A stretch of 61,139 nt of DNA from Polymorphobacter sp. (GTDB lineage Bacteria; Pseudomonadota; Alphaproteobacteria; Sphingomonadales; Sphingomonadaceae), in contig NZ_JANYGL010000097.1 in the NCBI RefSeq assembly GCF_025362435.1, forward strand, positions 1 through 61,139, in the 5' to 3' direction. Within the stretch, counting starts at the first letter, position 1, and each line of letters opens with the position of its first letter. Under the pieces are notes generated by a model that had not been told where the DNA came from, ran no database searches, and saw only the letters and a list, made by a program, of their open reading frames with translations. This document shows, piece after piece, positions 1 to 61,139 of this stretch. Position numbers and translations under genes: made by a program.

Positions 1-357
1 CGCGGGGATGCCGGCGAGCGCGATCCCGGTCAAAAGCCGCATGACGAGAAGCAGGTGCCACCCCGGCGCCGCCGCCGTCAGCGCGGTCAGCCCCGCCGCC
101 ACCGCCAGCGCCCCGATCATCACCGGCCGATGCCCGACCCGATCGGCCACGACCGCGGCAACGAGGATCGCCACCGCCAAGGGCCCCGTCGCCAGCGACA
201 CCGCAAGACTCGCCACCGCCGGCGTGATGGCGAACTCGGCGGCGAAGCGCGGCAGGAGCGGCTGCGTACAATACAGCAGCGCAAAGGTCGCGAACCCTGC
301 GACGAGCATCGCGGTGGAGAGGGCGCGGTAGGCGGGGGTGTGGCGGGCGATGGGCAT
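1..357 (-). CDS. MFS transporter, N-terminal part (runs off window)
   Basis: Reading the minus strand from an ATG at 355-357 gives 119 codons open to the window edge. The N-terminus is followed by hydrophobic segments, and the second stretch carries YCTQPLLP, typical of the YnfM-like branch of the major facilitator superfamily. A later segment contains a DRVGHRP motif, the conserved MFS loop between transmembrane helices 2 and 3. The product would be an inner-membrane drug or metabolite exporter; the substrate is unknown. Only about the first three helices are present. The opposite strand also has open frames here, but they lack membrane or domain character. Confidence 0.8.
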   Translation of the reverse strand, partial: MPIARHTPAYRALSTAMLVAGFATFALLYCTQPLLPRFAAEFAITPAVASLAVSLATGPLAVAILVAAVVADRVGHRPVMIGALAVAAGLTALTAAAPGWHLLLVMRLLTGIALAGIPA

Positions 358-413
358 ATATCGCCTTATGCGAGTCAGAGTTCAGCCTGCGATAGGATAC
401 AGCGACTGTCCGC

Positions 414-725
414 TTAACGAAGGCGATACACGTTCCACAGGATCACGGTTAGTGACGGGTCGTCGATTGTGTATATTAAGACTAGCCTCGGAAGGCGGCC
501 GATCGCCGATGGCGTTTCAAATACCCAAAGATGCCTGTGAACAGGATGCTGCTCTCCAGCAGCTCTCGGATCTAATGCACAATAATCTTCAAACAACTCG
601 AGAACATCTAATCCAGCGTCGTACTCAGCCGGGGAGACCCTCGTTAAGAAGGCGTGCTCGAAAATCCCGGAGTGAAGGGAATTCCACGATGTTTTCCCCT
701 GTTGCCCGCCAAGCCTCAACGCCAC
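414..725 (-). CDS. Putative toxin partner of the Panacea antitoxin
   Basis: This is a 103-codon frame overlapping the end of the Panacea-domain gene by about 100 bases. It has no ATG; the first usable start is a GTG at 723-725, with a TTG two codons later. The C-terminal half ends in a beta-rich stretch (VLIYTIDD then TVILWNVYRLR) that resembles the last strands of RelE/ParE-fold toxins, but no catalytic residues can be assigned. Its place directly behind an antitoxin-type gene, and the AT-richer composition of both, suggest a type II toxin-antitoxin pair. The function is inferred mainly from context, and the true start is uncertain. Confidence 0.5.
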   Translation of the reverse strand: MALRLGGQQGKTSWNSLHSGIFEHAFLTRVSPAEYDAGLDVLELFEDYCALDPRAAGEQHPVHRHLWVFETPSAIGRLPRLVLIYTIDDPSLTVILWNVYRLR

Positions 726-1248
726 TTTCCTCGTCTATAACTTCGAACGCCTCCAAAGAGGTTGGCGCAGGGAATAGCATGAAAGCCGACTTATAAGGAA
801 TCTCTTCACCAAAAGCAGCCATTTCCCAAGGGAGCTGATGACTGTAATCACTAATGCTCTTCGCAGAGTGCTGATTGCAAACAAAATCAATGACTTCGTC
901 TAGCAGAGCCATTTCGCCGTTACCTAAAGCATTTGAGGCGGGTGGCACCAGCCCGATATATTCCTTCTTCCGCAGACCGTAATAATCAACTTCGCGGACA
1001 TCCAATGCGCCGCCAGCAACCATTTCACGAACAACAGGAAGCAATTGCAAACACGTCGGACCGAATGGACGTTTGTTGTAGGTTGCGCCAGTCACAGACA
1101 TACCAGTCTGCGCAAAGTTGATCATATCAAGAAAATACAACACCTTATGCAGTTTTACCGCACCCAGGCGTTCTGGCGGGCAAGCCCGACATGTGTGCAG
1201 GATCACCGCCTTAATTTTGGCGCGATCAAGCGAAAATTGCGACGCCAT
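625..1248 (-). CDS. Panacea/SocA-like (DUF4065) antitoxin domain protein
   Basis: The protein is about 207 residues from the ATG at 1246-1248. The core KLHKVLYFLDMINF followed by GATYNKRPFGPTC is the recognisable signature of the Panacea (SocA-like, DUF4065) domain. Members act as antitoxins for many unrelated small toxins, either by neutralising them or, as SocA does, by delivering them to a protease. The domain fills roughly residues 10-165, and the remaining tail overlaps the downstream putative toxin. Codon use is markedly more AT-rich than in priA nearby, consistent with horizontal acquisition. Confidence 0.8.
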   Translation of the reverse strand: MASQFSLDRAKIKAVILHTCRACPPERLGAVKLHKVLYFLDMINFAQTGMSVTGATYNKRPFGPTCLQLLPVVREMVAGGALDVREVDYYGLRKKEYIGLVPPASNALGNGEMALLDEVIDFVCNQHSAKSISDYSHQLPWEMAAFGEEIPYKSAFMLFPAPTSLEAFEVIDEESGVEAWRATGENIVEFPSLRDFRARLLNEGLPG

Positions 1249-1449
1249 CAACTTTGCCCTCTATTCACTTTTTCCATACAGGAAGATCTTGACAAATGCA
1301 AGTGTTTGAGTCTGCGCAGATTTCCTGATTCATTTTCAAGGGCTTACCACCGCAGTACGTACCTTCTTTGTTCTCGGGGCCGAAGCAGTTTAGATGTGGG
1401 ACCATGGGCGAAGCATTCCCACTTATGATCGTAAGACAGCGCCCCCTTC

Positions 1450-1713
1450 CTAGCGGACCCGTGCCAACATCCGCGTCAGCCCTTCCAACGGGACATCGCG
1501 GAACTGGCCCTCGAGGATGCGCGAGACGTCGGGCTGGCTAACGCCGAAGGCCTTGGCGGCAGCGACCTGGGTTAGTTTCCGTTCGGCCATGACGTCGATC
1601 ATGCGCGCGACGAGCTGCGCCTTAAGCAGGTGGGTATCGGGGTCGGCGTGGCCGAGATCGGCAAAGACGTTGGCGGTGCCGACTTGGACGGAAAGATCGG
1701 ATTGAGCGGTCAT
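1450..1713 (-). CDS. Orphan HigA-like XRE-family antitoxin/regulator
   Basis: An 87-residue protein with a helix-turn-helix core at about residues 40-70 (LTQVAAAKAFGVSQPDVSRI). The preceding GTANVFADLGHADPD lead-in is typical of HigA2-type antitoxins. In such operons the HigB/RelE-like toxin normally lies immediately upstream. Here the 210 bases upstream hold only a palindromic repeat, so the toxin is missing. It may be a domesticated regulator or the relic of a broken toxin-antitoxin system. Confidence 0.75.
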   Translation of the reverse strand: MTAQSDLSVQVGTANVFADLGHADPDTHLLKAQLVARMIDVMAERKLTQVAAAKAFGVSQPDVSRILEGQFRDVPLEGLTRMLARVR

Positions 1714-1781
1714 GCCGGGTCTTTCTGGGTCCGAGGTTGCCGGTGACGCAGCTGTAGCGGGATGATGGTCCTCAAACCATT

Positions 1782-1855
1782 GTCATCCCGGCGCAAGCCG
1801 GGACCCATGATCTCAACCGACAGTGATCATAGGTCCCGGCCTGCGCCGGGATGAC
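1782..1855. repeat. Inverted pair of family-A palindromic repeats
   Basis: Two arms, GTCATCCCGGCGC at the left and GCGCCGGGATGAC at the right, each followed or preceded by GGGACC/GGTCCC and ATGATC/GATCAT, make a near-perfect inverted repeat of about 74 bases. It lies in the 210-base gap between the orphan HigA gene and priA. The same GTCATCCC...GGGATGA core recurs at 5448-5519 and 12457-12484, so this is a dispersed REP-like family. Confidence 0.8.
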
Positions 1856-1923
1856 GACTTGGAAATTTGACGATGATGATTCGGCCTTGAGAACACGGTG
1901 CGCCGTGGGCGCCCGCGCTCCCC

Positions 1924-4269
1924 TCACAAGAAATTATACGGGTCGATATCGACCGTGACCCGCACGCTCCCCGGCACCGCGACACCCTCGAGCCACTCCG
2001 CGATGATGCCCTGCAGATCGAGGCTCCGCCGCGCGTGGACGAGCAGGCGCTGGCGGTGTCTCCCCCGCAGCATCGCCAGCGGGGCGGGGGCGGGGCCGAG
2101 GACGGCGAGGCCTTCGGCTTGCGGGGCGCTGCGGCCGAGCGCGCGGGCGGTGGCGGCGACGGCGGCGTCGTCCTCGCCCGAGACGACGATCCCGGCGAGG
2201 CGGCCGAACGGGGGCAGGCCGAGGTCGCGGCGGGCGTCGCTCTCGGCGGCGTAGAATCCCTCGGCATCGTACTCGACGAGCGCGCGCATGATCCGCGCCT
2301 CGGGCTGGTGGGTCTGGAGGAGGACGCGGCCGGGCTTGCTGCCGCGGCCGGCGCGCCCCGACACCTGCGCGATCTGCTGGAAGGTGCGTTCGCCGGCGCG
2401 GAGGTCGCCGCCCGCAAGACCCAAGTCGGCGTCGACCACCCCGACGAGGGTCAGGTCGGGGAAGTGATAGCCCTTGGTGACGAGCTGGGTGCCGATCAGC
2501 AGGTCGACTTCGCGCGCCTCGACGCTGGCGACGAGCGCGGCGGCGCGGGCGGGGGAGAAGATCGTGTCCGACGTCACCAGCGCGACGCGGAGGTCGGGCA
2601 GGATGCGCGCGACCTCCTCGGCGACGCGCTCGACCCCCGGGCCGCAGGGGACGAGGCTGTCGGCGGCACCGCACGCCGGGCACAGCTTGGGCACCGGCAC
2701 GTTGTACCCGCAATGGTGGCACTGGAGGCGCCCGGTCAGCCGGTGTTCGACGAGCCACGCGGTGCATTGCGGGCATTCGATGCGCTCGCCGCAGCTCCGG
2801 CACAACGTCAGCGGGGCATAGCCGCGGCGATTGAGGAACAGCAGCGACTGTTCGCCAGCGACGAAGGTCTCGCGCAGCGCATGGACCAGCGGCGGGCTGA
2901 GCCAGTTCCCGCGCGGCGGCGGGTTGGTCCGCAGGTCGATCGTCTCGACGCGCGGCAGCTGCGCGCCGCCGAAGCGGGTCGGCAGCTTGAGTTCGGTATA
3001 GCGGCCGCGGGCGACCTGGACGCGGGTCTCGATCGCCGGGGTAGCGGTGGCGAGGACGACGGCGATGCCGTCGATCTGGGCGCGCATCACGGCGACGTCG
3101 CGGGCGTGGTACTGGACGCCCTCGTCCTGCTTGAAGCTGCTCTCGTGCGCCTCGTCGACGATGATCAGGCGGAGGTCGGCGTAGGGGAGGAACAGGGCGG
3201 AACGCGCGCCGACGACGACGCGGGCGCTGCCGTTGGCGACGGCGCGCCATGCCCGGCGGCGTTCGGAACCGCGGAGGTCGGAGTGCCACGAGACGGGGGC
3301 GCAGCCGAAGCGCGCGGCGAAGCGGTCGAGCCAGGGGGCGGTGAGGGCGATTTCGGGGACGAGGACGAGGGTTTGGCCGGTGGGGGTGGAGCCGGGGCCC
3401 CCTCCACCACGCCAAGCGGCGCGGTCCCCCTCCCCCGAAGACGGGGGAGGATTAAGGGGGCGGTCCGCCTCGTTGCTTTCTAGATCCTCCCCCGCCTTCG
3501 GGGGAGGGGGACCATGCTCTTGCATGGTGGAGGGGGCCCCGCGCTCGCCCCCCGCCCGCAACGCCGCCGCGATCCCCTCGAAATAGACCTCGGTCTTGCC
3601 CGACCCCGTCACCCCGTCGAGCACGAACGGCGCAAAGTCGTGGAGGGCGACCGCGCGGGCGATGTCCTCCGCCGCGACCGCCTGTTCGTAGCTGAGCAGT
3701 GGCTGGGAGAAGTCGGGATCGGGAACCGGGGGCGGGGTGTCGGGGCTGACCGCGATGGGCACGAGAATCGCCGCCTTGACCATGCCGCGGATCACCCCCT
3801 CCGACACCTCGCCGTGGCGCGCCAGCTCACGCACCGATCCCTGCCGCCCGGCGAGGCGCTCGACCGCGGCGGCGCGCTGGGGGGTGAGCTTGTCGGGGAT
3901 GGCTCCGAGCCGGTATTCGGTCACATCCGCCGCCGCGACGAGCGCCGACGACACCGACAGCGCCATCCGCAGGACTGCCGCCGGGGGGGCCATGTAATAG
4001 GCGCCGGTCCATTCGATCAGGCGGCGCAGCCCGGCGGTCATCGCGGGGACGTCGAAGCGGCGGACGACGGCGCGGAGCTTGGCATCGGGGACCTCGCGCG
4101 CCGCCCAGCGGTCGGCCTCCCAGACCACGCCGACGATCGTCCGCGGCCCGAGCGGGACCTCGACGATGTCGCCATAGCCGAGGTCGAGGTCGTCGGGCAC
4201 CGCGTAATCGAGCGCGCCGAGGCCGTGCTGGAGGACGAGAACACGGACGCGGGGACGGGATGCGGTCAT
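1924..4269 (-). CDS. priA: Primosomal protein N', replication restart helicase PriA
   Basis: PriA reloads the replicative helicase at collapsed forks. The start was set at the ATG at 4267-4269 (MTASRPRVRVLV), where the conserved N-terminal fork-binding domain begins; upstream in-frame sequence is non-conserved. Visible features are Walker A GVTGSGKTEVYF near residue 220, DEAH near 373, and the zinc-binding cysteines CRSCGERIECPQC and CHHCGYNVPVPKLCPACG near 480-540. At 781 residues it is about 50 longer than usual. The excess is a low-complexity Gly/Pro segment between Walker A and LVLVPEIALT, encoded by a palindromic repeat (see 3400-3537). The frame stays open, so the enzyme is probably functional. 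Confidence 0.95.
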   Translation of the reverse strand: MTASRPRVRVLVLQHGLGALDYAVPDDLDLGYGDIVEVPLGPRTIVGVVWEADRWAAREVPDAKLRAVVRRFDVPAMTAGLRRLIEWTGAYYMAPPAAVLRMALSVSSALVAAADVTEYRLGAIPDKLTPQRAAAVERLAGRQGSVRELARHGEVSEGVIRGMVKAAILVPIAVSPDTPPPVPDPDFSQPLLSYEQAVAAEDIARAVALHDFAPFVLDGVTGSGKTEVYFEGIAAALRAGGERGAPSTMQEHGPPPPKAGEDLESNEADRPLNPPPSSGEGDRAAWRGGGGPGSTPTGQTLVLVPEIALTAPWLDRFAARFGCAPVSWHSDLRGSERRRAWRAVANGSARVVVGARSALFLPYADLRLIIVDEAHESSFKQDEGVQYHARDVAVMRAQIDGIAVVLATATPAIETRVQVARGRYTELKLPTRFGGAQLPRVETIDLRTNPPPRGNWLSPPLVHALRETFVAGEQSLLFLNRRGYAPLTLCRSCGERIECPQCTAWLVEHRLTGRLQCHHCGYNVPVPKLCPACGAADSLVPCGPGVERVAEEVARILPDLRVALVTSDTIFSPARAAALVASVEAREVDLLIGTQLVTKGYHFPDLTLVGVVDADLGLAGGDLRAGERTFQQIAQVSGRAGRGSKPGRVLLQTHQPEARIMRALVEYDAEGFYAAESDARRDLGLPPFGRLAGIVVSGEDDAAVAATARALGRSAPQAEGLAVLGPAPAPLAMLRGRHRQRLLVHARRSLDLQGIIAEWLEGVAVPGSVRVTVDIDPYNFL
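3400..3537. repeat. Family-B inverted repeat inserted in frame in priA
   Basis: Two inverted copies of a unit of about 54 bases (starting CCTCCACCA, containing GGTCCCCCTC and CCGAAG-CGGGGGAGGAT) flank a short spacer. The same unit occurs as an inverted pair at 37583-37733. The segment is translated within PriA as a linker of roughly 46 residues rich in Pro, Gly and Ser, placed in the loop between the Walker A helix and the next beta strand. Confidence 0.9.
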
Positions 4270-4421
4270 CACCCCCGAGATAGGGCCGGGGACGAATCGC
4301 CGCCACCCCGCGCCCGCGACGAACGCGGGGCTATGGCGGCGAGCGCCCACTGGCTAGGGTGCCGCAGCGCGATTCGGCCGGCGATCGCGCGGCGCTCCAT
4401 GACCGGCGGGGAGCCTGAACC

Positions 4422-4721
4422 ATGACCAGCTATATCGTCGCCTATCCGGCCGCCCCCGGTGCGACCTTCGACGCCGATTATTACATGGCGACGCACATGC
4501 CGCTGGTTCACGAGACGTTCGGGCCGCACGGCATGACCGGAGCGCGCGTGCTGTTCGCCGACCAGCCCGACGCCCCGTATGTCGTGGTGACGACGCTCGA
4601 GTTCGCCGACGGCGCCGCCTTCACCGCCGCGACCTCGTCCCCCGATGCCGCCGCGGTCTTCGCCGACGTCGCCAACTTCACCACGATCACCCCGGTGACG
4701 ATGCGCGCCCGCAGCGCCTGA
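4422..4721 (+). CDS. EthD family protein
   Basis: A 99-residue single-domain protein. The pattern YPAAPGATFDADYYMATHMPL is diagnostic of the EthD/dimeric alpha-beta barrel family, small proteins often linked to degradation or redox functions of unknown chemistry. GGGGAG precedes the ATG at a normal distance. It stands alone between divergently read priA and the transaldolase gene, so context gives no further clue. Confidence 0.85.
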   Translation: MTSYIVAYPAAPGATFDADYYMATHMPLVHETFGPHGMTGARVLFADQPDAPYVVVTTLEFADGAAFTAATSSPDAAAVFADVANFTTITPVTMRARSA

Positions 4722-4781
4722 AGGCTATCGAGCGGCGCGGGGAGGCGCTACAGCAGCGCATCCCCGCATGAGGCCGCCGCC

Positions 4782-5435
4782 ATGAAGTTCTTCGTCGACA
4801 CCGCCGACACCCGCGAGATCGAGGAGCTGGCCGCGACCGGGCTGCTCGACGGCGTCACCACCAACCCGAGCCTGATCGCCAAGTCGGGGAAGAACTTCCT
4901 CGAGGTGATCGCCGAGATCGCCAAGCTCGTCGACGGCCCAGTGTCGGCCGAGGTCGTCGCCACGTCCGCCGACGACATGCTGCGCGAGGCGGCCAAGCTG
5001 CTGACGCTCGGCGACAATATCACGATCAAGGTGCCGCTGACGCTCGACGGCCTGCGCGCGTGCAAGACGCTGTCGGACGACGGCGTGATGGTCAACGTCA
5101 CCCTGTGCTTCTCGGCGACGCAGGCATTGCTCGCGGCAAAGGCGGGAGCTGCGTTCATCTCGCCGTTCGTCGGGCGACACGACGACGTCGGCTTCGACGG
5201 CATGGCGCTGATTTCCGACATCAAACTGATCTACGACAATTACGCCTTCGACACCGAGATCCTCGTCGCCAGCGTCCGCCATCCGGTCCACGTCCTCCAG
5301 GCGGCAAAGATCGGCGCAGACGTCTGTACGATGCCCGCCGCGGTGATCCGCGCGCTCGCCAACCACCCGCTGACCGACCGCGGGCTCGCCGGGTTCGTCG
5401 CCGACTGGGCGAAGTCGGGGCAGACGATCCTGTGA
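4782..5435 (+). CDS. fsa: Fructose-6-phosphate aldolase / small transaldolase
   Basis: A 217-residue protein of the short transaldolase (FSA/TalC) class. The opening [16 protein letters not shown], the [14 protein letters not shown] loop and the Schiff-base lysine in ITIKVPLT are all present, as is the C-terminal [15 protein letters not shown]. It interconverts sugar phosphates in the non-oxidative pentose phosphate pathway or cleaves fructose 6-phosphate; the two activities cannot be separated by eye. It lies just ahead of a palindromic repeat and xerC on the same strand. Confidence 0.93.
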
Positions 5436-5447
5436 GCTTGAAGATTG

Positions 5448-5519
5448 TCATCCCCGCGCAGGCGGGGAGCCAATGTCACCGGTGCCGGTAACTTTGGCTC
5501 CCCGCCTTCGCGGGGATGA
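5448..5519. repeat. Family-A inverted repeat overlapping the xerC start
   Basis: The left arm (TCATCCCCGCGCAGGCGGGG then AGCCAA) and right arm (TTGGCTCCCCGCCTTCGCGG then GGATGA) are inverted copies separated by about 20 bases. The ATG used for xerC (5473) lies at the end of the left arm, and a GGGGAG motif inside the arm is three bases before it. If transcribed, the arms would fold into a stable stem that hides this ribosome-binding site. Confidence 0.85.
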
Positions 5520-6429
5520 AAGTGAAGGGGGCGCCACCGCGCTGGTCGTCGAATGGTGCGCCAGCCTGACGAACGCGCGGCGACTGTCGCCCAACACCGT
5601 CCGCGCCTATGCCGCGAGCCTCCACCGCTTCGTCGCCTTCGCCGGGCGCCACCTCGGGCGGCCCGTCGACGCGGCGGCGCTGTCAGGATTCGCCCTTGCC
5701 GACTTCCGCGCCTTCCTCGCGGCGCGGCGTAGCAACGGTCTCGGCAACGCCTCGATCGCACGCGAGGTCGCCGCTCTTCGAACCTTCTACGCCTTCGCCG
5801 CGACCGCCGGAGTCGATTCGTCGGGGCTGACCGGGCTCGCCTCGCCGAAGCGCGCCGCCCGCGTTCCCCGCCCAGTGTCTCCCGCCGACGCGCGTGCGAT
5901 CGTCGCCGACATCGGCGACACCGCGCTCCAGCCGTGGGTGGCGGCGCGCGACACCGCCGTCGTGCTGCTGCTGTACGGCGCGGGCTTGCGCATTGCCGAG
6001 GCGCTCGCGCTGACCGGCAGCGCGCTGCCACTCGGCGAGACGATCGTCGTCACCGGCAAGCGCGCCAAGACCCGGATCGTGCCGCTGCTCCCCATCGTCC
6101 GCGCCGCGATCGAGACCTACGCCGATCTCTGCCCGTGGCCGCGCAGCGCGTCTGCCCCACTGTTTCGCGGCGTCCGCGGCGGTCCGCTCGCCCCCGAACT
6201 GATCCGCAAGGCGATGGCATCGGCGCGCGCCGGACTTGGCTTGCCCGCGAGCGCCACCCCGCATGCACTCCGCCACAGCTTCGCGACCCACCTGCTCGCG
6301 CGCGGCGCCGATCTCCGCTCGATCCAGGAGCTGCTCGGCCATGCCAGCCTGTCGTCGACGCAGGTCTATACCGCCGTCGACGCCGCGCACCTGCTCGACG
6401 TCTACCGCAGTGCCCACCCCCGGGCTTGA
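5473..6429 (+). CDS. xerC: Tyrosine recombinase XerC
   Basis: A site-specific recombinase that resolves chromosome dimers at dif with XerD. The N-terminal SAM-like core-binding domain ([20 protein letters not shown]) is followed by the catalytic domain with the R of [13 protein letters not shown], then [15 protein letters not shown] (H-x-x-R) and [12 protein letters not shown] (His and nucleophilic Tyr). The family normally begins near residue 20 of this frame. The first 17 or so residues, and every ATG/GTG/TTG candidate, are encoded by the palindromic repeat. Distinguishing XerC from XerD rests on overall similarity; a phage integrase is unlikely in this core-gene setting. Confidence 0.9.
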
Positions 6430-6470
6430 ATTCAGTCTCGGTACAGCAACGACCGCTCAAGGAACGAGCC

Positions 6471-7073
6471 ATGAAGATTGTTGCCCTCGCCTTGCTGCTC
6501 GCCTCGGCGCCGCTCGCCGCCGCGCCCCTGACCCTTGACGCGGTCAAGGCGGCGCTCCAGGCGACGACGACGATGACCGCGGACTTCAGCCAGACCGCGG
6601 CGAACGGCACCGTCGCGACCGGCAAGCTGATCCTGTCGCGTCCAGGCAAGGTGCGCTTCCAGTACGACAAGGCGCCGCTGCTCGTGGTTGCCGACGGCAA
6701 GCGGTTGAGCGTCGTCGATTACGAGGTCAACCAGGTCTCGCAATACCCGATCAAGAGCACCCCGCTCGGCGTGCTGCTCGACGGCGACGCCGACCTCGCT
6801 CGTTTCGCCCACGTCGTCGGGCAGCAGGGCACCGGCCTGCTGGTCGAGGCGCGCGACCCCAAGCATCCCGAATACGGCGCGATCACGCTCAACTTCGCCA
6901 CCGACGCCGCCGCGCCGGGCGGGCTGGCGCTGCTCGGCTGGACTTCGCTCGACGCCCAGAACAACCGAACCGACATCACCCTGCGCGGGACGAAATATAA
7001 CGTCGCGGTGCCGGCGGCGAGCTTCGGCTTCCGCGATCCGCGCGCCAAGAGCCTGCCGGGAAAGACCGGCTGA
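6471..7073 (+). CDS. lolA: LolA-like outer-membrane lipoprotein carrier protein
   Basis: A 200-residue periplasmic protein. The start is the ATG at 6471, giving a signal peptide (MKIVALALLLASAPLAAAP) and the LolA-type core TADFSQTAANGTVATGKL, then ILSRPGKVRFQYDK and VADGKRLSVVDYEVNQ. It ferries lipoproteins from the LolCDE complex to the outer membrane. It follows xerC by about 40 bases and is followed by a terminator-like hairpin. Confidence 0.88.
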   Translation: MKIVALALLLASAPLAAAPLTLDAVKAALQATTTMTADFSQTAANGTVATGKLILSRPGKVRFQYDKAPLLVVADGKRLSVVDYEVNQVSQYPIKSTPLGVLLDGDADLARFAHVVGQQGTGLLVEARDPKHPEYGAITLNFATDAAAPGGLALLGWTSLDAQNNRTDITLRGTKYNVAVPAASFGFRDPRAKSLPGKTG

Positions 7074-7264
7074 TCGCCTGCGACGCGCTACAGACAGTGG
7101 AGGCTCACCCAAGCGTCAACTTATCTGGCCTTGAGTTAAGTCTTGTTCATGGCCGAGCAATGTTGCGCCCGCTAACACGGGAACGCGGTCGCCACCCGGT
7201 GTCTGGAATTTGCCCCCTGTTGTCTGGGCACTCGGGTTCGACCGTTGCGTGACGAGCGCATACG

Positions 7265-7296
7265 GGCCCCCGCTCCATGCCCCCGGAGCGGGGGCC
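7265..7296 (+). terminator. Strong hairpin between lolA and exonuclease III gene
   Basis: A perfect 12-bp stem, GGCCCCCGCTCC / GGAGCGGGGGCC, with an 8-base loop, followed by TAATTCGTTT. It is suitable as a rho-independent terminator for lolA or for an unannotated RNA transcribed from the 190 bases before it. Confidence 0.7.
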
Positions 7297-7330
7297 TAAT
7301 TCGTTTGGCTGAGGCGTCGCGCGTGCCTAC

Positions 7331-8143
7331 ATGATCGCGATGCCGTCCTCATCCCAAACGCTGTCGATCGCCACCTGGAACATCAATTCGGTGCGCTTCC
7401 GCCTCGACATCGTCGAGCGCTTCCTGACGGCGCATGCCCCCGACATCCTGTGCCTGCAGGAGACGAAGGTCATCGACAACGACTTCCCGCACGCCCTGTT
7501 CGAACGGCTCGGCTACACCCATCGCGTCATCTGCGGGCAGAAGATGCACCACGGGGTTGCGACGCTGTCGAAGGTGCCGCTGACCGAGGAGCGCCGCTTC
7601 GACTGGCAGGACAATGGCGAGGCGCGGCACATCGGCGCGCGGCTGGCGAACGGGCTGCTGATCGAAAACGTCTATGTTCCCGCCGGGGGCGACCTGCCCG
7701 ACCCCGCGGTCAACCCGAAGTTCGCGCAGAAGCTCGCCTTCGTCGACCGGATGACGGCGTGGTCGGAGGGGCTGCGCGACGACACCATCATCGTCGGCGA
7801 CTTCAACATCGCGCCGCTGCCGTGCGACGTGTGGAGCCACAAGGCGCTGCTCAACGTCGTCAGCCACACCCCCGTCGAGGTCGACCGCCTCGACGGCCTT
7901 GCCGCGAGCCACGACTGGGTCGACCTCGGCCGCCACTTCGTCCCCGCGCCCGAACGGCTGTACACGTGGTGGAGCTACCGCAACGCCGACCACACGGTGA
8001 ACGACCGCGGGCGGCGGCTCGATCATATCTGGGCGTCGCCGGGCGTGGCGAAGTCGGCGACCGCGTTCGAGGTTGTCGAGGACGCGCGCAACTGGGGCAA
8101 GCCGTCGGATCACATCCCGCAGATCGCGACGTTCACCCTGTGA
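7331..8143 (+). CDS. xthA: Exodeoxyribonuclease III (AP endonuclease)
   Basis: A 270-residue Mg-dependent DNase I-fold enzyme of base-excision repair, cutting at abasic sites and degrading 3' ends. Conserved elements are ATWNINSVRFRL, DILCLQETK (metal-binding Glu), IIVGDFNIAP, YTWWSYR, DHIWASP and the final SDHIPQIATF with the catalytic Asp-His pair. A second ATG three codons in is an alternative start. Its stop overlaps the GTG start of ribA, suggesting co-translation. Confidence 0.95.
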   Translation: MIAMPSSSQTLSIATWNINSVRFRLDIVERFLTAHAPDILCLQETKVIDNDFPHALFERLGYTHRVICGQKMHHGVATLSKVPLTEERRFDWQDNGEARHIGARLANGLLIENVYVPAGGDLPDPAVNPKFAQKLAFVDRMTAWSEGLRDDTIIVGDFNIAPLPCDVWSHKALLNVVSHTPVEVDRLDGLAASHDWVDLGRHFVPAPERLYTWWSYRNADHTVNDRGRRLDHIWASPGVAKSATAFEVVEDARNWGKPSDHIPQIATFTL

Positions 8144-9210
8144 CCCCGGACGCCGCCACGAGCGTCGCGCGCGCGGTCGACGAGTTGCGGCGCGGGCAGA
8201 TCGTCCGGGTGACGAGCGCGGGCGGCGACCTCGACGTCCTCGCGGTCGAACTCGCCGACGCCGCCGTACTGGCGCAGCTCGAAGCGACCGATCGCGCCGG
8301 GCTGGTCATTACCCCGCGGCGCGCGGCGGTGCTCCACATCGTCAACCAGAATGCGGCGGCGGGGCAGGATGTCGTCTGGATCGAGCGCCCGGTGTGGCTC
8401 GACCTTGCCGAGACGGTCGCGATCGCCGACCCCGGCGACGACCTGCGCCTGCCGTTCAAGGGACCGTTCCGTACGATCGTTCCCCCCGCGACGGCGGCAG
8501 CGCAGGCGGGCGTGCGGCTGGCGAAACTCGGCGGCATCCTCCCCGCGGTGTTCGCGGTCGCGAGCGCCGCCGGCGAGCCGCTCGCCGTCGCCGCCGCCGA
8601 CGTCCTCAGCTACGCCCGCGCCGACCGGCTGCGCATCGTCACACGCGCCCGCTTGCCACTCGACGGGGCGCCCGATTCCGAGGTCGTCGCCTTCCGTCCG
8701 GCCGAGGGCGGCCCCGAGCATCTCGCACTCGTCATCGGCCCGCGGGGGACGACGGCGCCGGTGCTGACTCGGCTCCATTCGGCGTGCCTGACCGGGGACG
8801 TCCTCGGCAGCCTCAAGTGCGATTGCGGCCCGCAGCTGCGCGCCGGACTCGTAGCGATCGCCGCGGCCGGAGGCGGAATACTGCTGTATCTCCAGCAGGA
8901 GGGGCGCGGTATCGGGCTGATCAACAAGCTCCGCGCCTACGCCCTCCAGGACCAAGGGTTTGATACCGTCGACGCCAACCTCCGCCTCGGTTTCGAGCCC
9001 GACGAGCGCGACTTCGCCGTCGCCGCGACGATGCTCCGCCTGCTCGGGGTCGGGCAGGTCCGGCTGTTGACCAATAACCCCGACAAGGTCGCCAGCCTCG
9101 CGGCGCACGGCATCGAGGTCGTCGAGCGCATCGCTCATTCGATGCCGCCCAACCCGCACAACGCCGACTATCTCAACACCAAGCGCGACCGCAGCGGGCA
9201 TTATCTGTGA
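8140..9210 (+). CDS. ribA: GTP cyclohydrolase II with degenerate RibB-like N-terminal domain
   Basis: It catalyses the first step of riboflavin synthesis from GTP. The GTG at 8140 overlaps the xthA stop (GTGA). The last 200 or so residues have the RibA hallmarks: zinc cysteines in CLTGDVLGSLKCDCG, YLQQEGRGIGLINKLRAYAL, and the terminal TNNPDKVASL. The first 150 or so residues follow the layout of DHBP synthase (RibB), for example LRRGQIVRVTSAGGDLDVLA and AGVRLAKLGGILPAVFAV, but lack the acidic DRENEGD active-site motif. They are probably a non-catalytic relic domain. Confidence 0.93.
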   Translation: MTPDAATSVARAVDELRRGQIVRVTSAGGDLDVLAVELADAAVLAQLEATDRAGLVITPRRAAVLHIVNQNAAAGQDVVWIERPVWLDLAETVAIADPGDDLRLPFKGPFRTIVPPATAAAQAGVRLAKLGGILPAVFAVASAAGEPLAVAAADVLSYARADRLRIVTRARLPLDGAPDSEVVAFRPAEGGPEHLALVIGPRGTTAPVLTRLHSACLTGDVLGSLKCDCGPQLRAGLVAIAAAGGGILLYLQQEGRGIGLINKLRAYALQDQGFDTVDANLRLGFEPDERDFAVAATMLRLLGVGQVRLLTNNPDKVASLAAHGIEVVERIAHSMPPNPHNADYLNTKRDRSGHYL

Positions 9211-9220
9211 CGCAGGTCGC

Positions 9221-9721
9221 GTGATCCTCGCCGTCGACACAGCTGCACTGACGCTGACCGCCGACGGCGTCTCGACCCCGTGCCTGATCGGCCGGTCGGG
9301 AGCGACTGCGGCCGCGAGCAAACACGAAGGCGACGGCTGCACGCCGCGCGGGCGCTGGGCGATCCGGTCGGCGATGATCCGGGCCGATCGCGTCGCCGCG
9401 CCGGTGACCACGCTGCCGTGGCGCGCGATCGACCCCGCCGACGGCTGGTCGGACGACCCGCGCGACCCGGCGTACAACCGCCGCGTCCGCCACCCGCACC
9501 CGTTCTCCGCCGAGCATCTGTGGCGCGACGACGGGCTGTACGACGTCATCGTCGAGCTCGGCTACAACGACGCGCCGCCGGTGCCGGGCAAGGGCAGCGC
9601 GATCTTCCTCCACTGCATGATCGCCGGGCACCCGACCGCCGGGTGCGTGGCGATCGACCGCGAGGCGCTCGAGGCCCTGCTGCCGCACCTCGCCCCCGGT
9701 GACTGGATCGAGATCACATGA
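9221..9721 (+). CDS. L,D-transpeptidase (YkuD) family protein
   Basis: A 166-residue protein starting at a GTG ten bases after the ribA stop. The C-terminal FLHCMIAGHPTAGCVAIDR contains the His and the GC catalytic cysteine of YkuD-type enzymes, which crosslink peptidoglycan through meso-diaminopimelate or attach proteins to it. No signal peptide is evident, so export is unclear. The end overlaps the VanZ gene by four bases (ATGA), suggesting an operon. Confidence 0.85.
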   Translation: MILAVDTAALTLTADGVSTPCLIGRSGATAAASKHEGDGCTPRGRWAIRSAMIRADRVAAPVTTLPWRAIDPADGWSDDPRDPAYNRRVRHPHPFSAEHLWRDDGLYDVIVELGYNDAPPVPGKGSAIFLHCMIAGHPTAGCVAIDREALEALLPHLAPGDWIEIT

Positions 9722-10065
9722 CCCCGCGCCTCCCCCGCATCATCTTCGCGGTTCTCCTCGTCGGCACCTTTATCGCCGCGATCCTGCCGAATGCGGAGGC
9801 ACCCGACCTCGGCGATGGTGACAAGATCAATCACATCGCCGCGTTCATCACCCTGAGCCTCGCCGCCGCATGGGCATGGCCGCGCGCCGCCCTGTGGCGC
9901 ATCGCGCTGTGGCTGAGCGCGCTCGGCGGGCTGATCGAGATCGTCCAGGCGATTCCGTTCATAGCCCGCGACGCCGAATGGAACGACTGGATCGCGGACA
10001 CCGTCGCGGTGGTGATCTCGCTCGCGATCGTTGGACTGTTGAGGCGCCTGTTTACGCGCTTGTAA
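9718..10065 (+). CDS. VanZ-like membrane protein
   Basis: A 115-residue protein with about four hydrophobic segments. The pattern DKINHIAAF in the second segment, then GGLIEIVQAIPFI and ARDAEWNDWIADTVAV, is the VanZ-like family signature. The function of such short VanZ proteins is unknown; they sit in the inner membrane. It is translationally coupled to the preceding L,D-transpeptidase gene. Confidence 0.85.
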   Translation: MTPRLPRIIFAVLLVGTFIAAILPNAEAPDLGDGDKINHIAAFITLSLAAAWAWPRAALWRIALWLSALGGLIEIVQAIPFIARDAEWNDWIADTVAVVISLAIVGLLRRLFTRL

Positions 10066-10118
10066 TTACCGCCCGCGCCGCATATTTGGCGATGATATAA
10101 AGTAACCTTGGAGGCGGC

Positions 10119-10490
10119 ATGGCCGCATCGCGTCCTTCCCAATCGTGGCTCGACTGGGCCGCCGTCTCGGCCTCGGGCCTGTGCCTGCTCCACTGCCTCG
10201 CGCTGCCGCTGGTGATCGCCGCGCTACCATCGTTCGGCGGCGCGGTTGCGGGCAGCGGGACGCACTGGGTCCTGCTCGCCTTCGCCCTGCCGGTCAGCCT
10301 GTGGGTCCTGACCCGCGACCCCTGGCCGGCCGGGCTCATCCCGCTCGCGCTCGGGGCAGCCGGGTTGAGCCTGATGACGCTCGGCGTCGCCTTCTACGAA
10401 GGACTGCCCGCCGAACGTGCCCTCACCGTCGCCGGGGTCAGCCTCGTCGCCGCCGCGCACATCATCCGCTGGCGGCGACGCCGGGCCTGA
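10119..10490 (+). CDS. MerC domain protein
   Basis: A 123-residue, four-segment membrane protein with CLLHCLALPL in its first helix region, the cysteine motif of the MerC family. MerC was described as a mercury transporter, but chromosomal copies without merA, as here, have no established role. TTGGAGG lies at the expected distance before the ATG. The gene ends directly against the converging M61 peptidase gene. Confidence 0.83.
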   Translation: MAASRPSQSWLDWAAVSASGLCLLHCLALPLVIAALPSFGGAVAGSGTHWVLLAFALPVSLWVLTRDPWPAGLIPLALGAAGLSLMTLGVAFYEGLPAERALTVAGVSLVAAAHIIRWRRRRA

Positions 10491-12413
10491 CTACTTCGTC
10501 CTGCTTGCGAGGATCGCGTCGAGCCGCGCCGGGCCGGTGCCGACCCGTTCGAGGTGCGGGTAGCGCAGGCCGCCGTTCCAATCGATTTTGACGACGCGGA
10601 AGCGGTCGGCGTTCTTGACCATCAACTCGACCGCGCTCCCGGTTTTGGCCGCCGTCACCGCGCGCTTGAGCCCATCGCCGTCATACGCATCGCCATTGAC
10701 CGCGAGGATTACCGTCCCGACCGTCAGCCCCGCCTTGAACGCCGGGCCGCCCCACATCACCGTCGTCAGGTCGCCGCCGCTACCGACGCTGAGCCCGAGC
10801 GAATAATTGAGGTCGACGCGCTTGGCGGTCGCGTCGGCGGTCTTGGCGAAGTCGCTCGGCTTGTCGGTATAGACGAGCTTGTAGCCGCCGCGGGCGATGC
10901 CATCGAGCGGCGCGCCGGGGCCGTGCGACGTCAGCCGGTCGTTAAGGAATTTCGCCCAGTCGTACGGCTCGGTCGCGTTCAACGCGGCGACGACGTCGTC
11001 GAAGGTGTAGCTGACTTCGGTCCACGCGCCGTCATCGACCCCGAAGAAGCGGTGGGCGAAATCGTCGAGCGAGCGCTTGCCGCCCGACCGTTCGCGGATC
11101 AGCGTGTCGGCATCGAGCCAGATCAACAGGCCTTCGGTGTAATAATCCTCCGACCGCTGCCAGTTGCGCCATGGCTCGGGGGCACGCGCGGCGGTGATCG
11201 GATCGTTGGTCGTGTCGATCAGCGGCTTCCACGTCCGCCCGATCACCGCGTCATAGGTCGCGGCATGGCCGGCGAGGACGTCGAGCGTCTGCTGCAAGGT
11301 CCACAGGCCAGACCGGGCGCCGAGGACCGTCCCGAAATACTGCGTCCCGCCCTCGTAAACCCACAGCACCGAGTTGCGCATCGGCACGTTGTAATTCGGC
11401 GTCCACGAGTCGGCGCCGCGGCGGAACTTGCCGTCCCAGCTGTGGGTGAATTCATGGGGCAGCAGGTTGCGCGCGGCGGGGTTCTTGTCCCACTCGGTAA
11501 AATACCCCGGGACCGAGCCGTTCTCGCTCGACCGGTGGTGTTCGAGCCCGATGCCGCCCTGCTTGTCGCTCAGCGCGAGGAGCAGGTCGTAATGATCGAA
11601 ATGCTTCGACCCGAACAACGCAACGGCTTCCTTGACCATCTTCACATGCGGCGCGATCTGTGCGTCGGTCGCAGCGAGCAGGTCGGGACGGTCGGCGACG
11701 ACGTCGAGCGTGACCGGACGCGACGACGTGTCGAGCGGGATGACGCGCATGTAGCGCCCGGCGAAGATCGGCGAGTCGACGAGCGTCTCGAACGGCACGG
11801 TGTTGAAGGTAGTTTCGCCGGCGGGGGCACCGGCAACGGGGCGGAGCGCGGTCGCGACCTTCCAGCCGTCGGGGAACTTGACCGTCGCCGACACCGGGAT
11901 CTGCCGGGTGAAATACCCCGCCGGGTACAGCGTCGTCTGGTCGAATTCGAGGTTGAGCATGTTCGGCGTGATGACGACGCGGCCCTGCTTCGGATCGGTC
12001 GGCGAGACGAACTGGAAGTCGAGGTCGACCGCGCTCGCTCCCGCGGGCACGTCTATGTGGAAGGCGTAGACGTCGACCGGGTCGCGCGTCCATTCGATCC
12101 GCGTCGCCCCGGCGTGGATGATCAGCCCGGCGAGCTTGTCGATCGGCCCGCGGGGCGAATGCTTGCCCGGCAGCCATTCGGGATAGAGCAAGGTCATCGG
12201 CCCCGGCCCCGCCACCGGGATCGTCTCGTGGACCGTCAGGATGCGGCGATCGAGGTCGGTCGCGTCGACGTGGACAGTGATCGTACCGGGGTACGGCTTA
12301 TCGACCGGGGCGATCGTCGCCGGGGGCATCGGCACGGGCTGCGGCTGGGGCGGCGATTGCGCGAGCGCGGGGGCGGCGAGCAGCGCGGCGGCGAGCGCGA
12401 GGCGAGAGATCAT
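10491..12413 (-). CDS. M61 family metallopeptidase with PDZ domain
   Basis: A 640-residue secreted peptidase with a cleavable signal (MISRLALAAALLAAPALAQ). The zinc motif is LLPHEFTHSWDGKF near residue 320, with the downstream Glu region YEGGTQYFG. A PDZ domain lies near residues 540-610 (SLGLSVGSGGDLTTVMWGG). Family members are glycyl aminopeptidases acting in the periplasm or outside the cell. A family-A palindrome separates it from the next peptidase gene upstream on the same strand. Confidence 0.92.
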   Translation of the reverse strand: MISRLALAAALLAAPALAQSPPQPQPVPMPPATIAPVDKPYPGTITVHVDATDLDRRILTVHETIPVAGPGPMTLLYPEWLPGKHSPRGPIDKLAGLIIHAGATRIEWTRDPVDVYAFHIDVPAGASAVDLDFQFVSPTDPKQGRVVITPNMLNLEFDQTTLYPAGYFTRQIPVSATVKFPDGWKVATALRPVAGAPAGETTFNTVPFETLVDSPIFAGRYMRVIPLDTSSRPVTLDVVADRPDLLAATDAQIAPHVKMVKEAVALFGSKHFDHYDLLLALSDKQGGIGLEHHRSSENGSVPGYFTEWDKNPAARNLLPHEFTHSWDGKFRRGADSWTPNYNVPMRNSVLWVYEGGTQYFGTVLGARSGLWTLQQTLDVLAGHAATYDAVIGRTWKPLIDTTNDPITAARAPEPWRNWQRSEDYYTEGLLIWLDADTLIRERSGGKRSLDDFAHRFFGVDDGAWTEVSYTFDDVVAALNATEPYDWAKFLNDRLTSHGPGAPLDGIARGGYKLVYTDKPSDFAKTADATAKRVDLNYSLGLSVGSGGDLTTVMWGGPAFKAGLTVGTVILAVNGDAYDGDGLKRAVTAAKTGSAVELMVKNADRFRVVKIDWNGGLRYPHLERVGTGPARLDAILASRTK

Positions 12414-12456
12414 CGCGAAAGAACTTTCAGGAGAGGAGACGTCGTCTAGTTCAGCG

Positions 12457-12484
12457 TGTCATCCCCGCGCAGGCGGGGATGACA
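12457..12484. repeat. Family-A palindrome, single copy
   Basis: Two 12-base arms, TGTCATCCCCGC and GCGGGGATGACA, form a perfect palindrome around GCAG. It lies between the M61 and M3 peptidase genes and may terminate or stabilise the M3 transcript. Confidence 0.8.
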
Positions 12485-12496
12485 GCAGGAGTGCGA

Positions 12497-14623
12497 TCAG
12501 CTTCCCGTCGCCGCGGTCGCGACCGGAACCGGGAAGCCCATCGACCGCAGATACGCATCGACCTTCGGATCGCGCCCGCGGAAGTTGCGGAAGGCGACCG
12601 CCGGATCGACCGTGTTGCCGACCGAGGTGATCGTGTCGTGAAGCCGCTTCGCCACGACGGGGTCATACGCCCCGCCCGCTTCGGTGAACGCCTCGAAGGC
12701 GTCGTGGTCGAGGACCGCCGCCCAGAGGTAGCCGTAATAGCCCGCGGCATAGCCCTCTCCGGCGAAGACGTGGCCGAATTGCGGGATGCGGTGGCGCATG
12801 ACGATTTCGGCGGGCATGCCGAGTTCGGTGAGGGTCGTGCTCTCGAACGCCTTGGGGTCGATCGGTACGTCGCCCGCAAGGTGGAGCTTGAGGTCGACGA
12901 TCGCGCTCGCCTGCGCCTCGACGACGCCGAACGCGGCGTTGAAGGTCTCGGCGCGCTTGATCTTGGCGATCAGGTCGGCGGGCAGCGGCTTACCCTGCGC
13001 GTTGACGAGCATCGCCTGGACTTCGGGAGTGGTGAACCAGTTCTCGTTAAGCTGACTCGGGAATTCGACGAAGTCGCGGACGGTGTTGGTCCCCGATACC
13101 GTCGGATAGACGACATTCGAGTTGAGCCCGTGGAGCGCGTGGCCGAATTCGTGGAACATCGTCTTGGCGTCGTCGAACGAGATCGTCACCGGCTGGCCGG
13201 GGTCGGCCTTGATGAAGTTGGCGTTGTTCGAGACGATCGTCGGGACGTCGCCGTCGACGCGCGACTGCTCGCGATACGCGTTCATCCACGCCCCCGAGTT
13301 CTTGCCGGCGCGGGCGTACGGGTCGAAATACCATAGCCCGACGTGCTTGCCGTCGCGGCCCTTGACCTCCCAGACTGTAACGTCGGGGTGGAACACCGGC
13401 AGGCCGTGGACCTGCGTGAAGGTGAAGCCGTAGACCTTGCCGGCGGCGAAGAACATCGCGGCGCGGACGTGGTCGAGCTGGAGGTACGGCTTCACCTCGT
13501 TCATATCGAGGTCGTACTTCGCCTTGCGGACCTTCTCGGCGTAATAGCGATAGTCCCACGGCGCGATCTTGAACTTGCCGCCTTCCTTGTCGACGACCGC
13601 CTGCATCACCGCGACGTCCTGATGGACCTGCGCCACCGCGGGCTTCCACGCGGCGAGTTCGAGCGCGAGCGCGTTGTCGGGGGTCTTCGCCATCTTGCTG
13701 GCGATCTGCCAGTGGGCGTAGGTCGGGTAGCCGATCAATTTGGCGTTCGCCGCGCGCAGGTGGAGGATCTGGGTGACGATCGCGTTATTGTCAGTCGCGC
13801 CGCCATTGTCGCCGCGCTTGGTCCACATCGCGAAGCCTTTTTCGCGGCTGGCGCGGTCGTCGGCGTAGGTCAGGAACGGCTCCATCGACGAGCGCGTGTT
13901 GGTGATCAGCCACTTGCCCGGCTGGCCGCGCTTGACCCCCTCGGCGGCGGCGGCGGCGACCTGCGCCGGGGTCAGCCCCGACAGCTGCTCCTTTGAATCG
14001 AGCGTCAGGACATAGCTTTCCTCGTCGGCGAGCTCGTTCTGCGCGAACTTGGTATAGAGCGACGCGAGTTTCTCGTTGTTCGCGGAGAACTCAGCCTTCG
14101 CCGCCGGCGACAGCTTCGCGCCCTGCTCGGCAAAGCGCGTCCAATAGACCCAGACTAGCCGCTGCTGTTCGGGCGTCAGCTTCGCCTTGGCGGGAGAATT
14201 ATAGACCGCGTCGATCCGGGCGAACAACGCCGGGTTCTGGGTGATCCGGTCGCCGAACGCCGACATCTTCGGCGCCATCTCGGTTTCGACCTTCTGGAAC
14301 TCGGGCGACTTCAAATTGCCCGACCACACGCCAAAGATCGCGCCCACGCGGTTGAGCGCGGCACCCGACTTCTCGAGCGGGACGATCGTGTTGTCGAAGG
14401 TCGGCACGGCCTTGTTCGCGGTGATCGCATCGATTTCGGCGAGGTTCTCGGCCATCGCGGTGTCGAGCGCGGGGGCGAAATCGGCGACCTTGACCGCAGC
14501 GAAGTTCGGCTCGCCGCCATACGGCCCGGTCCAAGGCGCAAGGAGCGGGTTGGACGGCGCGGCGGCGGCCGGAACCGCGATGAACGCCAGAACGCACGCA
14601 CCGATCAGCAAACCAAATTTCAT
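12497..14623 (-). CDS. dcp: M3 family peptidyl-dipeptidase / oligopeptidase
   Basis: A 708-residue enzyme starting at the ATG at 14621-14623 (MKFGLLIGACVLAF, a signal peptide), with GGGGAG upstream. The thimet-oligopeptidase zinc motif MFHEFGHALHG is near residue 490, and the C-terminal substrate loop FAGEGYAAGYYGYLWA is present. The signal peptide fits a periplasmic Dcp-type dipeptidyl carboxypeptidase rather than cytoplasmic OpdA; the symbol is given on that basis. Together with M61 it suggests peptide scavenging in the periplasm. Confidence 0.9.
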   Translation of the reverse strand: MKFGLLIGACVLAFIAVPAAAAPSNPLLAPWTGPYGGEPNFAAVKVADFAPALDTAMAENLAEIDAITANKAVPTFDNTIVPLEKSGAALNRVGAIFGVWSGNLKSPEFQKVETEMAPKMSAFGDRITQNPALFARIDAVYNSPAKAKLTPEQQRLVWVYWTRFAEQGAKLSPAAKAEFSANNEKLASLYTKFAQNELADEESYVLTLDSKEQLSGLTPAQVAAAAAEGVKRGQPGKWLITNTRSSMEPFLTYADDRASREKGFAMWTKRGDNGGATDNNAIVTQILHLRAANAKLIGYPTYAHWQIASKMAKTPDNALALELAAWKPAVAQVHQDVAVMQAVVDKEGGKFKIAPWDYRYYAEKVRKAKYDLDMNEVKPYLQLDHVRAAMFFAAGKVYGFTFTQVHGLPVFHPDVTVWEVKGRDGKHVGLWYFDPYARAGKNSGAWMNAYREQSRVDGDVPTIVSNNANFIKADPGQPVTISFDDAKTMFHEFGHALHGLNSNVVYPTVSGTNTVRDFVEFPSQLNENWFTTPEVQAMLVNAQGKPLPADLIAKIKRAETFNAAFGVVEAQASAIVDLKLHLAGDVPIDPKAFESTTLTELGMPAEIVMRHRIPQFGHVFAGEGYAAGYYGYLWAAVLDHDAFEAFTEAGGAYDPVVAKRLHDTITSVGNTVDPAVAFRNFRGRDPKVDAYLRSMGFPVPVATAATGS

Positions 14624-14674
14624 CGACAACTCCCCGGGAACGCGGGGACGCTACACCGACTCGCGCGGGTTTTC

Positions 14675-15343
14675 CTAGCCCCGCGCGCCGAACAGCGCGC
14701 TGCCGACACGGACACACGTCGCGCCGAGCATCACCGCGGTCTCGTAATCCGCCGACATGCCCATGCTCAGTCCGGCCAGGCCGTGATCGCGCGCGAGTTT
14801 GGCGAGGAGCGCGAAGAACGGCGCCGCCTCGATCCCCTCGGGAGGAACCGCCATCAGCCCGGCGACCGGGAGATCGTGGCCGCGCGCCAGATCGAGCAAC
14901 GCCTTGAGCTCACCGAGCGCGACGCCGCCCTTCTGCGCCTCGTCGCCAATATTTACCTGGATGAAGCAATCGGGGCGCTTGGCCGCCGTCGCCATCGCGC
15001 CCGCCAGTGCGATGACGAGCGACGGCCGGTCGACGCTATGGATGACGTCGAATAGCTCGACTGCATCACGCGCCTTGTTCGACTGGAGTTGGCCGACGAG
15101 GTGGAGCCGGACCCCGGGGTACGCCGCGCACAATGCGGGCCACTTCGCCGCCGTCTCCTGGACACGATTCTCGCCGAACGAGCGCTGCCCGGCGACGAGC
15201 AGCGGCTCGATCGCTGACGCGTCGTGGGTCTTCGATACCGCAATCAGCTCGATCGCCGCCGGATCGCGCTTCGCCAACGCCGCCGCCCGCGCGATCGATT
15301 CGCGCACTGCCGCCAGCCGTCCCGTCGCATCTTCAATCATCAT
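14675..15343 (-). CDS. yggS: YggS-family pyridoxal-phosphate homeostasis protein
   Basis: A 222-residue single-domain PLP protein of the alanine-racemase fold. ELIAVSKTH holds the PLP lysine, and RSFGENRVQE, HLVGQLQSNKA, and MGMSADYETAVMLGATCVRVGSALFG follow. It buffers free PLP and affects amino-acid pools; no enzyme activity is known. It is read from the same strand as the following small outer-membrane-like gene. Confidence 0.95.
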   Translation of the reverse strand: MMIEDATGRLAAVRESIARAAALAKRDPAAIELIAVSKTHDASAIEPLLVAGQRSFGENRVQETAAKWPALCAAYPGVRLHLVGQLQSNKARDAVELFDVIHSVDRPSLVIALAGAMATAAKRPDCFIQVNIGDEAQKGGVALGELKALLDLARGHDLPVAGLMAVPPEGIEAAPFFALLAKLARDHGLAGLSMGMSADYETAVMLGATCVRVGSALFGARG

Positions 15344-15375
15344 CGCCGCGCTATACGCAGCGCGCGGCGTCGCGG

Positions 15376-16179
15376 CTAGAAGGTGAAGGCGGTGCCGAAA
15401 TAGACCGACTGGTCGCGCTTCGCCGGATCGACCGTGGCGTCGAGCGTCTTGTACCGCACCCCGCCGGTCAGCGAGAGCTGCGGCGTCAGCAGATACGCGC
15501 CGCCGAACTCGACCGAATAGCGCCGGTCGGCGGGCAGCGGCGATAGCGGCGTGATCGGCGTCAGCAGCGCCGGAGCACCGGTCTCGGCAGCGATCTGGAG
15601 GCTCGTCTTCCAGCTGGCACCACGATAGCTGACCCCGACATCGACCGCATCACGCCGCGGCGTCAGGCTCGTCGGCAGCGTCCCGCCCAGCGTCTCCGAC
15701 CGCGAATAGCCGCCCGACACCGCGAAATTACGCCAGCCGACCGCGAGATCGACGTTGTACGCTGCCGGCGTAACTGCGGCGGTCTCGACCGGCGCGGCGG
15801 CTTTCGACGTATCGGCAACCGCGGCGACGACGCGCGAGGTCACGCCGACGCTGAATGCGCGACGGTTGTCGGCCTTGCCCGAAGGCGTGAAGCGGAAGGC
15901 ACGCTCGACCGTCGCGGTGCGCGCGTTGGCGGCACCTTGGCCGGGAGCGGTGAAGCTGAACTTGCCGGCATCGACGAGCGACGGCGCAAACGACGCGAGA
16001 TTGCCGACGCGCAACCGGTCCGCGTTGCTGCCGTCATCGATCGACAGCGTCGACGTGACCTGGTGCTTGACCTGCTTGACGACGGCCGACGCCGGATGCG
16101 CCGCGAGTGCGGCCAGCAGCAACGCTGCCGGCACGGCGATGCGGATGCCGTCCGCAATCCTCGCTGTTTCCATCCCCAT
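15376..16179 (-). CDS. Porin-like outer-membrane hypothetical protein
   Basis: A 267-residue protein. The signal peptide ([18 protein letters not shown]) is followed by alternating hydrophobic-polar stretches, such as [19 protein letters not shown] and [19 protein letters not shown]. The last residues, YFGTAFTF, end in phenylalanine, the usual outer-membrane beta-barrel terminus. No specific family is recognised. Two close ATGs (16179, 16173) are possible starts. It lies divergent to the DUF3576 lipoprotein gene. Confidence 0.65.
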
Positions 16180-16411
16180 GACGTCTGCCCACTATCAGGA
16201 CGTTGTTCGTTCGCCCAGTCCCCAACAACACCCTTACCTGTCAAAGGCTGCCGGAATCTTGACAAGCTACGGCATATGCTGGCGATTCCCCTCGCCCGAG
16301 AGTCGAATCAATCGAAGGTGTTGCGCCGATGCATCGCCTCGGGCATCGCCCTTTGCGCGGACGCGCGCGCGACCTATAAGGGCGCCGCAATCAAGGTGCG
16401 GAGTTACACGA

Positions 16412-16858
16412 ATGGTTTCAGCCGGTCGAGCAAGTGCAAGCGCAGCGTTGATGGCGCTCGCGCTTCTCGGCGGCTGCAGCCATGGCCACGCCAAGAAGGT
16501 CCGGCCCGAGACGCTGGCCCCGGCGCGGCTGGCGACGATCGGGATCAACGCCTATCTGTGGCAGGCGAGCCTCGACACGATCGCGTTCATGCCGATCGCC
16601 TCGGTCGATTCGAACGGCGGCGTCATCGTCACCGACTGGTATGTCAGCCCGGCGACGCCGAGCGAGCGGATCAAGGTGACGATTACCATCCTAGACACCG
16701 TCCTGCGTGCCGATGCGGTCCGCGTCTCGGCCAACCGCCAGCAGCTCGGCGCGGCCGGCTGGGTCGAGGTTCCGGTTCGCGCCGGCACCGTCCAGAAGCT
16801 CGAGGAGACGATCCTCGGTCACGCCCGCGACCTGCGCCAGGCCGCGATCACCGGGTGA
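16412..16858 (+). CDS. DUF3576 lipoprotein
   Basis: A 148-residue protein starting at the ATG at 16412. The signal sequence ends in a lipobox ALLGGCSHG. The remainder ([20 protein letters not shown], then [12 protein letters not shown]) matches DUF3576, a family found in alphaproteobacteria immediately ahead of leuS and lptE, as here. It is presumably an envelope lipoprotein; its role is unknown. Its stop overlaps the leuS start. Confidence 0.88.
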
Positions 16859-19428
16859 CCGGCGTGTCCGGTCAAGGACCGGCCGGCCCGCCGGCCAAGT
16901 TCGATTCGGCCGTCGCCGACGCACGCTGGCAGGCGGAATGGTCGGCGCGCGGCACCTTCACCGCCGACGACGCATCGCCGAAGCCCAAGACCTTCATCCT
17001 CGAGATGTTCCCCTACCCGTCGGGGCGCATCCACGTCGGCCACGTCCGCAATTATACGATGGGCGACGTCATCGCCCGGGCTCGCCGCGCCCAAGGCTAT
17101 GAAGTCCTTCACCCGATGGGCTGGGACGCCTTCGGCATGCCCGCCGAGAACGCCGCGATCGAGCGCGGCATCCATCCGGGCACATGGACGCGCGCCAACA
17201 TCGCGACAATGCGCGGCCAGCTCCAGCGCCTCGGCTTCGCGCTCGACTGGAGCCGCGAGCTGGCGACGTGCGAGCCCGACTATTACGGGCACGAACAGGC
17301 GCTATTCCTCGACCTGATGGCGGCGGGGCTCGTCACCCGCAAATTGAGCGCGGTCAACTGGGACCCGGTCGACCACACCGTCCTCGCCAACGAGCAGGTC
17401 ATCGACGGCCGCGGCTGGCGGTCGGGCGCGCCGGTCGAGCGCCGCCAGCTCAGCCAGTGGTTCCTCAAGATCACCGACTTCGCCGACGAGCTCCTCGACG
17501 GTCTCGCGACGCTCGACGAATGGCCCGACAAGGTCCGGCTGATGCAGGAAAACTGGATTGGCAAGAGCCAGGGCCTGCGGTTTACGTTCAAGGGCGAAGA
17601 AGAGATCGACGTCTATTCGACCCGCCCCGACACGATCTTCGGCGCGAGCTTCGTCGCGGTCGCGGTCGACCACCCGGTCGCGCAGCGCGCCGCCGCCGCT
17701 AACCCCGACGCGGCGGCTTTCATCGAACGCTGCAAGGCGGGCGGGACGACCGCCGCCGAACTCGAGACGCAGGAAAAGCTCGGCTTCGATACCGGGCGCA
17801 GCGTGGTGCATCCGCTCGACCCGGCGCTGACGCTGCCCGTCTACATCGCCAACTTCGTGCTGATGGAATACGGCACCGGGGCGATCATGGGCGTGCCCGC
17901 GCATGACCAGCGCGACCTCGACTTCGCCCGAAAATACCGCCTGCCGGTCCCGCGGGTCGTCGCCGACGGTGAGGCGAGCGACCCCGTGTTCGACGGCAAT
18001 ACCGCTTATTCGGGCCCCGGAACGCTGGTCAATTCACGCTTTCTTAACGGCATGGGCATCGACGAGGCCAAGGCGACGGTCATCGCCCGCGCCGAAGCCG
18101 AAGGCTGGGGAACGGGCACGACCGTCTGGCGGCTGCGCGACTGGGGCGTGTCGCGCCAGCGCTATTGGGGCACCCCGATCCCGGTGATCCATTGCCCAAG
18201 CTGCGGCGTCGTCCCCGTTCCGCGCGAGCAACTGCCGGTCGTCCTGCCCGAAGACGTCTCGTTCGACGTCCCCGGCAACCCGCTCGACCGCCACCCGACG
18301 TGGAAGCATGTCACCTGCCCAGCGTGCGACGAACCGGCGGTCCGCGAGACCGACACGCTCGACACCTTCGTCAATTCGTCGTGGTATTTCATACGCTTCG
18401 CCAGTTCACCGGCAAACGCGGCGTTCGACCCGGTGGTGGCGAAGCAGTGGCTCCCGGTCGCGCAATATATCGGCGGCGTCGAGCACGCGATCCTGCATCT
18501 GCTCTACGCGCGCTTCTGGACCCGCGCGCTCCGCCGCATCGGCCGCCTCGACGTCGCCGAGCCATTCGCCGGACTGTTTACGCAGGGAATGGTGACGCAC
18601 GAGACGTACTCAATTACTTGGAATGATGCCTCGCATAACGGGCTTGAGCACAAGCAATGGCTATCACCTGACCAAGTTGAAATGCGAACCGATCACAGCG
18701 GTGATTACTTGGCCGAAAGAGAAACAGGATTTAAGGTCGAGATCGGCCGCGTCGAGAAGATGTCGAAGTCGAAGAAGAACATCGTCGACCCCGACTCGAT
18801 CATCACGCGCTACGGCGCCGACGCGGTCCGCTGGTTCGTGCTGTCGGACTCTCCCCCAGAGCGCGACCTCGCCTGGTCCGAGAGCGGGATAGACGGCGCA
18901 TGGCGCTTCATCCAGCGCGTCTGGCGGCTGTCGATCGCCGACGCCGGCGACGGCCCCGACAATGCCCTCGACCGCGCGGTCGCCAAGTCGGTCGAGGGCA
19001 TCACTGCCGACATCGACAAGCTCCAGTTCAACAAGGCGGTCGCGCGCCTCTACGAGCTGACCAGCACGGTCGAGCGCGCCGCGCCGTCGACCGCCCGGAC
19101 GGCGGCGATCGACACGCTGCTCGTCCTCGCCGCACCGATGATCCCGCACCTCGCCGAGGAAGCGTGGGCGACGCGCGGCAACCCCGGGCTGATTGCTGAT
19201 GCGGCATGGCCGGTCGCCGACCCGTCGCTGCTGATCGACGACACCGTGACCATCGCGATCCAGGTCAACGGCAAGCTCAAGGACAGCGTCGAGGCGGCCA
19301 AGGGCGCATCGCGCGACGACATCGAAGCGCTGGTGCTGGCGCGCGACAAGGTTATCCGCGCGCTCGACGGCAAGCCGCCGCGCAAGGTCATCGTCGTCCC
19401 CGACCGGCTGGTGAACCTCGTCGCATGA
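16855..19428 (+). CDS. leuS: Leucyl-tRNA synthetase
   Basis: Class I synthetase charging tRNA-Leu. The start is taken as the GTG at 16855 (GTGA overlap with DUF3576); a GTG three codons later is also possible. The HIGH-type signature [20 protein letters not shown], the CP1 editing region and KMSKSKKN are all present over about 857 residues. A short stretch just before KMSKS (18607-18735) is visibly AT-richer and codon-atypical compared with the rest of the gene. The 3' end overlaps lptE. Confidence 0.96.
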
Positions 19429-19952
19429 TCCGGGGTTCAGCGCCCTTGCTTCGGACGTTCCTGCTGATCGCGGGTAGCAGCCTCGCACTCGCCGGGTGTG
19501 GCCTCCAGCCGGTCTATTCGGGGGGCAGCAACGGCGTCGCCGCGACGACGCTGACGCAGATCGCGATCGCACCGATCCCCGACCGCGCCGGCTATCTCGT
19601 CACCGGCGCGCTCCACGACCGGCTCGGGACGACGGTCGACAAGCCCAAATACCGGCTCGAGGTCGAGCTCGACGACCAGATCATCGGCTTCGGCGTCCGC
19701 GGCGACAACTCGATCGCGCGCGAACGGCGGACGCTGCGCGCACGCTATCGCCTCGTCGATGCCGCGACCGGGGCGCTGATCCTCGACGCGACGGCGACGA
19801 GCGACGCCGGGATCGACCGCGTCAGTTCGGACTATGCCGTCGTCGCCGCCGAGACGACCGCGCTCGAACGCCTCGCCGTCGACCTCGCTGCGCAGATCAG
19901 CGTCCGGCTCGCGCGCTTTGCCCAGGCCGGGGGCATGGTCGAGGCGCAATGA
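19425..19952 (+). CDS. lptE: LPS-assembly lipoprotein LptE
   Basis: A 175-residue outer-membrane lipoprotein that plugs the LptD channel. The start ATG at 19425 overlaps the leuS stop. The lipobox is [15 protein letters not shown], and the GCGLQP motif is characteristic of LptE. The overlap with leuS and the closeness of holA match the widespread leuS-lptE-holA operon. Confidence 0.9.
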
Positions 19953-19976
19953 CGGCCACACGATGACGGGCGCGCG

Positions 19977-21005
19977 ATGAAGGCGGACAAAGGCTCGCTC
20001 GCGTCGGCGATCCGCAAGCTCGACCCCAAGTTTCGACTCGTCCTGCTCCACGGTGCCGATACCTCGGCCTCGGCCGACCTCGCCCGGACCCTCGCCCGCC
20101 AGTTCGCCGACCCGAACGATCCACTCGGCGAGACCGTCATCGACGCCAAGTCTCTGACGGCCGACCCCGCCGCGCTTGTCGCCGCCGCGAGCGAAGTCTC
20201 GATGTTCGGCGGGACGCGGCTGATCCGGGTCGACGATGCCGGCGAGGACGCCCTCGCTGCGGTGAGCCAGGTGCTCGACGCCCCGGCGACGGGCAACCCG
20301 GTCATCGTCGTCGCCGGCGCGCTCAAGAAAGGCTCGAAGCTGCTCACCCGCGTCGACGGGGCCGCGAACGCCCTCGCCTACGCCAGCTACGCCCCCCAGG
20401 CGGGCGACATCGCCGCGACGATCGCCGAGATCGCCGCCGAGGTCGGGGTGCGTCCGACCCGCGCCGCGGTGGCAATGCTCGCCGAGGCGACCGGCGGCGA
20501 CCGCGGCATCCTGCGGCAGGAAATCGGCAAGCTCGCGCTCTACCTCGACGCCACCCCCGAGGCGACCGTCGCCGCCGAGGCGAGCGATGTCTCGGCGATC
20601 GGAGCCGACCTCGACGACGCCGATTTTGCGGCACTGATTGACGGTGTCGCCGGGGGAAAGCCGGCCATCGCCGATCGCCAACTCCGTGGCTTCGCCGCGT
20701 CGGGCATCCCCGGCATCACCCTCCTGCGATCCGTCTCGCGACGCTTCTGGCTGCTGCTCGACCTGCGCGCCGCGGTCGACGGCGGCGCCAGCGCATCACG
20801 CGCGGTCGACAGCGCGCGACCGCCGGTATTTTTCAAGGAGAAAGGCGCGGTGACGGCGCAGCTCGGTCAATGGCGCACCCCAGCAATCCGCAACGTCCTC
20901 GCCCGCCTCCTCGCCGCCGAACGCGCGGTCAAGCGCAGCGGCTCGGCGGGCGATGTCGCCGTCGCGCAACTCCTGCTCGGGATCGCCACTCAAGCGCAGC
21001 GGTAG
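19977..21005 (+). CDS. holA: DNA polymerase III delta subunit
   Basis: A 342-residue clamp-loader subunit that opens the beta clamp. The order of elements fits HolA: FRLVLLHGADTSASADLAR, SEVSMFGGTRLIRVDDAG, VIVVAGALKKGSKLL, then EATGGDRGILRQEIGKLALY. It has no catalytic motif, and assignment rests on these blocks plus the leuS-lptE-holA order. It converges on parB with only 12 bases between the stops. Confidence 0.9.
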   Translation: MKADKGSLASAIRKLDPKFRLVLLHGADTSASADLARTLARQFADPNDPLGETVIDAKSLTADPAALVAAASEVSMFGGTRLIRVDDAGEDALAAVSQVLDAPATGNPVIVVAGALKKGSKLLTRVDGAANALAYASYAPQAGDIAATIAEIAAEVGVRPTRAAVAMLAEATGGDRGILRQEIGKLALYLDATPEATVAAEASDVSAIGADLDDADFAALIDGVAGGKPAIADRQLRGFAASGIPGITLLRSVSRRFWLLLDLRAAVDGGASASRAVDSARPPVFFKEKGAVTAQLGQWRTPAIRNVLARLLAAERAVKRSGSAGDVAVAQLLLGIATQAQR

Positions 21006-21017
21006 CTAACGGTCGAC

Positions 21018-21899
21018 TCAGCGCGGCGCGAGGGTCACATGCGCGGCCTCGAGCAGTCGGCACAGCAGGTCGAGCTGGTCGAGCGTCGAAAACGCGATCG
21101 TCATCGTCCCCGTCGGCGGCTTCGGTGCCGCCAGCGTTACCGTCATCCCAAGCGCCTCGGCAATCCGCGCCTCGAGTGCGGCGAGGTCGGGATCGTCATG
21201 TGCGCCATGCGGAGCGGCATTGTGCGGACTGGGTTTGCCCGGGTTCGACCGGCGTGCAAGCGCTTCGATCTGGCGGACCGACAGCCCCTCGTTGATCGCC
21301 CGTAGCGCCAGCGCCGACGCATCGGGGGCCATCATCAGCGCTTTGGCATGCCCCGTACTCAGCGCCCCGGCGGCCACCTGCTCGCGAATATCGTCAGGAA
21401 GATCGAGCAATCGCAACAGGTTGGCAACATGGCTTCGCGACTTGCCGACGATCTTGGCAAGCCCTTCCTGTGTATGCCCATAATCGCCGATCAGCCGCCG
21501 AAAACCTTCGGCCTCCTCGACCGGGTTGAGATCAGCCCGCTGGATATTCTCGACCAGCGCCACTTCGAACGCCGCAGCGTCGTCGAGCTCGCGAATGACG
21601 ACAGGTATTTCATGGAGTTGTGCGGCAGCAGCAGCCCTCCAGCGGCGCTCTCCGGCAACGATCTCATACCGCCGCCCCGGCAACGGCCGCACCAGAATCG
21701 GCTGCAACACCCCCCGTGTGCGGATCGACTCGACCAACTCGTCCATCGCTGCCGCATCGAACCGCCGCCGCGGCTGCGTCGCGCTCGCGACGATGTCGGC
21801 GATCGGCAAGGTCGTCCGCGCTGGCGTGGCCGCCGCCCCTTCGTCCATCAGCGCCGACAGCCCACGCCCAAGTCCAGCAACGCGCTTGCGATCAAGCAT
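21018..21899 (-). CDS. parB: Chromosome partitioning protein ParB
   Basis: A 293-residue parS-binding CTPase. The start MLDRKRVAGLGRGLSALMDE is typical. The CTP-binding GERRWRAAAAAQL and ALVENIQRADLNPVEEAEGF are present, then the helix-turn-helix (HTQEGLAKIVGKSRSHVANL) and a C-terminal dimerisation domain. Two perfect parS sites lie upstream at 23232 and 25166. Its start overlaps the parA stop by eight bases. Confidence 0.97.
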   Translation of the reverse strand: MLDRKRVAGLGRGLSALMDEGAAATPARTTLPIADIVASATQPRRRFDAAAMDELVESIRTRGVLQPILVRPLPGRRYEIVAGERRWRAAAAAQLHEIPVVIRELDDAAAFEVALVENIQRADLNPVEEAEGFRRLIGDYGHTQEGLAKIVGKSRSHVANLLRLLDLPDDIREQVAAGALSTGHAKALMMAPDASALALRAINEGLSVRQIEALARRSNPGKPSPHNAAPHGAHDDPDLAALEARIAEALGMTVTLAAPKPPTGTMTIAFSTLDQLDLLCRLLEAAHVTLAPR

Positions 21900-22671
21900 C
21901 GACGAGTTCTCCCTTGACTCGCGTCCTCGTCAACACCTCACGCGCGAGCGCGATATAAGCGAGCGACCCCGCGCAGCGCAGATCATAGACCAGCGCCGGC
22001 ATCCCGTGGCTCGGCGCCTCGGACAGGCGGACGTTTCGCGGAATAGTCGTTTCAAAGACTTGCGCACCCATCACCGCCCGGACGTCGGCAACAACCTGCT
22101 CGGAAAGGCGATTCCGCCGGTCGGCCATTGTCAAAACGATGCCAAGCAATCGCAGCGCGGGATTGAGCCCCGACCGCACCCGCTCGATAGTATCGAGCAG
22201 CTGGCTCAGACCTTCGAGCGCGAAGAACTCGCACTGCAACGGCACCAGTACCGACTCAGCAGCGGTCAAAGCGTTCAAGGTCAACAATCCCAGCGACGGC
22301 GGACAGTCGGTCAGGATGAAATCATAGGCAGGAGCAGCATCGATCGCGTCGGCCAAACGACGGTTGCGCCGGTCGAGTCCGACCAGTTCAACCTCGGCCC
22401 CAGCAAGTGCCGATGTCGACGGAACGATCGACAGGCCGGGAACCGCGGTCGGTAACGTCGCCTCGGCGATTGATGCTTCGCCAAGAATAACGTCGTAGAT
22501 CGAGCAATCACGCGCGCGCCGGTCGATCCCCAGCCCGGTTGAGGCATTACCCTGCGCATCCATGTCGAGCAGCAGAACCGACTTGCCCGCCGCGGCAAGC
22601 GCCGTCGCAAGGTTGATCGCGGTGGTAGTTTTGCCAACGCCGCCCTTCTGGTTCGCGATCGCGATCTTCAT
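21892..22671 (-). CDS. parA: Chromosome partitioning ATPase ParA
   Basis: A 259-residue ATPase that moves ParB-parS complexes. It has the deviant Walker A box KGGVGKTTTAINLA, DMDAQGNASTGLG, and the switch region LTDCPPSLGLLTLNAL. It is of chromosomal type, located with rsmG and mnmG as in other bacteria rather than on a plasmid. ATGA overlaps on both sides show tight coupling in the mnmG-rsmG-parA-parB operon. Confidence 0.97.
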   Translation of the reverse strand: MKIAIANQKGGVGKTTTAINLATALAAAGKSVLLLDMDAQGNASTGLGIDRRARDCSIYDVILGEASIAEATLPTAVPGLSIVPSTSALAGAEVELVGLDRRNRRLADAIDAAPAYDFILTDCPPSLGLLTLNALTAAESVLVPLQCEFFALEGLSQLLDTIERVRSGLNPALRLLGIVLTMADRRNRLSEQVVADVRAVMGAQVFETTIPRNVRLSEAPSHGMPALVYDLRCAGSLAYIALAREVLTRTRVKGELVDA

Positions 22672-23282
22672 TGCCGCCTCCGAACTCGTTTCGCGTCGAT
22701 GATACGCGCTTCGGGGTCGGTCCGACTAGCGATCAATGAGCAGTCGAACGTGAACATCGCGCGTGCCGCCGCGACTTCGTCGAGCGCGCTGCGGCCTTTG
22801 AGCAAAAGCCATCGCGCACCGCGCCCATGCGGGAGTCCCCACGCGAACAGCTGCCCGAGCGATGCACACGCCCGCGCGGTGATGATATCCGCAGCGACTG
22901 CCGGCAGTGCCTCGATTCGGCGGTTGTGAATCACCACGCGGGCTTCGAGGTCAAGCCGCTCAACCGCTTCCGAAAGGAAGCGACATTTCTTTGCTGTCGC
23001 TTCGACGAGATGAAAGGTCCCCGGGCAAAATAGGGCTAGTACAAGCGCAGGAAAGCCGGCGCCGCTGCCGAGATCAAGCCAGCGCTCGACCGGTGTCGTC
23101 ACCAATTTGCTCAGCTGTGCAGAGTCGGCGAAATGCCGTTCCCAAACGACATCAAGCGTCGACGATGCGACGAGGTTCATCCGCGTTTGCCAGTCGATGA
23201 GCAAAGATAGATAGATATCCAGCTTTTCCATTGTTCCACGTGGAACATCGTAAGCAAGTTCAAAGGCTTCGCGTTGGCTCAC
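22668..23282 (-). CDS. rsmG: 16S rRNA (guanine-N7) methyltransferase RsmG
   Basis: A 204-residue SAM-dependent enzyme methylating G527 of 16S rRNA. Key blocks are RWLDLGSGAGFPALVLAL (SAM site) and EATAKKCRFLSEAVERL, with the catalytic-side ITARACASLGQL. Codons about 12-17 (D-V-P-R-G-T) are written in a perfect parS sequence, so the 5' end does double duty. It sits between mnmG and parA with four-base overlaps. Confidence 0.95.
   Translation of the reverse strand: MSQREAFELAYDVPRGTMEKLDIYLSLLIDWQTRMNLVASSTLDVVWERHFADSAQLSKLVTTPVERWLDLGSGAGFPALVLALFCPGTFHLVEATAKKCRFLSEAVERLDLEARVVIHNRRIEALPAVAADIITARACASLGQLFAWGLPHGRGARWLLLKGRSALDEVAAARAMFTFDCSLIASRTDPEARIIDAKRVRRRQ
23232..23247. promoter_or_regulatory. 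parS: parS site inside rsmG
   Basis: A perfect 16-base palindrome TGTTCCACGTGGAACA, the usual alphaproteobacterial form of the ParB-binding site. It lies in the 5' end of rsmG, about 7.8 kb from the probable origin. Confidence 0.95.
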
Positions 23283-25129
23283 GCGGCGCGACGGGAGTAC
23301 GAAAGTAGAGCCGTCAACGCGCTGGGGGTCACGCCGGGAATGCGCGTAGCAGCGCCAATTGTGGTTGGGCGCGCCGCAGTAAGCCGGTCGACCATTTCGC
23401 TCGATAACCCGGCAATAGATGCGAAATCGATATCTTCGGGGAGCGACAGGCCTCCATCGGCCCGGAACTTGGCTATGCTAGTTGCTTGGCGATCGAGGTA
23501 GATGGCGTACTTCATATCAGTCGCGATGGTGTCGGCAATCGCACTTGGCACGTCAGCAAGTTCGGGCCAGACCTTGGTGGCAGCGGCCCAATCGACATCG
23601 GTATGGGTCAGCCACTCCGCTGCCGTGCGCGACCTCCCATCGAGATTTACAGCGATCCCTGCGCATGCGACGCGGTTCGGGGTTGCGCCCAGCTTAGACA
23701 CCAGCCGGCGCGCGGCTTCAATAGCTTCATTGCGCGCGACAAACCGGTCTCGCCGTGCCGCGCCGACAACGCCGATGGCAATGCCGACCGGCGTAAGTCG
23801 CTCGCCAGCATTATCGATCCTCAAGCTGAGACGGTACTCGGCGCGCGAGGTGAACATGCGATATGGCTCGCTGACACCTTGCGTAACGAGGTCATCGATC
23901 ATTACGCCGAGGTAGGATGACGCGCGGTCGAATATCATCGGCGACAGTTGCGCTGCGGCGCGTGCGGCGTTTATTCCCGCGACGATACCTTGGCCCGCAG
24001 CCTCCTCGTATCCGGTCGTGCCGTTTATCTGTCCCGCCAGGAACAATCCCGGTCGGTCCCGCAGCGCCAATGTCGGAGCGAGAACGCGGGGATCGACTAC
24101 ACCGTACTCGACTGCATATCCGGGCCGCACAATCTTGGCGCGCTCGAGACCGTAGATCGCGGCGATAAACTCAGCTTGGACGTTGGCGGGGAGCGAGGTG
24201 GAAATCCCGTTGGGATAGACGAGCGGGTCGTCGAAGCCCTCTGGCTCGAGGTAAATCTGATGCCCGTCGCGATCGCCGAAGCGCATGACCTTGTCTTCAA
24301 TCGACGGACAATATCGCGGCCCGATGCCGTCGATCTTGCCGGCATACATCGGCACTAGCGCGATGTTCTGCCGGATGATTTCATGGGCGGCCGGATTGCT
24401 TCGCGTTACTGCGCAAGGCAGTGGTGCTCTCCGCTCTGCGACAAAGCCTGCATCAGACAGATAGACCGGTGATGCATCGCCGTATTGCATCTCCATCCTG
24501 GACCAGTCGATCGTGCGCCCGTCGAGGCGCGGGGGCGTTCCAGTCTTGAAGCGCGTCATCGGCAAGCCAAGCCCAAGCACGGTTGCTGATAAGCGGTTCG
24601 ACGCCGCTCCGCCAAAACGCCCGCCCGGCATCGTCGACAGGCCATGGTGCAGAGTCGCACCGAGAAAGGTGCCGGTTGTCAGGACGACGCTCGTGGCTGC
24701 AATCGGACCGAGCAACGTATTGACGCCCGCCACACGCCCGTCAGGTTTAATAATGAAGGAGTCGACCGAAGCCTCGATAACCTCCAGTCCCTGCTGATCC
24801 GCAATCGCGCGGCGCATTGCGGCGGCGTAAAGCTTGCGGTCGAGTTGCGCTCGCGGTCCTTGGACCGCGGGTCCCTTGCTTCGGTTAAGCAGACGGTGCT
24901 GGATTGCAGCAACGTCTCCGACCCGACCGATCAATCCGTCGAGCGCGTCGATTTCGCGAACAAGGTGCCCTTTGCCCAGCCCGCCGATTGCCGGATTGCA
25001 CGAGAGGACGCCGATGTCCCCCAGGCGTAAGGTTACAAGCGCAGTGTTCGCACCCATGCGAGCAGCCGCTGCCGCGGCCTCACAACCGGCATGGCCGCCG
25101 CCCACTACCAATACATCGAAGCTGCGCAT
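23279..25129 (-). CDS. mnmG: tRNA uridine 5-carboxymethylaminomethyl modification enzyme MnmG
   Basis: A 616-residue FAD enzyme that with MnmE makes cmnm5U34 in tRNAs. The FAD motif VLVVGGGHAGCEAAAAAARM is at the N-terminus, followed by SCNPAIGGLGKGHLVREIDAL and RSKGPAVQGPRAQLDRKLY. The C-terminal helical domain (YAIYLDRQATSIAKF) is present, so the protein is complete. It lies between mnmE and rsmG with a parS site in the mnmE-mnmG gap. Confidence 0.97.
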   Translation of the reverse strand: MRSFDVLVVGGGHAGCEAAAAAARMGANTALVTLRLGDIGVLSCNPAIGGLGKGHLVREIDALDGLIGRVGDVAAIQHRLLNRSKGPAVQGPRAQLDRKLYAAAMRRAIADQQGLEVIEASVDSFIIKPDGRVAGVNTLLGPIAATSVVLTTGTFLGATLHHGLSTMPGGRFGGAASNRLSATVLGLGLPMTRFKTGTPPRLDGRTIDWSRMEMQYGDASPVYLSDAGFVAERRAPLPCAVTRSNPAAHEIIRQNIALVPMYAGKIDGIGPRYCPSIEDKVMRFGDRDGHQIYLEPEGFDDPLVYPNGISTSLPANVQAEFIAAIYGLERAKIVRPGYAVEYGVVDPRVLAPTLALRDRPGLFLAGQINGTTGYEEAAGQGIVAGINAARAAAQLSPMIFDRASSYLGVMIDDLVTQGVSEPYRMFTSRAEYRLSLRIDNAGERLTPVGIAIGVVGAARRDRFVARNEAIEAARRLVSKLGATPNRVACAGIAVNLDGRSRTAAEWLTHTDVDWAAATKVWPELADVPSAIADTIATDMKYAIYLDRQATSIAKFRADGGLSLPEDIDFASIAGLSSEMVDRLTAARPTTIGAATRIPGVTPSALTALLSYSRRAA

Positions 25130-25165
25130 ATCGGTCCCTACTGCGGCGCCCGATTGAGGTCAAAA

Positions 25166-25181
25166 TGTTCCACGTGGAACA
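25166..25181. promoter_or_regulatory. parS: parS site in the mnmE-mnmG gap
   Basis: The same perfect palindrome TGTTCCACGTGGAACA, here intergenic (gap 25130-25183), about 5.9 kb from the probable origin. Confidence 0.95.
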
Positions 25182-25183
25182 CG

Positions 25184-26467
25184 TCATTTGCCGAGGCAGA
25201 AGCGTGAGAAGATCGCATCCAGAACGTCATCGGTGGTCACCTGGTCGATAACTGTATCGAGGAGACTGCTCGCCAGACGCAAATGTTCTGCGGCCAGCAC
25301 GGCGTCGGTTATCGACAACGCACTGCGGAGTTCAAAACGAGCGCCTGTGATCGCTTCCCGATGCCGCTCGCGAGTGATCAGAGCAGGCTCGCTCCGCACG
25401 ACTTTATCAGCGGCCCAGCTGGTCAATCGGTCGAGCAGCAGGTCGATGCCATCGCGAGTTACCGTGGACAGATAGAGGATGTCGTCGTCCCACCCCGCAC
25501 AACGACCTAACAAATCCGACTTGCCGATGACGCGTAAGTCCCCGGCCCGGCCGGACGCCTCACCCATTACTATGACAAGATCTGCAGCATCGGCGCGCGT
25601 GATCGCTCGTCTAACGCCCTCGGCCTCTACCGGGTCGCTGGTCGGGCGTAGTCCGGCGGTGTCGAGGAGGGTAACGGCTACTCCGCTCAAATCCAGACGG
25701 ACCTCGAGAACGTCGCGCGTGGTGCCGGCATGCTCGCTCACGATAGCGACGTCGCGTCGGGCGATCGCGTTGACAAGGCTAGACTTTCCGGCGTTGACCG
25801 GGCCCGTGATGGCCACGGTGAGTCCGTCGCGGATCTGCTCGCCTCGCCCCGCATCGATCATCGCGGCGTCGAGATCATCAAGCAACGCTGCCAGCCGCTT
25901 ACGGCCCGCCGGCGTGATGGCGGCGGGAACATCATCCTCATCGGCGAAGTCGAGGCTCGCCTCGAGATCGGCGCGGGTCTCGATCAGCGTCGCGCGCCAT
26001 GCACCAACCCGACCGCGCAAAAAACCCTGTGCATGGTCCAATGCCTGGCGCCGTTGCAGATCGGTCTCCGCATCGATCAGATCGGCGAGCCCTTCGACCT
26101 GCGACAGGTCGAGTTTGCCGTTGTCGAACGCCCGCCGAGTGAACGCCCCCGGCTTGGCCAGCTCCAGCCCGGGAAGCGCGGCGAGCGCGCCGAGGACTGC
26201 GGCGATGACAGCGCGACCGCCGTGAAGGTGGAGCTCGACCATATCTTCGCCGGTTGCGCTTGCCGGACCAGGAAAAGCCACCACCATCGCGTCGTCGAGA
26301 GGCGAGCCATCGGCATCGATCAGCCAGCGGCGAATAAGCGACCGTGGCGCCGGGAGCGGCTTCCGGGTCAGGACCGCGAGGGAATCCATTGCCCTATTAC
26401 CCGAGATGCGGATGACCGCGATGCCTGCCGGGGGTCGGCCGCTCGACAGCGCGTAGATTGTCGTCAC
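25184..26467 (-). CDS. mnmE: tRNA modification GTPase MnmE
   Basis: About 427 residues from a GTG at 26465-26467 (VTTIYALSSGRPPAGIAVIR), the usual family start; an ATG 12 codons upstream would overlap the DUF6489 gene. An N-terminal formyl-THF-binding domain is followed by a helical domain. The G domain lies near residues 215-290 (GPVNAGKSSLVNAIA, AGTTRDVLEV, DTAGLR). The C-terminal FCLGK carries the invariant cysteine. It is partner of MnmG in wobble uridine modification. Confidence 0.95.
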   Translation of the reverse strand: MTTIYALSSGRPPAGIAVIRISGNRAMDSLAVLTRKPLPAPRSLIRRWLIDADGSPLDDAMVVAFPGPASATGEDMVELHLHGGRAVIAAVLGALAALPGLELAKPGAFTRRAFDNGKLDLSQVEGLADLIDAETDLQRRQALDHAQGFLRGRVGAWRATLIETRADLEASLDFADEDDVPAAITPAGRKRLAALLDDLDAAMIDAGRGEQIRDGLTVAITGPVNAGKSSLVNAIARRDVAIVSEHAGTTRDVLEVRLDLSGVAVTLLDTAGLRPTSDPVEAEGVRRAITRADAADLVIVMGEASGRAGDLRVIGKSDLLGRCAGWDDDILYLSTVTRDGIDLLLDRLTSWAADKVVRSEPALITRERHREAITGARFELRSALSITDAVLAAEHLRLASSLLDTVIDQVTTDDVLDAIFSRFCLGK

Positions 26468-26477
26468 AAGTTGGCCG

Positions 26478-26714
26478 CTAGTCTGTCTTCGACCGTCCGG
26501 CATTGAATAGCGCATTACGCCACGTCTCGAGACCCTCGCTCATCCCCGGCATCCACGTCCGTGCCATCCGTTCGAAATCGGCGGGGCCGACGCCCTCGGT
26601 GACGAAGCTCTTCATCCGGTCGAGGTAAAGCGCGTGGAGCGGCTCGAGGTCGGGAAGGCCGAGAAATGCCCGTGCTTCTTGCGGCGAGCAGTCGATGTCG
26701 AAGGTAATCTTCAT
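26478..26714 (-). CDS. DUF6489 family protein
   Basis: A 78-residue protein (MKITFDIDCSPQEARAFLG) of the small acidic family DUF6489, found in sphingomonads and relatives directly ahead of mnmE. There is no known function; SPQEARAFLGLPD is the family fingerprint as I recall it. Ten bases separate it from the mnmE GTG, so the two are probably co-transcribed. Confidence 0.8.
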   Translation of the reverse strand: MKITFDIDCSPQEARAFLGLPDLEPLHALYLDRMKSFVTEGVGPADFERMARTWMPGMSEGLETWRNALFNAGRSKTD

Positions 26715-26793
26715 GCAGACCGGACCTTTGCTGCGGCGAACGTCAAAGTCTAGCGTTGGTCACGGCAACCGCCAAGCGACCGAGGACGACTCT

Positions 26794-27774
26794 ATGAGCG
26801 AAGCCAAAGCGATCCGTTTCGACACCACCGGTGGCCCCGAAGTGTTTTATTTCGATACCGTTCAGGTCGACGATCCCGGACCCGGCGAGGTACGCATTCG
26901 TCAGACCGCGATCGGCGTCAACTTCATCGATACCTATCACCGCACCGGGCTCTATCCGCTCCCCCTGCCGAGTAGCATCGGGCTTGAAGCGGCTGGAGTG
27001 GTCGAGGCTATCGGCGCCGAGGTGCTCGACTTCGCCGTAGGCGATCGCGTCGCATATTGCTCGGGACCGGTCGGCGCGTATGCGACCGAACGCCTGATCC
27101 CCGCGAGCCGGGTCGTTGCGCTGCCGGGGCTGGTAACCGACGAGATCGCGGCCGCCGCGATGCTCAAGGGCTGTACCACCGAGATGCTGGTCGAACGCTG
27201 CGCCAAGGTCGAGGCGGGACAGACCGTCCTCGTTCACGCCGCTGCTGGCGGCGTTGGCCAGCTGCTCGTCCAATGGCTCCGGCACGCCGGTGCGCGGGTC
27301 ATCGGCACGGCGGGAAGCGATGACAAGGCGACGATTGCGCGGGAAGCGGGTGCCGACGAGGTCATCCTCTACCGCGATGAGGATGTTGCCGCCTCCGTCC
27401 GCGAGCTGACCGACGGCAAGGGCGTCGATGTCGTGTTCGACGGGGTCGGGGCCGACACCTGGGCGGGCTCGCTCGCCTCGCTCGCCAAGCGCGGATTGTT
27501 GGTGTCGTATGGCAATGCAAGCGGACCGGTCACCGGGGTCGAGCTGAGTACCCTCACGCGTCACGGCTCGCTGTTCGTCACCCGCCCAACGATGATGGAT
27601 TATTATGCCACGCGCGACGAGATGCTGACCGGAACCACGCGGCTGCTCGACCTGATTGCCGATGGCACGATCGTCGTCGATATCGGGGCGAAGTTTGCAC
27701 TTGCGGATGCGGCTGAAGCGCATCGGGCGATGGAAGGCCGCAAGACGATGGGGTCGACGATCTTGGTGCCTTGA
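26794..27774 (+). CDS. qor: NADPH:quinone oxidoreductase (zinc-free MDR family)
   Basis: A 326-residue enzyme starting at the ATG at 26794 (MSEAKAIRFDTTGGPEVF). QOR signature elements are IGVNFIDTYHRTGLY, SIGLEAAGVVEAIG and the NADPH-binding LVHAAAGGVGQLLVQWL. No structural zinc cysteines are present, which fits Qor rather than alcohol dehydrogenase. It is transcribed away from the DUF6489-mnmE operon through a 79-base gap, and ends before a bidirectional hairpin shared with rho. Confidence 0.92.
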   Translation: MSEAKAIRFDTTGGPEVFYFDTVQVDDPGPGEVRIRQTAIGVNFIDTYHRTGLYPLPLPSSIGLEAAGVVEAIGAEVLDFAVGDRVAYCSGPVGAYATERLIPASRVVALPGLVTDEIAAAAMLKGCTTEMLVERCAKVEAGQTVLVHAAAGGVGQLLVQWLRHAGARVIGTAGSDDKATIAREAGADEVILYRDEDVAASVRELTDGKGVDVVFDGVGADTWAGSLASLAKRGLLVSYGNASGPVTGVELSTLTRHGSLFVTRPTMMDYYATRDEMLTGTTRLLDLIADGTIVVDIGAKFALADAAEAHRAMEGRKTMGSTILVP

Positions 27775-27798
27775 CGCGCCAAGGAAGATTTAATTTCA

Positions 27799-27828
27799 GC
27801 GGCCCGGCTTAAATAGAAGCTGGGCCGC
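27799..27828. terminator. Bidirectional hairpin between qor and rho
   Basis: GCGGCCCGGCTT and AAGCTGGGCCGC form a 12-bp stem (one G-U) around AAATAG, in the 109-base gap between the converging qor and rho genes. Confidence 0.75.
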
Positions 27829-27883
27829 CGCAATAGCAGCGACCCAGCAACTTTGCTCAACGCCTAAAGTCGCGATCTCTCAA

Positions 27884-29140
27884 CTAGTGGTTCATCGCGT
27901 CGAAGAAGTCTTCGTTGCTCTTCGAATCCTTCATCTTGTCGAGGAGGAACTCCATCGCGTCGATGGTGCCCATCTGCATTAAGATACGGCGCAACACCCA
28001 CATCTTCGACAATGTATTCTTGTCGACGAGCAATTCTTCCTTGCGGGTTCCGGACTTGCCGATGTCGATCGCGGGGAAGACGCGCTTGTCGGCGATCTTG
28101 CGGTCGAGGACGATTTCGGCGTTGCCGGTGCCCTTGAACTCCTCGAAGATGACCTCGTCCATCCGGCTGCCGGTGTCGATCAGCGCGGTCGAGATGATCG
28201 TCAGCGAGCCGCCTTCCTCGATGTTACGCGCCGCGCCGAAGAAGCGCTTCGGGCGCTGGAGGGCGTTGGCGTCGACACCGCCGGTCAGGACCTTGCCGCT
28301 CGACGGGACGACGGTGTTGTAGGCGCGGCCGAGGCGGGTGATGTTGTCGAGCAGGATGACGACGTCGCGCTTGTGCTCGACGAGGCGCTTGGCCTTTTCG
28401 ATGACCATCTCGGCGACCTGGACGTGGCGCGTGGCGGGTTCGTCGAAGGTCGAGGAGATGACCTCGCCCTTGACCGTCCGCTGCATGTCGGTGACTTCCT
28501 CGGGACGCTCGTCGATCAGCAGGACGATGAGGTAGACCTCGGGGTGGTTCGCCGAGATCGACCGCGCGATGTTCTGCATCATGATCGTCTTGCCGACGCG
28601 CGGCGGGGCGACGATCAAGCAGCGCTGGCCCTTGCCGAGCGGGACGACGATGTCGATCACCCGCGCCGACTTGTCCTTGATCGTCGGGTCGAGCGTATCG
28701 AGGCGCAGTTTCTCGTCGGGATAGAGCGGCGTCAGATTGTCGAAATTGGTCCGATGACGGACGACGTCGGGGTCGTCGAAGTTGATCGCGATCAGCTTGG
28801 TCAGCGCGAAATACCGCTCGCCGTCCTTGGGTGCGCGGATCTCGCCCTCGATCGTGTCGCCGGTGCGAACACCGAACTTCCGCACCTGGTTCGGCGAGAC
28901 GTAGATGTCGTCGGGGCCGGCGAGGTAATTCGACTCAGGCGAGCGGAGGAAGCCGAAGCCGTCATTCATCACCTCGATCGTGCCGGTCCCCATGATCGTC
29001 GTGCCGTTGTCGGCCTCGGTCTTGAGGATGGCGAACAGGATGTCCTGCTTGCGCAGCGTCGACGCGTTTTCGACCCCGAGCGCCTCGGCCATGACGACCA
29101 GCTCGGCGGGAGTTTTTCGTTTCAGATCATGGAGATGCAT
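27884..29140 (-). CDS. rho: Transcription termination factor Rho
   Basis: A 418-residue hexameric RNA helicase. [20 protein letters not shown] is the usual start. The RNA-binding cold-shock domain is near residues 50-120 ([20 protein letters not shown]). The Walker A-type loop is [16 protein letters not shown], the B motif is [17 protein letters not shown], and the R-loop is [11 protein letters not shown]. Length is normal. Confidence 0.97.
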
Positions 29141-29245
29141 GGAGATACTTTGCAGGTCGTCCGGGCACTGTCGCGATGGGGAAAAGCGATGGCAACGGGG
29201 GAGCGCTCCGCCAGGATGGCGGCGCTGTATCGAACGTAAGAGGGA

Positions 29246-29276
29246 TGCGCCCGCCGGTCAAGCGATCCGGCGGGCG
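29246..29276 (-). terminator. Hairpin after the 34-residue protein gene
   Basis: A perfect 11-bp stem GCGCCCGCCGG / CCGGCGGGCGC with a nine-base loop, placed just downstream (minus strand) of the small gene and upstream of rho. No obvious U tract, so the call is tentative. Confidence 0.6.
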
Positions 29277-29283
29277 CGAAACA

Positions 29284-29388
29284 TCACGACTTTGGCGCGG
29301 TACCCTTGGTTGACGGATTGGCGGCGATCGTCTTGACCTTCTTCGCCTTGGGCTTGCGCGCTTCCTTGTTCGATTTCTGCTCGGCCAT
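29284..29388 (-). CDS. Small basic conserved protein (34 residues)
   Basis: ATG at 29386-29388 with GGAGAG at good spacing; the product runs from MAEQKSNKEARKPKAKKVKT to a TGA after a further 14 residues. The KEARKPK core resembles a small lysine-rich family common in alphaproteobacteria (NREAKKPK-type), whose function is unknown. The strong ribosome-binding site, a following hairpin and placement between hemJ and rho support a real gene despite its size. Confidence 0.7.
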   Translation of the reverse strand: MAEQKSNKEARKPKAKKVKTIAANPSTKGTAPKS

Positions 29389-29403
29389 CTTCGCTCTCCT
29401 CGA

Positions 29404-29844
29404 TTAAAAAGGTTTGACGACGACGAGAATAACGATCGCGATCGCCGCCAGTGCCGGAACTTCGTTCAACAGTCTCAGTGTCTTGTTGCTATACGGCCGA
29501 ACGCCCTTGGCGAACTTCGACGCGGTCGCCGAGGCCCAGCCGTGATAGCCCGAAAGCAGCACGACGAGAGCTATCTTGGTGTGCAGCCAGCCCTGTCCGG
29601 CGAGGCCGTAGCTGACCGCCAGCGTCACCCCGAGGATCCACACGACGATCAACCCCGGCGTCAGGATGATCCGCTTCAGCCGCCGCTCGCGCTCGATCCA
29701 CGCCGTATCCTCGGGCGAGCCGACCCCCGACTCCATGTGATAGATGAGGAAACGCGGCAGCATGAACAGTCCGGCCATCCAGAAGATGACAGCGATGACG
29801 TGGAACGCCTTGACCCACAAATACGCGGTCGATCCGACGTCCAT
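29404..29844 (-). CDS. hemJ: Protoporphyrinogen IX oxidase HemJ
   Basis: A 146-residue, four-helix inner-membrane protein that oxidises protoporphyrinogen IX. The start ATG at 29842-29844 overlaps the hemE stop. Conserved are AYLWVKAFHVIAVIFWMAGL (haem His), FMLPRFLIYH, and LLSGYHGW with the second His, then YSNKTLRLLNEVP. In-frame sequence upstream of the start is non-homologous. Confidence 0.93.
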   Translation of the reverse strand: MDVGSTAYLWVKAFHVIAVIFWMAGLFMLPRFLIYHMESGVGSPEDTAWIERERRLKRIILTPGLIVVWILGVTLAVSYGLAGQGWLHTKIALVVLLSGYHGWASATASKFAKGVRPYSNKTLRLLNEVPALAAIAIVILVVVKPF

Positions 29845-30887
29845 CAGTTGCGCTCCCCATTGCGGACCATCTCGAGCAACGCCTCGACATGCGCGATCGG
29901 CGTGTCCTGGAGGATGCCGTGGCCGAGGTTGAGGATATGCGGGCGCTCGTCGAACGCAGCACGAATTCGTGCGACACTGGCCTTGAGCGTCTCGCCGCCG
30001 GTGATCAGCGCAAGCGGGTCGATGTTGCCCTGGACCGGCATCCCCGGCGGCAGCATTGCGTCGGCCCACGCCGGGTCGACGGTCTCGTCGAGGCCGACCG
30101 CGTCGACCCCGGTCTCGGCGGCGTACGCCGCGAGCTTCGCGCCCGCGCCCTTAGGAAAGCCGATGATCGGGATGTCGGGGTGGCGGACCATCAGGCGGCC
30201 GACGATCGCCGCGGTCGGGGCGATCACCCAGCGCTCGAACTCCGATGGCGCGAGGCTCCCCGACCAGCTGTCGAACAGCTGGACGGTCTGCGCGCCGGCC
30301 TCGATCTGCCCTGACAGATAGTCGACGGTGACCGCGACGATCCGGTCGATCAGCGCCCCGAACGCCGACGGGTCACGGTACGCCAGCCGCCGTGCGAGCT
30401 CGTGGTCCTTGCTGCCCTGCCCGGCGACCATGTACGTCGCCACGGTCCACGGGCTGCCGGCGAAGCCGATCAGCGCGGTCTCGGGCGATAGCGCCGCCTT
30501 GACCCGCCGGACGGTGTCGTAAATCGGCGAGAACCGCTCGAGAACCGGGGTCAGGCCGTCGAACATCCCGTCGAGCAGCGCGGGGACGAGGCGCGGCCCC
30601 TCGCCGACCCCGAAGCTCAGATCCTGCCCCATCGCGTGCGGCACGATCAGGATGTCGGAGAACAGGATCGCAGCATCGACGCCGAAGCGGTGGATCGGCT
30701 GGAGGGTGATCTCGCACGCGGCGGCGCTGTCGTAGACGAGCGCCAGGAACCCGCCCTTTTCAGCCCGCAGCGCGCGATATTCGGGAAGGTAGCGCCCCGC
30801 CTGCCGCATCAGCCACACCGGCGGCGGGTCGAGGTGCTCGCCGCCAAGGACGGCGAGGATCGGTGAGGTCGCGGCGCTGGAGATCAT
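29844..30887 (-). CDS. hemE: Uroporphyrinogen decarboxylase
   Basis: A 347-residue haem-pathway enzyme. The ATG at 30885-30887 (MISSAATSPILAVLGG) was chosen because the next conserved block is PVWLMRQAGRYLPEYR; an upstream ATG would add 25 unrelated residues lying in the origin region. GFAGSPWTVATYM and GNIDPLALITGG are conserved. hemE directly bordering the replication origin is a known alphaproteobacterial arrangement. Confidence 0.95.
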   Translation of the reverse strand: MISSAATSPILAVLGGEHLDPPPVWLMRQAGRYLPEYRALRAEKGGFLALVYDSAAACEITLQPIHRFGVDAAILFSDILIVPHAMGQDLSFGVGEGPRLVPALLDGMFDGLTPVLERFSPIYDTVRRVKAALSPETALIGFAGSPWTVATYMVAGQGSKDHELARRLAYRDPSAFGALIDRIVAVTVDYLSGQIEAGAQTVQLFDSWSGSLAPSEFERWVIAPTAAIVGRLMVRHPDIPIIGFPKGAGAKLAAYAAETGVDAVGLDETVDPAWADAMLPPGMPVQGNIDPLALITGGETLKASVARIRAAFDERPHILNLGHGILQDTPIAHVEALLEMVRNGERN

Positions 30888-31240
30888 GATCCCTGCAAAC
30901 CCCGGCGGCAGCGCGGCGTCAAGCCCCGGCCACGTCGCGGATCGCGCACTACTACTCTCCAAGAATCTTAAAAGACTTAGAGGAGGTTGTAGTGCTGTGA
31001 GTCAGCGGCATTTCGGTCTTATCCACTGCGGGCAGTGGCATCGGACCGGGCAATGTGCCGGATTTGCGACGAGCGGCCGACTTGTCCCCGTTGTTAACAG
31101 GTGCCCGGTCGGCGCCGTCCACCTGTGGACGAGCGGTGCATGCTATAGGCGAAACCTGTGCCTTGCCGGGTTCGGCCCAAGCCGCTAACCGCTGATGGCG
31201 GACTTATCCCCAGATTTCGCTGGAACGAAATATTTCGGTC
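30888..31240. other. oriC: Probable chromosomal replication origin (oriC)
   Basis: A 353-base gene-free gap between divergent hemE and ppsR, the position of the Caulobacter origin (hemE / RP001-like gene). It holds DnaA-box-like sequences: TTATCCACT at 31019-31027, TTATCCCCA at 31204-31212, TTGTCCCCG at 31082-31090 and TGTGGACGA at 31124-31132. An inverted repeat GTCCAC-CT-GTGGAC lies at 31117-31130, and two GANTC (CcrM) sites at 30963 and 30999. No CtrA box of the TTAA-N7-TTAA type was found. Genes on both sides read away from it. Confidence 0.8.
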
Positions 31241-32074
31241 ATGTCGCGTTTGCACCTTCATCTCGTCTCCGACTCGACCGGCGAGACGCTCGAATCGATC
31301 GTCAAGGCGGGACTCGGGCGCTTCGAGGGCACCGACACGATCAAGCATTTCTGGCCGATGGTCCGGTCAGAGGGGCATCTCGACCGAGTCGTCGAGGAAA
31401 TCGCCAAGCGCCCGGGGCTGGTGCTCTATACGCTGATCAACGGTGCGGTTCGCGACCGCCTCGAATTGCGCTGCGACCAGCTAGCGTTGCCGGCGGTATC
31501 GGTGCTCGACCCGATCATCAACGCGCTGTCGCAATTCCTCGGCCAGTCGGCGGTGACCCGGCCGGGACGCCAGCACGTCATGGATGCAGCGTATTTCCGC
31601 CGGGTCGACGCGATCCACTTCACCATGGCGCACGACGACGGCGTCGGGGCCGACGACTGGGAGGAAGCCGACATCGTCATCGCCGGGGTGTCGCGATCGT
31701 CGAAGACTCCGACGTCGATCTACCTCGCCAACCGCGGCTACAAGACCGCGAACATCCCACTGGTGCCCGAATCGCCGCCGCCGGCATCGTTGTTCCACCT
31801 CGCCAAGCCGCTCGTCGTCGGGCTGACGACCTCGCCCGAACGGCTGATCGCGATCCGCCGCAACCGGCTGCTGACGCTCGGGCAAACCGCCGATACCGCT
31901 TACGTCGATACCGCGCTCGTCGCCGCGGAGGTCGCGTTCGCGCGCCGCCTGTTCGCCGACAACGACGTGCCGGTGATCGACGTCACGCGACGGTCGATCG
32001 AGGAGACCGCGGCGGCGATCATCAATCTCGCCCAGGCGCGGACCGACGGCGACGTCGAACTCGAGGCGAAGTGA
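31241..32074 (+). CDS. ppsR: Pyruvate phosphate dikinase / PEP synthase regulatory kinase-phosphorylase
   Basis: A 277-residue DUF299 protein that phosphorylates and dephosphorylates PPDK or PEP synthase. It has HLHLVSDSTGETLESI at the N-terminus, the P-loop GVSRSSKTPTSIYLA near residue 148, and NIPLVPESPPP. This is the first gene right of the origin, equivalent to Caulobacter RP001. The stop overlaps the GTG of maf. Confidence 0.94.
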   Translation: MSRLHLHLVSDSTGETLESIVKAGLGRFEGTDTIKHFWPMVRSEGHLDRVVEEIAKRPGLVLYTLINGAVRDRLELRCDQLALPAVSVLDPIINALSQFLGQSAVTRPGRQHVMDAAYFRRVDAIHFTMAHDDGVGADDWEEADIVIAGVSRSSKTPTSIYLANRGYKTANIPLVPESPPPASLFHLAKPLVVGLTTSPERLIAIRRNRLLTLGQTADTAYVDTALVAAEVAFARRLFADNDVPVIDVTRRSIEETAAAIINLAQARTDGDVELEAK

Positions 32075-32661
32075 TCACCCTCGCGTCGACGAGTCCGGCG
32101 CGCGGGGCGATGCTGGCGGCTGCAGGCGTGGCGTTCACCGCGCAGGCGCCGCTGGTCGACGAGGAGTCGATCAAGGACGGGTTGGCTGCCGAACGGGCGC
32201 GGCCCGACCGGGTTGCCGACCTCCTCGCCGAGACCAAGGCGATCAAGGTCTCGCGGCGGGTCCGCGGCCTCGTCCTCGGTGCCGATCAGGTGCTGGTGAC
32301 CGCCGATGGCGCGATGCTCGACAAGCCGGGCGACCGTGCGGGCGCTGCGGCACAGCTCCGGCGGTTGATGGGGGCGGAGCATCGCCTGATCGCGGCGGCG
32401 GTGATTGCCGAGGACGGCGTCGCGGTGTGGCGGGCGAGCGATAACGCACGGCTGACGATGCGGTCGCTGTCCGACGCGTTCATTACCGACTATCTCGACT
32501 GCGAGGGCGATGCGGTGCTGGGATGCGTCGGGACGTACCGGATCGAGGGGCTGGGGGCGCAATTGTTCACGAAAGTCATGGGCGACCCGTTCGTCATCCA
32601 GGGGCTGCCGCTGCTCGCGGTGCTCGATTATCTGCGGACACGCGGCGAGTTGGCGGCGTGA
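32071..32661 (+). CDS. maf: Maf family nucleotide pyrophosphatase
   Basis: A 196-residue house-cleaning nucleotide hydrolase. The GTG start at 32071 overlaps the ppsR stop. ITLASTSPARGAMLAAAGV, VLGADQVLV (catalytic Asp) and the C-terminal VMGDPFVIQGLPLLAVLDYL are characteristic. The product is probably a dTTP/UTP or modified-nucleotide pyrophosphatase; the exact substrate cannot be assigned. It overlaps aroE. Confidence 0.92.
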   Translation: MITLASTSPARGAMLAAAGVAFTAQAPLVDEESIKDGLAAERARPDRVADLLAETKAIKVSRRVRGLVLGADQVLVTADGAMLDKPGDRAGAAAQLRRLMGAEHRLIAAAVIAEDGVAVWRASDNARLTMRSLSDAFITDYLDCEGDAVLGCVGTYRIEGLGAQLFTKVMGDPFVIQGLPLLAVLDYLRTRGELAA

Positions 32662-33536
32662 GCCTGCCGCCCTCGGCGGGGGTGATCGGCTGGCCAGTCG
32701 CGCACTCGAAGTCGCCGCTGATCCACCGCTTCTGGCTGGCGAAACTCGGCATCGATGGCGACTATGGGCGGTTCGCAGTCGCTCCGGAGCGACTCGGCGA
32801 GGCGATCCGCGCGCTGCCCGCACTGGGGTTGCGCGGGGTCAACGTCACCGTGCCGCACAAGGTCGCGGTGATGGCGTATCTCGATCACTTCGATGATCTT
32901 GCGGCGGAGATCGGCGCGGTCAACACCGTCGTGGTTGAAGACGGCAGGCTGGTCGGCTTCAACACCGACGGCGATGGCTTTCACTCGGCGCTGAAATCGT
33001 GGCGCGCCGAGGTCGAGGCCGCGAACGCCGGATCGCACGTCCATTTGATCGGCACGGGTGGCGCCGCGCAGGCGATTGCGCATGGCTGGGGGAGTGAAAT
33101 CACCGTCTATGGGCGTGATCTTGCCAAGGCCGAGCGGTTGGCAGTTGCGTCAGGCAGCGCGGGTGACGCCGTCCACTTTGCCTCACTTGACGATCTGCAA
33201 CGGCCTTCCAGCGACAACGCGCCGAGCCCGAGCGACCCTGCACCAAACAACAGGCCTGCCCGGTATCTCGTCGTCAACGCGACTACGCTGGGTATGCTCG
33301 GGCAACCGCCGCTACACATCGATCTCGACCGCTATCCGGAGGATACGATGGTCTATGATATCGTCTATTCGCCCCTCGAAACCCCGCTCCTCGCCGCCGC
33401 CCGGGCGCGCGGGCTGCGAACGATCGACGGCCTTTCGATGCTGATCGGCCAGGCTTCAGCCGCTTTCGAGCTGTTCTTCGGCGCTCCCGCCCCGCGCGAA
33501 TACGACGCCGAACTCCGCACGCTGCTGACCGCATGA
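32658..33536 (+). CDS. aroE: Shikimate dehydrogenase
   Basis: A 292-residue NADPH enzyme of aromatic amino-acid synthesis, GTG start at 32658 overlapping maf. Shikimate-binding [20 protein letters not shown], catalytic [20 protein letters not shown] and cofactor loop [11 protein letters not shown] are present. A polar Pro/Ser/Asn stretch near residues 185-200 ([15 protein letters not shown]) makes it slightly longer than typical and lies in a surface loop before VVNATTLGM. Confidence 0.95.
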
Positions 33537-34108
33537 TCGTCCTCGGCCTCACCGGGTCGATCGGGATGGGCAAGTCGACCGTCGCGGCGATGTTCCGGCG
33601 GTTGAAGATGCCGGTGTTCGACGCCGACGCGACGGTCCATGCACTCCAAGCGCCGGGCGGCGCGGCGATCGCGGCGATCGACGCGGCGTTTCCCGGGGTC
33701 GTCGCCGACGGCGTCCTCGATCGCGTTGCGCTCGGGGCGGCGGTGTTCGGCGATGGCGACCGGCTGCGGACGCTCGAGGCGATCGTCCATCCGCTGGTCG
33801 CCGAAGCGCGAGCACGCTTCATGGTCCGCTACCGCACCCGCCAGCTCGTCGTCCTCGATATTCCCTTGCTGTACGAGCGCGGCGGCGCGGAGCAGTGCGA
33901 CCTCGTCGCGGTCGTCTCCGCCCCCGCCGAGATACAGCGCGCGCGCGTCCTCGCCCGGCCCGGCATGACCCCGGCGAAGTTCGACGCGATCCTCGCCCGG
34001 CAGGTCCCTGACGCCGAAAAGCAGGCGCTTGCCGACATCGTCATTCCGACGGGCGGGTCGAAGATCGCGACGTGGCGCGCGGTCAAGGCGATCGTTGCCG
34101 GGCAGTGA
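33533..34108 (+). CDS. coaE: Dephospho-CoA kinase
   Basis: A 191-residue enzyme for the last step of CoA synthesis. P-loop [18 protein letters not shown], then VFDADATVH and [16 protein letters not shown] are conserved. It starts within the aroE stop (ATGA) in the ppsR-maf-aroE-coaE-dnaQ run. Confidence 0.95.
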
Positions 34109-34142
34109 CTTGTCTGGGGTCGGATCGACGCTAGATAGAGTC

Positions 34143-34808
34143 ATGCGCGAGATAGTCTGGGACACTGAAACGACCGGCATCATGCCCGGTGATGGCCACC
34201 GTATCGTCGAGATCGGCGCGATCGAGTTGCGCGGGCGGGTCGCGACCGGGCGCAGTTTCCATTCGTACATCGACCCGTGCCGGATGATGCCGAAGGACGC
34301 CGAGGGCGTTCACGGCCTGTCGACCGCCTTCCTTACCGGCCAGCCGGTGTTCGAGGCGGTGGTCGACGACTTCCTCGCTTTCATCGAGGATTCGCCGCTG
34401 GTCGCGCACAATGCCGTGTTCGACATGGAGTTCCTCAACTGGGAGCTGCGCCGCGCGCGGATGCCGCCGATCCCGGCCCATCGTGCGGTTTGCACGCTCG
34501 AATTGTCGCGCAAGAAGCATCCGGGAGCGAAGCACACCCTCGACGCCTTGTGCAATCGCTACGGCATCGACCTGTCGGGGCGGTCGAAGCATGGCGCGCT
34601 GATCGACGCCGAACTGCTCGCGCGGGTCTATGTCGAATTGACCGGCGGCAGGCAGATCGGCTTCGACCTCACCGCCGACGCGGTCGTCGAGGAAGCGATG
34701 GCACCGCGGACGCTGGTTGCGGCGCGGGCCCATGCGGCGTCCGCCGAAGAACTCGCCCGCCACGCCGCGTTCGTCGGGGGGCTGACGGATCCTGTCTGGT
34801 TGTCGTAG
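34143..34808 (+). CDS. dnaQ: DNA polymerase III epsilon subunit (3'-5' exonuclease)
   Basis: A 221-residue proofreading subunit. MREIVWDTETTGIMPGDGHR carries ExoI (D-x-E), HNAVFDMEFLN ExoII, and HGALIDAELLARVY ExoIII. The start is the ATG at 34143; upstream frame is unrelated. It ends the origin-proximal cluster. Confidence 0.95.
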   Translation: MREIVWDTETTGIMPGDGHRIVEIGAIELRGRVATGRSFHSYIDPCRMMPKDAEGVHGLSTAFLTGQPVFEAVVDDFLAFIEDSPLVAHNAVFDMEFLNWELRRARMPPIPAHRAVCTLELSRKKHPGAKHTLDALCNRYGIDLSGRSKHGALIDAELLARVYVELTGGRQIGFDLTADAVVEEAMAPRTLVAARAHAASAEELARHAAFVGGLTDPVWLS

Positions 34809-34893
34809 CGTTGCCCAATTCCCAGTCGACCCCGGCTGATTGACGGCATCCGGGGCCGGGCCTAGAGCCACCGCCCGCCACAAGGAGACGTTC

Positions 34894-35469
34894 ATGGAGA
34901 TCCGGGTTTCAGGCCATCAGGTCGACGCCGGTGCCGCTTTCCGCGAGCACGTCCAGACCCGGCTGCGCAGTATCGCCGACAAGTATTTCAGCCGGACGAT
35001 CGGCGCCAACGTCACGCTCAGCCCGGGGCCGCACGCCGGCTTTGCGGTCGACATCGTCATGCACGTCATGGCCGACCTGATCCTCAAGGGCCGCGCCGAG
35101 GCGCAGGACGCGCACGCCGCGTTCGACGGTGCCGCGGACCGCATCGACAAGCAGCTGCGTCGCTACATGCGCCGCCTTAAGGACCGCAATGGCCCGGGCA
35201 ATGGCCGCGCCGTCGAGAGCGACACCGACCTCGACAACGCCGCCTACACGATCTTCGCCGCGCCGGCCGAGGAGGTGATCGACGACAACCCGTTGATCAT
35301 CGCCGAAACCCGCGTCGACATCCCCGAGGCGACGGTGAGCGACGCGGTGATGATGCTCGACCTGCGCAACACCACTGCGCTGCTGTTCAGGAACAGCAAG
35401 TCGGGGGTCCACAACATGGTCTACCGGCGCGAAGACGGCAGCATCGGCTGGGTCGAGCCGAGGGTCTGA
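34894..35469 (+). CDS. hpf: Ribosome hibernation promoting factor, long form
   Basis: A 191-residue factor that dimerises ribosomes in stationary phase. The ATG at 34894 is preceded by AAGGAGA at good spacing. The N-terminal S30AE domain (MEIRVSGHQVDAG to about residue 100) is joined to the C-terminal dimerisation domain (SDAVMMLDLRNTTALLFRN), which makes it the long type. rpoN, the frequent upstream neighbour, is absent; dnaQ precedes it instead. Confidence 0.94.
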   Translation: MEIRVSGHQVDAGAAFREHVQTRLRSIADKYFSRTIGANVTLSPGPHAGFAVDIVMHVMADLILKGRAEAQDAHAAFDGAADRIDKQLRRYMRRLKDRNGPGNGRAVESDTDLDNAAYTIFAAPAEEVIDDNPLIIAETRVDIPEATVSDAVMMLDLRNTTALLFRNSKSGVHNMVYRREDGSIGWVEPRV

Positions 35470-35933
35470 TGATCGCACTCGGCGACCTGATTGCGCCTTC
35501 CGTTCTGTTTGACTTGCACGCGGTCAACAAGCGCGCGGTGCTGCTGGCGATGGCGGCGCACGTCGCGCGGCTGACCGGGCAGGACGCAGGGTATGTCGCC
35601 GAGGTCATTCTCGCGCGCGAGGCGCTCGGTTCGACGGGCTTCGGTGCCGGCACCGCGATCCCGCACGGGCGTCTCGAAACGCTGCCGCGGATCGTCGCGG
35701 TGATCGCCAAGCTCGCCGCGCCGGTCGACTTCGCCGCGCTCGACGGGCTGCCGGTCGACCTCGTCGTGCTAATGCTCGCGCCGACCGGAGCGGGGGCCGA
35801 GCATCTCAAGGCACTCGCCCGCGTTAGCCGGGCGCTGCGCGACCGCGAATTCTGTGCCAAGCTGCGCGGGAGCGCGTCGGCTGATGCGTTGTATGCCCTC
35901 GTCACCGGGGATGCGCGGAGCGAGGCGGCTTGA
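35469..35933 (+). CDS. ptsN: PTS IIA-Ntr protein PtsN
   Basis: A 154-residue EIIA-Ntr regulatory phosphocarrier. REALGSTGFGAGTAIPHGRL holds the phosphorylated His. It shares one base with the hpf stop, the usual hpf-ptsN pair. Its role is nitrogen/potassium-linked regulation rather than sugar uptake. Confidence 0.95.
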   Translation: MIALGDLIAPSVLFDLHAVNKRAVLLAMAAHVARLTGQDAGYVAEVILAREALGSTGFGAGTAIPHGRLETLPRIVAVIAKLAAPVDFAALDGLPVDLVVLMLAPTGAGAEHLKALARVSRALRDREFCAKLRGSASADALYALVTGDARSEAA

Positions 35934-36253
35934 CCGAGCCCCGCCTGTCGGCGGGGACGTGGACCAGCGCACTGCTCCGACGGGTCAACGCCGCCGGTGA
36001 TTTCGCCACCGTCCTCCACCGCGGCGACGCTGTTGCCGGCAGCGTCGTCCTGATTCATCGCCAGCGTTCGGGAGAGACTCGCGCCCTGCAACGGGTCCTT
36101 GCTCAGTCGGGAAGTTATGCCTGGCGGACTTCTGCATCGGGCGACTCGGTCGATTCGTGGGTGGCGCGCCAGCGTGGATTCGACCCCGATCTGTGGGTAA
36201 TTGAACTGGACACCCCTGATCCAGCACGCTTCATCGACGAAACGATCGACTGA
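35930..36253 (+). CDS. DUF1491 family protein
   Basis: A 107-residue protein starting at a TTG that overlaps the ptsN stop (TTGA). EPRLSAGTWTSALLRRVNAA and RQRGFDPDLWVIELD fit DUF1491, a conserved alphaproteobacterial family of unknown function, often found behind ptsN. Confidence 0.85.
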   Translation: MTEPRLSAGTWTSALLRRVNAAGDFATVLHRGDAVAGSVVLIHRQRSGETRALQRVLAQSGSYAWRTSASGDSVDSWVARQRGFDPDLWVIELDTPDPARFIDETID

Positions 36254-36424
36254 CCTTGCCTCAATATGAACGTCGCTTAACCCGGATGCATCGAGTGCCG
36301 GAACCGTGGGCGGGTCCGGTGATCATCAGCCCAAGCGGACCGAACCGGGTTCAGCCCAGCGACGCGCGATCACACGGATCGAGGCCGAGCGGATCCGGGA
36401 ACGCCGTGGGTAGCAAGCGAACGA

Positions 36425-37039
36425 ATGACCTTCAGGTTTCCGATTTTCGCCCGGCTGGCCACTCTGGCCGTGGCGATGACGCTCCTTCCGGCCGCGGGAC
36501 AGTTCCCCGTCGCCGCCCTCGCGCTGAGCCCGATCGTCGCCACGAGCGTCGAGACCGCCGAACCGGCCGTCGAGTTCACGACCAGTAACCAGACCGCCAA
36601 TAGCGATACCGCCGCCGTTGCCCTGCCGCGCCCGGCCGAACTCGCGACCCTCGTTGCCCGGACCATGAATGCCGAGCCGACCGCCTACGGCGAGCGCGAA
36701 TGCCTTGCCCGCGCCGTCTATTTCGAAGCCCGCGGCGAGCCGCTCGAAGGCCAGCTCGCCGTCGCCCAGGTCATCCTCAACCGCGTCGCCTCGGGCAGGT
36801 TCGCCGACAGCGTCTGCGGCGTGATCAACCAGCATGGCCAGTTCAGCTTCGACAAGGCCCGCACCCCCGCCGCGTCGCGTGACTGGCAGACCGCCAAGGC
36901 GATCGCCGCTATCGCCGCCACCGCCGCCTGGGACGTCGTCGCCCCACGCGCGATGAATTTTCATGCCACCCGCGTCAACGCCAGCTGGTCGAACCTCCAC
37001 AAGGTCGGCACGATCGGTAACCACGTCTTCTACCGCTAA
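36425..37039 (+). CDS. SleB-type cell wall hydrolase
   Basis: A 204-residue secreted enzyme. A hydrophobic signal (LATLAVAMTLLPAAGQF) is followed by a linker and the Hydrolase_2 domain from about residue 95 (CLARAVYFEARGEPLEGQLA, then VAQVILNRVASGRF). The conserved AMNFHATRVNASW is near the end. It probably cleaves peptidoglycan. The 171-base gap before it shows no clear operator. Confidence 0.88.
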   Translation: MTFRFPIFARLATLAVAMTLLPAAGQFPVAALALSPIVATSVETAEPAVEFTTSNQTANSDTAAVALPRPAELATLVARTMNAEPTAYGERECLARAVYFEARGEPLEGQLAVAQVILNRVASGRFADSVCGVINQHGQFSFDKARTPAASRDWQTAKAIAAIAATAAWDVVAPRAMNFHATRVNASWSNLHKVGTIGNHVFYR

Positions 37040-37049
37040 ATCGGTTTTC

Positions 37050-37064
37050 GTTCCCGGCTTGTTC
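37050..37064 (+). promoter_or_regulatory. LexA SOS box upstream of mmcB
   Basis: GTTCCCGGCTTGTTC is an exact match to the alphaproteobacterial LexA operator GTTC-N7-GTTC, placed 15 bases before the mmcB ATG. It predicts DNA-damage induction of mmcB. Confidence 0.8.
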
Positions 37065-37079
37065 TGATACGCTGCGCCG

Positions 37080-37586
37080 ATGGCCAGCGTTCCCGAACTC
37101 GCCTCCCCCTCTGAACTCGCACCGGTTGCATCGACCGCGCAGGACGTTGCGCGCGGCGTGTCGCGGTTACTATGGCACGCCGGCATCGCTCCGCTGACCG
37201 AGGTGCCGCTCGGCAACGGCAGGCGCGCCGACGTCGTCGGGATCGGCAGCGACGGGCTGATCACGCTGGTCGAGATCAAGGTCGCGCTCGGCGACCTCCG
37301 CGGCGACGGCAAGTGGCCCGAATACCTCGATTATTGCGACCGCTATTACTGGGCAGTGCCGCCTGGGTTTCCGCTCGATGATTTCGACAGCGCGTGGTTC
37401 CAGCCGGAGCGCGCCGGGCTGATCATCGCCGACCGCTGGGACGCCGCGATCGTTCGCCCGGCGGCGTGGGTCAAGCTGAGCGGGGCGCGGCGCAAGGCCG
37501 AGACGCTACGCTTCGGGCGGAGGGCGGCGCAGCGGCTGTTGTGGCTCGGGGACCCGGGGGCGAACGAGGGGTTGCGGCTGCCTTAA
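37080..37586 (+). CDS. mmcB: MmcB-type DNA repair protein
   Basis: A 168-residue protein. VSRLLWHAGIAPLTEVPL, then GRRADVVGIGSDGLITLVEIKV and DGKWPEYLDYCDRYYW match MmcB, a restriction-endonuclease-fold protein needed for mitomycin C resistance in Caulobacter. The VEIK motif fits the nuclease-fold core. The LexA box upstream fits SOS control. The TAA stop lies in the first bases of a palindromic repeat. Confidence 0.9.
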   Translation: MASVPELASPSELAPVASTAQDVARGVSRLLWHAGIAPLTEVPLGNGRRADVVGIGSDGLITLVEIKVALGDLRGDGKWPEYLDYCDRYYWAVPPGFPLDDFDSAWFQPERAGLIIADRWDAAIVRPAAWVKLSGARRKAETLRFGRRAAQRLLWLGDPGANEGLRLP

Positions 37587-37733
37587 TCCTCCCCGTCTTC
37601 GGGGAGGGGGACCGCGCGCTTCTTGGTGCATGGTGGAGGGGCAGCGCGACAAACTCCGCCTGCTGAGTCCGCTCGACCGCCCCTCCACCATGCAAGGTCA
37701 TGGTCCCCCTCTCCGAAGGCGGGGAGGATTTAG
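37583..37733. repeat. Family-B inverted repeat between mmcB and regA
   Basis: Left unit (TTAATCCTCC to GCATGGTGGAGGGG) and right unit (CCCCTCCACCATGCAAGG to GGAGGATTTA) are inverted copies around a spacer of about 40 bases. They are near-identical to the units inside priA (3400-3537), but the two units face the opposite way relative to each other. The mmcB TAA is part of the left unit. Confidence 0.9.
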
Positions 37734-37763
37734 ACGACCCCGCAGCGCTCTCGCTCTCCCGCG

Positions 37764-38330
37764 CTACCGCGGCGAACGCTTCGCCAATATCCGCTGCAGC
37801 GTCCGCCGGTGCATCTTCAGCCGCCGCGCCGTCTCCGAAACATTGCGGCTGCACAGTTCGTAAACGCGCTGGATATGCTCCCACCGCACCCGGTCGGCCG
37901 ACATCGGCTCGGCAGGCGCCTCGGGCCTTGTGCCCGGCAGCGCGGTCAGCGCGGCGACGATGTCCTCGGGGTCGGCGGGCTTGGCGAGATAGTCGACCGC
38001 CCCGGCCTTGACTGCCGCGACTGCGGTCGCAAGGTTGCCGTAGCCGGTCAGCACGACGATCTTGATGTCGGGACGCAGCGCCCGCAATTCGGTGACGAGA
38101 TCGAGCCCGTTGCCGTCGTCGAGCCGCATGTCGACCACCGCATGCCCGGGCTTGAGAGTCCCCGCGTGGCGCCGTGCCTCGGCGATGCTCCCCGCCCCGG
38201 TGACGGCGAAGCCCTTGCGCTCGAGCGTCAGCTGGAGCCGCTGGCGGAACGGCGCGTCGTCGTCAACGAGCAGAAGGGGCAAGTGCGCCGTTGCGACGGC
38301 GGGGTCGAGCGCTGCTGTTTCCATGATCAT
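37764..38330 (-). CDS. regA: Response regulator RegA/ActR
   Basis: A 188-residue redox response regulator. The receiver domain opens with LLLVDDDAPFRQRLQLTLER. AVVDMRLDDGNG holds the phosphorylated Asp, and VLTGYGNLATAVAAVKAGAV and YLAKPADPEDI follow. The C-terminal Fis-type helix-turn-helix is NVSETARRLKMHRRTLQRIL, diagnostic of RegA/PrrA/ActR. The start ATG at 38330 overlaps the regB stop; a second ATG two codons on is possible. Confidence 0.95.
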   Translation of the reverse strand: MIMETAALDPAVATAHLPLLLVDDDAPFRQRLQLTLERKGFAVTGAGSIAEARRHAGTLKPGHAVVDMRLDDGNGLDLVTELRALRPDIKIVVLTGYGNLATAVAAVKAGAVDYLAKPADPEDIVAALTALPGTRPEAPAEPMSADRVRWEHIQRVYELCSRNVSETARRLKMHRRTLQRILAKRSPR

Positions 38331-39619
38331 TCCACTTCTTGCACTTCTATATGCGACCGTAACCAGCGAACATCGACTTGCGCTCCACCGCCACGGCGAT
38401 TGCTGAATTTCAGGCGCCCGCCGGTGCGTTCGAGCAACGTCGTTGCGATGAAGATGCCGAGCCCGGTACCGCCCGATCCCGACACCGACGGCCCGAGGAA
38501 CGGCTCGCCGAGATGCGGCAGCAGCGAGTCGGAAAAGCCGCCGCCGTCGTCGACGACGCTGATGCAAACGTCGCTCCCGGCCGTCGTCGCGGTCAGCGTT
38601 ACCGCCGATCCGGCATGACGGACGGCGTTGGTGACGAGGTTGGCGAGGCCGTGGAGGAGTTCGGGCGTGCGGCGGATGATCGGCGCCGGGCCGCCGGCGG
38701 CGACGACATGGATCGGGACGCGCGCCGGTTCGAGCGGAAACGCGACCTCGTGGAGCAGGGCGTCGAGCGACAGCCGCGGGAACGGGTCCTCGGCCTCGGC
38801 GCGACGGGCGATGCCGACGAGGATCGAGCGGCTGCGTGCTGCCTCGCGGTCGAGCAGGCGGACGTCCTCGCCGAAATCGGGATCGTCGCCGAGGCTGTCG
38901 GCAAGCTCGCGCGCGATCAGCGTGATCGTTCCGAGCGGTCCGCCGAGTTCGTGCGCGGCGGCGGCGGCGAGGCTGCCGAGCGCCGACATCTTCGACTCGC
39001 GCTCGAGCGCCGCCTGCGTCGCGATCAAGGCATGCGCCCGCTTGCGCGCCTCGGCCGACACCAGCCATGCATAACCGGCGAGGAAGGTCCCGGCGAGCGC
39101 GACCGCGACGACGACGCCGAAACGGTAGACGGGGGGCAGGATCAACGGCGGCCCGGTCCACGGCAGCGGCAGCGCCCAGCGCCACAGGATGAAGACGATC
39201 GCCGCCGCCAGCGCGATCAGCAGCAACGTCCCGCGCGCCGACAACAACGTCGCCGAAATCGTCACGGGCACGATCAGCAGGATGATGAACGGGTTTTTCA
39301 ACCCCCCGGTGAGGAACAGCAGCACCCCCGCCTGGACGAGATCGAAGGCGAACTGGAGCAGCGCGTCGCGTCCGTTGAAGCGCGCCTTGCGCGGGTACAG
39401 CGTCCACAGGCCGACGTTGAGGACCGCCGCCGCCGCTACAGCCGCGATCAAAGAGGGCCATGGCAGCGGAAAATCGAGGTCGAGCCCGACGACGATCAGC
39501 GTCCCGAACTGCCCCCCGATCGCGATCCAGCGCAACGCCACCAGCGTCCGGACGCGAACGCCGGGACGCTCGATCGCGGCTGAAACGAATGAACGGGTAT
39601 TCTCCACTGGCGCGATCAT
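38327..39619 (-). CDS. regB: Redox-sensing histidine kinase RegB/ActS
   Basis: A 430-residue membrane kinase with about six hydrophobic segments. The quinone-binding loop GGLKNPF lies near residue 105, the H-box AAAAAHELGGPLGTI near 221, and the ATP-binding domain ends in GSGGTGLGIFIATTLLER. Only one cysteine is present in the protein, near the ATP lid. At the position of the redox-active Cys of the Rhodobacter enzyme, the motif reads ARSRSIL (near 263), with Ser in place of Cys. The start is an ATG upstream of regA. Confidence 0.93.
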   Translation of the reverse strand: MIAPVENTRSFVSAAIERPGVRVRTLVALRWIAIGGQFGTLIVVGLDLDFPLPWPSLIAAVAAAAVLNVGLWTLYPRKARFNGRDALLQFAFDLVQAGVLLFLTGGLKNPFIILLIVPVTISATLLSARGTLLLIALAAAIVFILWRWALPLPWTGPPLILPPVYRFGVVVAVALAGTFLAGYAWLVSAEARKRAHALIATQAALERESKMSALGSLAAAAAHELGGPLGTITLIARELADSLGDDPDFGEDVRLLDREAARSRSILVGIARRAEAEDPFPRLSLDALLHEVAFPLEPARVPIHVVAAGGPAPIIRRTPELLHGLANLVTNAVRHAGSAVTLTATTAGSDVCISVVDDGGGFSDSLLPHLGEPFLGPSVSGSGGTGLGIFIATTLLERTGGRLKFSNRRGGGAQVDVRWLRSHIEVQEVE

Positions 39620-39707
39620 ACGCCGGGCGGGGGGTCCCGACCATGCGACATGAACGTTACGGGGATGGGTGGAGCAACCCCTCTCTTATTTGGCTAGAGG
39701 GGTTACG

Positions 39708-40301
39708 TCAGCGCGGCGGGCCCTGCATCGGCGCGGACGCTCGCGGCTTGCTCTCGGCGAGGAGCTTGATCATCTGCTGGTGCGCGCCCTGCTGCGCATA
39801 TTGCCGCGCCGAAAAACCGGCGCTGTTGTCGGCGAGGTCGGGGTTGGCGCCGGCGTCGAGCAGCAGCTTGGTGTCGTCGAGGTCGTTCGCCTGGACCGCC
39901 TTGATCAGCGGCGTCTCGCCCGAGTTGTTGCGCTGGTCGACGACCGCGTGGACCAGCAGCAGCACGCGCACCCCTTCGGCAAAGCGCGACGTCGCGGCGA
40001 GCAGCAGCGGCGAGTTGCCGTCGCGGTCGCGGACGTTCGGGTCGGCGTTCGCCTGGAGGAGGAATCCGAGCCAGGCGAGATCGCGCTGCCGGACGACGAT
40101 ATGGATCGGGGCGTCGCCGCTCGATTGCTCGCGGGCGTTGATCACCGTCGTCCCCGGCTTGTTGAGGATCTCGCGCGCCTTCTGGACGTCCTTGTCGCGG
40201 ACCGCCTTGATGAAGTTGTACGAATCGGAAAATTGCGCCGCCGCTGGACCCGCGATGGCGATCGATGCGATGACGGCAAAAGCAGTGATGCCTGCGCGCA
40301 T
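39708..40301 (-). CDS. Secreted ankyrin-repeat protein
   Basis: A 197-residue protein with a signal peptide (AVIASIAIAGPAAAQ), followed by about four ankyrin repeats, including NADPNVRDRDGNSPLLLAAT, NNSGETPLIKAVQANDLDDT and KLLLDAGANPDLADN. Probably periplasmic; partner unknown. It faces away from the SCO gene. Confidence 0.88.
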   Translation of the reverse strand: MRAGITAFAVIASIAIAGPAAAQFSDSYNFIKAVRDKDVQKAREILNKPGTTVINAREQSSGDAPIHIVVRQRDLAWLGFLLQANADPNVRDRDGNSPLLLAATSRFAEGVRVLLLVHAVVDQRNNSGETPLIKAVQANDLDDTKLLLDAGANPDLADNSAGFSARQYAQQGAHQQMIKLLAESKPRASAPMQGPPR

Positions 40302-40359
40302 GGGGCCTCCTGTGTATCGGGTCGATCGAGCTGCCCTAACCTAGACGGACCAACCTTCG

Positions 40360-40953
40360 ATGAACAGGCGTCGCCTGCCTTACGCCGTCCTCGCCGCCGC
40401 CTTCATCGGCGTCGCGTCGCTCGGCGCCTGCTCGGCCCCGCCTCCCGCCGGGCCGCTCGTCGGCAGCGGCGTCGGCGGGCCGTTCGCGCTGGTCGACCAG
40501 GACGGGCATGCCGTCACCGACAAGACCTACGCCGGGCGCTGGCGGCTGATGTATTTCGGCTATACCTTCTGCCCCGATGTCTGCCCGGTCGACGTCCAGA
40601 AAATTGCGCAGGGGATGAAGGCGTTCGCCGCCGCCGACCCGGCGCGAGCAGCGAAGGTCGTGCCGATCTTCCTCACCGTCGATCCCGAACGCGACACCCC
40701 GGCGGTGATGAAGACCTTCGTCCGCGCCTTTTCGCCGACGATGGTCGGGCTGACCGGCACCCCGGCGCAGGCCGAAGCCGCGCGCAAGGCGTTCCGCGTC
40801 TATGCAAAAAAGGCGGGGACCGGCCCCGATTATCTCGTCGACCATACCGCGATCGTCTATCTGATGGACCCGACCAACCAGCCGGTGTCGTTCCTCGATC
40901 ACGGCGCCACCCCGGAAGCGATCGCCGCGGAGTTGAAGACCTATGTCCGCTAG
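40360..40953 (+). CDS. SCO family copper chaperone/thioredoxin-like lipoprotein
   Basis: A 197-residue protein with a lipobox (VASLGACSAPP). YFGYTFCPDVCPVDVQKIAQ contains the CxxxC copper site, and DHTAIVYLMDP holds the metal-binding His. It delivers copper to the CuA centre of cytochrome oxidase or acts as a thiol reductase. It overlaps ycgN by 11 bases. Confidence 0.93.
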   Translation: MNRRRLPYAVLAAAFIGVASLGACSAPPPAGPLVGSGVGGPFALVDQDGHAVTDKTYAGRWRLMYFGYTFCPDVCPVDVQKIAQGMKAFAAADPARAAKVVPIFLTVDPERDTPAVMKTFVRAFSPTMVGLTGTPAQAEAARKAFRVYAKKAGTGPDYLVDHTAIVYLMDPTNQPVSFLDHGATPEAIAAELKTYVR

Positions 40954-41380
40954 GCCGTTCTGGGAAACCGTGCCGCTGACGGCGATGAGCCGCGAGCAGT
41001 GGGAGAGCCTGTGCGACGGCTGCGGCCGTTGTTGCGTCCATAAGCTCGAGGATGAGGAAACCGGGGAACTGCTGCCGACCAACGTCGCCTGCCGCCTGCT
41101 CGACGGTGCGACAGGTCAGTGCAAGGACTATCGCAATCGCAAGGCGCACGTCCCCGAATGCGTCCGCCTGACCCCGGCCAAGCTCGAGACGATCGACTGG
41201 CTGCCGTCGACCTGCGGTTACCTCCGCATCCATCGCGGGCAGGGCCTCGCCGACTGGCATCCGCTGGTTTCTGGCGACCCCGACTCGGTCCATCGCGCCG
41301 GGATTTCGGTTCGCGGCTGGACGATCAGCGAGGACGTCGCCGGCGATCTCGAAAACCATGTCATCGACGCCCCGCTCTAG
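40943..41380 (+). CDS. YcgN-family cysteine cluster protein
   Basis: A 145-residue UPF0260 protein. CDGCGRCCVHKLEDEETGEL, then NVACRLLDGATGQCKDYRNR and VPECVRLTP give the family cysteine cluster, probably a metal site. Function unknown. It overlaps genes on both sides in the SCO-ycgN-peptidase run. Confidence 0.93.
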   Translation: MSARPFWETVPLTAMSREQWESLCDGCGRCCVHKLEDEETGELLPTNVACRLLDGATGQCKDYRNRKAHVPECVRLTPAKLETIDWLPSTCGYLRIHRGQGLADWHPLVSGDPDSVHRAGISVRGWTISEDVAGDLENHVIDAPL

Positions 41381-42074
41381 CGTCGTTCAATTCGCCGGGC
41401 GCGCGGTCGAGGTGCGGATCGAGCGGTCGGCGCGGGCCCGGCGGTTGACCCTGCGTGCCGACGCGGTGCGGGGCCTCGTGCGGGTCGCCTTGCCTGCACG
41501 CGGACGGTTGGGCGACGCCGAAAGCTTCCTCGCCGCGCATCACGGCTGGATCGCCGCGCGGGTCGCCAACTGGCCGGTCGCGGTGCCATTCACGCCCGGC
41601 ACGGCGATCCCGTTCGATGGGACAAACCTTTGGATCAACTGGAGTTCGTCGCATCCACGCGGCGTAAAGCGGGCAGGCGACCGGCTCGTCATCGGCGGAC
41701 CCGAGGCGACGGTGCCGGGGCGGACCCTGCGCTGGCTCCGCGCCGCCGCGCTCGCCGACATGGCCCCGGCAACCCACGCCATTGCCGCGCTGATCGACCG
41801 CCAAGTCACTGGAGTCGCTGTCCGCGATCCCGCCGGGCGATGGGGCAGCTGCTCGTCGAGCGGGGCGATCGGCTATAGCTGGCGGCTGATCCTCGCCCCG
41901 CCGACGGTGCGCCAGTCGGTCGTCGCCCACGAAGTCGCGCATCTCGTTCACCCCAACCACGGCCGCGATTTCTGGAAGCTGGCCGCCGACCTGACCGAAG
42001 GCGACATCAAGGCTGCGCGCGCGTGGCTCGCCGCGAACGGCGCCGCGTTGCATTGGGTCGGGCGGGCTGCGTAG
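41358..42074 (+). CDS. YgjP-like (SprT/M48-type) metallopeptidase domain protein
   Basis: A 238-residue DUF45 protein. RWGSCSSSGAIGYSWRLILA is followed by the zinc motif VVAHEVAHLVHPNHGRDFW. These cytoplasmic proteins are predicted metalloproteases of unknown substrate. It overlaps the ycgN end by 23 bases. Confidence 0.92.
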   Translation: MSSTPRSSVVQFAGRAVEVRIERSARARRLTLRADAVRGLVRVALPARGRLGDAESFLAAHHGWIAARVANWPVAVPFTPGTAIPFDGTNLWINWSSSHPRGVKRAGDRLVIGGPEATVPGRTLRWLRAAALADMAPATHAIAALIDRQVTGVAVRDPAGRWGSCSSSGAIGYSWRLILAPPTVRQSVVAHEVAHLVHPNHGRDFWKLAADLTEGDIKAARAWLAANGAALHWVGRAA

Positions 42075-42083
42075 TCTGGCGGA

Positions 42084-42845
42084 ATGCCCGCCGCGATCGC
42101 CTTCGCCGATGTCACCAAGCGCTTCGGCGCGACGACGGCGGTCGACCATGTCACGCTCGACATCGCGGAAGGCAGCTTCGTCGCATTGGTCGGCGCATCG
42201 GGGTCGGGCAAGACGAGCCTGCTTAAGCTTATCAACCGCTTGACCGACGCCGATAGCGGCACCGTCCGCGTCGACGGGCGCGATGTCGGCGCGGTGTCAC
42301 CGCCCGAACTTCGCCGCGGCATCGGCTATGTCTTCCAGGGGATCGGGCTGTTCCCCCACCTCAGCGTCGCCGCCAACATCGCCACGGTGCCGCGCCTGCT
42401 CGGCTGGAGCGCCGCCGACATCGCCGCGCGGGTCGATGAACTGCTCACCCTCGTCGACCTCGATCCGAGCCTCGGAACACGCGCCCCCGCCGCCTTGTCG
42501 GGGGGCCAGCGCCAGCGCGTCGGGGTCGCCCGCGCCCTCGCCGCGCGCCCGAAGATCGTCCTGATGGACGAGCCGTTCGGCGCGCTCGACCCGCTGACCC
42601 GCGACGCGCTGGCGACACGCTACCGCGGCCTCCACGACGACCTCGGCCTGACCAGCCTTATCGTCACCCACGACATGCAGGAGGCGCTCCTCCTCGCCGA
42701 CCGCGTCATCGTCGTGTCGCGCGGCCGGATCGCCGCCGACGCGACCCCGGCCGAGCTGATGCGCGGCCATGCCGACCCGGCGGTCGCGGCGATGATCGCG
42801 TCGCCCCGCCGCCAGGCCGAGCGGCTCGCGGCGCTGCTCGGATGA
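42084..42845 (+). CDS. Osmoprotectant (glycine betaine/choline type) ABC transporter ATPase
   Basis: A 253-residue ATPase: Walker A GASGSGKTSLLKL, the signature ALSGGQRQRVGVARAL, Walker B KIVLMDEPFGALDPL. It overlaps the permease start by four bases. The presence of a permease-binding-protein fusion downstream places it in the OpuB/ProU class. Confidence 0.93.
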   Translation: MPAAIAFADVTKRFGATTAVDHVTLDIAEGSFVALVGASGSGKTSLLKLINRLTDADSGTVRVDGRDVGAVSPPELRRGIGYVFQGIGLFPHLSVAANIATVPRLLGWSAADIAARVDELLTLVDLDPSLGTRAPAALSGGQRQRVGVARALAARPKIVLMDEPFGALDPLTRDALATRYRGLHDDLGLTSLIVTHDMQEALLLADRVIVVSRGRIAADATPAELMRGHADPAVAAMIASPRRQAERLAALLG

Positions 42846-44371
42846 GCCCCGTACTCAGCGCCGCACTCGCCGAACTGCCGGTCAAACTCGCCGCGCACGT
42901 CACGCTCAGCGCCGCCGCACTCGGGCTGGCGATCGTCGTCGCGACGCCGCTGGTGCTGCTCACCCGCACCCGCCCAGGCGCACGCTGGGCGGTGCTGGCG
43001 GGCGCGGGGCTCGTCCAGACGATCCCGGCGCTGGCGCTGCTCGCATTGTTCTACCCGGCGCTGCTCGCGGTCCGCGGCGTCACCGGGGGGACGCTGCCGG
43101 TGCTGGGCTTCCTCCCCGCGCTGCTCGCGCTGACGCTCTACGCGCTGCTGCCGCTGCTGCGGGGCGGTCTCAACGGGCTGATGGGGGTCGATCGTGACGT
43201 CGTCGAGGCGGCGGACGGGGTCGGCATGACAGTGCGCCAGCGGCTGCTCCAGGTCGAGCTCCCGCTCGCGGCGCCGGTGATCATGGCGGGGGTGCGGACG
43301 GCGGCGGTTTGGACGATCGGCGCGGCGACGCTGGCGACCGCGGTCGGCGCGGCGTGCCTTGGCGACTTCATCTTCTCAGGCCTCCAGACCGAAAATTGGG
43401 TCGCCGTCCTCGTCGGCTGCGCCGGAGCGGCGGCGCTCGCGGTCGCGGTCGATGCGCTCCTCGGGCTGGTCGAGTCGGGGCTCGGCACCGGATCGCGCTT
43501 CAAGATGTTCGCCGGAGCTGCGGGGCTGATGCTGATCGGCGCGCTCGCGGTCGTCCCGCAACTCGGCTCCGTTGCGCCCGGCAAGCCGATCGTCGTCGGC
43601 GCGAAGAACTTCTCCGAGCAATATATCCTCGCCGACGTCATCGCCGCGCGCCTCGCACCGCGCGCGGTCGTCGAGCGCACCGGCCTCGGCTCGGCGGTTG
43701 CCTTCCGCGCGCTCGCCGGCGGGGATATCGACACCTATGTCGACTATGCCGGGACGCTGTGGACCGGCATCCTCGGCCACGCCGAAAAGCTGCCCCGCGC
43801 GGCGATGCTCTCCCAACTCACCCGCGAGCTCCACGCAAAATACGGGGTCGGCGTCGTCGGCCCGCTCGGCTTCGAGAACGCCTACGTCCTCGCCGTCCGC
43901 CGCGATCTCGCCACCCGGCTCCACCTCGTGTCGATCGCCGACCTCGCCCGCGCCGCGCCCGGGCTGACGCTGGGGGCCGACATCGAATTCCTCTCGCGCC
44001 CCGAATGGGCGGGTTTGCGCGATGCCTATGGCCTGACCTTCAAGCGCCACAAGTCGTTCGAGCCGACCTTCATGTACCGCGCGCTGGCGAGCGGCGAGGC
44101 CGACGTCATCTCGGCGTTTTCGAGTGACGGGCGGATCGCGGCGCAGGATCTCGTCGTCCTGGCCGACCCCAAGGGGGCGATCCCGGCGTATGACGCGCTG
44201 TTGCTCGTCTCCCCGGCACGGGCGCAGGACGGGTCGCTCGACACGGCGCTGCGGCCCTTGGTGGGGTCGATCGGGGTCGAGGCGATGCGGCGGGCAAACC
44301 TGCTCGTCGACCGCGAAGCGAACAAATTGTCTCCGGAAGCAGCGGCGAAAACGCTGGAGGCCAAACAATAA
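42842..44371 (+). CDS. Osmoprotectant ABC transporter: fused permease and substrate-binding protein
   Basis: A 509-residue fusion. Residues 1-230 carry several transmembrane helices and the permease EAA-like loop (VVEAADGVGMTVRQRLLQVE). Residues about 240-500 form the OpuBC-type binding domain (VVGAKNFSEQYILADVIAAR, then GGDIDTYVDYAGTLWTGIL). It imports compatible solutes such as betaine or choline; the ligand is not resolved. A 215-base gap with no gene separates it from the converging SDR gene. Confidence 0.92.
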   Translation: MSPVLSAALAELPVKLAAHVTLSAAALGLAIVVATPLVLLTRTRPGARWAVLAGAGLVQTIPALALLALFYPALLAVRGVTGGTLPVLGFLPALLALTLYALLPLLRGGLNGLMGVDRDVVEAADGVGMTVRQRLLQVELPLAAPVIMAGVRTAAVWTIGAATLATAVGAACLGDFIFSGLQTENWVAVLVGCAGAAALAVAVDALLGLVESGLGTGSRFKMFAGAAGLMLIGALAVVPQLGSVAPGKPIVVGAKNFSEQYILADVIAARLAPRAVVERTGLGSAVAFRALAGGDIDTYVDYAGTLWTGILGHAEKLPRAAMLSQLTRELHAKYGVGVVGPLGFENAYVLAVRRDLATRLHLVSIADLARAAPGLTLGADIEFLSRPEWAGLRDAYGLTFKRHKSFEPTFMYRALASGEADVISAFSSDGRIAAQDLVVLADPKGAIPAYDALLLVSPARAQDGSLDTALRPLVGSIGVEAMRRANLLVDREANKLSPEAAAKTLEAKQ

Positions 44372-44586
44372 GGCGGCTCTAGCCAAGCGTCCGGAGACCC
44401 CCGGCAAGATAATGCTGTCCTACACCCGGCCTCTTTGCCCAGCGTCGCAGGATGGCCTCCCCTCATCCCTCGACACGTCGCGCCGGTGACCGGGACACCC
44501 GGGGGGAACCCGCGTTTCATCTTCACGTGGCGTCAGGTTCATCAACTTCGTCAAGCTGGCTTGACACTTGCGCAGGCGCGACTCGC

Positions 44587-45408
44587 CTACTTACCGCCGC
44601 CGAGGAAGCTGCCGATCCGCTTGTAGTACGACACCGGGAACAGCCGGGTCAGAGCGTCGATCATCTTCGCGTCGGGACCGATCAAGACGCGCGGGCTGCC
44701 CTTCTCCATCCCGGCGACGATCGTCGCGGCGGCCTGGTCGGGGGTGGTCCGCGCGGCTTTCTCGAAGGCGTCGCCGTCGTCCATTGCCCCCGCGGCCCCC
44801 GGCATCGCTTTGATGAACTTGGCGTTGCGGGCGACGTTGGTCTTGATCCCGCCGGGGTGGACGCGGATGACGCGGATGTTGGGGTCAGTTTGGCCGAGCT
44901 CGAGGTACAGCGCTTCGGTCAGCCCGCGGACGGCGAACTTCGACGCGTTGTACGCCGACTGGGTCGGATAGCCCATCATCCCGAAGACGCTGGAAATGTT
45001 GACGATCCACCCCGCATCGCGGCCGCGCAGGTGCGGCAGGGCATGGCGGCAGCCCGAGACGACGCCGCCGAAGTTGACGTCCATCACCCGGTCGAAATCG
45101 GCCACGGGGGTATCGGCGAACGGCGCGATGATCGACAGGCCGGCGTTGTTGATGATCCCGTCGAGCCCGGCATATTCGCGCGCCGCCTCGTCGATCCACG
45201 CCTTGAGCGCGGCGTCGTCGGTGACGTCGAGGACCGTCGTCGTCGCCGGCGAATTGCCGAGCAACGCCTTGGTCTCCGCCAGCCCCGCCGCATCCTTGTC
45301 GGCGAGCGCGAGGCGAGCGCCCTTCTTCGCCAGCAGCATCGCCAGCGCGCGGCCGATCCCGCTCCCGGCCCCGGTCAACGCAATCGCCCGCCCGCTCAGA
45401 TCGGTCAT
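44587..45408 (-). CDS. Short-chain dehydrogenase/reductase
   Basis: A 273-residue classical SDR. The cofactor motif ALTGAGSGIGRALAMLLAKK, NNAGLS, the catalytic ISS with YNASK, and the PGGIKT turn are all present. Substrate unknown. Asp after the second beta strand (ALADKDAAGL) suggests NAD rather than NADP. Confidence 0.92.
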   Translation of the reverse strand: MTDLSGRAIALTGAGSGIGRALAMLLAKKGARLALADKDAAGLAETKALLGNSPATTTVLDVTDDAALKAWIDEAAREYAGLDGIINNAGLSIIAPFADTPVADFDRVMDVNFGGVVSGCRHALPHLRGRDAGWIVNISSVFGMMGYPTQSAYNASKFAVRGLTEALYLELGQTDPNIRVIRVHPGGIKTNVARNAKFIKAMPGAAGAMDDGDAFEKAARTTPDQAAATIVAGMEKGSPRVLIGPDAKMIDALTRLFPVSYYKRIGSFLGGGK

Positions 45409-45470
45409 TTGAACCCTTCCTCCCCACTTCTATGTTGGTGTCAGTTCAGTCGATCCACCGGAGAAGCGCA

Positions 45471-45665
45471 ATGGCCTCGATCCCCCGTCCCGATATGCCC
45501 GAGCCGCTGTTGCCGACCGAACAGCCCCCCGAACTGCCGGTGCCGGGCGCTCCCGAGCCCGAGATGGACCCGTCGCAGCCGGTTCCCGAGATCGGCGGCC
45601 GCGACGGCCCCGACCCGGTCCGCTACGGTGATTGGGAACGCCGCGGGGTCGCGGTCGACTTCTAG
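45471..45665 (+). CDS. SDHAF4-like succinate dehydrogenase assembly factor (DUF1674)
   Basis: A 64-residue protein from the ATG at 45471. The conserved tail EIGGRDGPDPVRYGDWERRG then VAVDF is the DUF1674 fingerprint. Such proteins assist flavination/assembly of SdhA. The first half is Pro/Glu-rich and variable. It converges on gpsA with a four-base overlap of stops. Confidence 0.9.
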   Translation: MASIPRPDMPEPLLPTEQPPELPVPGAPEPEMDPSQPVPEIGGRDGPDPVRYGDWERRGVAVDF

Positions 45666-46636
45666 ACCTCGGCGCGCAGGGGGCGGCTAAGCAGTTGTAA
45701 TATCGTCGCTTCCACCGTCAGCGAACCGTCAAGCAACCCCGCCACCGCCGCAACGATCGGCATCTCGACCCCCCGCGCCGCTGCCGCCGCAGCGAGCACC
45801 GGCGCAGTCGCCGCCCCCTCGGCAACGGTCCGCCCCGCCGCCGGGGGCCGCTCCTCGCCAAGCGCAACGCCGAGGGTGAAGTTGCGCGACGCGGTCCCGG
45901 TGCACGTCAGGACGAGGTCGCCGAGCCCCGACAGACCCCCCAGAGTCGCCGCGCTCGCCCCGCAGGCGAGCCCGTAGCGGAGCATCTCGGCGAAGCCGCG
46001 GGTGATCACCGCCGCCCGGGCATTGTCGCCGAGGCGGCGTCCGGCGACGACCCCGCAGGCGATCGCGAGAACATTCTTGACCGCGCCGCCGATGCACGCC
46101 CCGACGACATCGGCGCTGTAGTATGGGCGGAAGGCAGGCAGCGCGAGGCGGCGGCACAGGGCCTCGCCCAGCGCCTCGTCGACGCAGGCGAGCGTCACTG
46201 CGGTCGGCAGCCCGGCGGCGACCTCGTGGGCGAAGGTGGGGCCCGACAGCACCGCGAGCGGCCAGTCGGGGAGCGCAGCGGCGGCGACCTCGACCATCGA
46301 CCGGCCTCCCGGAGCGATCCCCTTGGCGCAGAGCACGAGCGGGCGTGGCGACTGACCGGCGAGGCCCTCGAGGACGGTCGCCATCGCCTGTGCCGGGGTG
46401 ACGATCAGCAGCGCATCGGCGTCGGCCAGCCCATCGAGTGATGCCACCGCGACGATTGCCGGGGACAGCGCGATCCCGGGCAGGAACAGCGCGTTGACGT
46501 GTTCTGCGTTGATCCCGGCGACGACCTCGGCCTCGCGCGCCCAGATCGGTGTCCGCGCTCCCGCCGCCGCGGCGACCTGCGCCAGCGCAGTGCCCCACGC
46601 GCCGCCGCCGACGACCCCGATCGTCGTCAGGCTCAT
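45662..46636 (-). CDS. gpsA: NAD(P)-dependent glycerol-3-phosphate dehydrogenase
   Basis: A 324-residue enzyme supplying glycerol 3-phosphate for phospholipids. N-terminal [46 protein letters not shown], and catalytic [14 protein letters not shown] are conserved. It starts within the tsaD stop. Confidence 0.95.
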
Positions 46637-47685
46637 GCCTTGACCCCGGCGCCACGGACCGGCTCAGCGTCGGGGTCGAGCGGCCAGCGCGGGCGGGCGA
46701 CCGCATCGAGCCCGTCGACCATGCCGAGCGCGAGGCGTTCGGCCCCGGCCCATGCGATCATCGCCGCGTTGTCGGTGCACAGCCACAGCGGCGGCGCGAT
46801 GAACGGCAGGCCGCGGCTGGCGGCGAGCCCGGTCAGCGCCGTGCGGATCGCGCCGTTGGCGGCGACTCCCCCAGCAACGACGAGCGCGGTCGCCTCGGGC
46901 ATCCGCGCCATCGCGCGGACCGTCCGGTCGAGCAGGCAGTCGACGACCGCGGCCTGGAACCCGGCGGCGAGGTCGGCAGCGTCGGTCGCGGTCAACCCCG
47001 GCAGCGCATCGCGGGCGCGCAGCACCGCCGACTTGAGCCCGGCAAACGAAAAATGCGGCTCCGGGGAGCCGAGCAGCGGGCGCGGCAGCTTGAAGCGTGC
47101 TAGGTCGCCCGACCGCGCCGCCGCCTCGACCGCCGGGCCGCCGGGGAAGCCGAGCCCGAGCAGCTTGGCGACCTTGTCGAACGCTTCCCCCGCCGCGTCG
47201 TCGATCGTCGTCGCCAGCCGCCGGTAGCGCGCGACGCCGTCGACCGCGAGCAACTGGCAATGCCCGCCCGACACCAGCAGGAGGAGGTACGGAAACGCCA
47301 GTCCGGGGTCGACCAGCCGCGGCGACAGCGCGTGCCCCTCGAGGTGGTTGATCGCCAGCAGCGGCTTGTTCGCGGCGAAGGCGAGCGCCTTGCCCGTGAC
47401 CAGCCCGACCATCACCCCGCCGATCAGCCCCGGACCCGCGGTCGCGGCGACCGCGTCGATCTCGGCCAACGTCACGCCGCCGTCGGCAAGGACGCGCTCG
47501 ATCATCGGGGTCAGGACCTCGACATGCGCGCGCGCGGCGATCTCGGGGACGACCCCGCCGAACGGGCGATGCGCCGCGTCCTGGCTCGCGACCGACTGCG
47601 CGACGATCGTCCGGTCGCCGCGCACGAGCGCGACGGCGGTCTCGTCGCACGACGATTCGATGCCGAGGATGAGGGGGTTGGTCAT
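46633..47685 (-). CDS. tsaD: tRNA N6-adenosine threonylcarbamoyltransferase TsaD
   Basis: A 350-residue enzyme of t6A synthesis. Start at the ATG at 47683-47685 ([20 protein letters not shown]). The metal site [11 protein letters not shown] and [14 protein letters not shown] are present, then [11 protein letters not shown]. It is divergent from hemC across a 122-base promoter gap and coupled to gpsA. Confidence 0.96.
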
Positions 47686-47807
47686 GGGAAAGCCGGTCAC
47701 GCGCTGCCCTATAGCGGGTTCCGCGCGCCGCGTCGCATGGCGCGCCGGTCGTTGCAATCGGCCGCGAATCTTGCCAATCGCCGCCTTCGCTTGCACAAGG
47801 ATTGGCG

Positions 47808-48713
47808 ATGAAAGTCCTCAAGCTCGGTACGCGCGGCTCGCCGCTGGCGCTGGCGCAGGCGAACATGGTCCGCGATGCGCTCGTCGCGGTCCACGATGTC
47901 GCGGTCGAGATCGTCGTCGTCGTTACCACCGGCGACCGGGTGCAGGACCGCCCGCTCGCCGAGATCGGCGGCAAGGCGCTGTGGACCAAGGAACTCGACG
48001 CAGCGCTGCTCGACGGGCGGATCGACCTCGCGGTCCATTCGATGAAGGACGTCGAGACGCGCCTCGCCGACGGTATCGCCGTCGCCGCGATGCTGCCGCG
48101 CGCCGACGTCCGCGACCGGCTGATCGGCGCGGCAAACCTCGACGCGCTGCCCCACGGCGCGCGGCTCGGGACGTCGTCGCCGCGTCGTGCCGCGCAGCTT
48201 CTCGGCGAGCGTCCCGACCTCGTCATCGTCCCGCTGCGCGGCAATGTCGCGACCCGGCTGGCCAAGATCGCGGCGGGCGAGGCCGATGCGACGCTGCTCG
48301 CGGCGGCGGGACTCGACCGGCTCGGCATCGACGAGGGCGTGTCGCTTCCGCTGTCGACCGTGCTCCCCGCTCCGGCGCAGGGCGCGGTCGGGATGACGTG
48401 CCGCGAGGGTGACGACGCCGTCGCGCTGCTGCTCGCGGCGATCGATCACGTTCCGACCCACGCCGCCGTCCTTCTCGAACGCCGCTTCCTCGCCGTCCTC
48501 GCCGCCGACTGCCACAGCTCGGTCGCCGCCTACGCCCAGATCGACGGTGACCGCGTCGCGTTCCGCGCCGAAATCCTCCTGCCCGACGGCAGCGAGCGGC
48601 AGGGCGGCGCATTCGATCGCGCATCCGGAGAGGCCGAGGCGGCGGTCGATGCGCTCGCGATGCACCTGCTCGGCGCCGCGAGTTCCGAGCTGCGCGGGTT
48701 GTTCGGAGCGTAG
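47808..48713 (+). CDS. hemC: Hydroxymethylbilane synthase (porphobilinogen deaminase)
   Basis: A 301-residue haem enzyme: [45 protein letters not shown], and the dipyrromethane cofactor Cys in [20 protein letters not shown]. Start at the ATG at 47808. It shares a base with hemD. Confidence 0.96.
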
Positions 48714-49390
48714 TGACGCGGATCCTCGTCACGCGCCCTGGCGGCGCGACGCCACGCTGGGCGGCGTTGGGAACGGTGATTGAGGCACCGCTGATGCGGA
48801 TCGAAGCGCGAGCGTGGTCGCGTCCCGGAGTCGAACCCGAAGCGATCGCGCTGACCAGCGCCAACGGCGTGCGATGCGCGGGAGGCGACGCGAAGCGCTA
48901 TTTCGGCCTCCCCGCCTTCGCCGTCGGCGCCGCAACCGCCGATGCGGCACGCGCGGCGGGTTGGCGCGACGTGCGGGCCGGTGCGGATACCGGAGCGGCA
49001 ATGTTTGCCATCGTTGCGGCCGCGGGTTTGACCCGGATCCTTCACCTCGCCGGGGTCGATCGTGTCGCTATCGCTTATCCCCCCGGCCTGACGGTCGAGG
49101 TCCGCGAAGTCTATGCCGCCGTGCTGGTCGACCTTGCGCCCGACGTCGTCGCGGCTTTGGCGGCAGGGGAGATCGACGTCGTGCCGCTATACTCGCCGCG
49201 ATCGGCTGCGGCGTTCGCGCAAGCCATTGATGTCGCAGGGGTCAAACGAGCGACGCTACGCCTCGTCGCCATCAGTCCTGCCGCCGCCGTCGCCGCCGGA
49301 GCGGGGTGGAGGTCGGTCGGGGTCGCCGCCGCGCCGAGCGACGAAGCGCTCTTTGCCGCCGCCGCGATGGTGTGCGACAAAGCCCCATGA
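48713..49390 (+). CDS. hemD: Uroporphyrinogen-III synthase
   Basis: A 225-residue divergent HemD: start GTG at 48713 (MTRILVTRPGGATPRWAALG), ALTSANGVRCA, FAVGAATADAARAAGW, and the second lobe with VPLYSPRSAAAFAQAI. Poorly conserved family, so the hemC-hemD context strengthens the call. It closes linear hydroxymethylbilane to uroporphyrinogen III. Confidence 0.9.
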   Translation: MTRILVTRPGGATPRWAALGTVIEAPLMRIEARAWSRPGVEPEAIALTSANGVRCAGGDAKRYFGLPAFAVGAATADAARAAGWRDVRAGADTGAAMFAIVAAAGLTRILHLAGVDRVAIAYPPGLTVEVREVYAAVLVDLAPDVVAALAAGEIDVVPLYSPRSAAAFAQAIDVAGVKRATLRLVAISPAAAVAAGAGWRSVGVAAAPSDEALFAAAAMVCDKAP

Positions 49391-49406
49391 CGGTGACCGG
49401 CGGAGT

Positions 49407-50423
49407 ATGACGATGGAGCCGTTCGATACCGGCCGCGCCGGGGGCGACCTGTCGGGGGCGCGCCTCGACCAGATGCGCAGCCGCGCCGTACCGGTCACCG
49501 CGCGCCCGCAACGTGCTGTGTTTGCATGGATACTCGTTGCAGCGCTGCTCGCCTTCGCTCTCGGCCTGATCGCCAATCCGTGGTTCGAACGCTCGGTCCG
49601 CAGCCATCTGCCGGGCTTTGCCCCCACCGTCGCCCCGACGGTCGGCGATCTTGCGACCCTCGACGCCCGTATCACCGCGCTCGAATCGCGCCCTGCTGTC
49701 CTCGCCGCAAGCGGAGACGCGACCGGAAGCGGCGCGAGCGGCGAGCGCCTTGCGCGGCTCGAGGGGACTGTCGCCACCCTCGGCGCGACCGTCCCCGCCG
49801 CGACCGCGCGGACCGACAAGATCGCCACCGACCTTGCGGCGCTGACGGGGCGGATCGACTCGGGAGCCGCAGCAACCGCCGCAGCCCTCGCCAGCGCAAC
49901 CACGACCGCTGATCGCGCCCAAGCAATGCTCGTCACCGGCGCGGTCCGGCGGCAATTGACCGAAGGCGCGCGGCTTGGCGCGCTCGAGCCGGCGTTGCGG
50001 CGGTCGTTTGGCCCCCGTGTTGCCCCAGCCGTCGAGGCGGTCGCCGCCCTCGGTGCAGCTCCGGTGACCCTCGCTGCTCTGCGGACCGGGCTTGAGCAGT
50101 TGCGGCCGTCGCTGGGCGCGACGACGGCGGCTGTTCCGCAAAGCTGGTGGGATGGTTTCCGCGACAGTCTTGCCGGCATTGTCGTGCGACCGACAGCGTC
50201 CGGGACGGCAACCCCGGCGCGAGTCGACCGCGCGGCGGCGGCGCTTGCGGCGGGCAATGTCACCATCGCCGCGGCCGAGATCAGCGCGTTTCCACTGGGG
50301 CAGCGGTCGAAGGCGCAGGCGTGGCTTACCGCCGCAGATCGTTATCAGGCAGGTTGGCGCGGGATGGCGGCGCTCGAGACGGTGCTGCTCGATCCATCGC
50401 CGTCACCGCTGGCGGTCAACTGA
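49407..50423 (+). CDS. Mitofilin/Mic60-like inner-membrane protein (COG4223 type)
   Basis: A 338-residue protein from the ATG at 49407. A 40-residue cytoplasmic head, one transmembrane helix (FAWILVAALLAFALGLIA), and a long Ala/Thr-rich helical, probably coiled-coil region (about 85-190) are followed by a C-terminal helical domain with LEPALRRSFGPRVAPAVEAV and LAALRTGLEQLRPSLGA. That architecture, and its position after hemC-hemD, match alphaproteobacterial Mic60 homologues, which shape intracytoplasmic membranes. Sequence conservation in this family is low, so the assignment is moderate. Confidence 0.65.
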   Translation: MTMEPFDTGRAGGDLSGARLDQMRSRAVPVTARPQRAVFAWILVAALLAFALGLIANPWFERSVRSHLPGFAPTVAPTVGDLATLDARITALESRPAVLAASGDATGSGASGERLARLEGTVATLGATVPAATARTDKIATDLAALTGRIDSGAAATAAALASATTTADRAQAMLVTGAVRRQLTEGARLGALEPALRRSFGPRVAPAVEAVAALGAAPVTLAALRTGLEQLRPSLGATTAAVPQSWWDGFRDSLAGIVVRPTASGTATPARVDRAAAALAAGNVTIAAAEISAFPLGQRSKAQAWLTAADRYQAGWRGMAALETVLLDPSPSPLAVN

Positions 50424-50486
50424 AGCTGTCGTTTTAACAAAGGGCCACGATGCCGCCGAAGCGAAAAATCGGCATCAACGGGAAAC

Positions 50487-50561
<75 letters not shown>

Positions 50562-50725
50562 TCGGCGGAAGCGCTGGCTTGACCTGCGCTTCGGGAGACG
50601 GCTCGCTACAGCAGGTCGGCGACGGGAGCAAGCCTGAAATCGGCCGGACCCCCGCTCACGACCAACCTTGGCAAGCGCCCCGCCCGATCCCCATATGCCG
50701 GACCCGAACAACGGAGTCCCTGCGC

Positions 50726-51625
50726 GTGGCCAGCCTTTCGTCTCCCCAATCCGACAAAGCCAGTATCGACGCGTTCAAGCGCGACGTCATCGACGCGTCG
50801 GCGACCGCGCTGGTCCTCGTCGATTTCTGGGCCGAATGGTGCGGCCCGTGCAAGACGTTGACCCCGCTGCTCGAACGGATCGTCGCCGTCCATGCGCCGC
50901 GGGTGAAGCTGGTCAAGATCGACGTCGACAAGAACCCGGCGATCAGCGCGCAATTCCGCATCCAATCGATCCCGACGGTCTATGCCTTCCTGCGCGGCCA
51001 GCCTGTCGACGGCTTCCAGGGCGCGTTGCGCGAGCGCGAGATCAACACCTTCGTCGACCGCCTGCTCGCTGCCGTCCCGCCCGCACCGGGCGACCCCGAG
51101 GCCGAGATCAAGGAAATGATCGTCGCCGCCAACGAGGCGCTCGACGAGGGCGCGGCGGCTGAGGCGGCCGAGATGTTCGGCGCGCTGGCGCAGGAATTTC
51201 CCGACCGCGTCGAAGTCGTCGCCGGCTATGCCCGCGCGCTCGTCGCGCTCGGCGACTATGAGGCAGCGGAGAGTGCGCTGGCGGCGCTGGCGCCCGACGC
51301 CAAGGATCCGACGCTCGCCCAGACGCGTGCCGCGATCGCGCTGGCGAAGGATGCGGTTCCGGTCGACGACCTTGCCGGGCTTGCCGCACGTGTCGCCGCT
51401 GATCCGGGTGATCACGCGGCAGCGGTCGAGCTCGCTGGCGGGCTGATGGCGCGCGGCGATCGTGACGGCGCGGCGGACACCCTGCTCGCCAGCATTGCCC
51501 GCGACCGCGACGCCAACGAGGGCGCCGCGAAGGCGCGCCTGCTCAAGATGCTCGAGGCCGCCGGGTTCAGCGACCCCTGGGCTGCGGCGGTGCGACGCCG
51601 CCTGTCGACGATCTTGTTCGCGTGA
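50726..51625 (+). CDS. CnoX/YbbN-like thioredoxin-TPR co-chaperone
   Basis: A 299-residue protein from a GTG at 50726 with GGAG upstream. Residues about 20-120 are a thioredoxin fold with the active site FWAEWCGPCKTL, followed by TPR-like helices (NEALDEGAAAEAAEMFGALA). The WCGPC site is the redox-active type, as in YbbN of Caulobacter, rather than the E. coli form. It protects proteins from oxidative damage and hands them to GroEL. Confidence 0.92.
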   Translation: MASLSSPQSDKASIDAFKRDVIDASATALVLVDFWAEWCGPCKTLTPLLERIVAVHAPRVKLVKIDVDKNPAISAQFRIQSIPTVYAFLRGQPVDGFQGALREREINTFVDRLLAAVPPAPGDPEAEIKEMIVAANEALDEGAAAEAAEMFGALAQEFPDRVEVVAGYARALVALGDYEAAESALAALAPDAKDPTLAQTRAAIALAKDAVPVDDLAGLAARVAADPGDHAAAVELAGGLMARGDRDGAADTLLASIARDRDANEGAAKARLLKMLEAAGFSDPWAAAVRRRLSTILFA

Positions 51626-51639
51626 TCGTATAAGGGCTG

Positions 51640-52332
51640 ATGGACATGCCGCACAGCCCCGACTCTGGCGAGGAGACGACGATGCTGCCGACCGTGCTGC
51701 CGGTTTTCCCGATCGGCGGCGCGGTGCTGCTGCCGCGCGGGGTGATGCCGCTCAATATCTTCGAGCCGCGCTACCTGGCGATGGTCCGCGACGCGATGGC
51801 GGGATCGAAGCTGATCGGCATGATCCAGCCGCGTTTTACTGCGCGCGAGGATGACGACAGCGATGGCGAGAGTCGTCCGGGGCTGTTCGACGTCGGCTGC
51901 GCGGGGCGGATCACCGAGTTCCGCGAGACCGGCGACGGCCGCATGATTATCGCGTTGACCGGCGTCGCGCGCTTTTCGGTTGCCCGCGAACTCGACGTGA
52001 CGACGCCGTACCGGCAGGTCATGCCCGACTTCGATGCTTATGCCGACGACGAGGGCGAACCGCGGCCACTCGCTCCCGCCGCGCGTTCGGCGCTGGAGAC
52101 GACGCTACGGTCGTACCTCGACACACAAGGCTTGAGCGCGGACTGGAAAGCGGTCGCCGAGGCCGACGACGATTCGCTGGTGACGACGCTGTCGGCGGTT
52201 TGTCCGTTCGATGCGGTCGAGCGTCAGGCGCTTCTCGAAGCGCGCGACCTGCCCGCCCGCGCGGCGACGCTCAATGCGCTGATGACCTTCGCTCAGGGCG
52301 CGGGTGGCAGCGACGGCAACTTGCTTCAATGA
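51640..52332 (+). CDS. LON substrate-binding (N-terminal) domain protein
   Basis: A 230-residue protein consisting of only the Lon N domain: [34 protein letters not shown], and [20 protein letters not shown]. No ATPase or protease domain. ATGs at 51640 and 51682 are both plausible starts. Function unknown; often next to trx/TPR and Trm112-like genes in alphaproteobacteria. Confidence 0.9.
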
Positions 52333-52538
52333 CAGGGCCTGGCGCCGATGCTGTCGGCAAAGACTCGGCCCGTGAGCCCGATCCGCGCCTTCTGGCGATC
52401 CTCGTTTGCCCGCTGACCCGCTCGCCGTTGCGCTACGATCGCGCCGCGGGCGAGCTTGTTTGCGACTCGGCGGGGTTGGCCTACCCCGTTCGCGATGGCG
52501 TGCCGGTCATGCTGATCGAGGAAGCGCGCGAGGTCTGA
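52329..52538 (+). CDS. Trm112 family protein
   Basis: A 69-residue protein from the ATG at 52329 (overlapping the LON gene stop). [15 protein letters not shown], then [20 protein letters not shown] is the YcaR/Trm112 fingerprint. Only one of the usual cysteine pairs (CPLT; ELVCD) is intact, so zinc binding may be weak. Confidence 0.88.
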
Positions 52539-52544
52539 CTCGGT

Positions 52545-52562
52545 GTACGATATCTGTCGTAC
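52545..52562. promoter_or_regulatory. Inverted repeat downstream of trm112, possible operator
   Basis: GTACGA-TATCTG-TCGTAC, six-base arms around six bases. It lies in the 232-base gap before the receptor gene. A second, shorter repeat TATCG-TCAC-CGATA is at 52669-52682. Either could bind a regulator such as the nearby MarR protein; no matching site was seen upstream of marR. Confidence 0.35.
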
Positions 52563-52770
52563 CCGCTGCATCGTTCAGAACGGCTATTTTCCAGCTCTCT
52601 CGCAGGGCTTAGCGTCGCACCCGAAAGCTATGAGGGAAAACAATCTTGCGGAGGCTTTTGGGCGGCGCTATCGTCACCGATAACGACCAAGCAGAGGCTT
52701 GGCGGCAGGGGCTTTTCGGCCGCCGATGAATGCGGCGCAGAAACTCCCCGGCTCTATCGGGGAGATTTCA

Positions 52771-55014
52771 ATGGTTATGCGCCTATCCGATGCGACCGCG
52801 TTCCTGCTGATCGTTGCCGCGCCTGCGGTCGCGTGGGGCCAGTCTGCCGGGACCGCCGCGCCGCCGGCAGCCGAGCCCAGTCCCCCCGGAAGCGCGAGTC
52901 CGGCCAGCACGGCGACCGAATCGGGGGCGCTGAGCGAGATCACAGTCACCGCGCAGCGGCGTACCGAAAATCTCCAGAACGTCCCGATCGCGGCAACCGC
53001 GCTGTCGGGAAGCCAGCTCGAGGAGAAGGCGGTCGCGCGGATCTCCGACCTCCAGTTCGCCGCGCCGTCGCTTTCGGTGACCGACGCGGGCCTGACCCAG
53101 TCGGTCAACATCCGCGGCATCGGCATCGCCAGCGGGTCGCCCGCGGTCGCGAACGGCGTCGCGGTCTATATCAACGGCGTGTTCCAGCCGCCGCTGCTGA
53201 CGACATCGAGCTTCTACGACGTCGGCAGCATCGAGGTGCTCCGAGGGCCGCAAGGCACGCTGGTCGGATCGAATTCGACCGGCGGCGCGATCTTCATCAA
53301 CTCTGCCGCGCCCGAACTCGACCGCGTCAGCGGCTTCCTCCAGGGGGCGCTCGGCAACTATAGCAACGCCGCGGCGCAGGGGGCGGTCAACGTGCCGCTG
53401 ACCGACAACCTCGCCGTGCGCGCGGCGGGCAACTACGAGCGCCATGACAGCTATTTCAACGACATCGGGCGGTATCACAACAAGCCGAACCGCCTCGACG
53501 AGAAGGCCGGCCGCCTCGGCGTCCTGTGGACCCCGGGCAATCTTCACGCGCTCGGCCATCTCGAATGGATCGACAAGCAGACCGGCGGCTATGCTTATCG
53601 TCCGCTTGCCGGAACGCCATACGGCGCGGGCGCGATCGGCGACATCCGCACGCTCGACTATGACGCGCCGACCGCCAACCACGAGCGCGGCTTCCTTGCC
53701 GACCTCGAGCTGCGGTATCAACTTGCGAACGGCATCACCATCCGCTCGATGACGGGATACAACAGCAAGCGGGTCAACAACCTCTACGACACCGACGGCA
53801 CCGCGCTCAACGCGCCCGGCACCCCGCCCCAGAGCGAAGATCAATTTGTCGAGGAGCGCGAGGTGTCGCAGGAGTTCAACCTGCTGTCACCGACGACGGG
53901 CCGCTTCAACTGGATCCTCGGCGGCTATTTCCAGCATAACATCATCAACGTCCGCATCCTCAACCACACCGGTGCCCCGGTCGACCCGACCCACATCGTC
54001 ATTAACGACTATAAGACGACCCTCGGCGCATTCGCCCAAGCCGGGTACAAGATCACCGACCGCGTCGAGCTCCAGCTCGGCGCGCGCTACTCGCATTATG
54101 CGGTGACGCAGGACGGCGGGGTCGCGATCGGCTACGGCACGATCTTCGGCCCGGGCGGACTGACGGTGGCGAACCTCGGCAGCAACCACAAGGACGGTCG
54201 CCTCACCGGCAAGGCCAACGTCAACTTCCAGGTCGACGACGACAACCTCGTCTATGCCTTCGTCGCACGCGGCTACAAGCCCGGCGGTGCGAACTCGTCG
54301 GTGTCGCAGTTCAGGCCGGAAACCGTCTGGGATTACGAGACCGGCTGGAAGTCGACGATGCTCGACAAACATTTGCGGACGCAGCTCGGCGCGTTCTACA
54401 TGAACTACAACGACTTCCAGTTCGATTTCATCGACACCAGCACCGGCCAGAGCGGCGTCGTCAACGTCGCCAGTGCGAAGATTTACGGCGTCGAGGGCCA
54501 GGTTCAGGCGAAATACGCCGGGTTCGATGTCGATGCCGGCTTTGCCTATGTCCATTCGAAGCTCGGCAGCCTCAACGCGGTCAACGCCCGGCTAATCTCC
54601 CCGGGAACGACGCTCGGGCCGCAGTGCGGCGTGGTCGCGACGGCGGGCTGCACCAACTACGGGCCCTTTTTCCAGCAGGCCGGCGGCGGCGCGAACCTGT
54701 TCTCCCCGACGTGGAGCTATAACATCGGCGTCGATTACGAGATCGGGCTGAAGGACGGCGTCAGCCTGACGCCGCGCCTAAACTACGCCTATGTCGGTCC
54801 GCAATATGCCGGGTATTTCTACACCCGGCAGTTTGATCTGCTCCGCTCGCGCGGGCTGATGTCGGCGCTGGTGACGTTGCGGGTCAAGAAGTGGACGCTC
54901 GAGGGCTATGGCACCAACCTGACCAACAAGACCTATGTCAGCGGCATCACCGGGAACAACCAGTTCTACGGGGCGCCGCGTGAATATGGCGTCCGCGTCG
55001 CGGTGAAGTTCTGA
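52771..55014 (+). CDS. TonB-dependent outer-membrane receptor
   Basis: A 747-residue receptor from the ATG at 52771, preceded by GGGGAG. The signal peptide (MRLSDATAFLLIVAAPAVAW) is followed by a Pro/Ala linker, a TonB-box-like SEITVTAQRRTENLQNVPIA, and the plug (RGPQGTLVGSNSTGGAIFIN). The barrel ends in YGVRVAVKF. The class fits sphingomonad receptors for plant or aromatic compounds; the ligand is unknown. Two bases separate it from the esterase gene. Confidence 0.93.
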   Translation: MVMRLSDATAFLLIVAAPAVAWGQSAGTAAPPAAEPSPPGSASPASTATESGALSEITVTAQRRTENLQNVPIAATALSGSQLEEKAVARISDLQFAAPSLSVTDAGLTQSVNIRGIGIASGSPAVANGVAVYINGVFQPPLLTTSSFYDVGSIEVLRGPQGTLVGSNSTGGAIFINSAAPELDRVSGFLQGALGNYSNAAAQGAVNVPLTDNLAVRAAGNYERHDSYFNDIGRYHNKPNRLDEKAGRLGVLWTPGNLHALGHLEWIDKQTGGYAYRPLAGTPYGAGAIGDIRTLDYDAPTANHERGFLADLELRYQLANGITIRSMTGYNSKRVNNLYDTDGTALNAPGTPPQSEDQFVEEREVSQEFNLLSPTTGRFNWILGGYFQHNIINVRILNHTGAPVDPTHIVINDYKTTLGAFAQAGYKITDRVELQLGARYSHYAVTQDGGVAIGYGTIFGPGGLTVANLGSNHKDGRLTGKANVNFQVDDDNLVYAFVARGYKPGGANSSVSQFRPETVWDYETGWKSTMLDKHLRTQLGAFYMNYNDFQFDFIDTSTGQSGVVNVASAKIYGVEGQVQAKYAGFDVDAGFAYVHSKLGSLNAVNARLISPGTTLGPQCGVVATAGCTNYGPFFQQAGGGANLFSPTWSYNIGVDYEIGLKDGVSLTPRLNYAYVGPQYAGYFYTRQFDLLRSRGLMSALVTLRVKKWTLEGYGTNLTNKTYVSGITGNNQFYGAPREYGVRVAVKF

Positions 55015-55016
55015 CA

Positions 55017-56738
55017 ATGCGCATGACCCGGGCCGTGCTGCTCGTTGCCGGATCGGTGTTGGTGGCTGTGTCATCCGGCGCTGCGGCGGCGGCTCCGGCC
55101 GGCCAATGCGCCGCGCTCGCGCAGCCGGGTAAGGTTGCGTGGCCCGACGCGACGACGCGGATCGTCAGCGCGATCGGCCATGAAGCGGAGGCGGCTCCGG
55201 CGCCGCAACTGCCGCCGGGAATGCCGCCGGTGCCCGCGCTCGAACTGCCCGCGCATTGCGAGGTCATCGCGACGATGCACGAACGTACCGGCGTCGACGG
55301 CCAGCATTATGCGATCCGCTTCCACCTGCGCCTGCCCGAGAAGTGGAACGGCAAGTTCTTCATGCAGGGCGGCGGCGGCACCAACGGCGAGCTTGGTGAC
55401 GCGATCGGACGCCTTGGCGGCGGGGCCACGCCGGCGCTGGTTCAGGGCTATGCGGTGATGTCGCAGGATTCGGGCCACGCCAACGCGACCAATACCATCC
55501 CGGCGCGCGGCGGTGCCTCGGCCTTCGGGCTCGATCCGCAGGCGCGCGCCGACTACGGCGGCACCTCGTTGCGGCCGACGGTCGAGGCGGCGAAGGCGCT
55601 CGTCGTCGCCTTCTACCAGCGCTCGCCGCGGACCAGCTATTTCGTCGGCTGCTCGAAGGGCGGACAGGAGGGAATGATGCTGGCGACGCGCTACCCAGAC
55701 CTGTTCGACGGGATCGTCGCCGCCGCTCCCGGCTTTGCCCTGCCGCGCGCGGCGCTGGCCGAAGCGTGGGACACGCAGGCGCTCGCGGGCGTGATCCGGG
55801 CAAAAGGCCAGCCGCTGACGCTGGCGTCGCTCGCCGGGGCGCTATCGGCGGCCGACGGGCAGCTTGTCCGTCGCGCCGTCCTTGCGGCGTGCGACAAGGC
55901 CGACGGCGTGGCCGACGGGATCGTCGCCGATTACACGCATTGCACCTCCGACCGCGTCCTCGCCGAACTGGCGAAGATCACCTGTGTCGGCGACAAGCAG
56001 GATGCCTGCCTGGCCACCGCGCAGGTCACCGCGCTCCGCAAAATCCACGACGGCGCGCGCGATCCGAAGGGCAAGCCGATCTATTCGAGCTTCTACTGGG
56101 ATGCCGGTTGGGGCGATGACGGCTGGCGCGTGTGGAAAACGGGGTTCGGGCCCGTACCCTCGATCAACGTCGCGATGGGCAGCCCGTCGCTCGGCGCGGT
56201 GTTCACGACGCCGCCAACGCCGCTTCCCGAGGACAATCAGGCGAAGCTCGATTACCTGCTGCACGCCGACATCAACGCCGAAGCCGCCAAGGTCGACGCG
56301 ACCGGCAATGGCTTCACCCGCTCGGCGTGGCAGGACATCGGCTCGCGCTCGGCCGACCTGTCGGCGTTCCAGCGACGGGGCGGCAAGCTCATCGTGCCGC
56401 AGGGCGTGTCCGATCCGGTGTTCTCGGTCGAGGACACGATCGCGTGGTACCGCGAGGTCGACCATCGCGACGGCGGCCACGCGGCGGGCTTCGTCCGCGT
56501 CTTCCCGGTCCCCGGCATGGGGCACTGTCAGGGCGGACCGGCGACCGATGGTTATGACGCCTTCGCCGCGGTCGTCGACTGGGTCGAGCACGCGAAGGCG
56601 CCCGAAAGCCTGATCGCCACCGCCAACCCGCGCTCGCCGTGGCCCGGCCGGACCCGCCCCCTGTGCGCCTTTCCCAAGGTGACACGCTACAAGGGCAACG
56701 GCAGCGTCGAGGACGCCGCCAGCTTCACGTGCACCTGA
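55017..56738 (+). CDS. Tannase/feruloyl esterase family hydrolase 1
   Basis: A 573-residue secreted alpha/beta hydrolase: signal peptide (LLVAGSVLVAVSSGAAAAAP), NGKFFMQGGGGTNGELGD, nucleophile GCSKGGQEGMML, lid region, Asp in GVSDPVFSVEDT and His in PGMGHCQGGPATDGYDAF. It cleaves galloyl or hydroxycinnamoyl esters; the exact substrate is unknown. Directly follows the receptor gene, suggesting uptake coupled to hydrolysis. Confidence 0.9.
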   Translation: MRMTRAVLLVAGSVLVAVSSGAAAAAPAGQCAALAQPGKVAWPDATTRIVSAIGHEAEAAPAPQLPPGMPPVPALELPAHCEVIATMHERTGVDGQHYAIRFHLRLPEKWNGKFFMQGGGGTNGELGDAIGRLGGGATPALVQGYAVMSQDSGHANATNTIPARGGASAFGLDPQARADYGGTSLRPTVEAAKALVVAFYQRSPRTSYFVGCSKGGQEGMMLATRYPDLFDGIVAAAPGFALPRAALAEAWDTQALAGVIRAKGQPLTLASLAGALSAADGQLVRRAVLAACDKADGVADGIVADYTHCTSDRVLAELAKITCVGDKQDACLATAQVTALRKIHDGARDPKGKPIYSSFYWDAGWGDDGWRVWKTGFGPVPSINVAMGSPSLGAVFTTPPTPLPEDNQAKLDYLLHADINAEAAKVDATGNGFTRSAWQDIGSRSADLSAFQRRGGKLIVPQGVSDPVFSVEDTIAWYREVDHRDGGHAAGFVRVFPVPGMGHCQGGPATDGYDAFAAVVDWVEHAKAPESLIATANPRSPWPGRTRPLCAFPKVTRYKGNGSVEDAASFTCT

Positions 56739-56744
56739 ACACGT

Positions 56745-57236
56745 CTAGCCGCTGACGGCGGTGATCCGATCGAGCAGGTCGATCAACTGCTCGCGCTCGT
56801 TTGCGTCGAGATTAGCCAGCATCGCTTCCTCGTGCGCGGCGATCGGCGCGAGGCAATCGGCGAGGGCGGCTTCGCCGGCGGCGGTCAACGATAGCGAGAC
56901 GACGCGGCGGTCACCGATCGATCCGTTGCGCGCAATGAAGTCGCGGTCGACTAACTCATTGATCAAGGTGACCATGTTCGCGCGCTGAATCCCGAGCGCC
57001 CGCCCAACCGTGCCCTGGTTCATCCCGGGATTGGCGGCAACCACCGACATGATTCCGAACTGAACCTGCCTGACCTTCGTCGTTTGCATGGCGTTGGCGA
57101 AGTTCGCGGCGAAAACGACGGCGGCGCGCCGAAGGTGATAGCCGGCAAAGCTTCGCAGGACACCGAGGTCGACCGCGCTGTCTACGTCGTCGCTCAATTG
57201 CATCTCGTTCGTCGTCGCAGGAACCATGATCGTCAT
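56745..57236 (-). CDS. MarR family transcriptional regulator
   Basis: About 163 residues from the ATG at 57234-57236. The winged helix reads GTVGRALGIQRANMVTLINE then LVDRDFIARNGSIGDRRVVS. It lies between two receptor-esterase sets and probably represses them in response to a hydroxycinnamoyl-type ligand, by analogy with FerR/CouR. Later ATGs (57227, 57203) are alternative starts. Confidence 0.88.
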   Translation of the reverse strand: MTIMVPATTNEMQLSDDVDSAVDLGVLRSFAGYHLRRAAVVFAANFANAMQTTKVRQVQFGIMSVVAANPGMNQGTVGRALGIQRANMVTLINELVDRDFIARNGSIGDRRVVSLSLTAAGEAALADCLAPIAAHEEAMLANLDANEREQLIDLLDRITAVSG

Positions 57237-57319
57237 GGAGTAGGGCGCGGCACGCCCGGGTACAATCGTTCTTAGGGGCACGTCCCGTGTACAGGTAGCG
57301 CCGAGCTGTAAATGGAATG

Positions 57320-58708
57320 CTACCGCAGCGGCTCGACTCGCTCTCCCTCGCTCACGACTCCATGAAAAAGTGCGGAAACATCGTTGCAGTCGTCGACCGC
57401 CAACAGCCTGTCAGCGAGCCGCAACGCCGCAGGGCGCGACCACGGCACAGCCGCACGCGCGGCGCAGGCGACGAACTTCTCGATCATGTCGGGCATGGCG
57501 ACCGGACGGCTCGGATGTCCGATGGCGATCGGCACCGCGGCTTCGACCGCCACGCCGTCTTCGAAGACGAGCTCGACGACTCCGCCGATCGCCGTCGGCA
57601 CTGCGCGGGGCTCGAAGCGTGCAATCATTCGGGCCGCTAAGGCGAGAACATCGACATCGCTCAGCGAAGCGGCATCAAAGTCGTCGAGGCCAACTTCGCC
57701 CCTGACGAGCGCCAGCGCCGTTGTGTAGAAGATGCTGAACTTCGCATCGATCGACGTCGCCGGAGCCTGCTTCCGGTCGACCGGCGTGACGAGCATCTGC
57801 TGGACCTCGCCGACGACGACCGTCGCCGCGGTAATCCGCCGCCAATCGAAGCCGGGCCGCTCGCGCAGCCGCAGCGCCGCCTCGATATAGGCATGGGTGC
57901 CGCGGCACGCCGGCCAGCGCTTGAAGGTCAGGTCGCCGCCGTGGAAAATGGTGCCGAGGCCGTCGGTCAGCACGCCTTCGTCGTACCCGCCCCCGGCGAA
58001 AATCTGGAAGAAGCCGCCGCGTCCCTCGAACGGCGCTTCGAAGCCGACCACCCCGCCCTGCGCGAGCTGCGCCGACACCACCGCCGCCTGGGCAGGGAAC
58101 GCTTCACGAATGGCGCGGATGGTCGTGCCGGCGCTGTACTTGATCTCGGCGGGCGCAGTCGCCTGGCACAGGGCGAGCGAGAGCGCGCTGCGGGTCGCGG
58201 TCGCGTCGAGGCCGAGGACCCGCGCCGCCGCCGCCGTCGCCCCGAACGCACCGAGGATCGGCGGGTGGTACCAGCCGGTCATCGGATGGGTCAGCGACAG
58301 CGCGATGCGGCACGTCAGGTCGCAGCCGATCGCCATCGCGGTCAGCAGCTGGCGCCCGCTCGTCGGTTGCGTCGCCGCCAGCGCGAGGACCGCAGGGATC
58401 AAGGCGGCGTTGGGATGGCACGGGGCAGCGTCGAAGGTGTCCTCGAAGTCGAGGGCATGCGCCAGCGCGCCATTGGCGAAGGCGGCAAGTGCGGGCGAGG
58501 TCCGCTCGCTGCGGCCGAGCAGGACCGCCGGGCCGGTGCCCGCGATCGCCAGCGCCGCGAACGGAGCCGCCTCGGCACTCATCCCGCTCGCCGCAAGCAT
58601 CACGCCGACGGCATCGAGCAGTGCCAGCCGCGTATTCGCCAACGCCGCGGGCGAAATCGCTTCGAACGGCGTGGCGGCGATATGCCGGCACAGCGTGTCG
58701 CTGAGCAT
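57320..58708 (-). CDS. MmgE/PrpD family protein
   Basis: A 462-residue protein from the ATG at 58706-58708, sharing one base with the stop of the upstream esterase gene. Family blocks are ALLDAVGVMLAASG, HALDFEDTFDAAPCHPNAAL and KRWPACRGTHAYIEAALRL. Members include 2-methylcitrate dehydratase and itaconate/aconitate-like enzymes. In this locus it may act on a ring-cleavage or side-chain product; the substrate is unassigned. Confidence 0.9.
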   Translation of the reverse strand: MLSDTLCRHIAATPFEAISPAALANTRLALLDAVGVMLAASGMSAEAAPFAALAIAGTGPAVLLGRSERTSPALAAFANGALAHALDFEDTFDAAPCHPNAALIPAVLALAATQPTSGRQLLTAMAIGCDLTCRIALSLTHPMTGWYHPPILGAFGATAAAARVLGLDATATRSALSLALCQATAPAEIKYSAGTTIRAIREAFPAQAAVVSAQLAQGGVVGFEAPFEGRGGFFQIFAGGGYDEGVLTDGLGTIFHGGDLTFKRWPACRGTHAYIEAALRLRERPGFDWRRITAATVVVGEVQQMLVTPVDRKQAPATSIDAKFSIFYTTALALVRGEVGLDDFDAASLSDVDVLALAARMIARFEPRAVPTAIGGVVELVFEDGVAVEAAVPIAIGHPSRPVAMPDMIEKFVACAARAAVPWSRPAALRLADRLLAVDDCNDVSALFHGVVSEGERVEPLR

Positions 58709-60252
58709 TAGCGGTCGGTCGCGAGCTGCGGATCGATCGCGCAGGCGAACGACGCTGCCTTGTCGGTCGGGCCGACGCCGTCGTAATGAGCCGACTTCGG
58801 GAACGGGCAGAGCGCGCGCGTCAGCACGACGTCGCCATGGGCGATCTTGGCGGCGACGAGGCGTTCGGGGGCACGGTCGTGCTCGACCCAGTCGATCACC
58901 GCCCACAGGATGTCGTGCGACGGGTCGGAAGGCGCGGCGACCTGTCCCGATCCGCCGAACTCGTCGGGACCGGGTCCGCCATGGCAGTGATACATGCCCG
59001 GGACCATCATCAGGCGGACCGCCTTGGCGAGCGCCGCGGCACCACCCTGCGCCGCCTCCAGCCGATGATAATAGTCGATCGTTGGCCCGGCGATGACCGA
59101 CGGGTCCTGCCATCCTTGATAGATCAGCGCCTTGCCGCCGCGCGTGATGAAGGGCGCGATCGCGGTGCTGTCGGCACGGAGATGGGGCATGATCACGTTG
59201 ACCTTGCCGAGGTCGGCGGTGCGGCGGAAGCTGTTCTCGTCCCACGCCGGATCGTCGTAGACCGCGTCGGCCCACATCGCCCGCAGCAGCGGCGATGGCG
59301 GCCCCGGCCGGGTGCGGACGCCGGGCAACAACCCCTTGTCCATCGGCCGTCCCGCCTCGTCGCGCATCGGCGCGACGATCTCGGACAGCATCGCGACCTT
59401 CGCCGGCGGCAGGCAGCCGGTGGCCTGCCCCGGCGCGCACGCAAGCTGGGCCGGCTTGAAACGACACGCGAGCGGGTTTTCGACGATGCCGTCGCGGACC
59501 CCGTCATTGGCATCACACGCCGCGTTCGACGCCCGCTCGTAAAGATCCCAGTCGGCGTCGGTAAGCGCCGCGGCGGCATTTTGCTTCTGAAGCAGCGAGA
59601 ACCACATCATCCGGACCGAGATCAGCGGCATGAACGGCCCCGGCGCACCGGCGACGATGCCGTCGTAATCGCCCGGATAAAGCTGCATTTCCTTGAGCGC
59701 CTGGCGCCCGCCGCCCGAGCAGCCGAGGAAGTAGCTCTTGTCGGGTGCCTTGGCATAATAGTCCGCCGCCAGTGCCTTTGCCGCGAGCGTTGTCAGATGC
59801 GTCGCGCGGTGCTCGTAATCGACCCGCACCTTAGGGTCGGCCATCCACCGCGCCTGGCTCGTCTTGTGCCCGCTGTCGGTCGTCACCGTGGCGAAGCCTT
59901 CGCCGACCCGGCGGCTCATGTCGGTGTAGTTATAGACCCCGGCGTCGCCGCCGACCCCGGCACCGAGCAGGCGGCGGTTCCACTTCGCTGGGTCGGGCAG
60001 CCACAGCTCGAAGCCGATATTGGCCTCGATCGTCCCTTCGACGCGACAGAGCGGAACCGTGACCGGAAGCGGCCGGTAGCCGCTCGTCGTTTCGGGCTGC
60101 CACCCCGCTGGCCCCGGCACGACGGGCCGCGCCGCCGTGACGACCACACCGCCGGGATGCGGCCCGGCGAGTACGGCGCAGTCCTCGGCCGCGGCAGGCA
60201 GCGCCCACGCTGCCACGCTGGCCGCGAGCACTGCCGCCAGCGGCCAGCGCAT
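58708..60252 (-). CDS. Tannase/feruloyl esterase family hydrolase 2
   Basis: A 514-residue secreted enzyme: signal (LAAVLAASVAAWALPAAAEDC), nucleophile region YFLGCSGGGRQALKEMQLYP, DSGHKTSQ, and PGMYHCHGGPGPDEF with His. Cysteines flanking the lid (CDANDGVRDGI, CAPGQATGC) are typical of tannases. It is distinct in sequence from the enzyme at 55017, so the pair is paralogous rather than a recent duplicate. It is coupled to the disrupted receptor upstream (ATGA overlap) and to PrpD downstream. Confidence 0.92.
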   Translation of the reverse strand: MRWPLAAVLAASVAAWALPAAAEDCAVLAGPHPGGVVVTAARPVVPGPAGWQPETTSGYRPLPVTVPLCRVEGTIEANIGFELWLPDPAKWNRRLLGAGVGGDAGVYNYTDMSRRVGEGFATVTTDSGHKTSQARWMADPKVRVDYEHRATHLTTLAAKALAADYYAKAPDKSYFLGCSGGGRQALKEMQLYPGDYDGIVAGAPGPFMPLISVRMMWFSLLQKQNAAAALTDADWDLYERASNAACDANDGVRDGIVENPLACRFKPAQLACAPGQATGCLPPAKVAMLSEIVAPMRDEAGRPMDKGLLPGVRTRPGPPSPLLRAMWADAVYDDPAWDENSFRRTADLGKVNVIMPHLRADSTAIAPFITRGGKALIYQGWQDPSVIAGPTIDYYHRLEAAQGGAAALAKAVRLMMVPGMYHCHGGPGPDEFGGSGQVAAPSDPSHDILWAVIDWVEHDRAPERLVAAKIAHGDVVLTRALCPFPKSAHYDGVGPTDKAASFACAIDPQLATDR

Positions 60253-60999
60253 CAGAACTTGACCCCCGCGGTCACGCTGATCAGCCGCGGAACGGGGTTG
60301 GCCGATTGCGGGTCGTAGCCGCGCGTCGTGTCGACGAACGGCGGGTTGCGGTCGAAGAGGTTGCGGACGTCGACCGACAGGGTCAGCTGGCGCGTCACAT
60401 CGAGGCCGGCGTAGAGATCGACGGTGTCGTAGGCGCTGATGTGCTGGATCGGCGTCACCGTCGTGTTGCTGTAGCCCGACAGATGGTTGACCGTGACGCG
60501 GCCGTGGAACTTGTCGAGCTTGACCCCGACGTCGGCCTGCATGCGGAATTTCTGCGGAAAGTTGATCGTGTTGCTGACGTCGATCTGCGGCGCACCGAGG
60601 ACGGCGCGGAACTTGTATTCGGTGAAGTAGCTTCCCTGCACCCCGGCATCGACCTTGGCGTTGCCGATCGCCCAGTCGTAGTTGAGGCCGAAGTCGATGC
60701 CGCTGACCAGCGACGAACCGAGATTCTGACGTCGTCCGTCGACAATGAACGACACCGCCGAGGTGTTGATCGCGCTGTTGATCGGCAGCCCCGAAGTGAC
60801 CAGCGCGTTGACCTGCGCCGCCGTCGGGTTGAGCGTCACGAACGACGAATAGATCGGGTTGGTCAGGATGCCGGCGGTGCCGCGCAGCGCCTGGATCTGG
60901 TTCTTATAGTCGATGTGGAAGTACGTCGCCGTCGCCACGAGGCCGGGGAAGCGGGTCGGTGAGATCTCGACGCCGCCCGAATAGGTCGTCGCGGTCTCA
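60252..60999 (-). pseudogene. TonB-dependent receptor, C-terminal part, cut by an IS
   Basis: The frame runs from ESDSETATTYSGGVEISP at 60999, the characteristic late barrel stretch, to the last strand PRLISVTAGVKF. Later parts (VDVRNLFDRNPPFVDTT) are typical receptor termini. It is in frame up to the IS end, where the receptor sequence stops. The N-terminal two-thirds would lie beyond the element outside the window, so the gene is split and probably inactive. Confidence 0.85.
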
Positions 61000-61139
61000 G
61001 AGTCTGACTCATAATGATTTCGTTTAATTGCAGGGCCTTGCGAGTTTTCGGTTGATGAGTTGGACAGACGCCATGAACAGCCAGGCGGTTGCGCTTTCGA
61101 TGGTTTTTTCGAAGTCCTTTGCGAGGCGTCGGTTTCGGT
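61000..61139 (-). mobile_element. IS5-family insertion sequence, one end (runs off window)
   Basis: Homology to the receptor stops at a TCA (60997-60999), followed by GAGTCTGACTCATAATG, a plausible terminal inverted repeat. 24 bases in is the end of a transposase gene. TCA could be the 3-bp target duplication (TNA type, IS1031-like), but the other end is not visible. Confidence 0.75.
61024..61139 (-). CDS. IS5-family transposase, C-terminal end
   Basis: The visible 35 or so residues, RRLAKDFEKTIESATAWLFM then ASVQLINRKLARPCN, resemble the C-terminus of IS5/IS427-type DDE transposases, including the conserved RRLAKDxE and the TAW-FxAS pattern. The stop is a TAA at 61024-61026. The gene extends beyond the window. 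Confidence 0.8.
   Translation of the reverse strand, partial: RNRRLAKDFEKTIESATAWLFMASVQLINRKLARPCN

Follow-up and report, generated by a model that had tools for sequence, protein, structure and literature searches.

How does a palindromic repeat come to lie in frame within the gene of a replication restart helicase, and what keeps it there? The question is raised by priA in a Polymorphobacter genome (hereafter G000), within a window of 61,139 nucleotides – the whole stretch of DNA that was analysed. The original prediction held that a mobile-looking inverted repeat is translated here as a linker within the helicase core.

An in-frame inverted repeat within priA

The gene is identified as priA by Pfam matches (PriA_3primeBD, DEAD, Zn_ribbon_PriA, PriA_C) and NCBIfam matches (TIGR00595, NF004070). 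Its open reading frame spans 4350-1924 on the minus strand, open from a GTG at 4350. Relative to homologues without the insert, it holds 57 extra codons, the exact ends of which vary with the alignment. The features of the locus, including the GVTGSGKT motif that we take to be Walker A, are as follows:

1924-4269, minus strand: priA coding sequence, replication restart helicase PriA, 781 amino acids from the ATG at 4269 (list of open reading frames)
3592-3615, minus strand: Walker A motif GVTGSGKT, PriA residues 219-226, preceding the insert (sequence and alignment)
about 3379-3549, minus strand: the extra 57 codons, PriA residues 241-297 (alignment with G003, G002 and G005; codon alignment with G001)
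3480-3534, minus strand: repeat unit 2, inverted (covariance model R1, 73.8 bits)
3457-3479, no strand: spacer, flanked by the ATTTAG-type ends of units 1 and 2 (model match coordinates)
3400-3456, plus strand: repeat unit 1, CCCTCC...GGATTAAG (covariance model R1, 77.5 bits)

The predicted inverted repeat proved real. Within priA, 3382-3552 is a strong inverted repeat whose inner arms (3423-3452 and 3484-3513) are 97% complementary and whose outer arms (3382-3412 and 3522-3552) are 81% complementary. The fold of 3392-3545 far exceeds that of dinucleotide shuffles, with a z of -10.3 as DNA and of -12.9 as RNA of the priA strand; 0 of 200 shuffles folded equally well. As had been claimed, the priA frame stays open across the inverted repeat – though frames that run open through a copy are by no means rare: across the 51 repeat copies scored below, 133 of 306 (43%) do so. 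The linker sits where it had been placed, after the Walker A helix and before the next strand (alignment and predicted model), but comprises 57 residues rather than about 46. Candidate tryptic peptides of the insert, chosen by eye, are GAPSTMQEHGPPPPK and AGEDLESNEADRPLNPPPSSGEGDR.

A dispersed family of paired, two-hairpin units

A BLAST search of 3380-3560 against its own genome returned at least 133 rows (both strands counted), the best match elsewhere having an E value of 9.4e-35. We built covariance model R1 from 30 of 36 extracted units and, scoring 150 candidates per genome, found at least 105 units in G000 and at least 30 in the same-genus genome G001. The supposed dispersal of the repeat through the genome is thereby borne out. 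When the filters were tightened and 28 candidates scored per genome, R1 matches were found in 97 of 199 family genomes. Each unit is about 55 nt long with two hairpins and the consensus CCCTCC...GGATTTAG, and copies consist of inverted unit pairs.

The commonest dimer order is minus-then-plus, with CCCCTCC ends inside and ATTTAG ends outside. The copies in priA and bchD (C142:9212-9328) and two more on C165 are inside-out (plus-then-minus). Genes hold an excess of inside-out copies: 2 of 4 lie within genes, compared with 1 of 47 for the usual order (p 0.014), a pattern spotted after the fact.

The window holds another copy of this repeat family, in the usual arrangement:

37582-37640, minus strand: copy 2, unit 1, CCCCTCC ends inside (R1, 70.5 bits)
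37681-37733, plus strand: copy 2, unit 2 (R1, 73.6 bits)

This copy had been called near-identical to the one in priA. Its units are 86% and 89% identical to the priA units over about 55-60 nt, and its minus-then-plus order is the opposite of that in priA, so that the claim does not stand. By eye, the copy (37582-37733) provides the stop codon of the upstream gene, a TAA at 37584-37586. At the same site G001 lacks the repeat and has instead a GTCATCCCCGC hairpin, whose arms measure 11 bp and which is 95% like its own bchD insert over 20 nt.

Pairing within the units covaries. Across 103 units we counted 80 double-change cells against 24.6 after shuffling, using an alignment fitted to the family's own structure, and 98.2% of modelled pairs are paired. 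We relied on this count because a simple, gapless stem-length control failed to tell real halves from mixed ones (for hairpin 2, 4.4 pairs compared with 4.1); we think that a conserved A/C mismatch stops the gapless count. The evidence supports a true repeat family with covarying hairpins and refutes chance GC-rich low complexity.

Rfam gave eight matches at E values up to 1, every one under its gathering score. The best were eukaryotic microRNA models (E 8e-9 and 4e-8), which we took as resemblance among GC-rich hairpins. A plasmid collection yielded two partial matches, on Sphingomonas parapaucimobilis plasmids (79.7% identity across 50% of the query in one, 84.6% across 43% in the other). 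Among the best-ranked open-licence literature matches, represented mostly by titles and the starts of abstracts, we found no account of the R1 family. Nine G000 contigs (C15, C25, C49, C71, C94, C96, C131, C135 and C147) terminate inside the repeat or at most about 120 bases from it; the repeat thus probably disrupts the assembly, and more copies probably exist than were counted.

Two genomes share the priA insert

The insert is present in G001, whose PriA is 96% identical, and the priA spacers of the two genomes are nearly identical (2 of 25 positions differ). Three other same-genus genomes (G002, G003 and G005) encode PriA without the insert, and G004 gave no proper PriA match. The short form was found at the loci of all 16 named relatives, these three among them. 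Across the family, 245 of 249 genomes gave a PriA match and, among the matches listed, only those of G000 and G001 begin at the insert; this reading leaves aside five genomes with two matches (G012, G043, G101, G155 and G218). The comparison that the original prediction had called for therefore favours it: relatives have the short form, with no conserved PriA linker of the insert's length. Used as a query, the insert peptide gave any match in 4 of 199 genomes (G000, G001, G055 and G070). Leaving the G055 and G070 matches aside, it revealed no further decorated protein in the 199.

The PriA loop looks unconstrained and unstructured

We compared the insert between G000 and G001 over 55 codons. 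Changes fell at 3.0 of 42.8 synonymous and 9.0 of 122.2 nonsynonymous sites, a dN/dS of 1.06 that is based on just 12 changes in one genome pair. The flanks of the gene have a dN/dS of 0.13 on the N-terminal and 0.09 on the C-terminal side, with a dS of about 0.2. The nonsynonymous excess in the insert has a p of 0.002; its synonymous deficit is not significant (p 0.09).

In a predicted PriA model built with 16 sequences, residues 242-295 have a pLDDT below 50 (ten-residue means of 25-36 over 241-290), consistent with the suggestion that the loop is disordered. The low-confidence stretch is flanked by a predicted helix (225-238) and strand (299-303), and the nine best Foldseek matches of the model are solved PriA structures. 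Together, the substitution ratio, the low pLDDT and the Foldseek matches suggest that the loop is without sign of protein-level constraint, that it is unstructured and that the PriA core is intact.

Units change less than spacers

Nine dimers common to G000 and G001 could be compared position by position (9 of 13 aligned pairs, excluding four partial or deleted pairs and setting gap columns aside). Their units differ at 64 of 949 aligned positions and their spacers at 77 of 341 (p 4e-14), with 590 of 4805 positions differing in the flanks. Units differ less than the spacer in all nine dimers, coding and intergenic. For priA alone the contrast is small: 5 of 110 positions in the units, 2 of 25 in the spacer and 44 of 574 in the flanks. 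By our reading, the subtype is equal in five of the shared pairs and different in four (L118/L105, L126/L089, L124/L117 and L130/L081). Such differences point to copies converting one another or to more than one insertion at a site. We infer that units are held alike at the DNA level, by conversion between copies or by hairpin-templated correction.

Repeat copies in other genes

We scored the flanks of repeat copies for coding frame, covering 17 copies in G001 and 51 of about 59 in G000, where the eight excluded copies lie mostly at contig ends; the score was trained on 22 window open reading frames, including priA with its insert. Most copies lie outside genes. The genome-wide count of in-gene copies, which had been proposed as a check, came to three of the 51 scored in G000: priA, bchD and the gene for pyruvate dehydrogenase E2. 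All three inserts are in frame and stop-free. In G001, copies lie in frame within the conserved genes priA and pyruvate dehydrogenase E2; the E2 copy, common to both genomes (L110:2468-2636 and L127:2517-2702), occupies the linker between the lipoyl and E3-binding domains.

Four other candidates were judged not to be in-gene copies. C52:9302 lies in an upstream extension of a RimO-like open reading frame, C148:3956 in a 90-residue open reading frame, and C23:13829 and C119:9709 in open reading frames unlike a conserved protein across the repeat. At L105:1144-2685, a copy directly upstream of a RimO-like gene lengthens its open reading frame; the gene itself probably starts only after the repeat. 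In G001 the DNA upstream of rimO is different and GC-rich, and we found no palindrome in it.

On C165 (L083:2620-2730), an inside-out copy directly precedes a gene whose start presumably resembles FlgI, and it may overlap the signal peptide region of this FlgI-like gene. The C165:1866 site has no copy in G001. Conversely, at the site of the G001 copy at 1983176, G000 has another, unmodelled inverted sequence.

The BchD linker

A side finding concerns bchD, where the G000 copy (C142:9212-9328, L084:2513-2629) lies in frame. We found BchD in 37 of 199 genomes, aligned 30 of the proteins and read 12 of the genes at the DNA level. Judged by eye and by fold, without shuffles, six of the 12 hold long palindromes (G000, G001, G002, G033, G160 and G006) and one a partial palindrome (G099); the other five have none. 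The remaining 18 proteins, read as protein only, have shorter linkers. The palindromes sit in frame at one position of the linker that joins the AAA core to the lid (further loci L150, L152, L181, L188 and L189). In a model of G000 BchD of lower quality (mean pLDDT 69), residues 197-231, before the lid helices, have a pLDDT below 50.

The elements differ in kind. At the place of the G000 element, G001 has a GTCA...TGAC dimer that is CGTC/TGTC-like by our own reading, and G160 and G006 have a CCCGAGCGAAGTCGAGGGAC-type repeat. Exact arms measure 20 bp in G001, 22 bp in G160 and 29 bp in G033. The G002 gene holds a long imperfect inverted repeat, with inverted matches in pieces of 15-16 bp within a longer imperfect fold; the exact-arm count found no arms of 10 bp or more there. 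With both strands counted, the G001 insert recurs in 80 rows in G001, 66 in G000 and none in G033. The G160 insert recurs in 45 rows in G160, 88 in G006 (one of them inside its bchD) and 9 in G099. The window itself has two matches to the GTCA...TGAC-type repeat (5440-5519 and 1779-1855), one of them about 70 bp past the priA stop codon.

It appears that bchD took in several different repeats at one spot. As a precedent, different REPs are described at about the same recB site in two Xanthomonas species in PMC3733652; repeats in BchD were not described among the best-ranked open-licence literature matches, represented mostly by titles and abstract starts. We tentatively raise the idea, itself rather doubtful, that certain sphingomonad protein loops are recurrent homes for unrelated palindromes that replace or succeed one another with the frame kept. 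The window site at 37.6 kb, with the GTCATCCCCGC hairpin in G001 and the present element in G000, would be a parallel. If the idea is true, and new palindromes insert into old ones or are exchanged for them, these places would be real hotspots rather than merely tolerant sites. The BchD linker offers a test of whether one palindrome is the target of another or both simply survive in tolerant loops, and this side finding is more unusual than the priA insertion.

Origin and persistence of the priA insert

We consider it highly probable that the priA insert is an in-frame insertion of a REP/REPIN-like repeat that survives in a tolerant PriA loop without a specific task. We propose that a dispersed hairpin-forming repeat entered priA before the lineages of G000 and G001 diverged, hitting a turn where PriA tolerates extra residues. 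Its length and frame would have left priA open, and translation would turn it into an unstructured loop of some 57 residues that serves no specific purpose. The insert would have persisted since the loop it hit is tolerant and PriA still works. The loop is presumably translated rather than skipped and the insert-bearing PriA presumably active, and the predicted model suggests that the insert is probably a floppy loop.

A loop that had been domesticated, and now serves PriA in regulation or partner binding, could account for an insert that is in frame in two genomes although their priA flanks differ by a dS of about 0.2. We regard this as quite unlikely, given a dN/dS of about 1 against 0.09-0.13 in the flanks, the predicted disorder, and the absence of the insert from the other relatives read and among the matches listed family-wide. 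A role in cis, with the hairpin acting on DNA or mRNA within priA (pausing, mRNA processing or protein binding) and its units preserved on that account, would fit the slower change of units than spacers over the nine shared copies, the covarying pairing and the very stable fold. Yet intergenic copies have the same unit/spacer pattern, which therefore belongs to the repeat family and not to priA; the difference is small for priA alone, and only two of the priA genes read carry the insert. A cis role thus strikes us as unlikely.

A long stable hairpin within a conserved gene also recalls palindromes that are bypassed in translation or cut from the mRNA, as mentioned in PMC6649704 for mitochondrial elements of the yeast Magnusiomyces. 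Skipping would need no frame, yet the priA, bchD and E2 inserts are all in frame and stop-free – an argument to be scaled by the 43% of cases in which a given frame is open – and we hold it to be very improbable. There is next to no chance that the insert arose in assembly, or that it is an old linker which other lineages have lost. G000 is a draft of 165 contigs, several of which end in the repeat, but the three-contig genome G001 carries the same insert, and the short form is common to close and distant relatives.

Comparison with known repeat systems

A REPIN consists of two inverted REPs that form one hairpin and goes with a RAYT transposase. The present family is similar in that an inverted pair of palindromic units folds into one long hairpin. 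It differs in its association with a transposase: PF01797 (Y1, the RAYT-type transposase) gave no matches in G000, G001, G002 or G005, where the G000 search was of a 97% complete draft and found the control in 5 of 14. Elsewhere in the family, PF01797 matches occur in 31 of 199 genomes, and R1 was found in 22 of these 31 against 75 of the 168 others (p 0.010). Within about 3 kb on each side of Y1 genes of relatives (19 of 35 rows, the genes judged RAYTs by length and a weak score), an R1 match was found in 1 of 19 regions. We set RAYT aside as the likely mobiliser, though the weak co-occurrence speaks for it. MITEs are marked by terminal inverted repeats with a target-site duplication and a related transposase. 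In the present family inverted ends are present; the other genome's site often holds other or rearranged DNA, with no clean empty/filled pair, and comparison of G000 and G001 sites gave no clean target-site duplication.

The original prediction drew a parallel with the palindromic elements of Rickettsia (RPEs), described in PMC2229807 as palindromic repeats of 105-146 bp fused in frame into conserved protein genes. The parallel holds for behaviour: a dispersed palindrome lies in frame in a conserved gene, with the short form in relatives. Compared by description, the systems differ in host order and in that the present elements are two-hairpin inverted unit pairs and mostly non-genic. The implied novelty outside Rickettsia is not supported. 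REPs inside genes of many bacteria, including S. alaskensis and E. lithoralis (as spelled there) and many replication and repair genes, are reported in PMC3733652, whose main text has no mention of PriA and whose consulted passages lack BchD and the E2 gene. Palindromes in coding sequence are also mentioned for nematomorph mitochondria in PMC6649704. In-gene palindromic repeats are thus already published, sphingomonads included, and the priA case adds to a known kind.

A close likeness is also to the GTAG and CGTC superfamilies of REPs, which PMC3733652 describes as high-copy hairpins that occur for the most part between genes, as head-head or tail-tail inverted dimers, with some in-frame genic copies. 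Set against that description, the present unit is about twice as long, has two hairpins and, in a consensus read by eye, lacks the GTAG/CGTC terminal tag at both ends; the family appears to lie outside these classes. A sphingomonad replication restart helicase is added to the proteins that carry selfish palindromes, and comparing filled, short and differently filled sites within one genus can tell apart the forces that act on such inserts at the protein level and at the DNA level.
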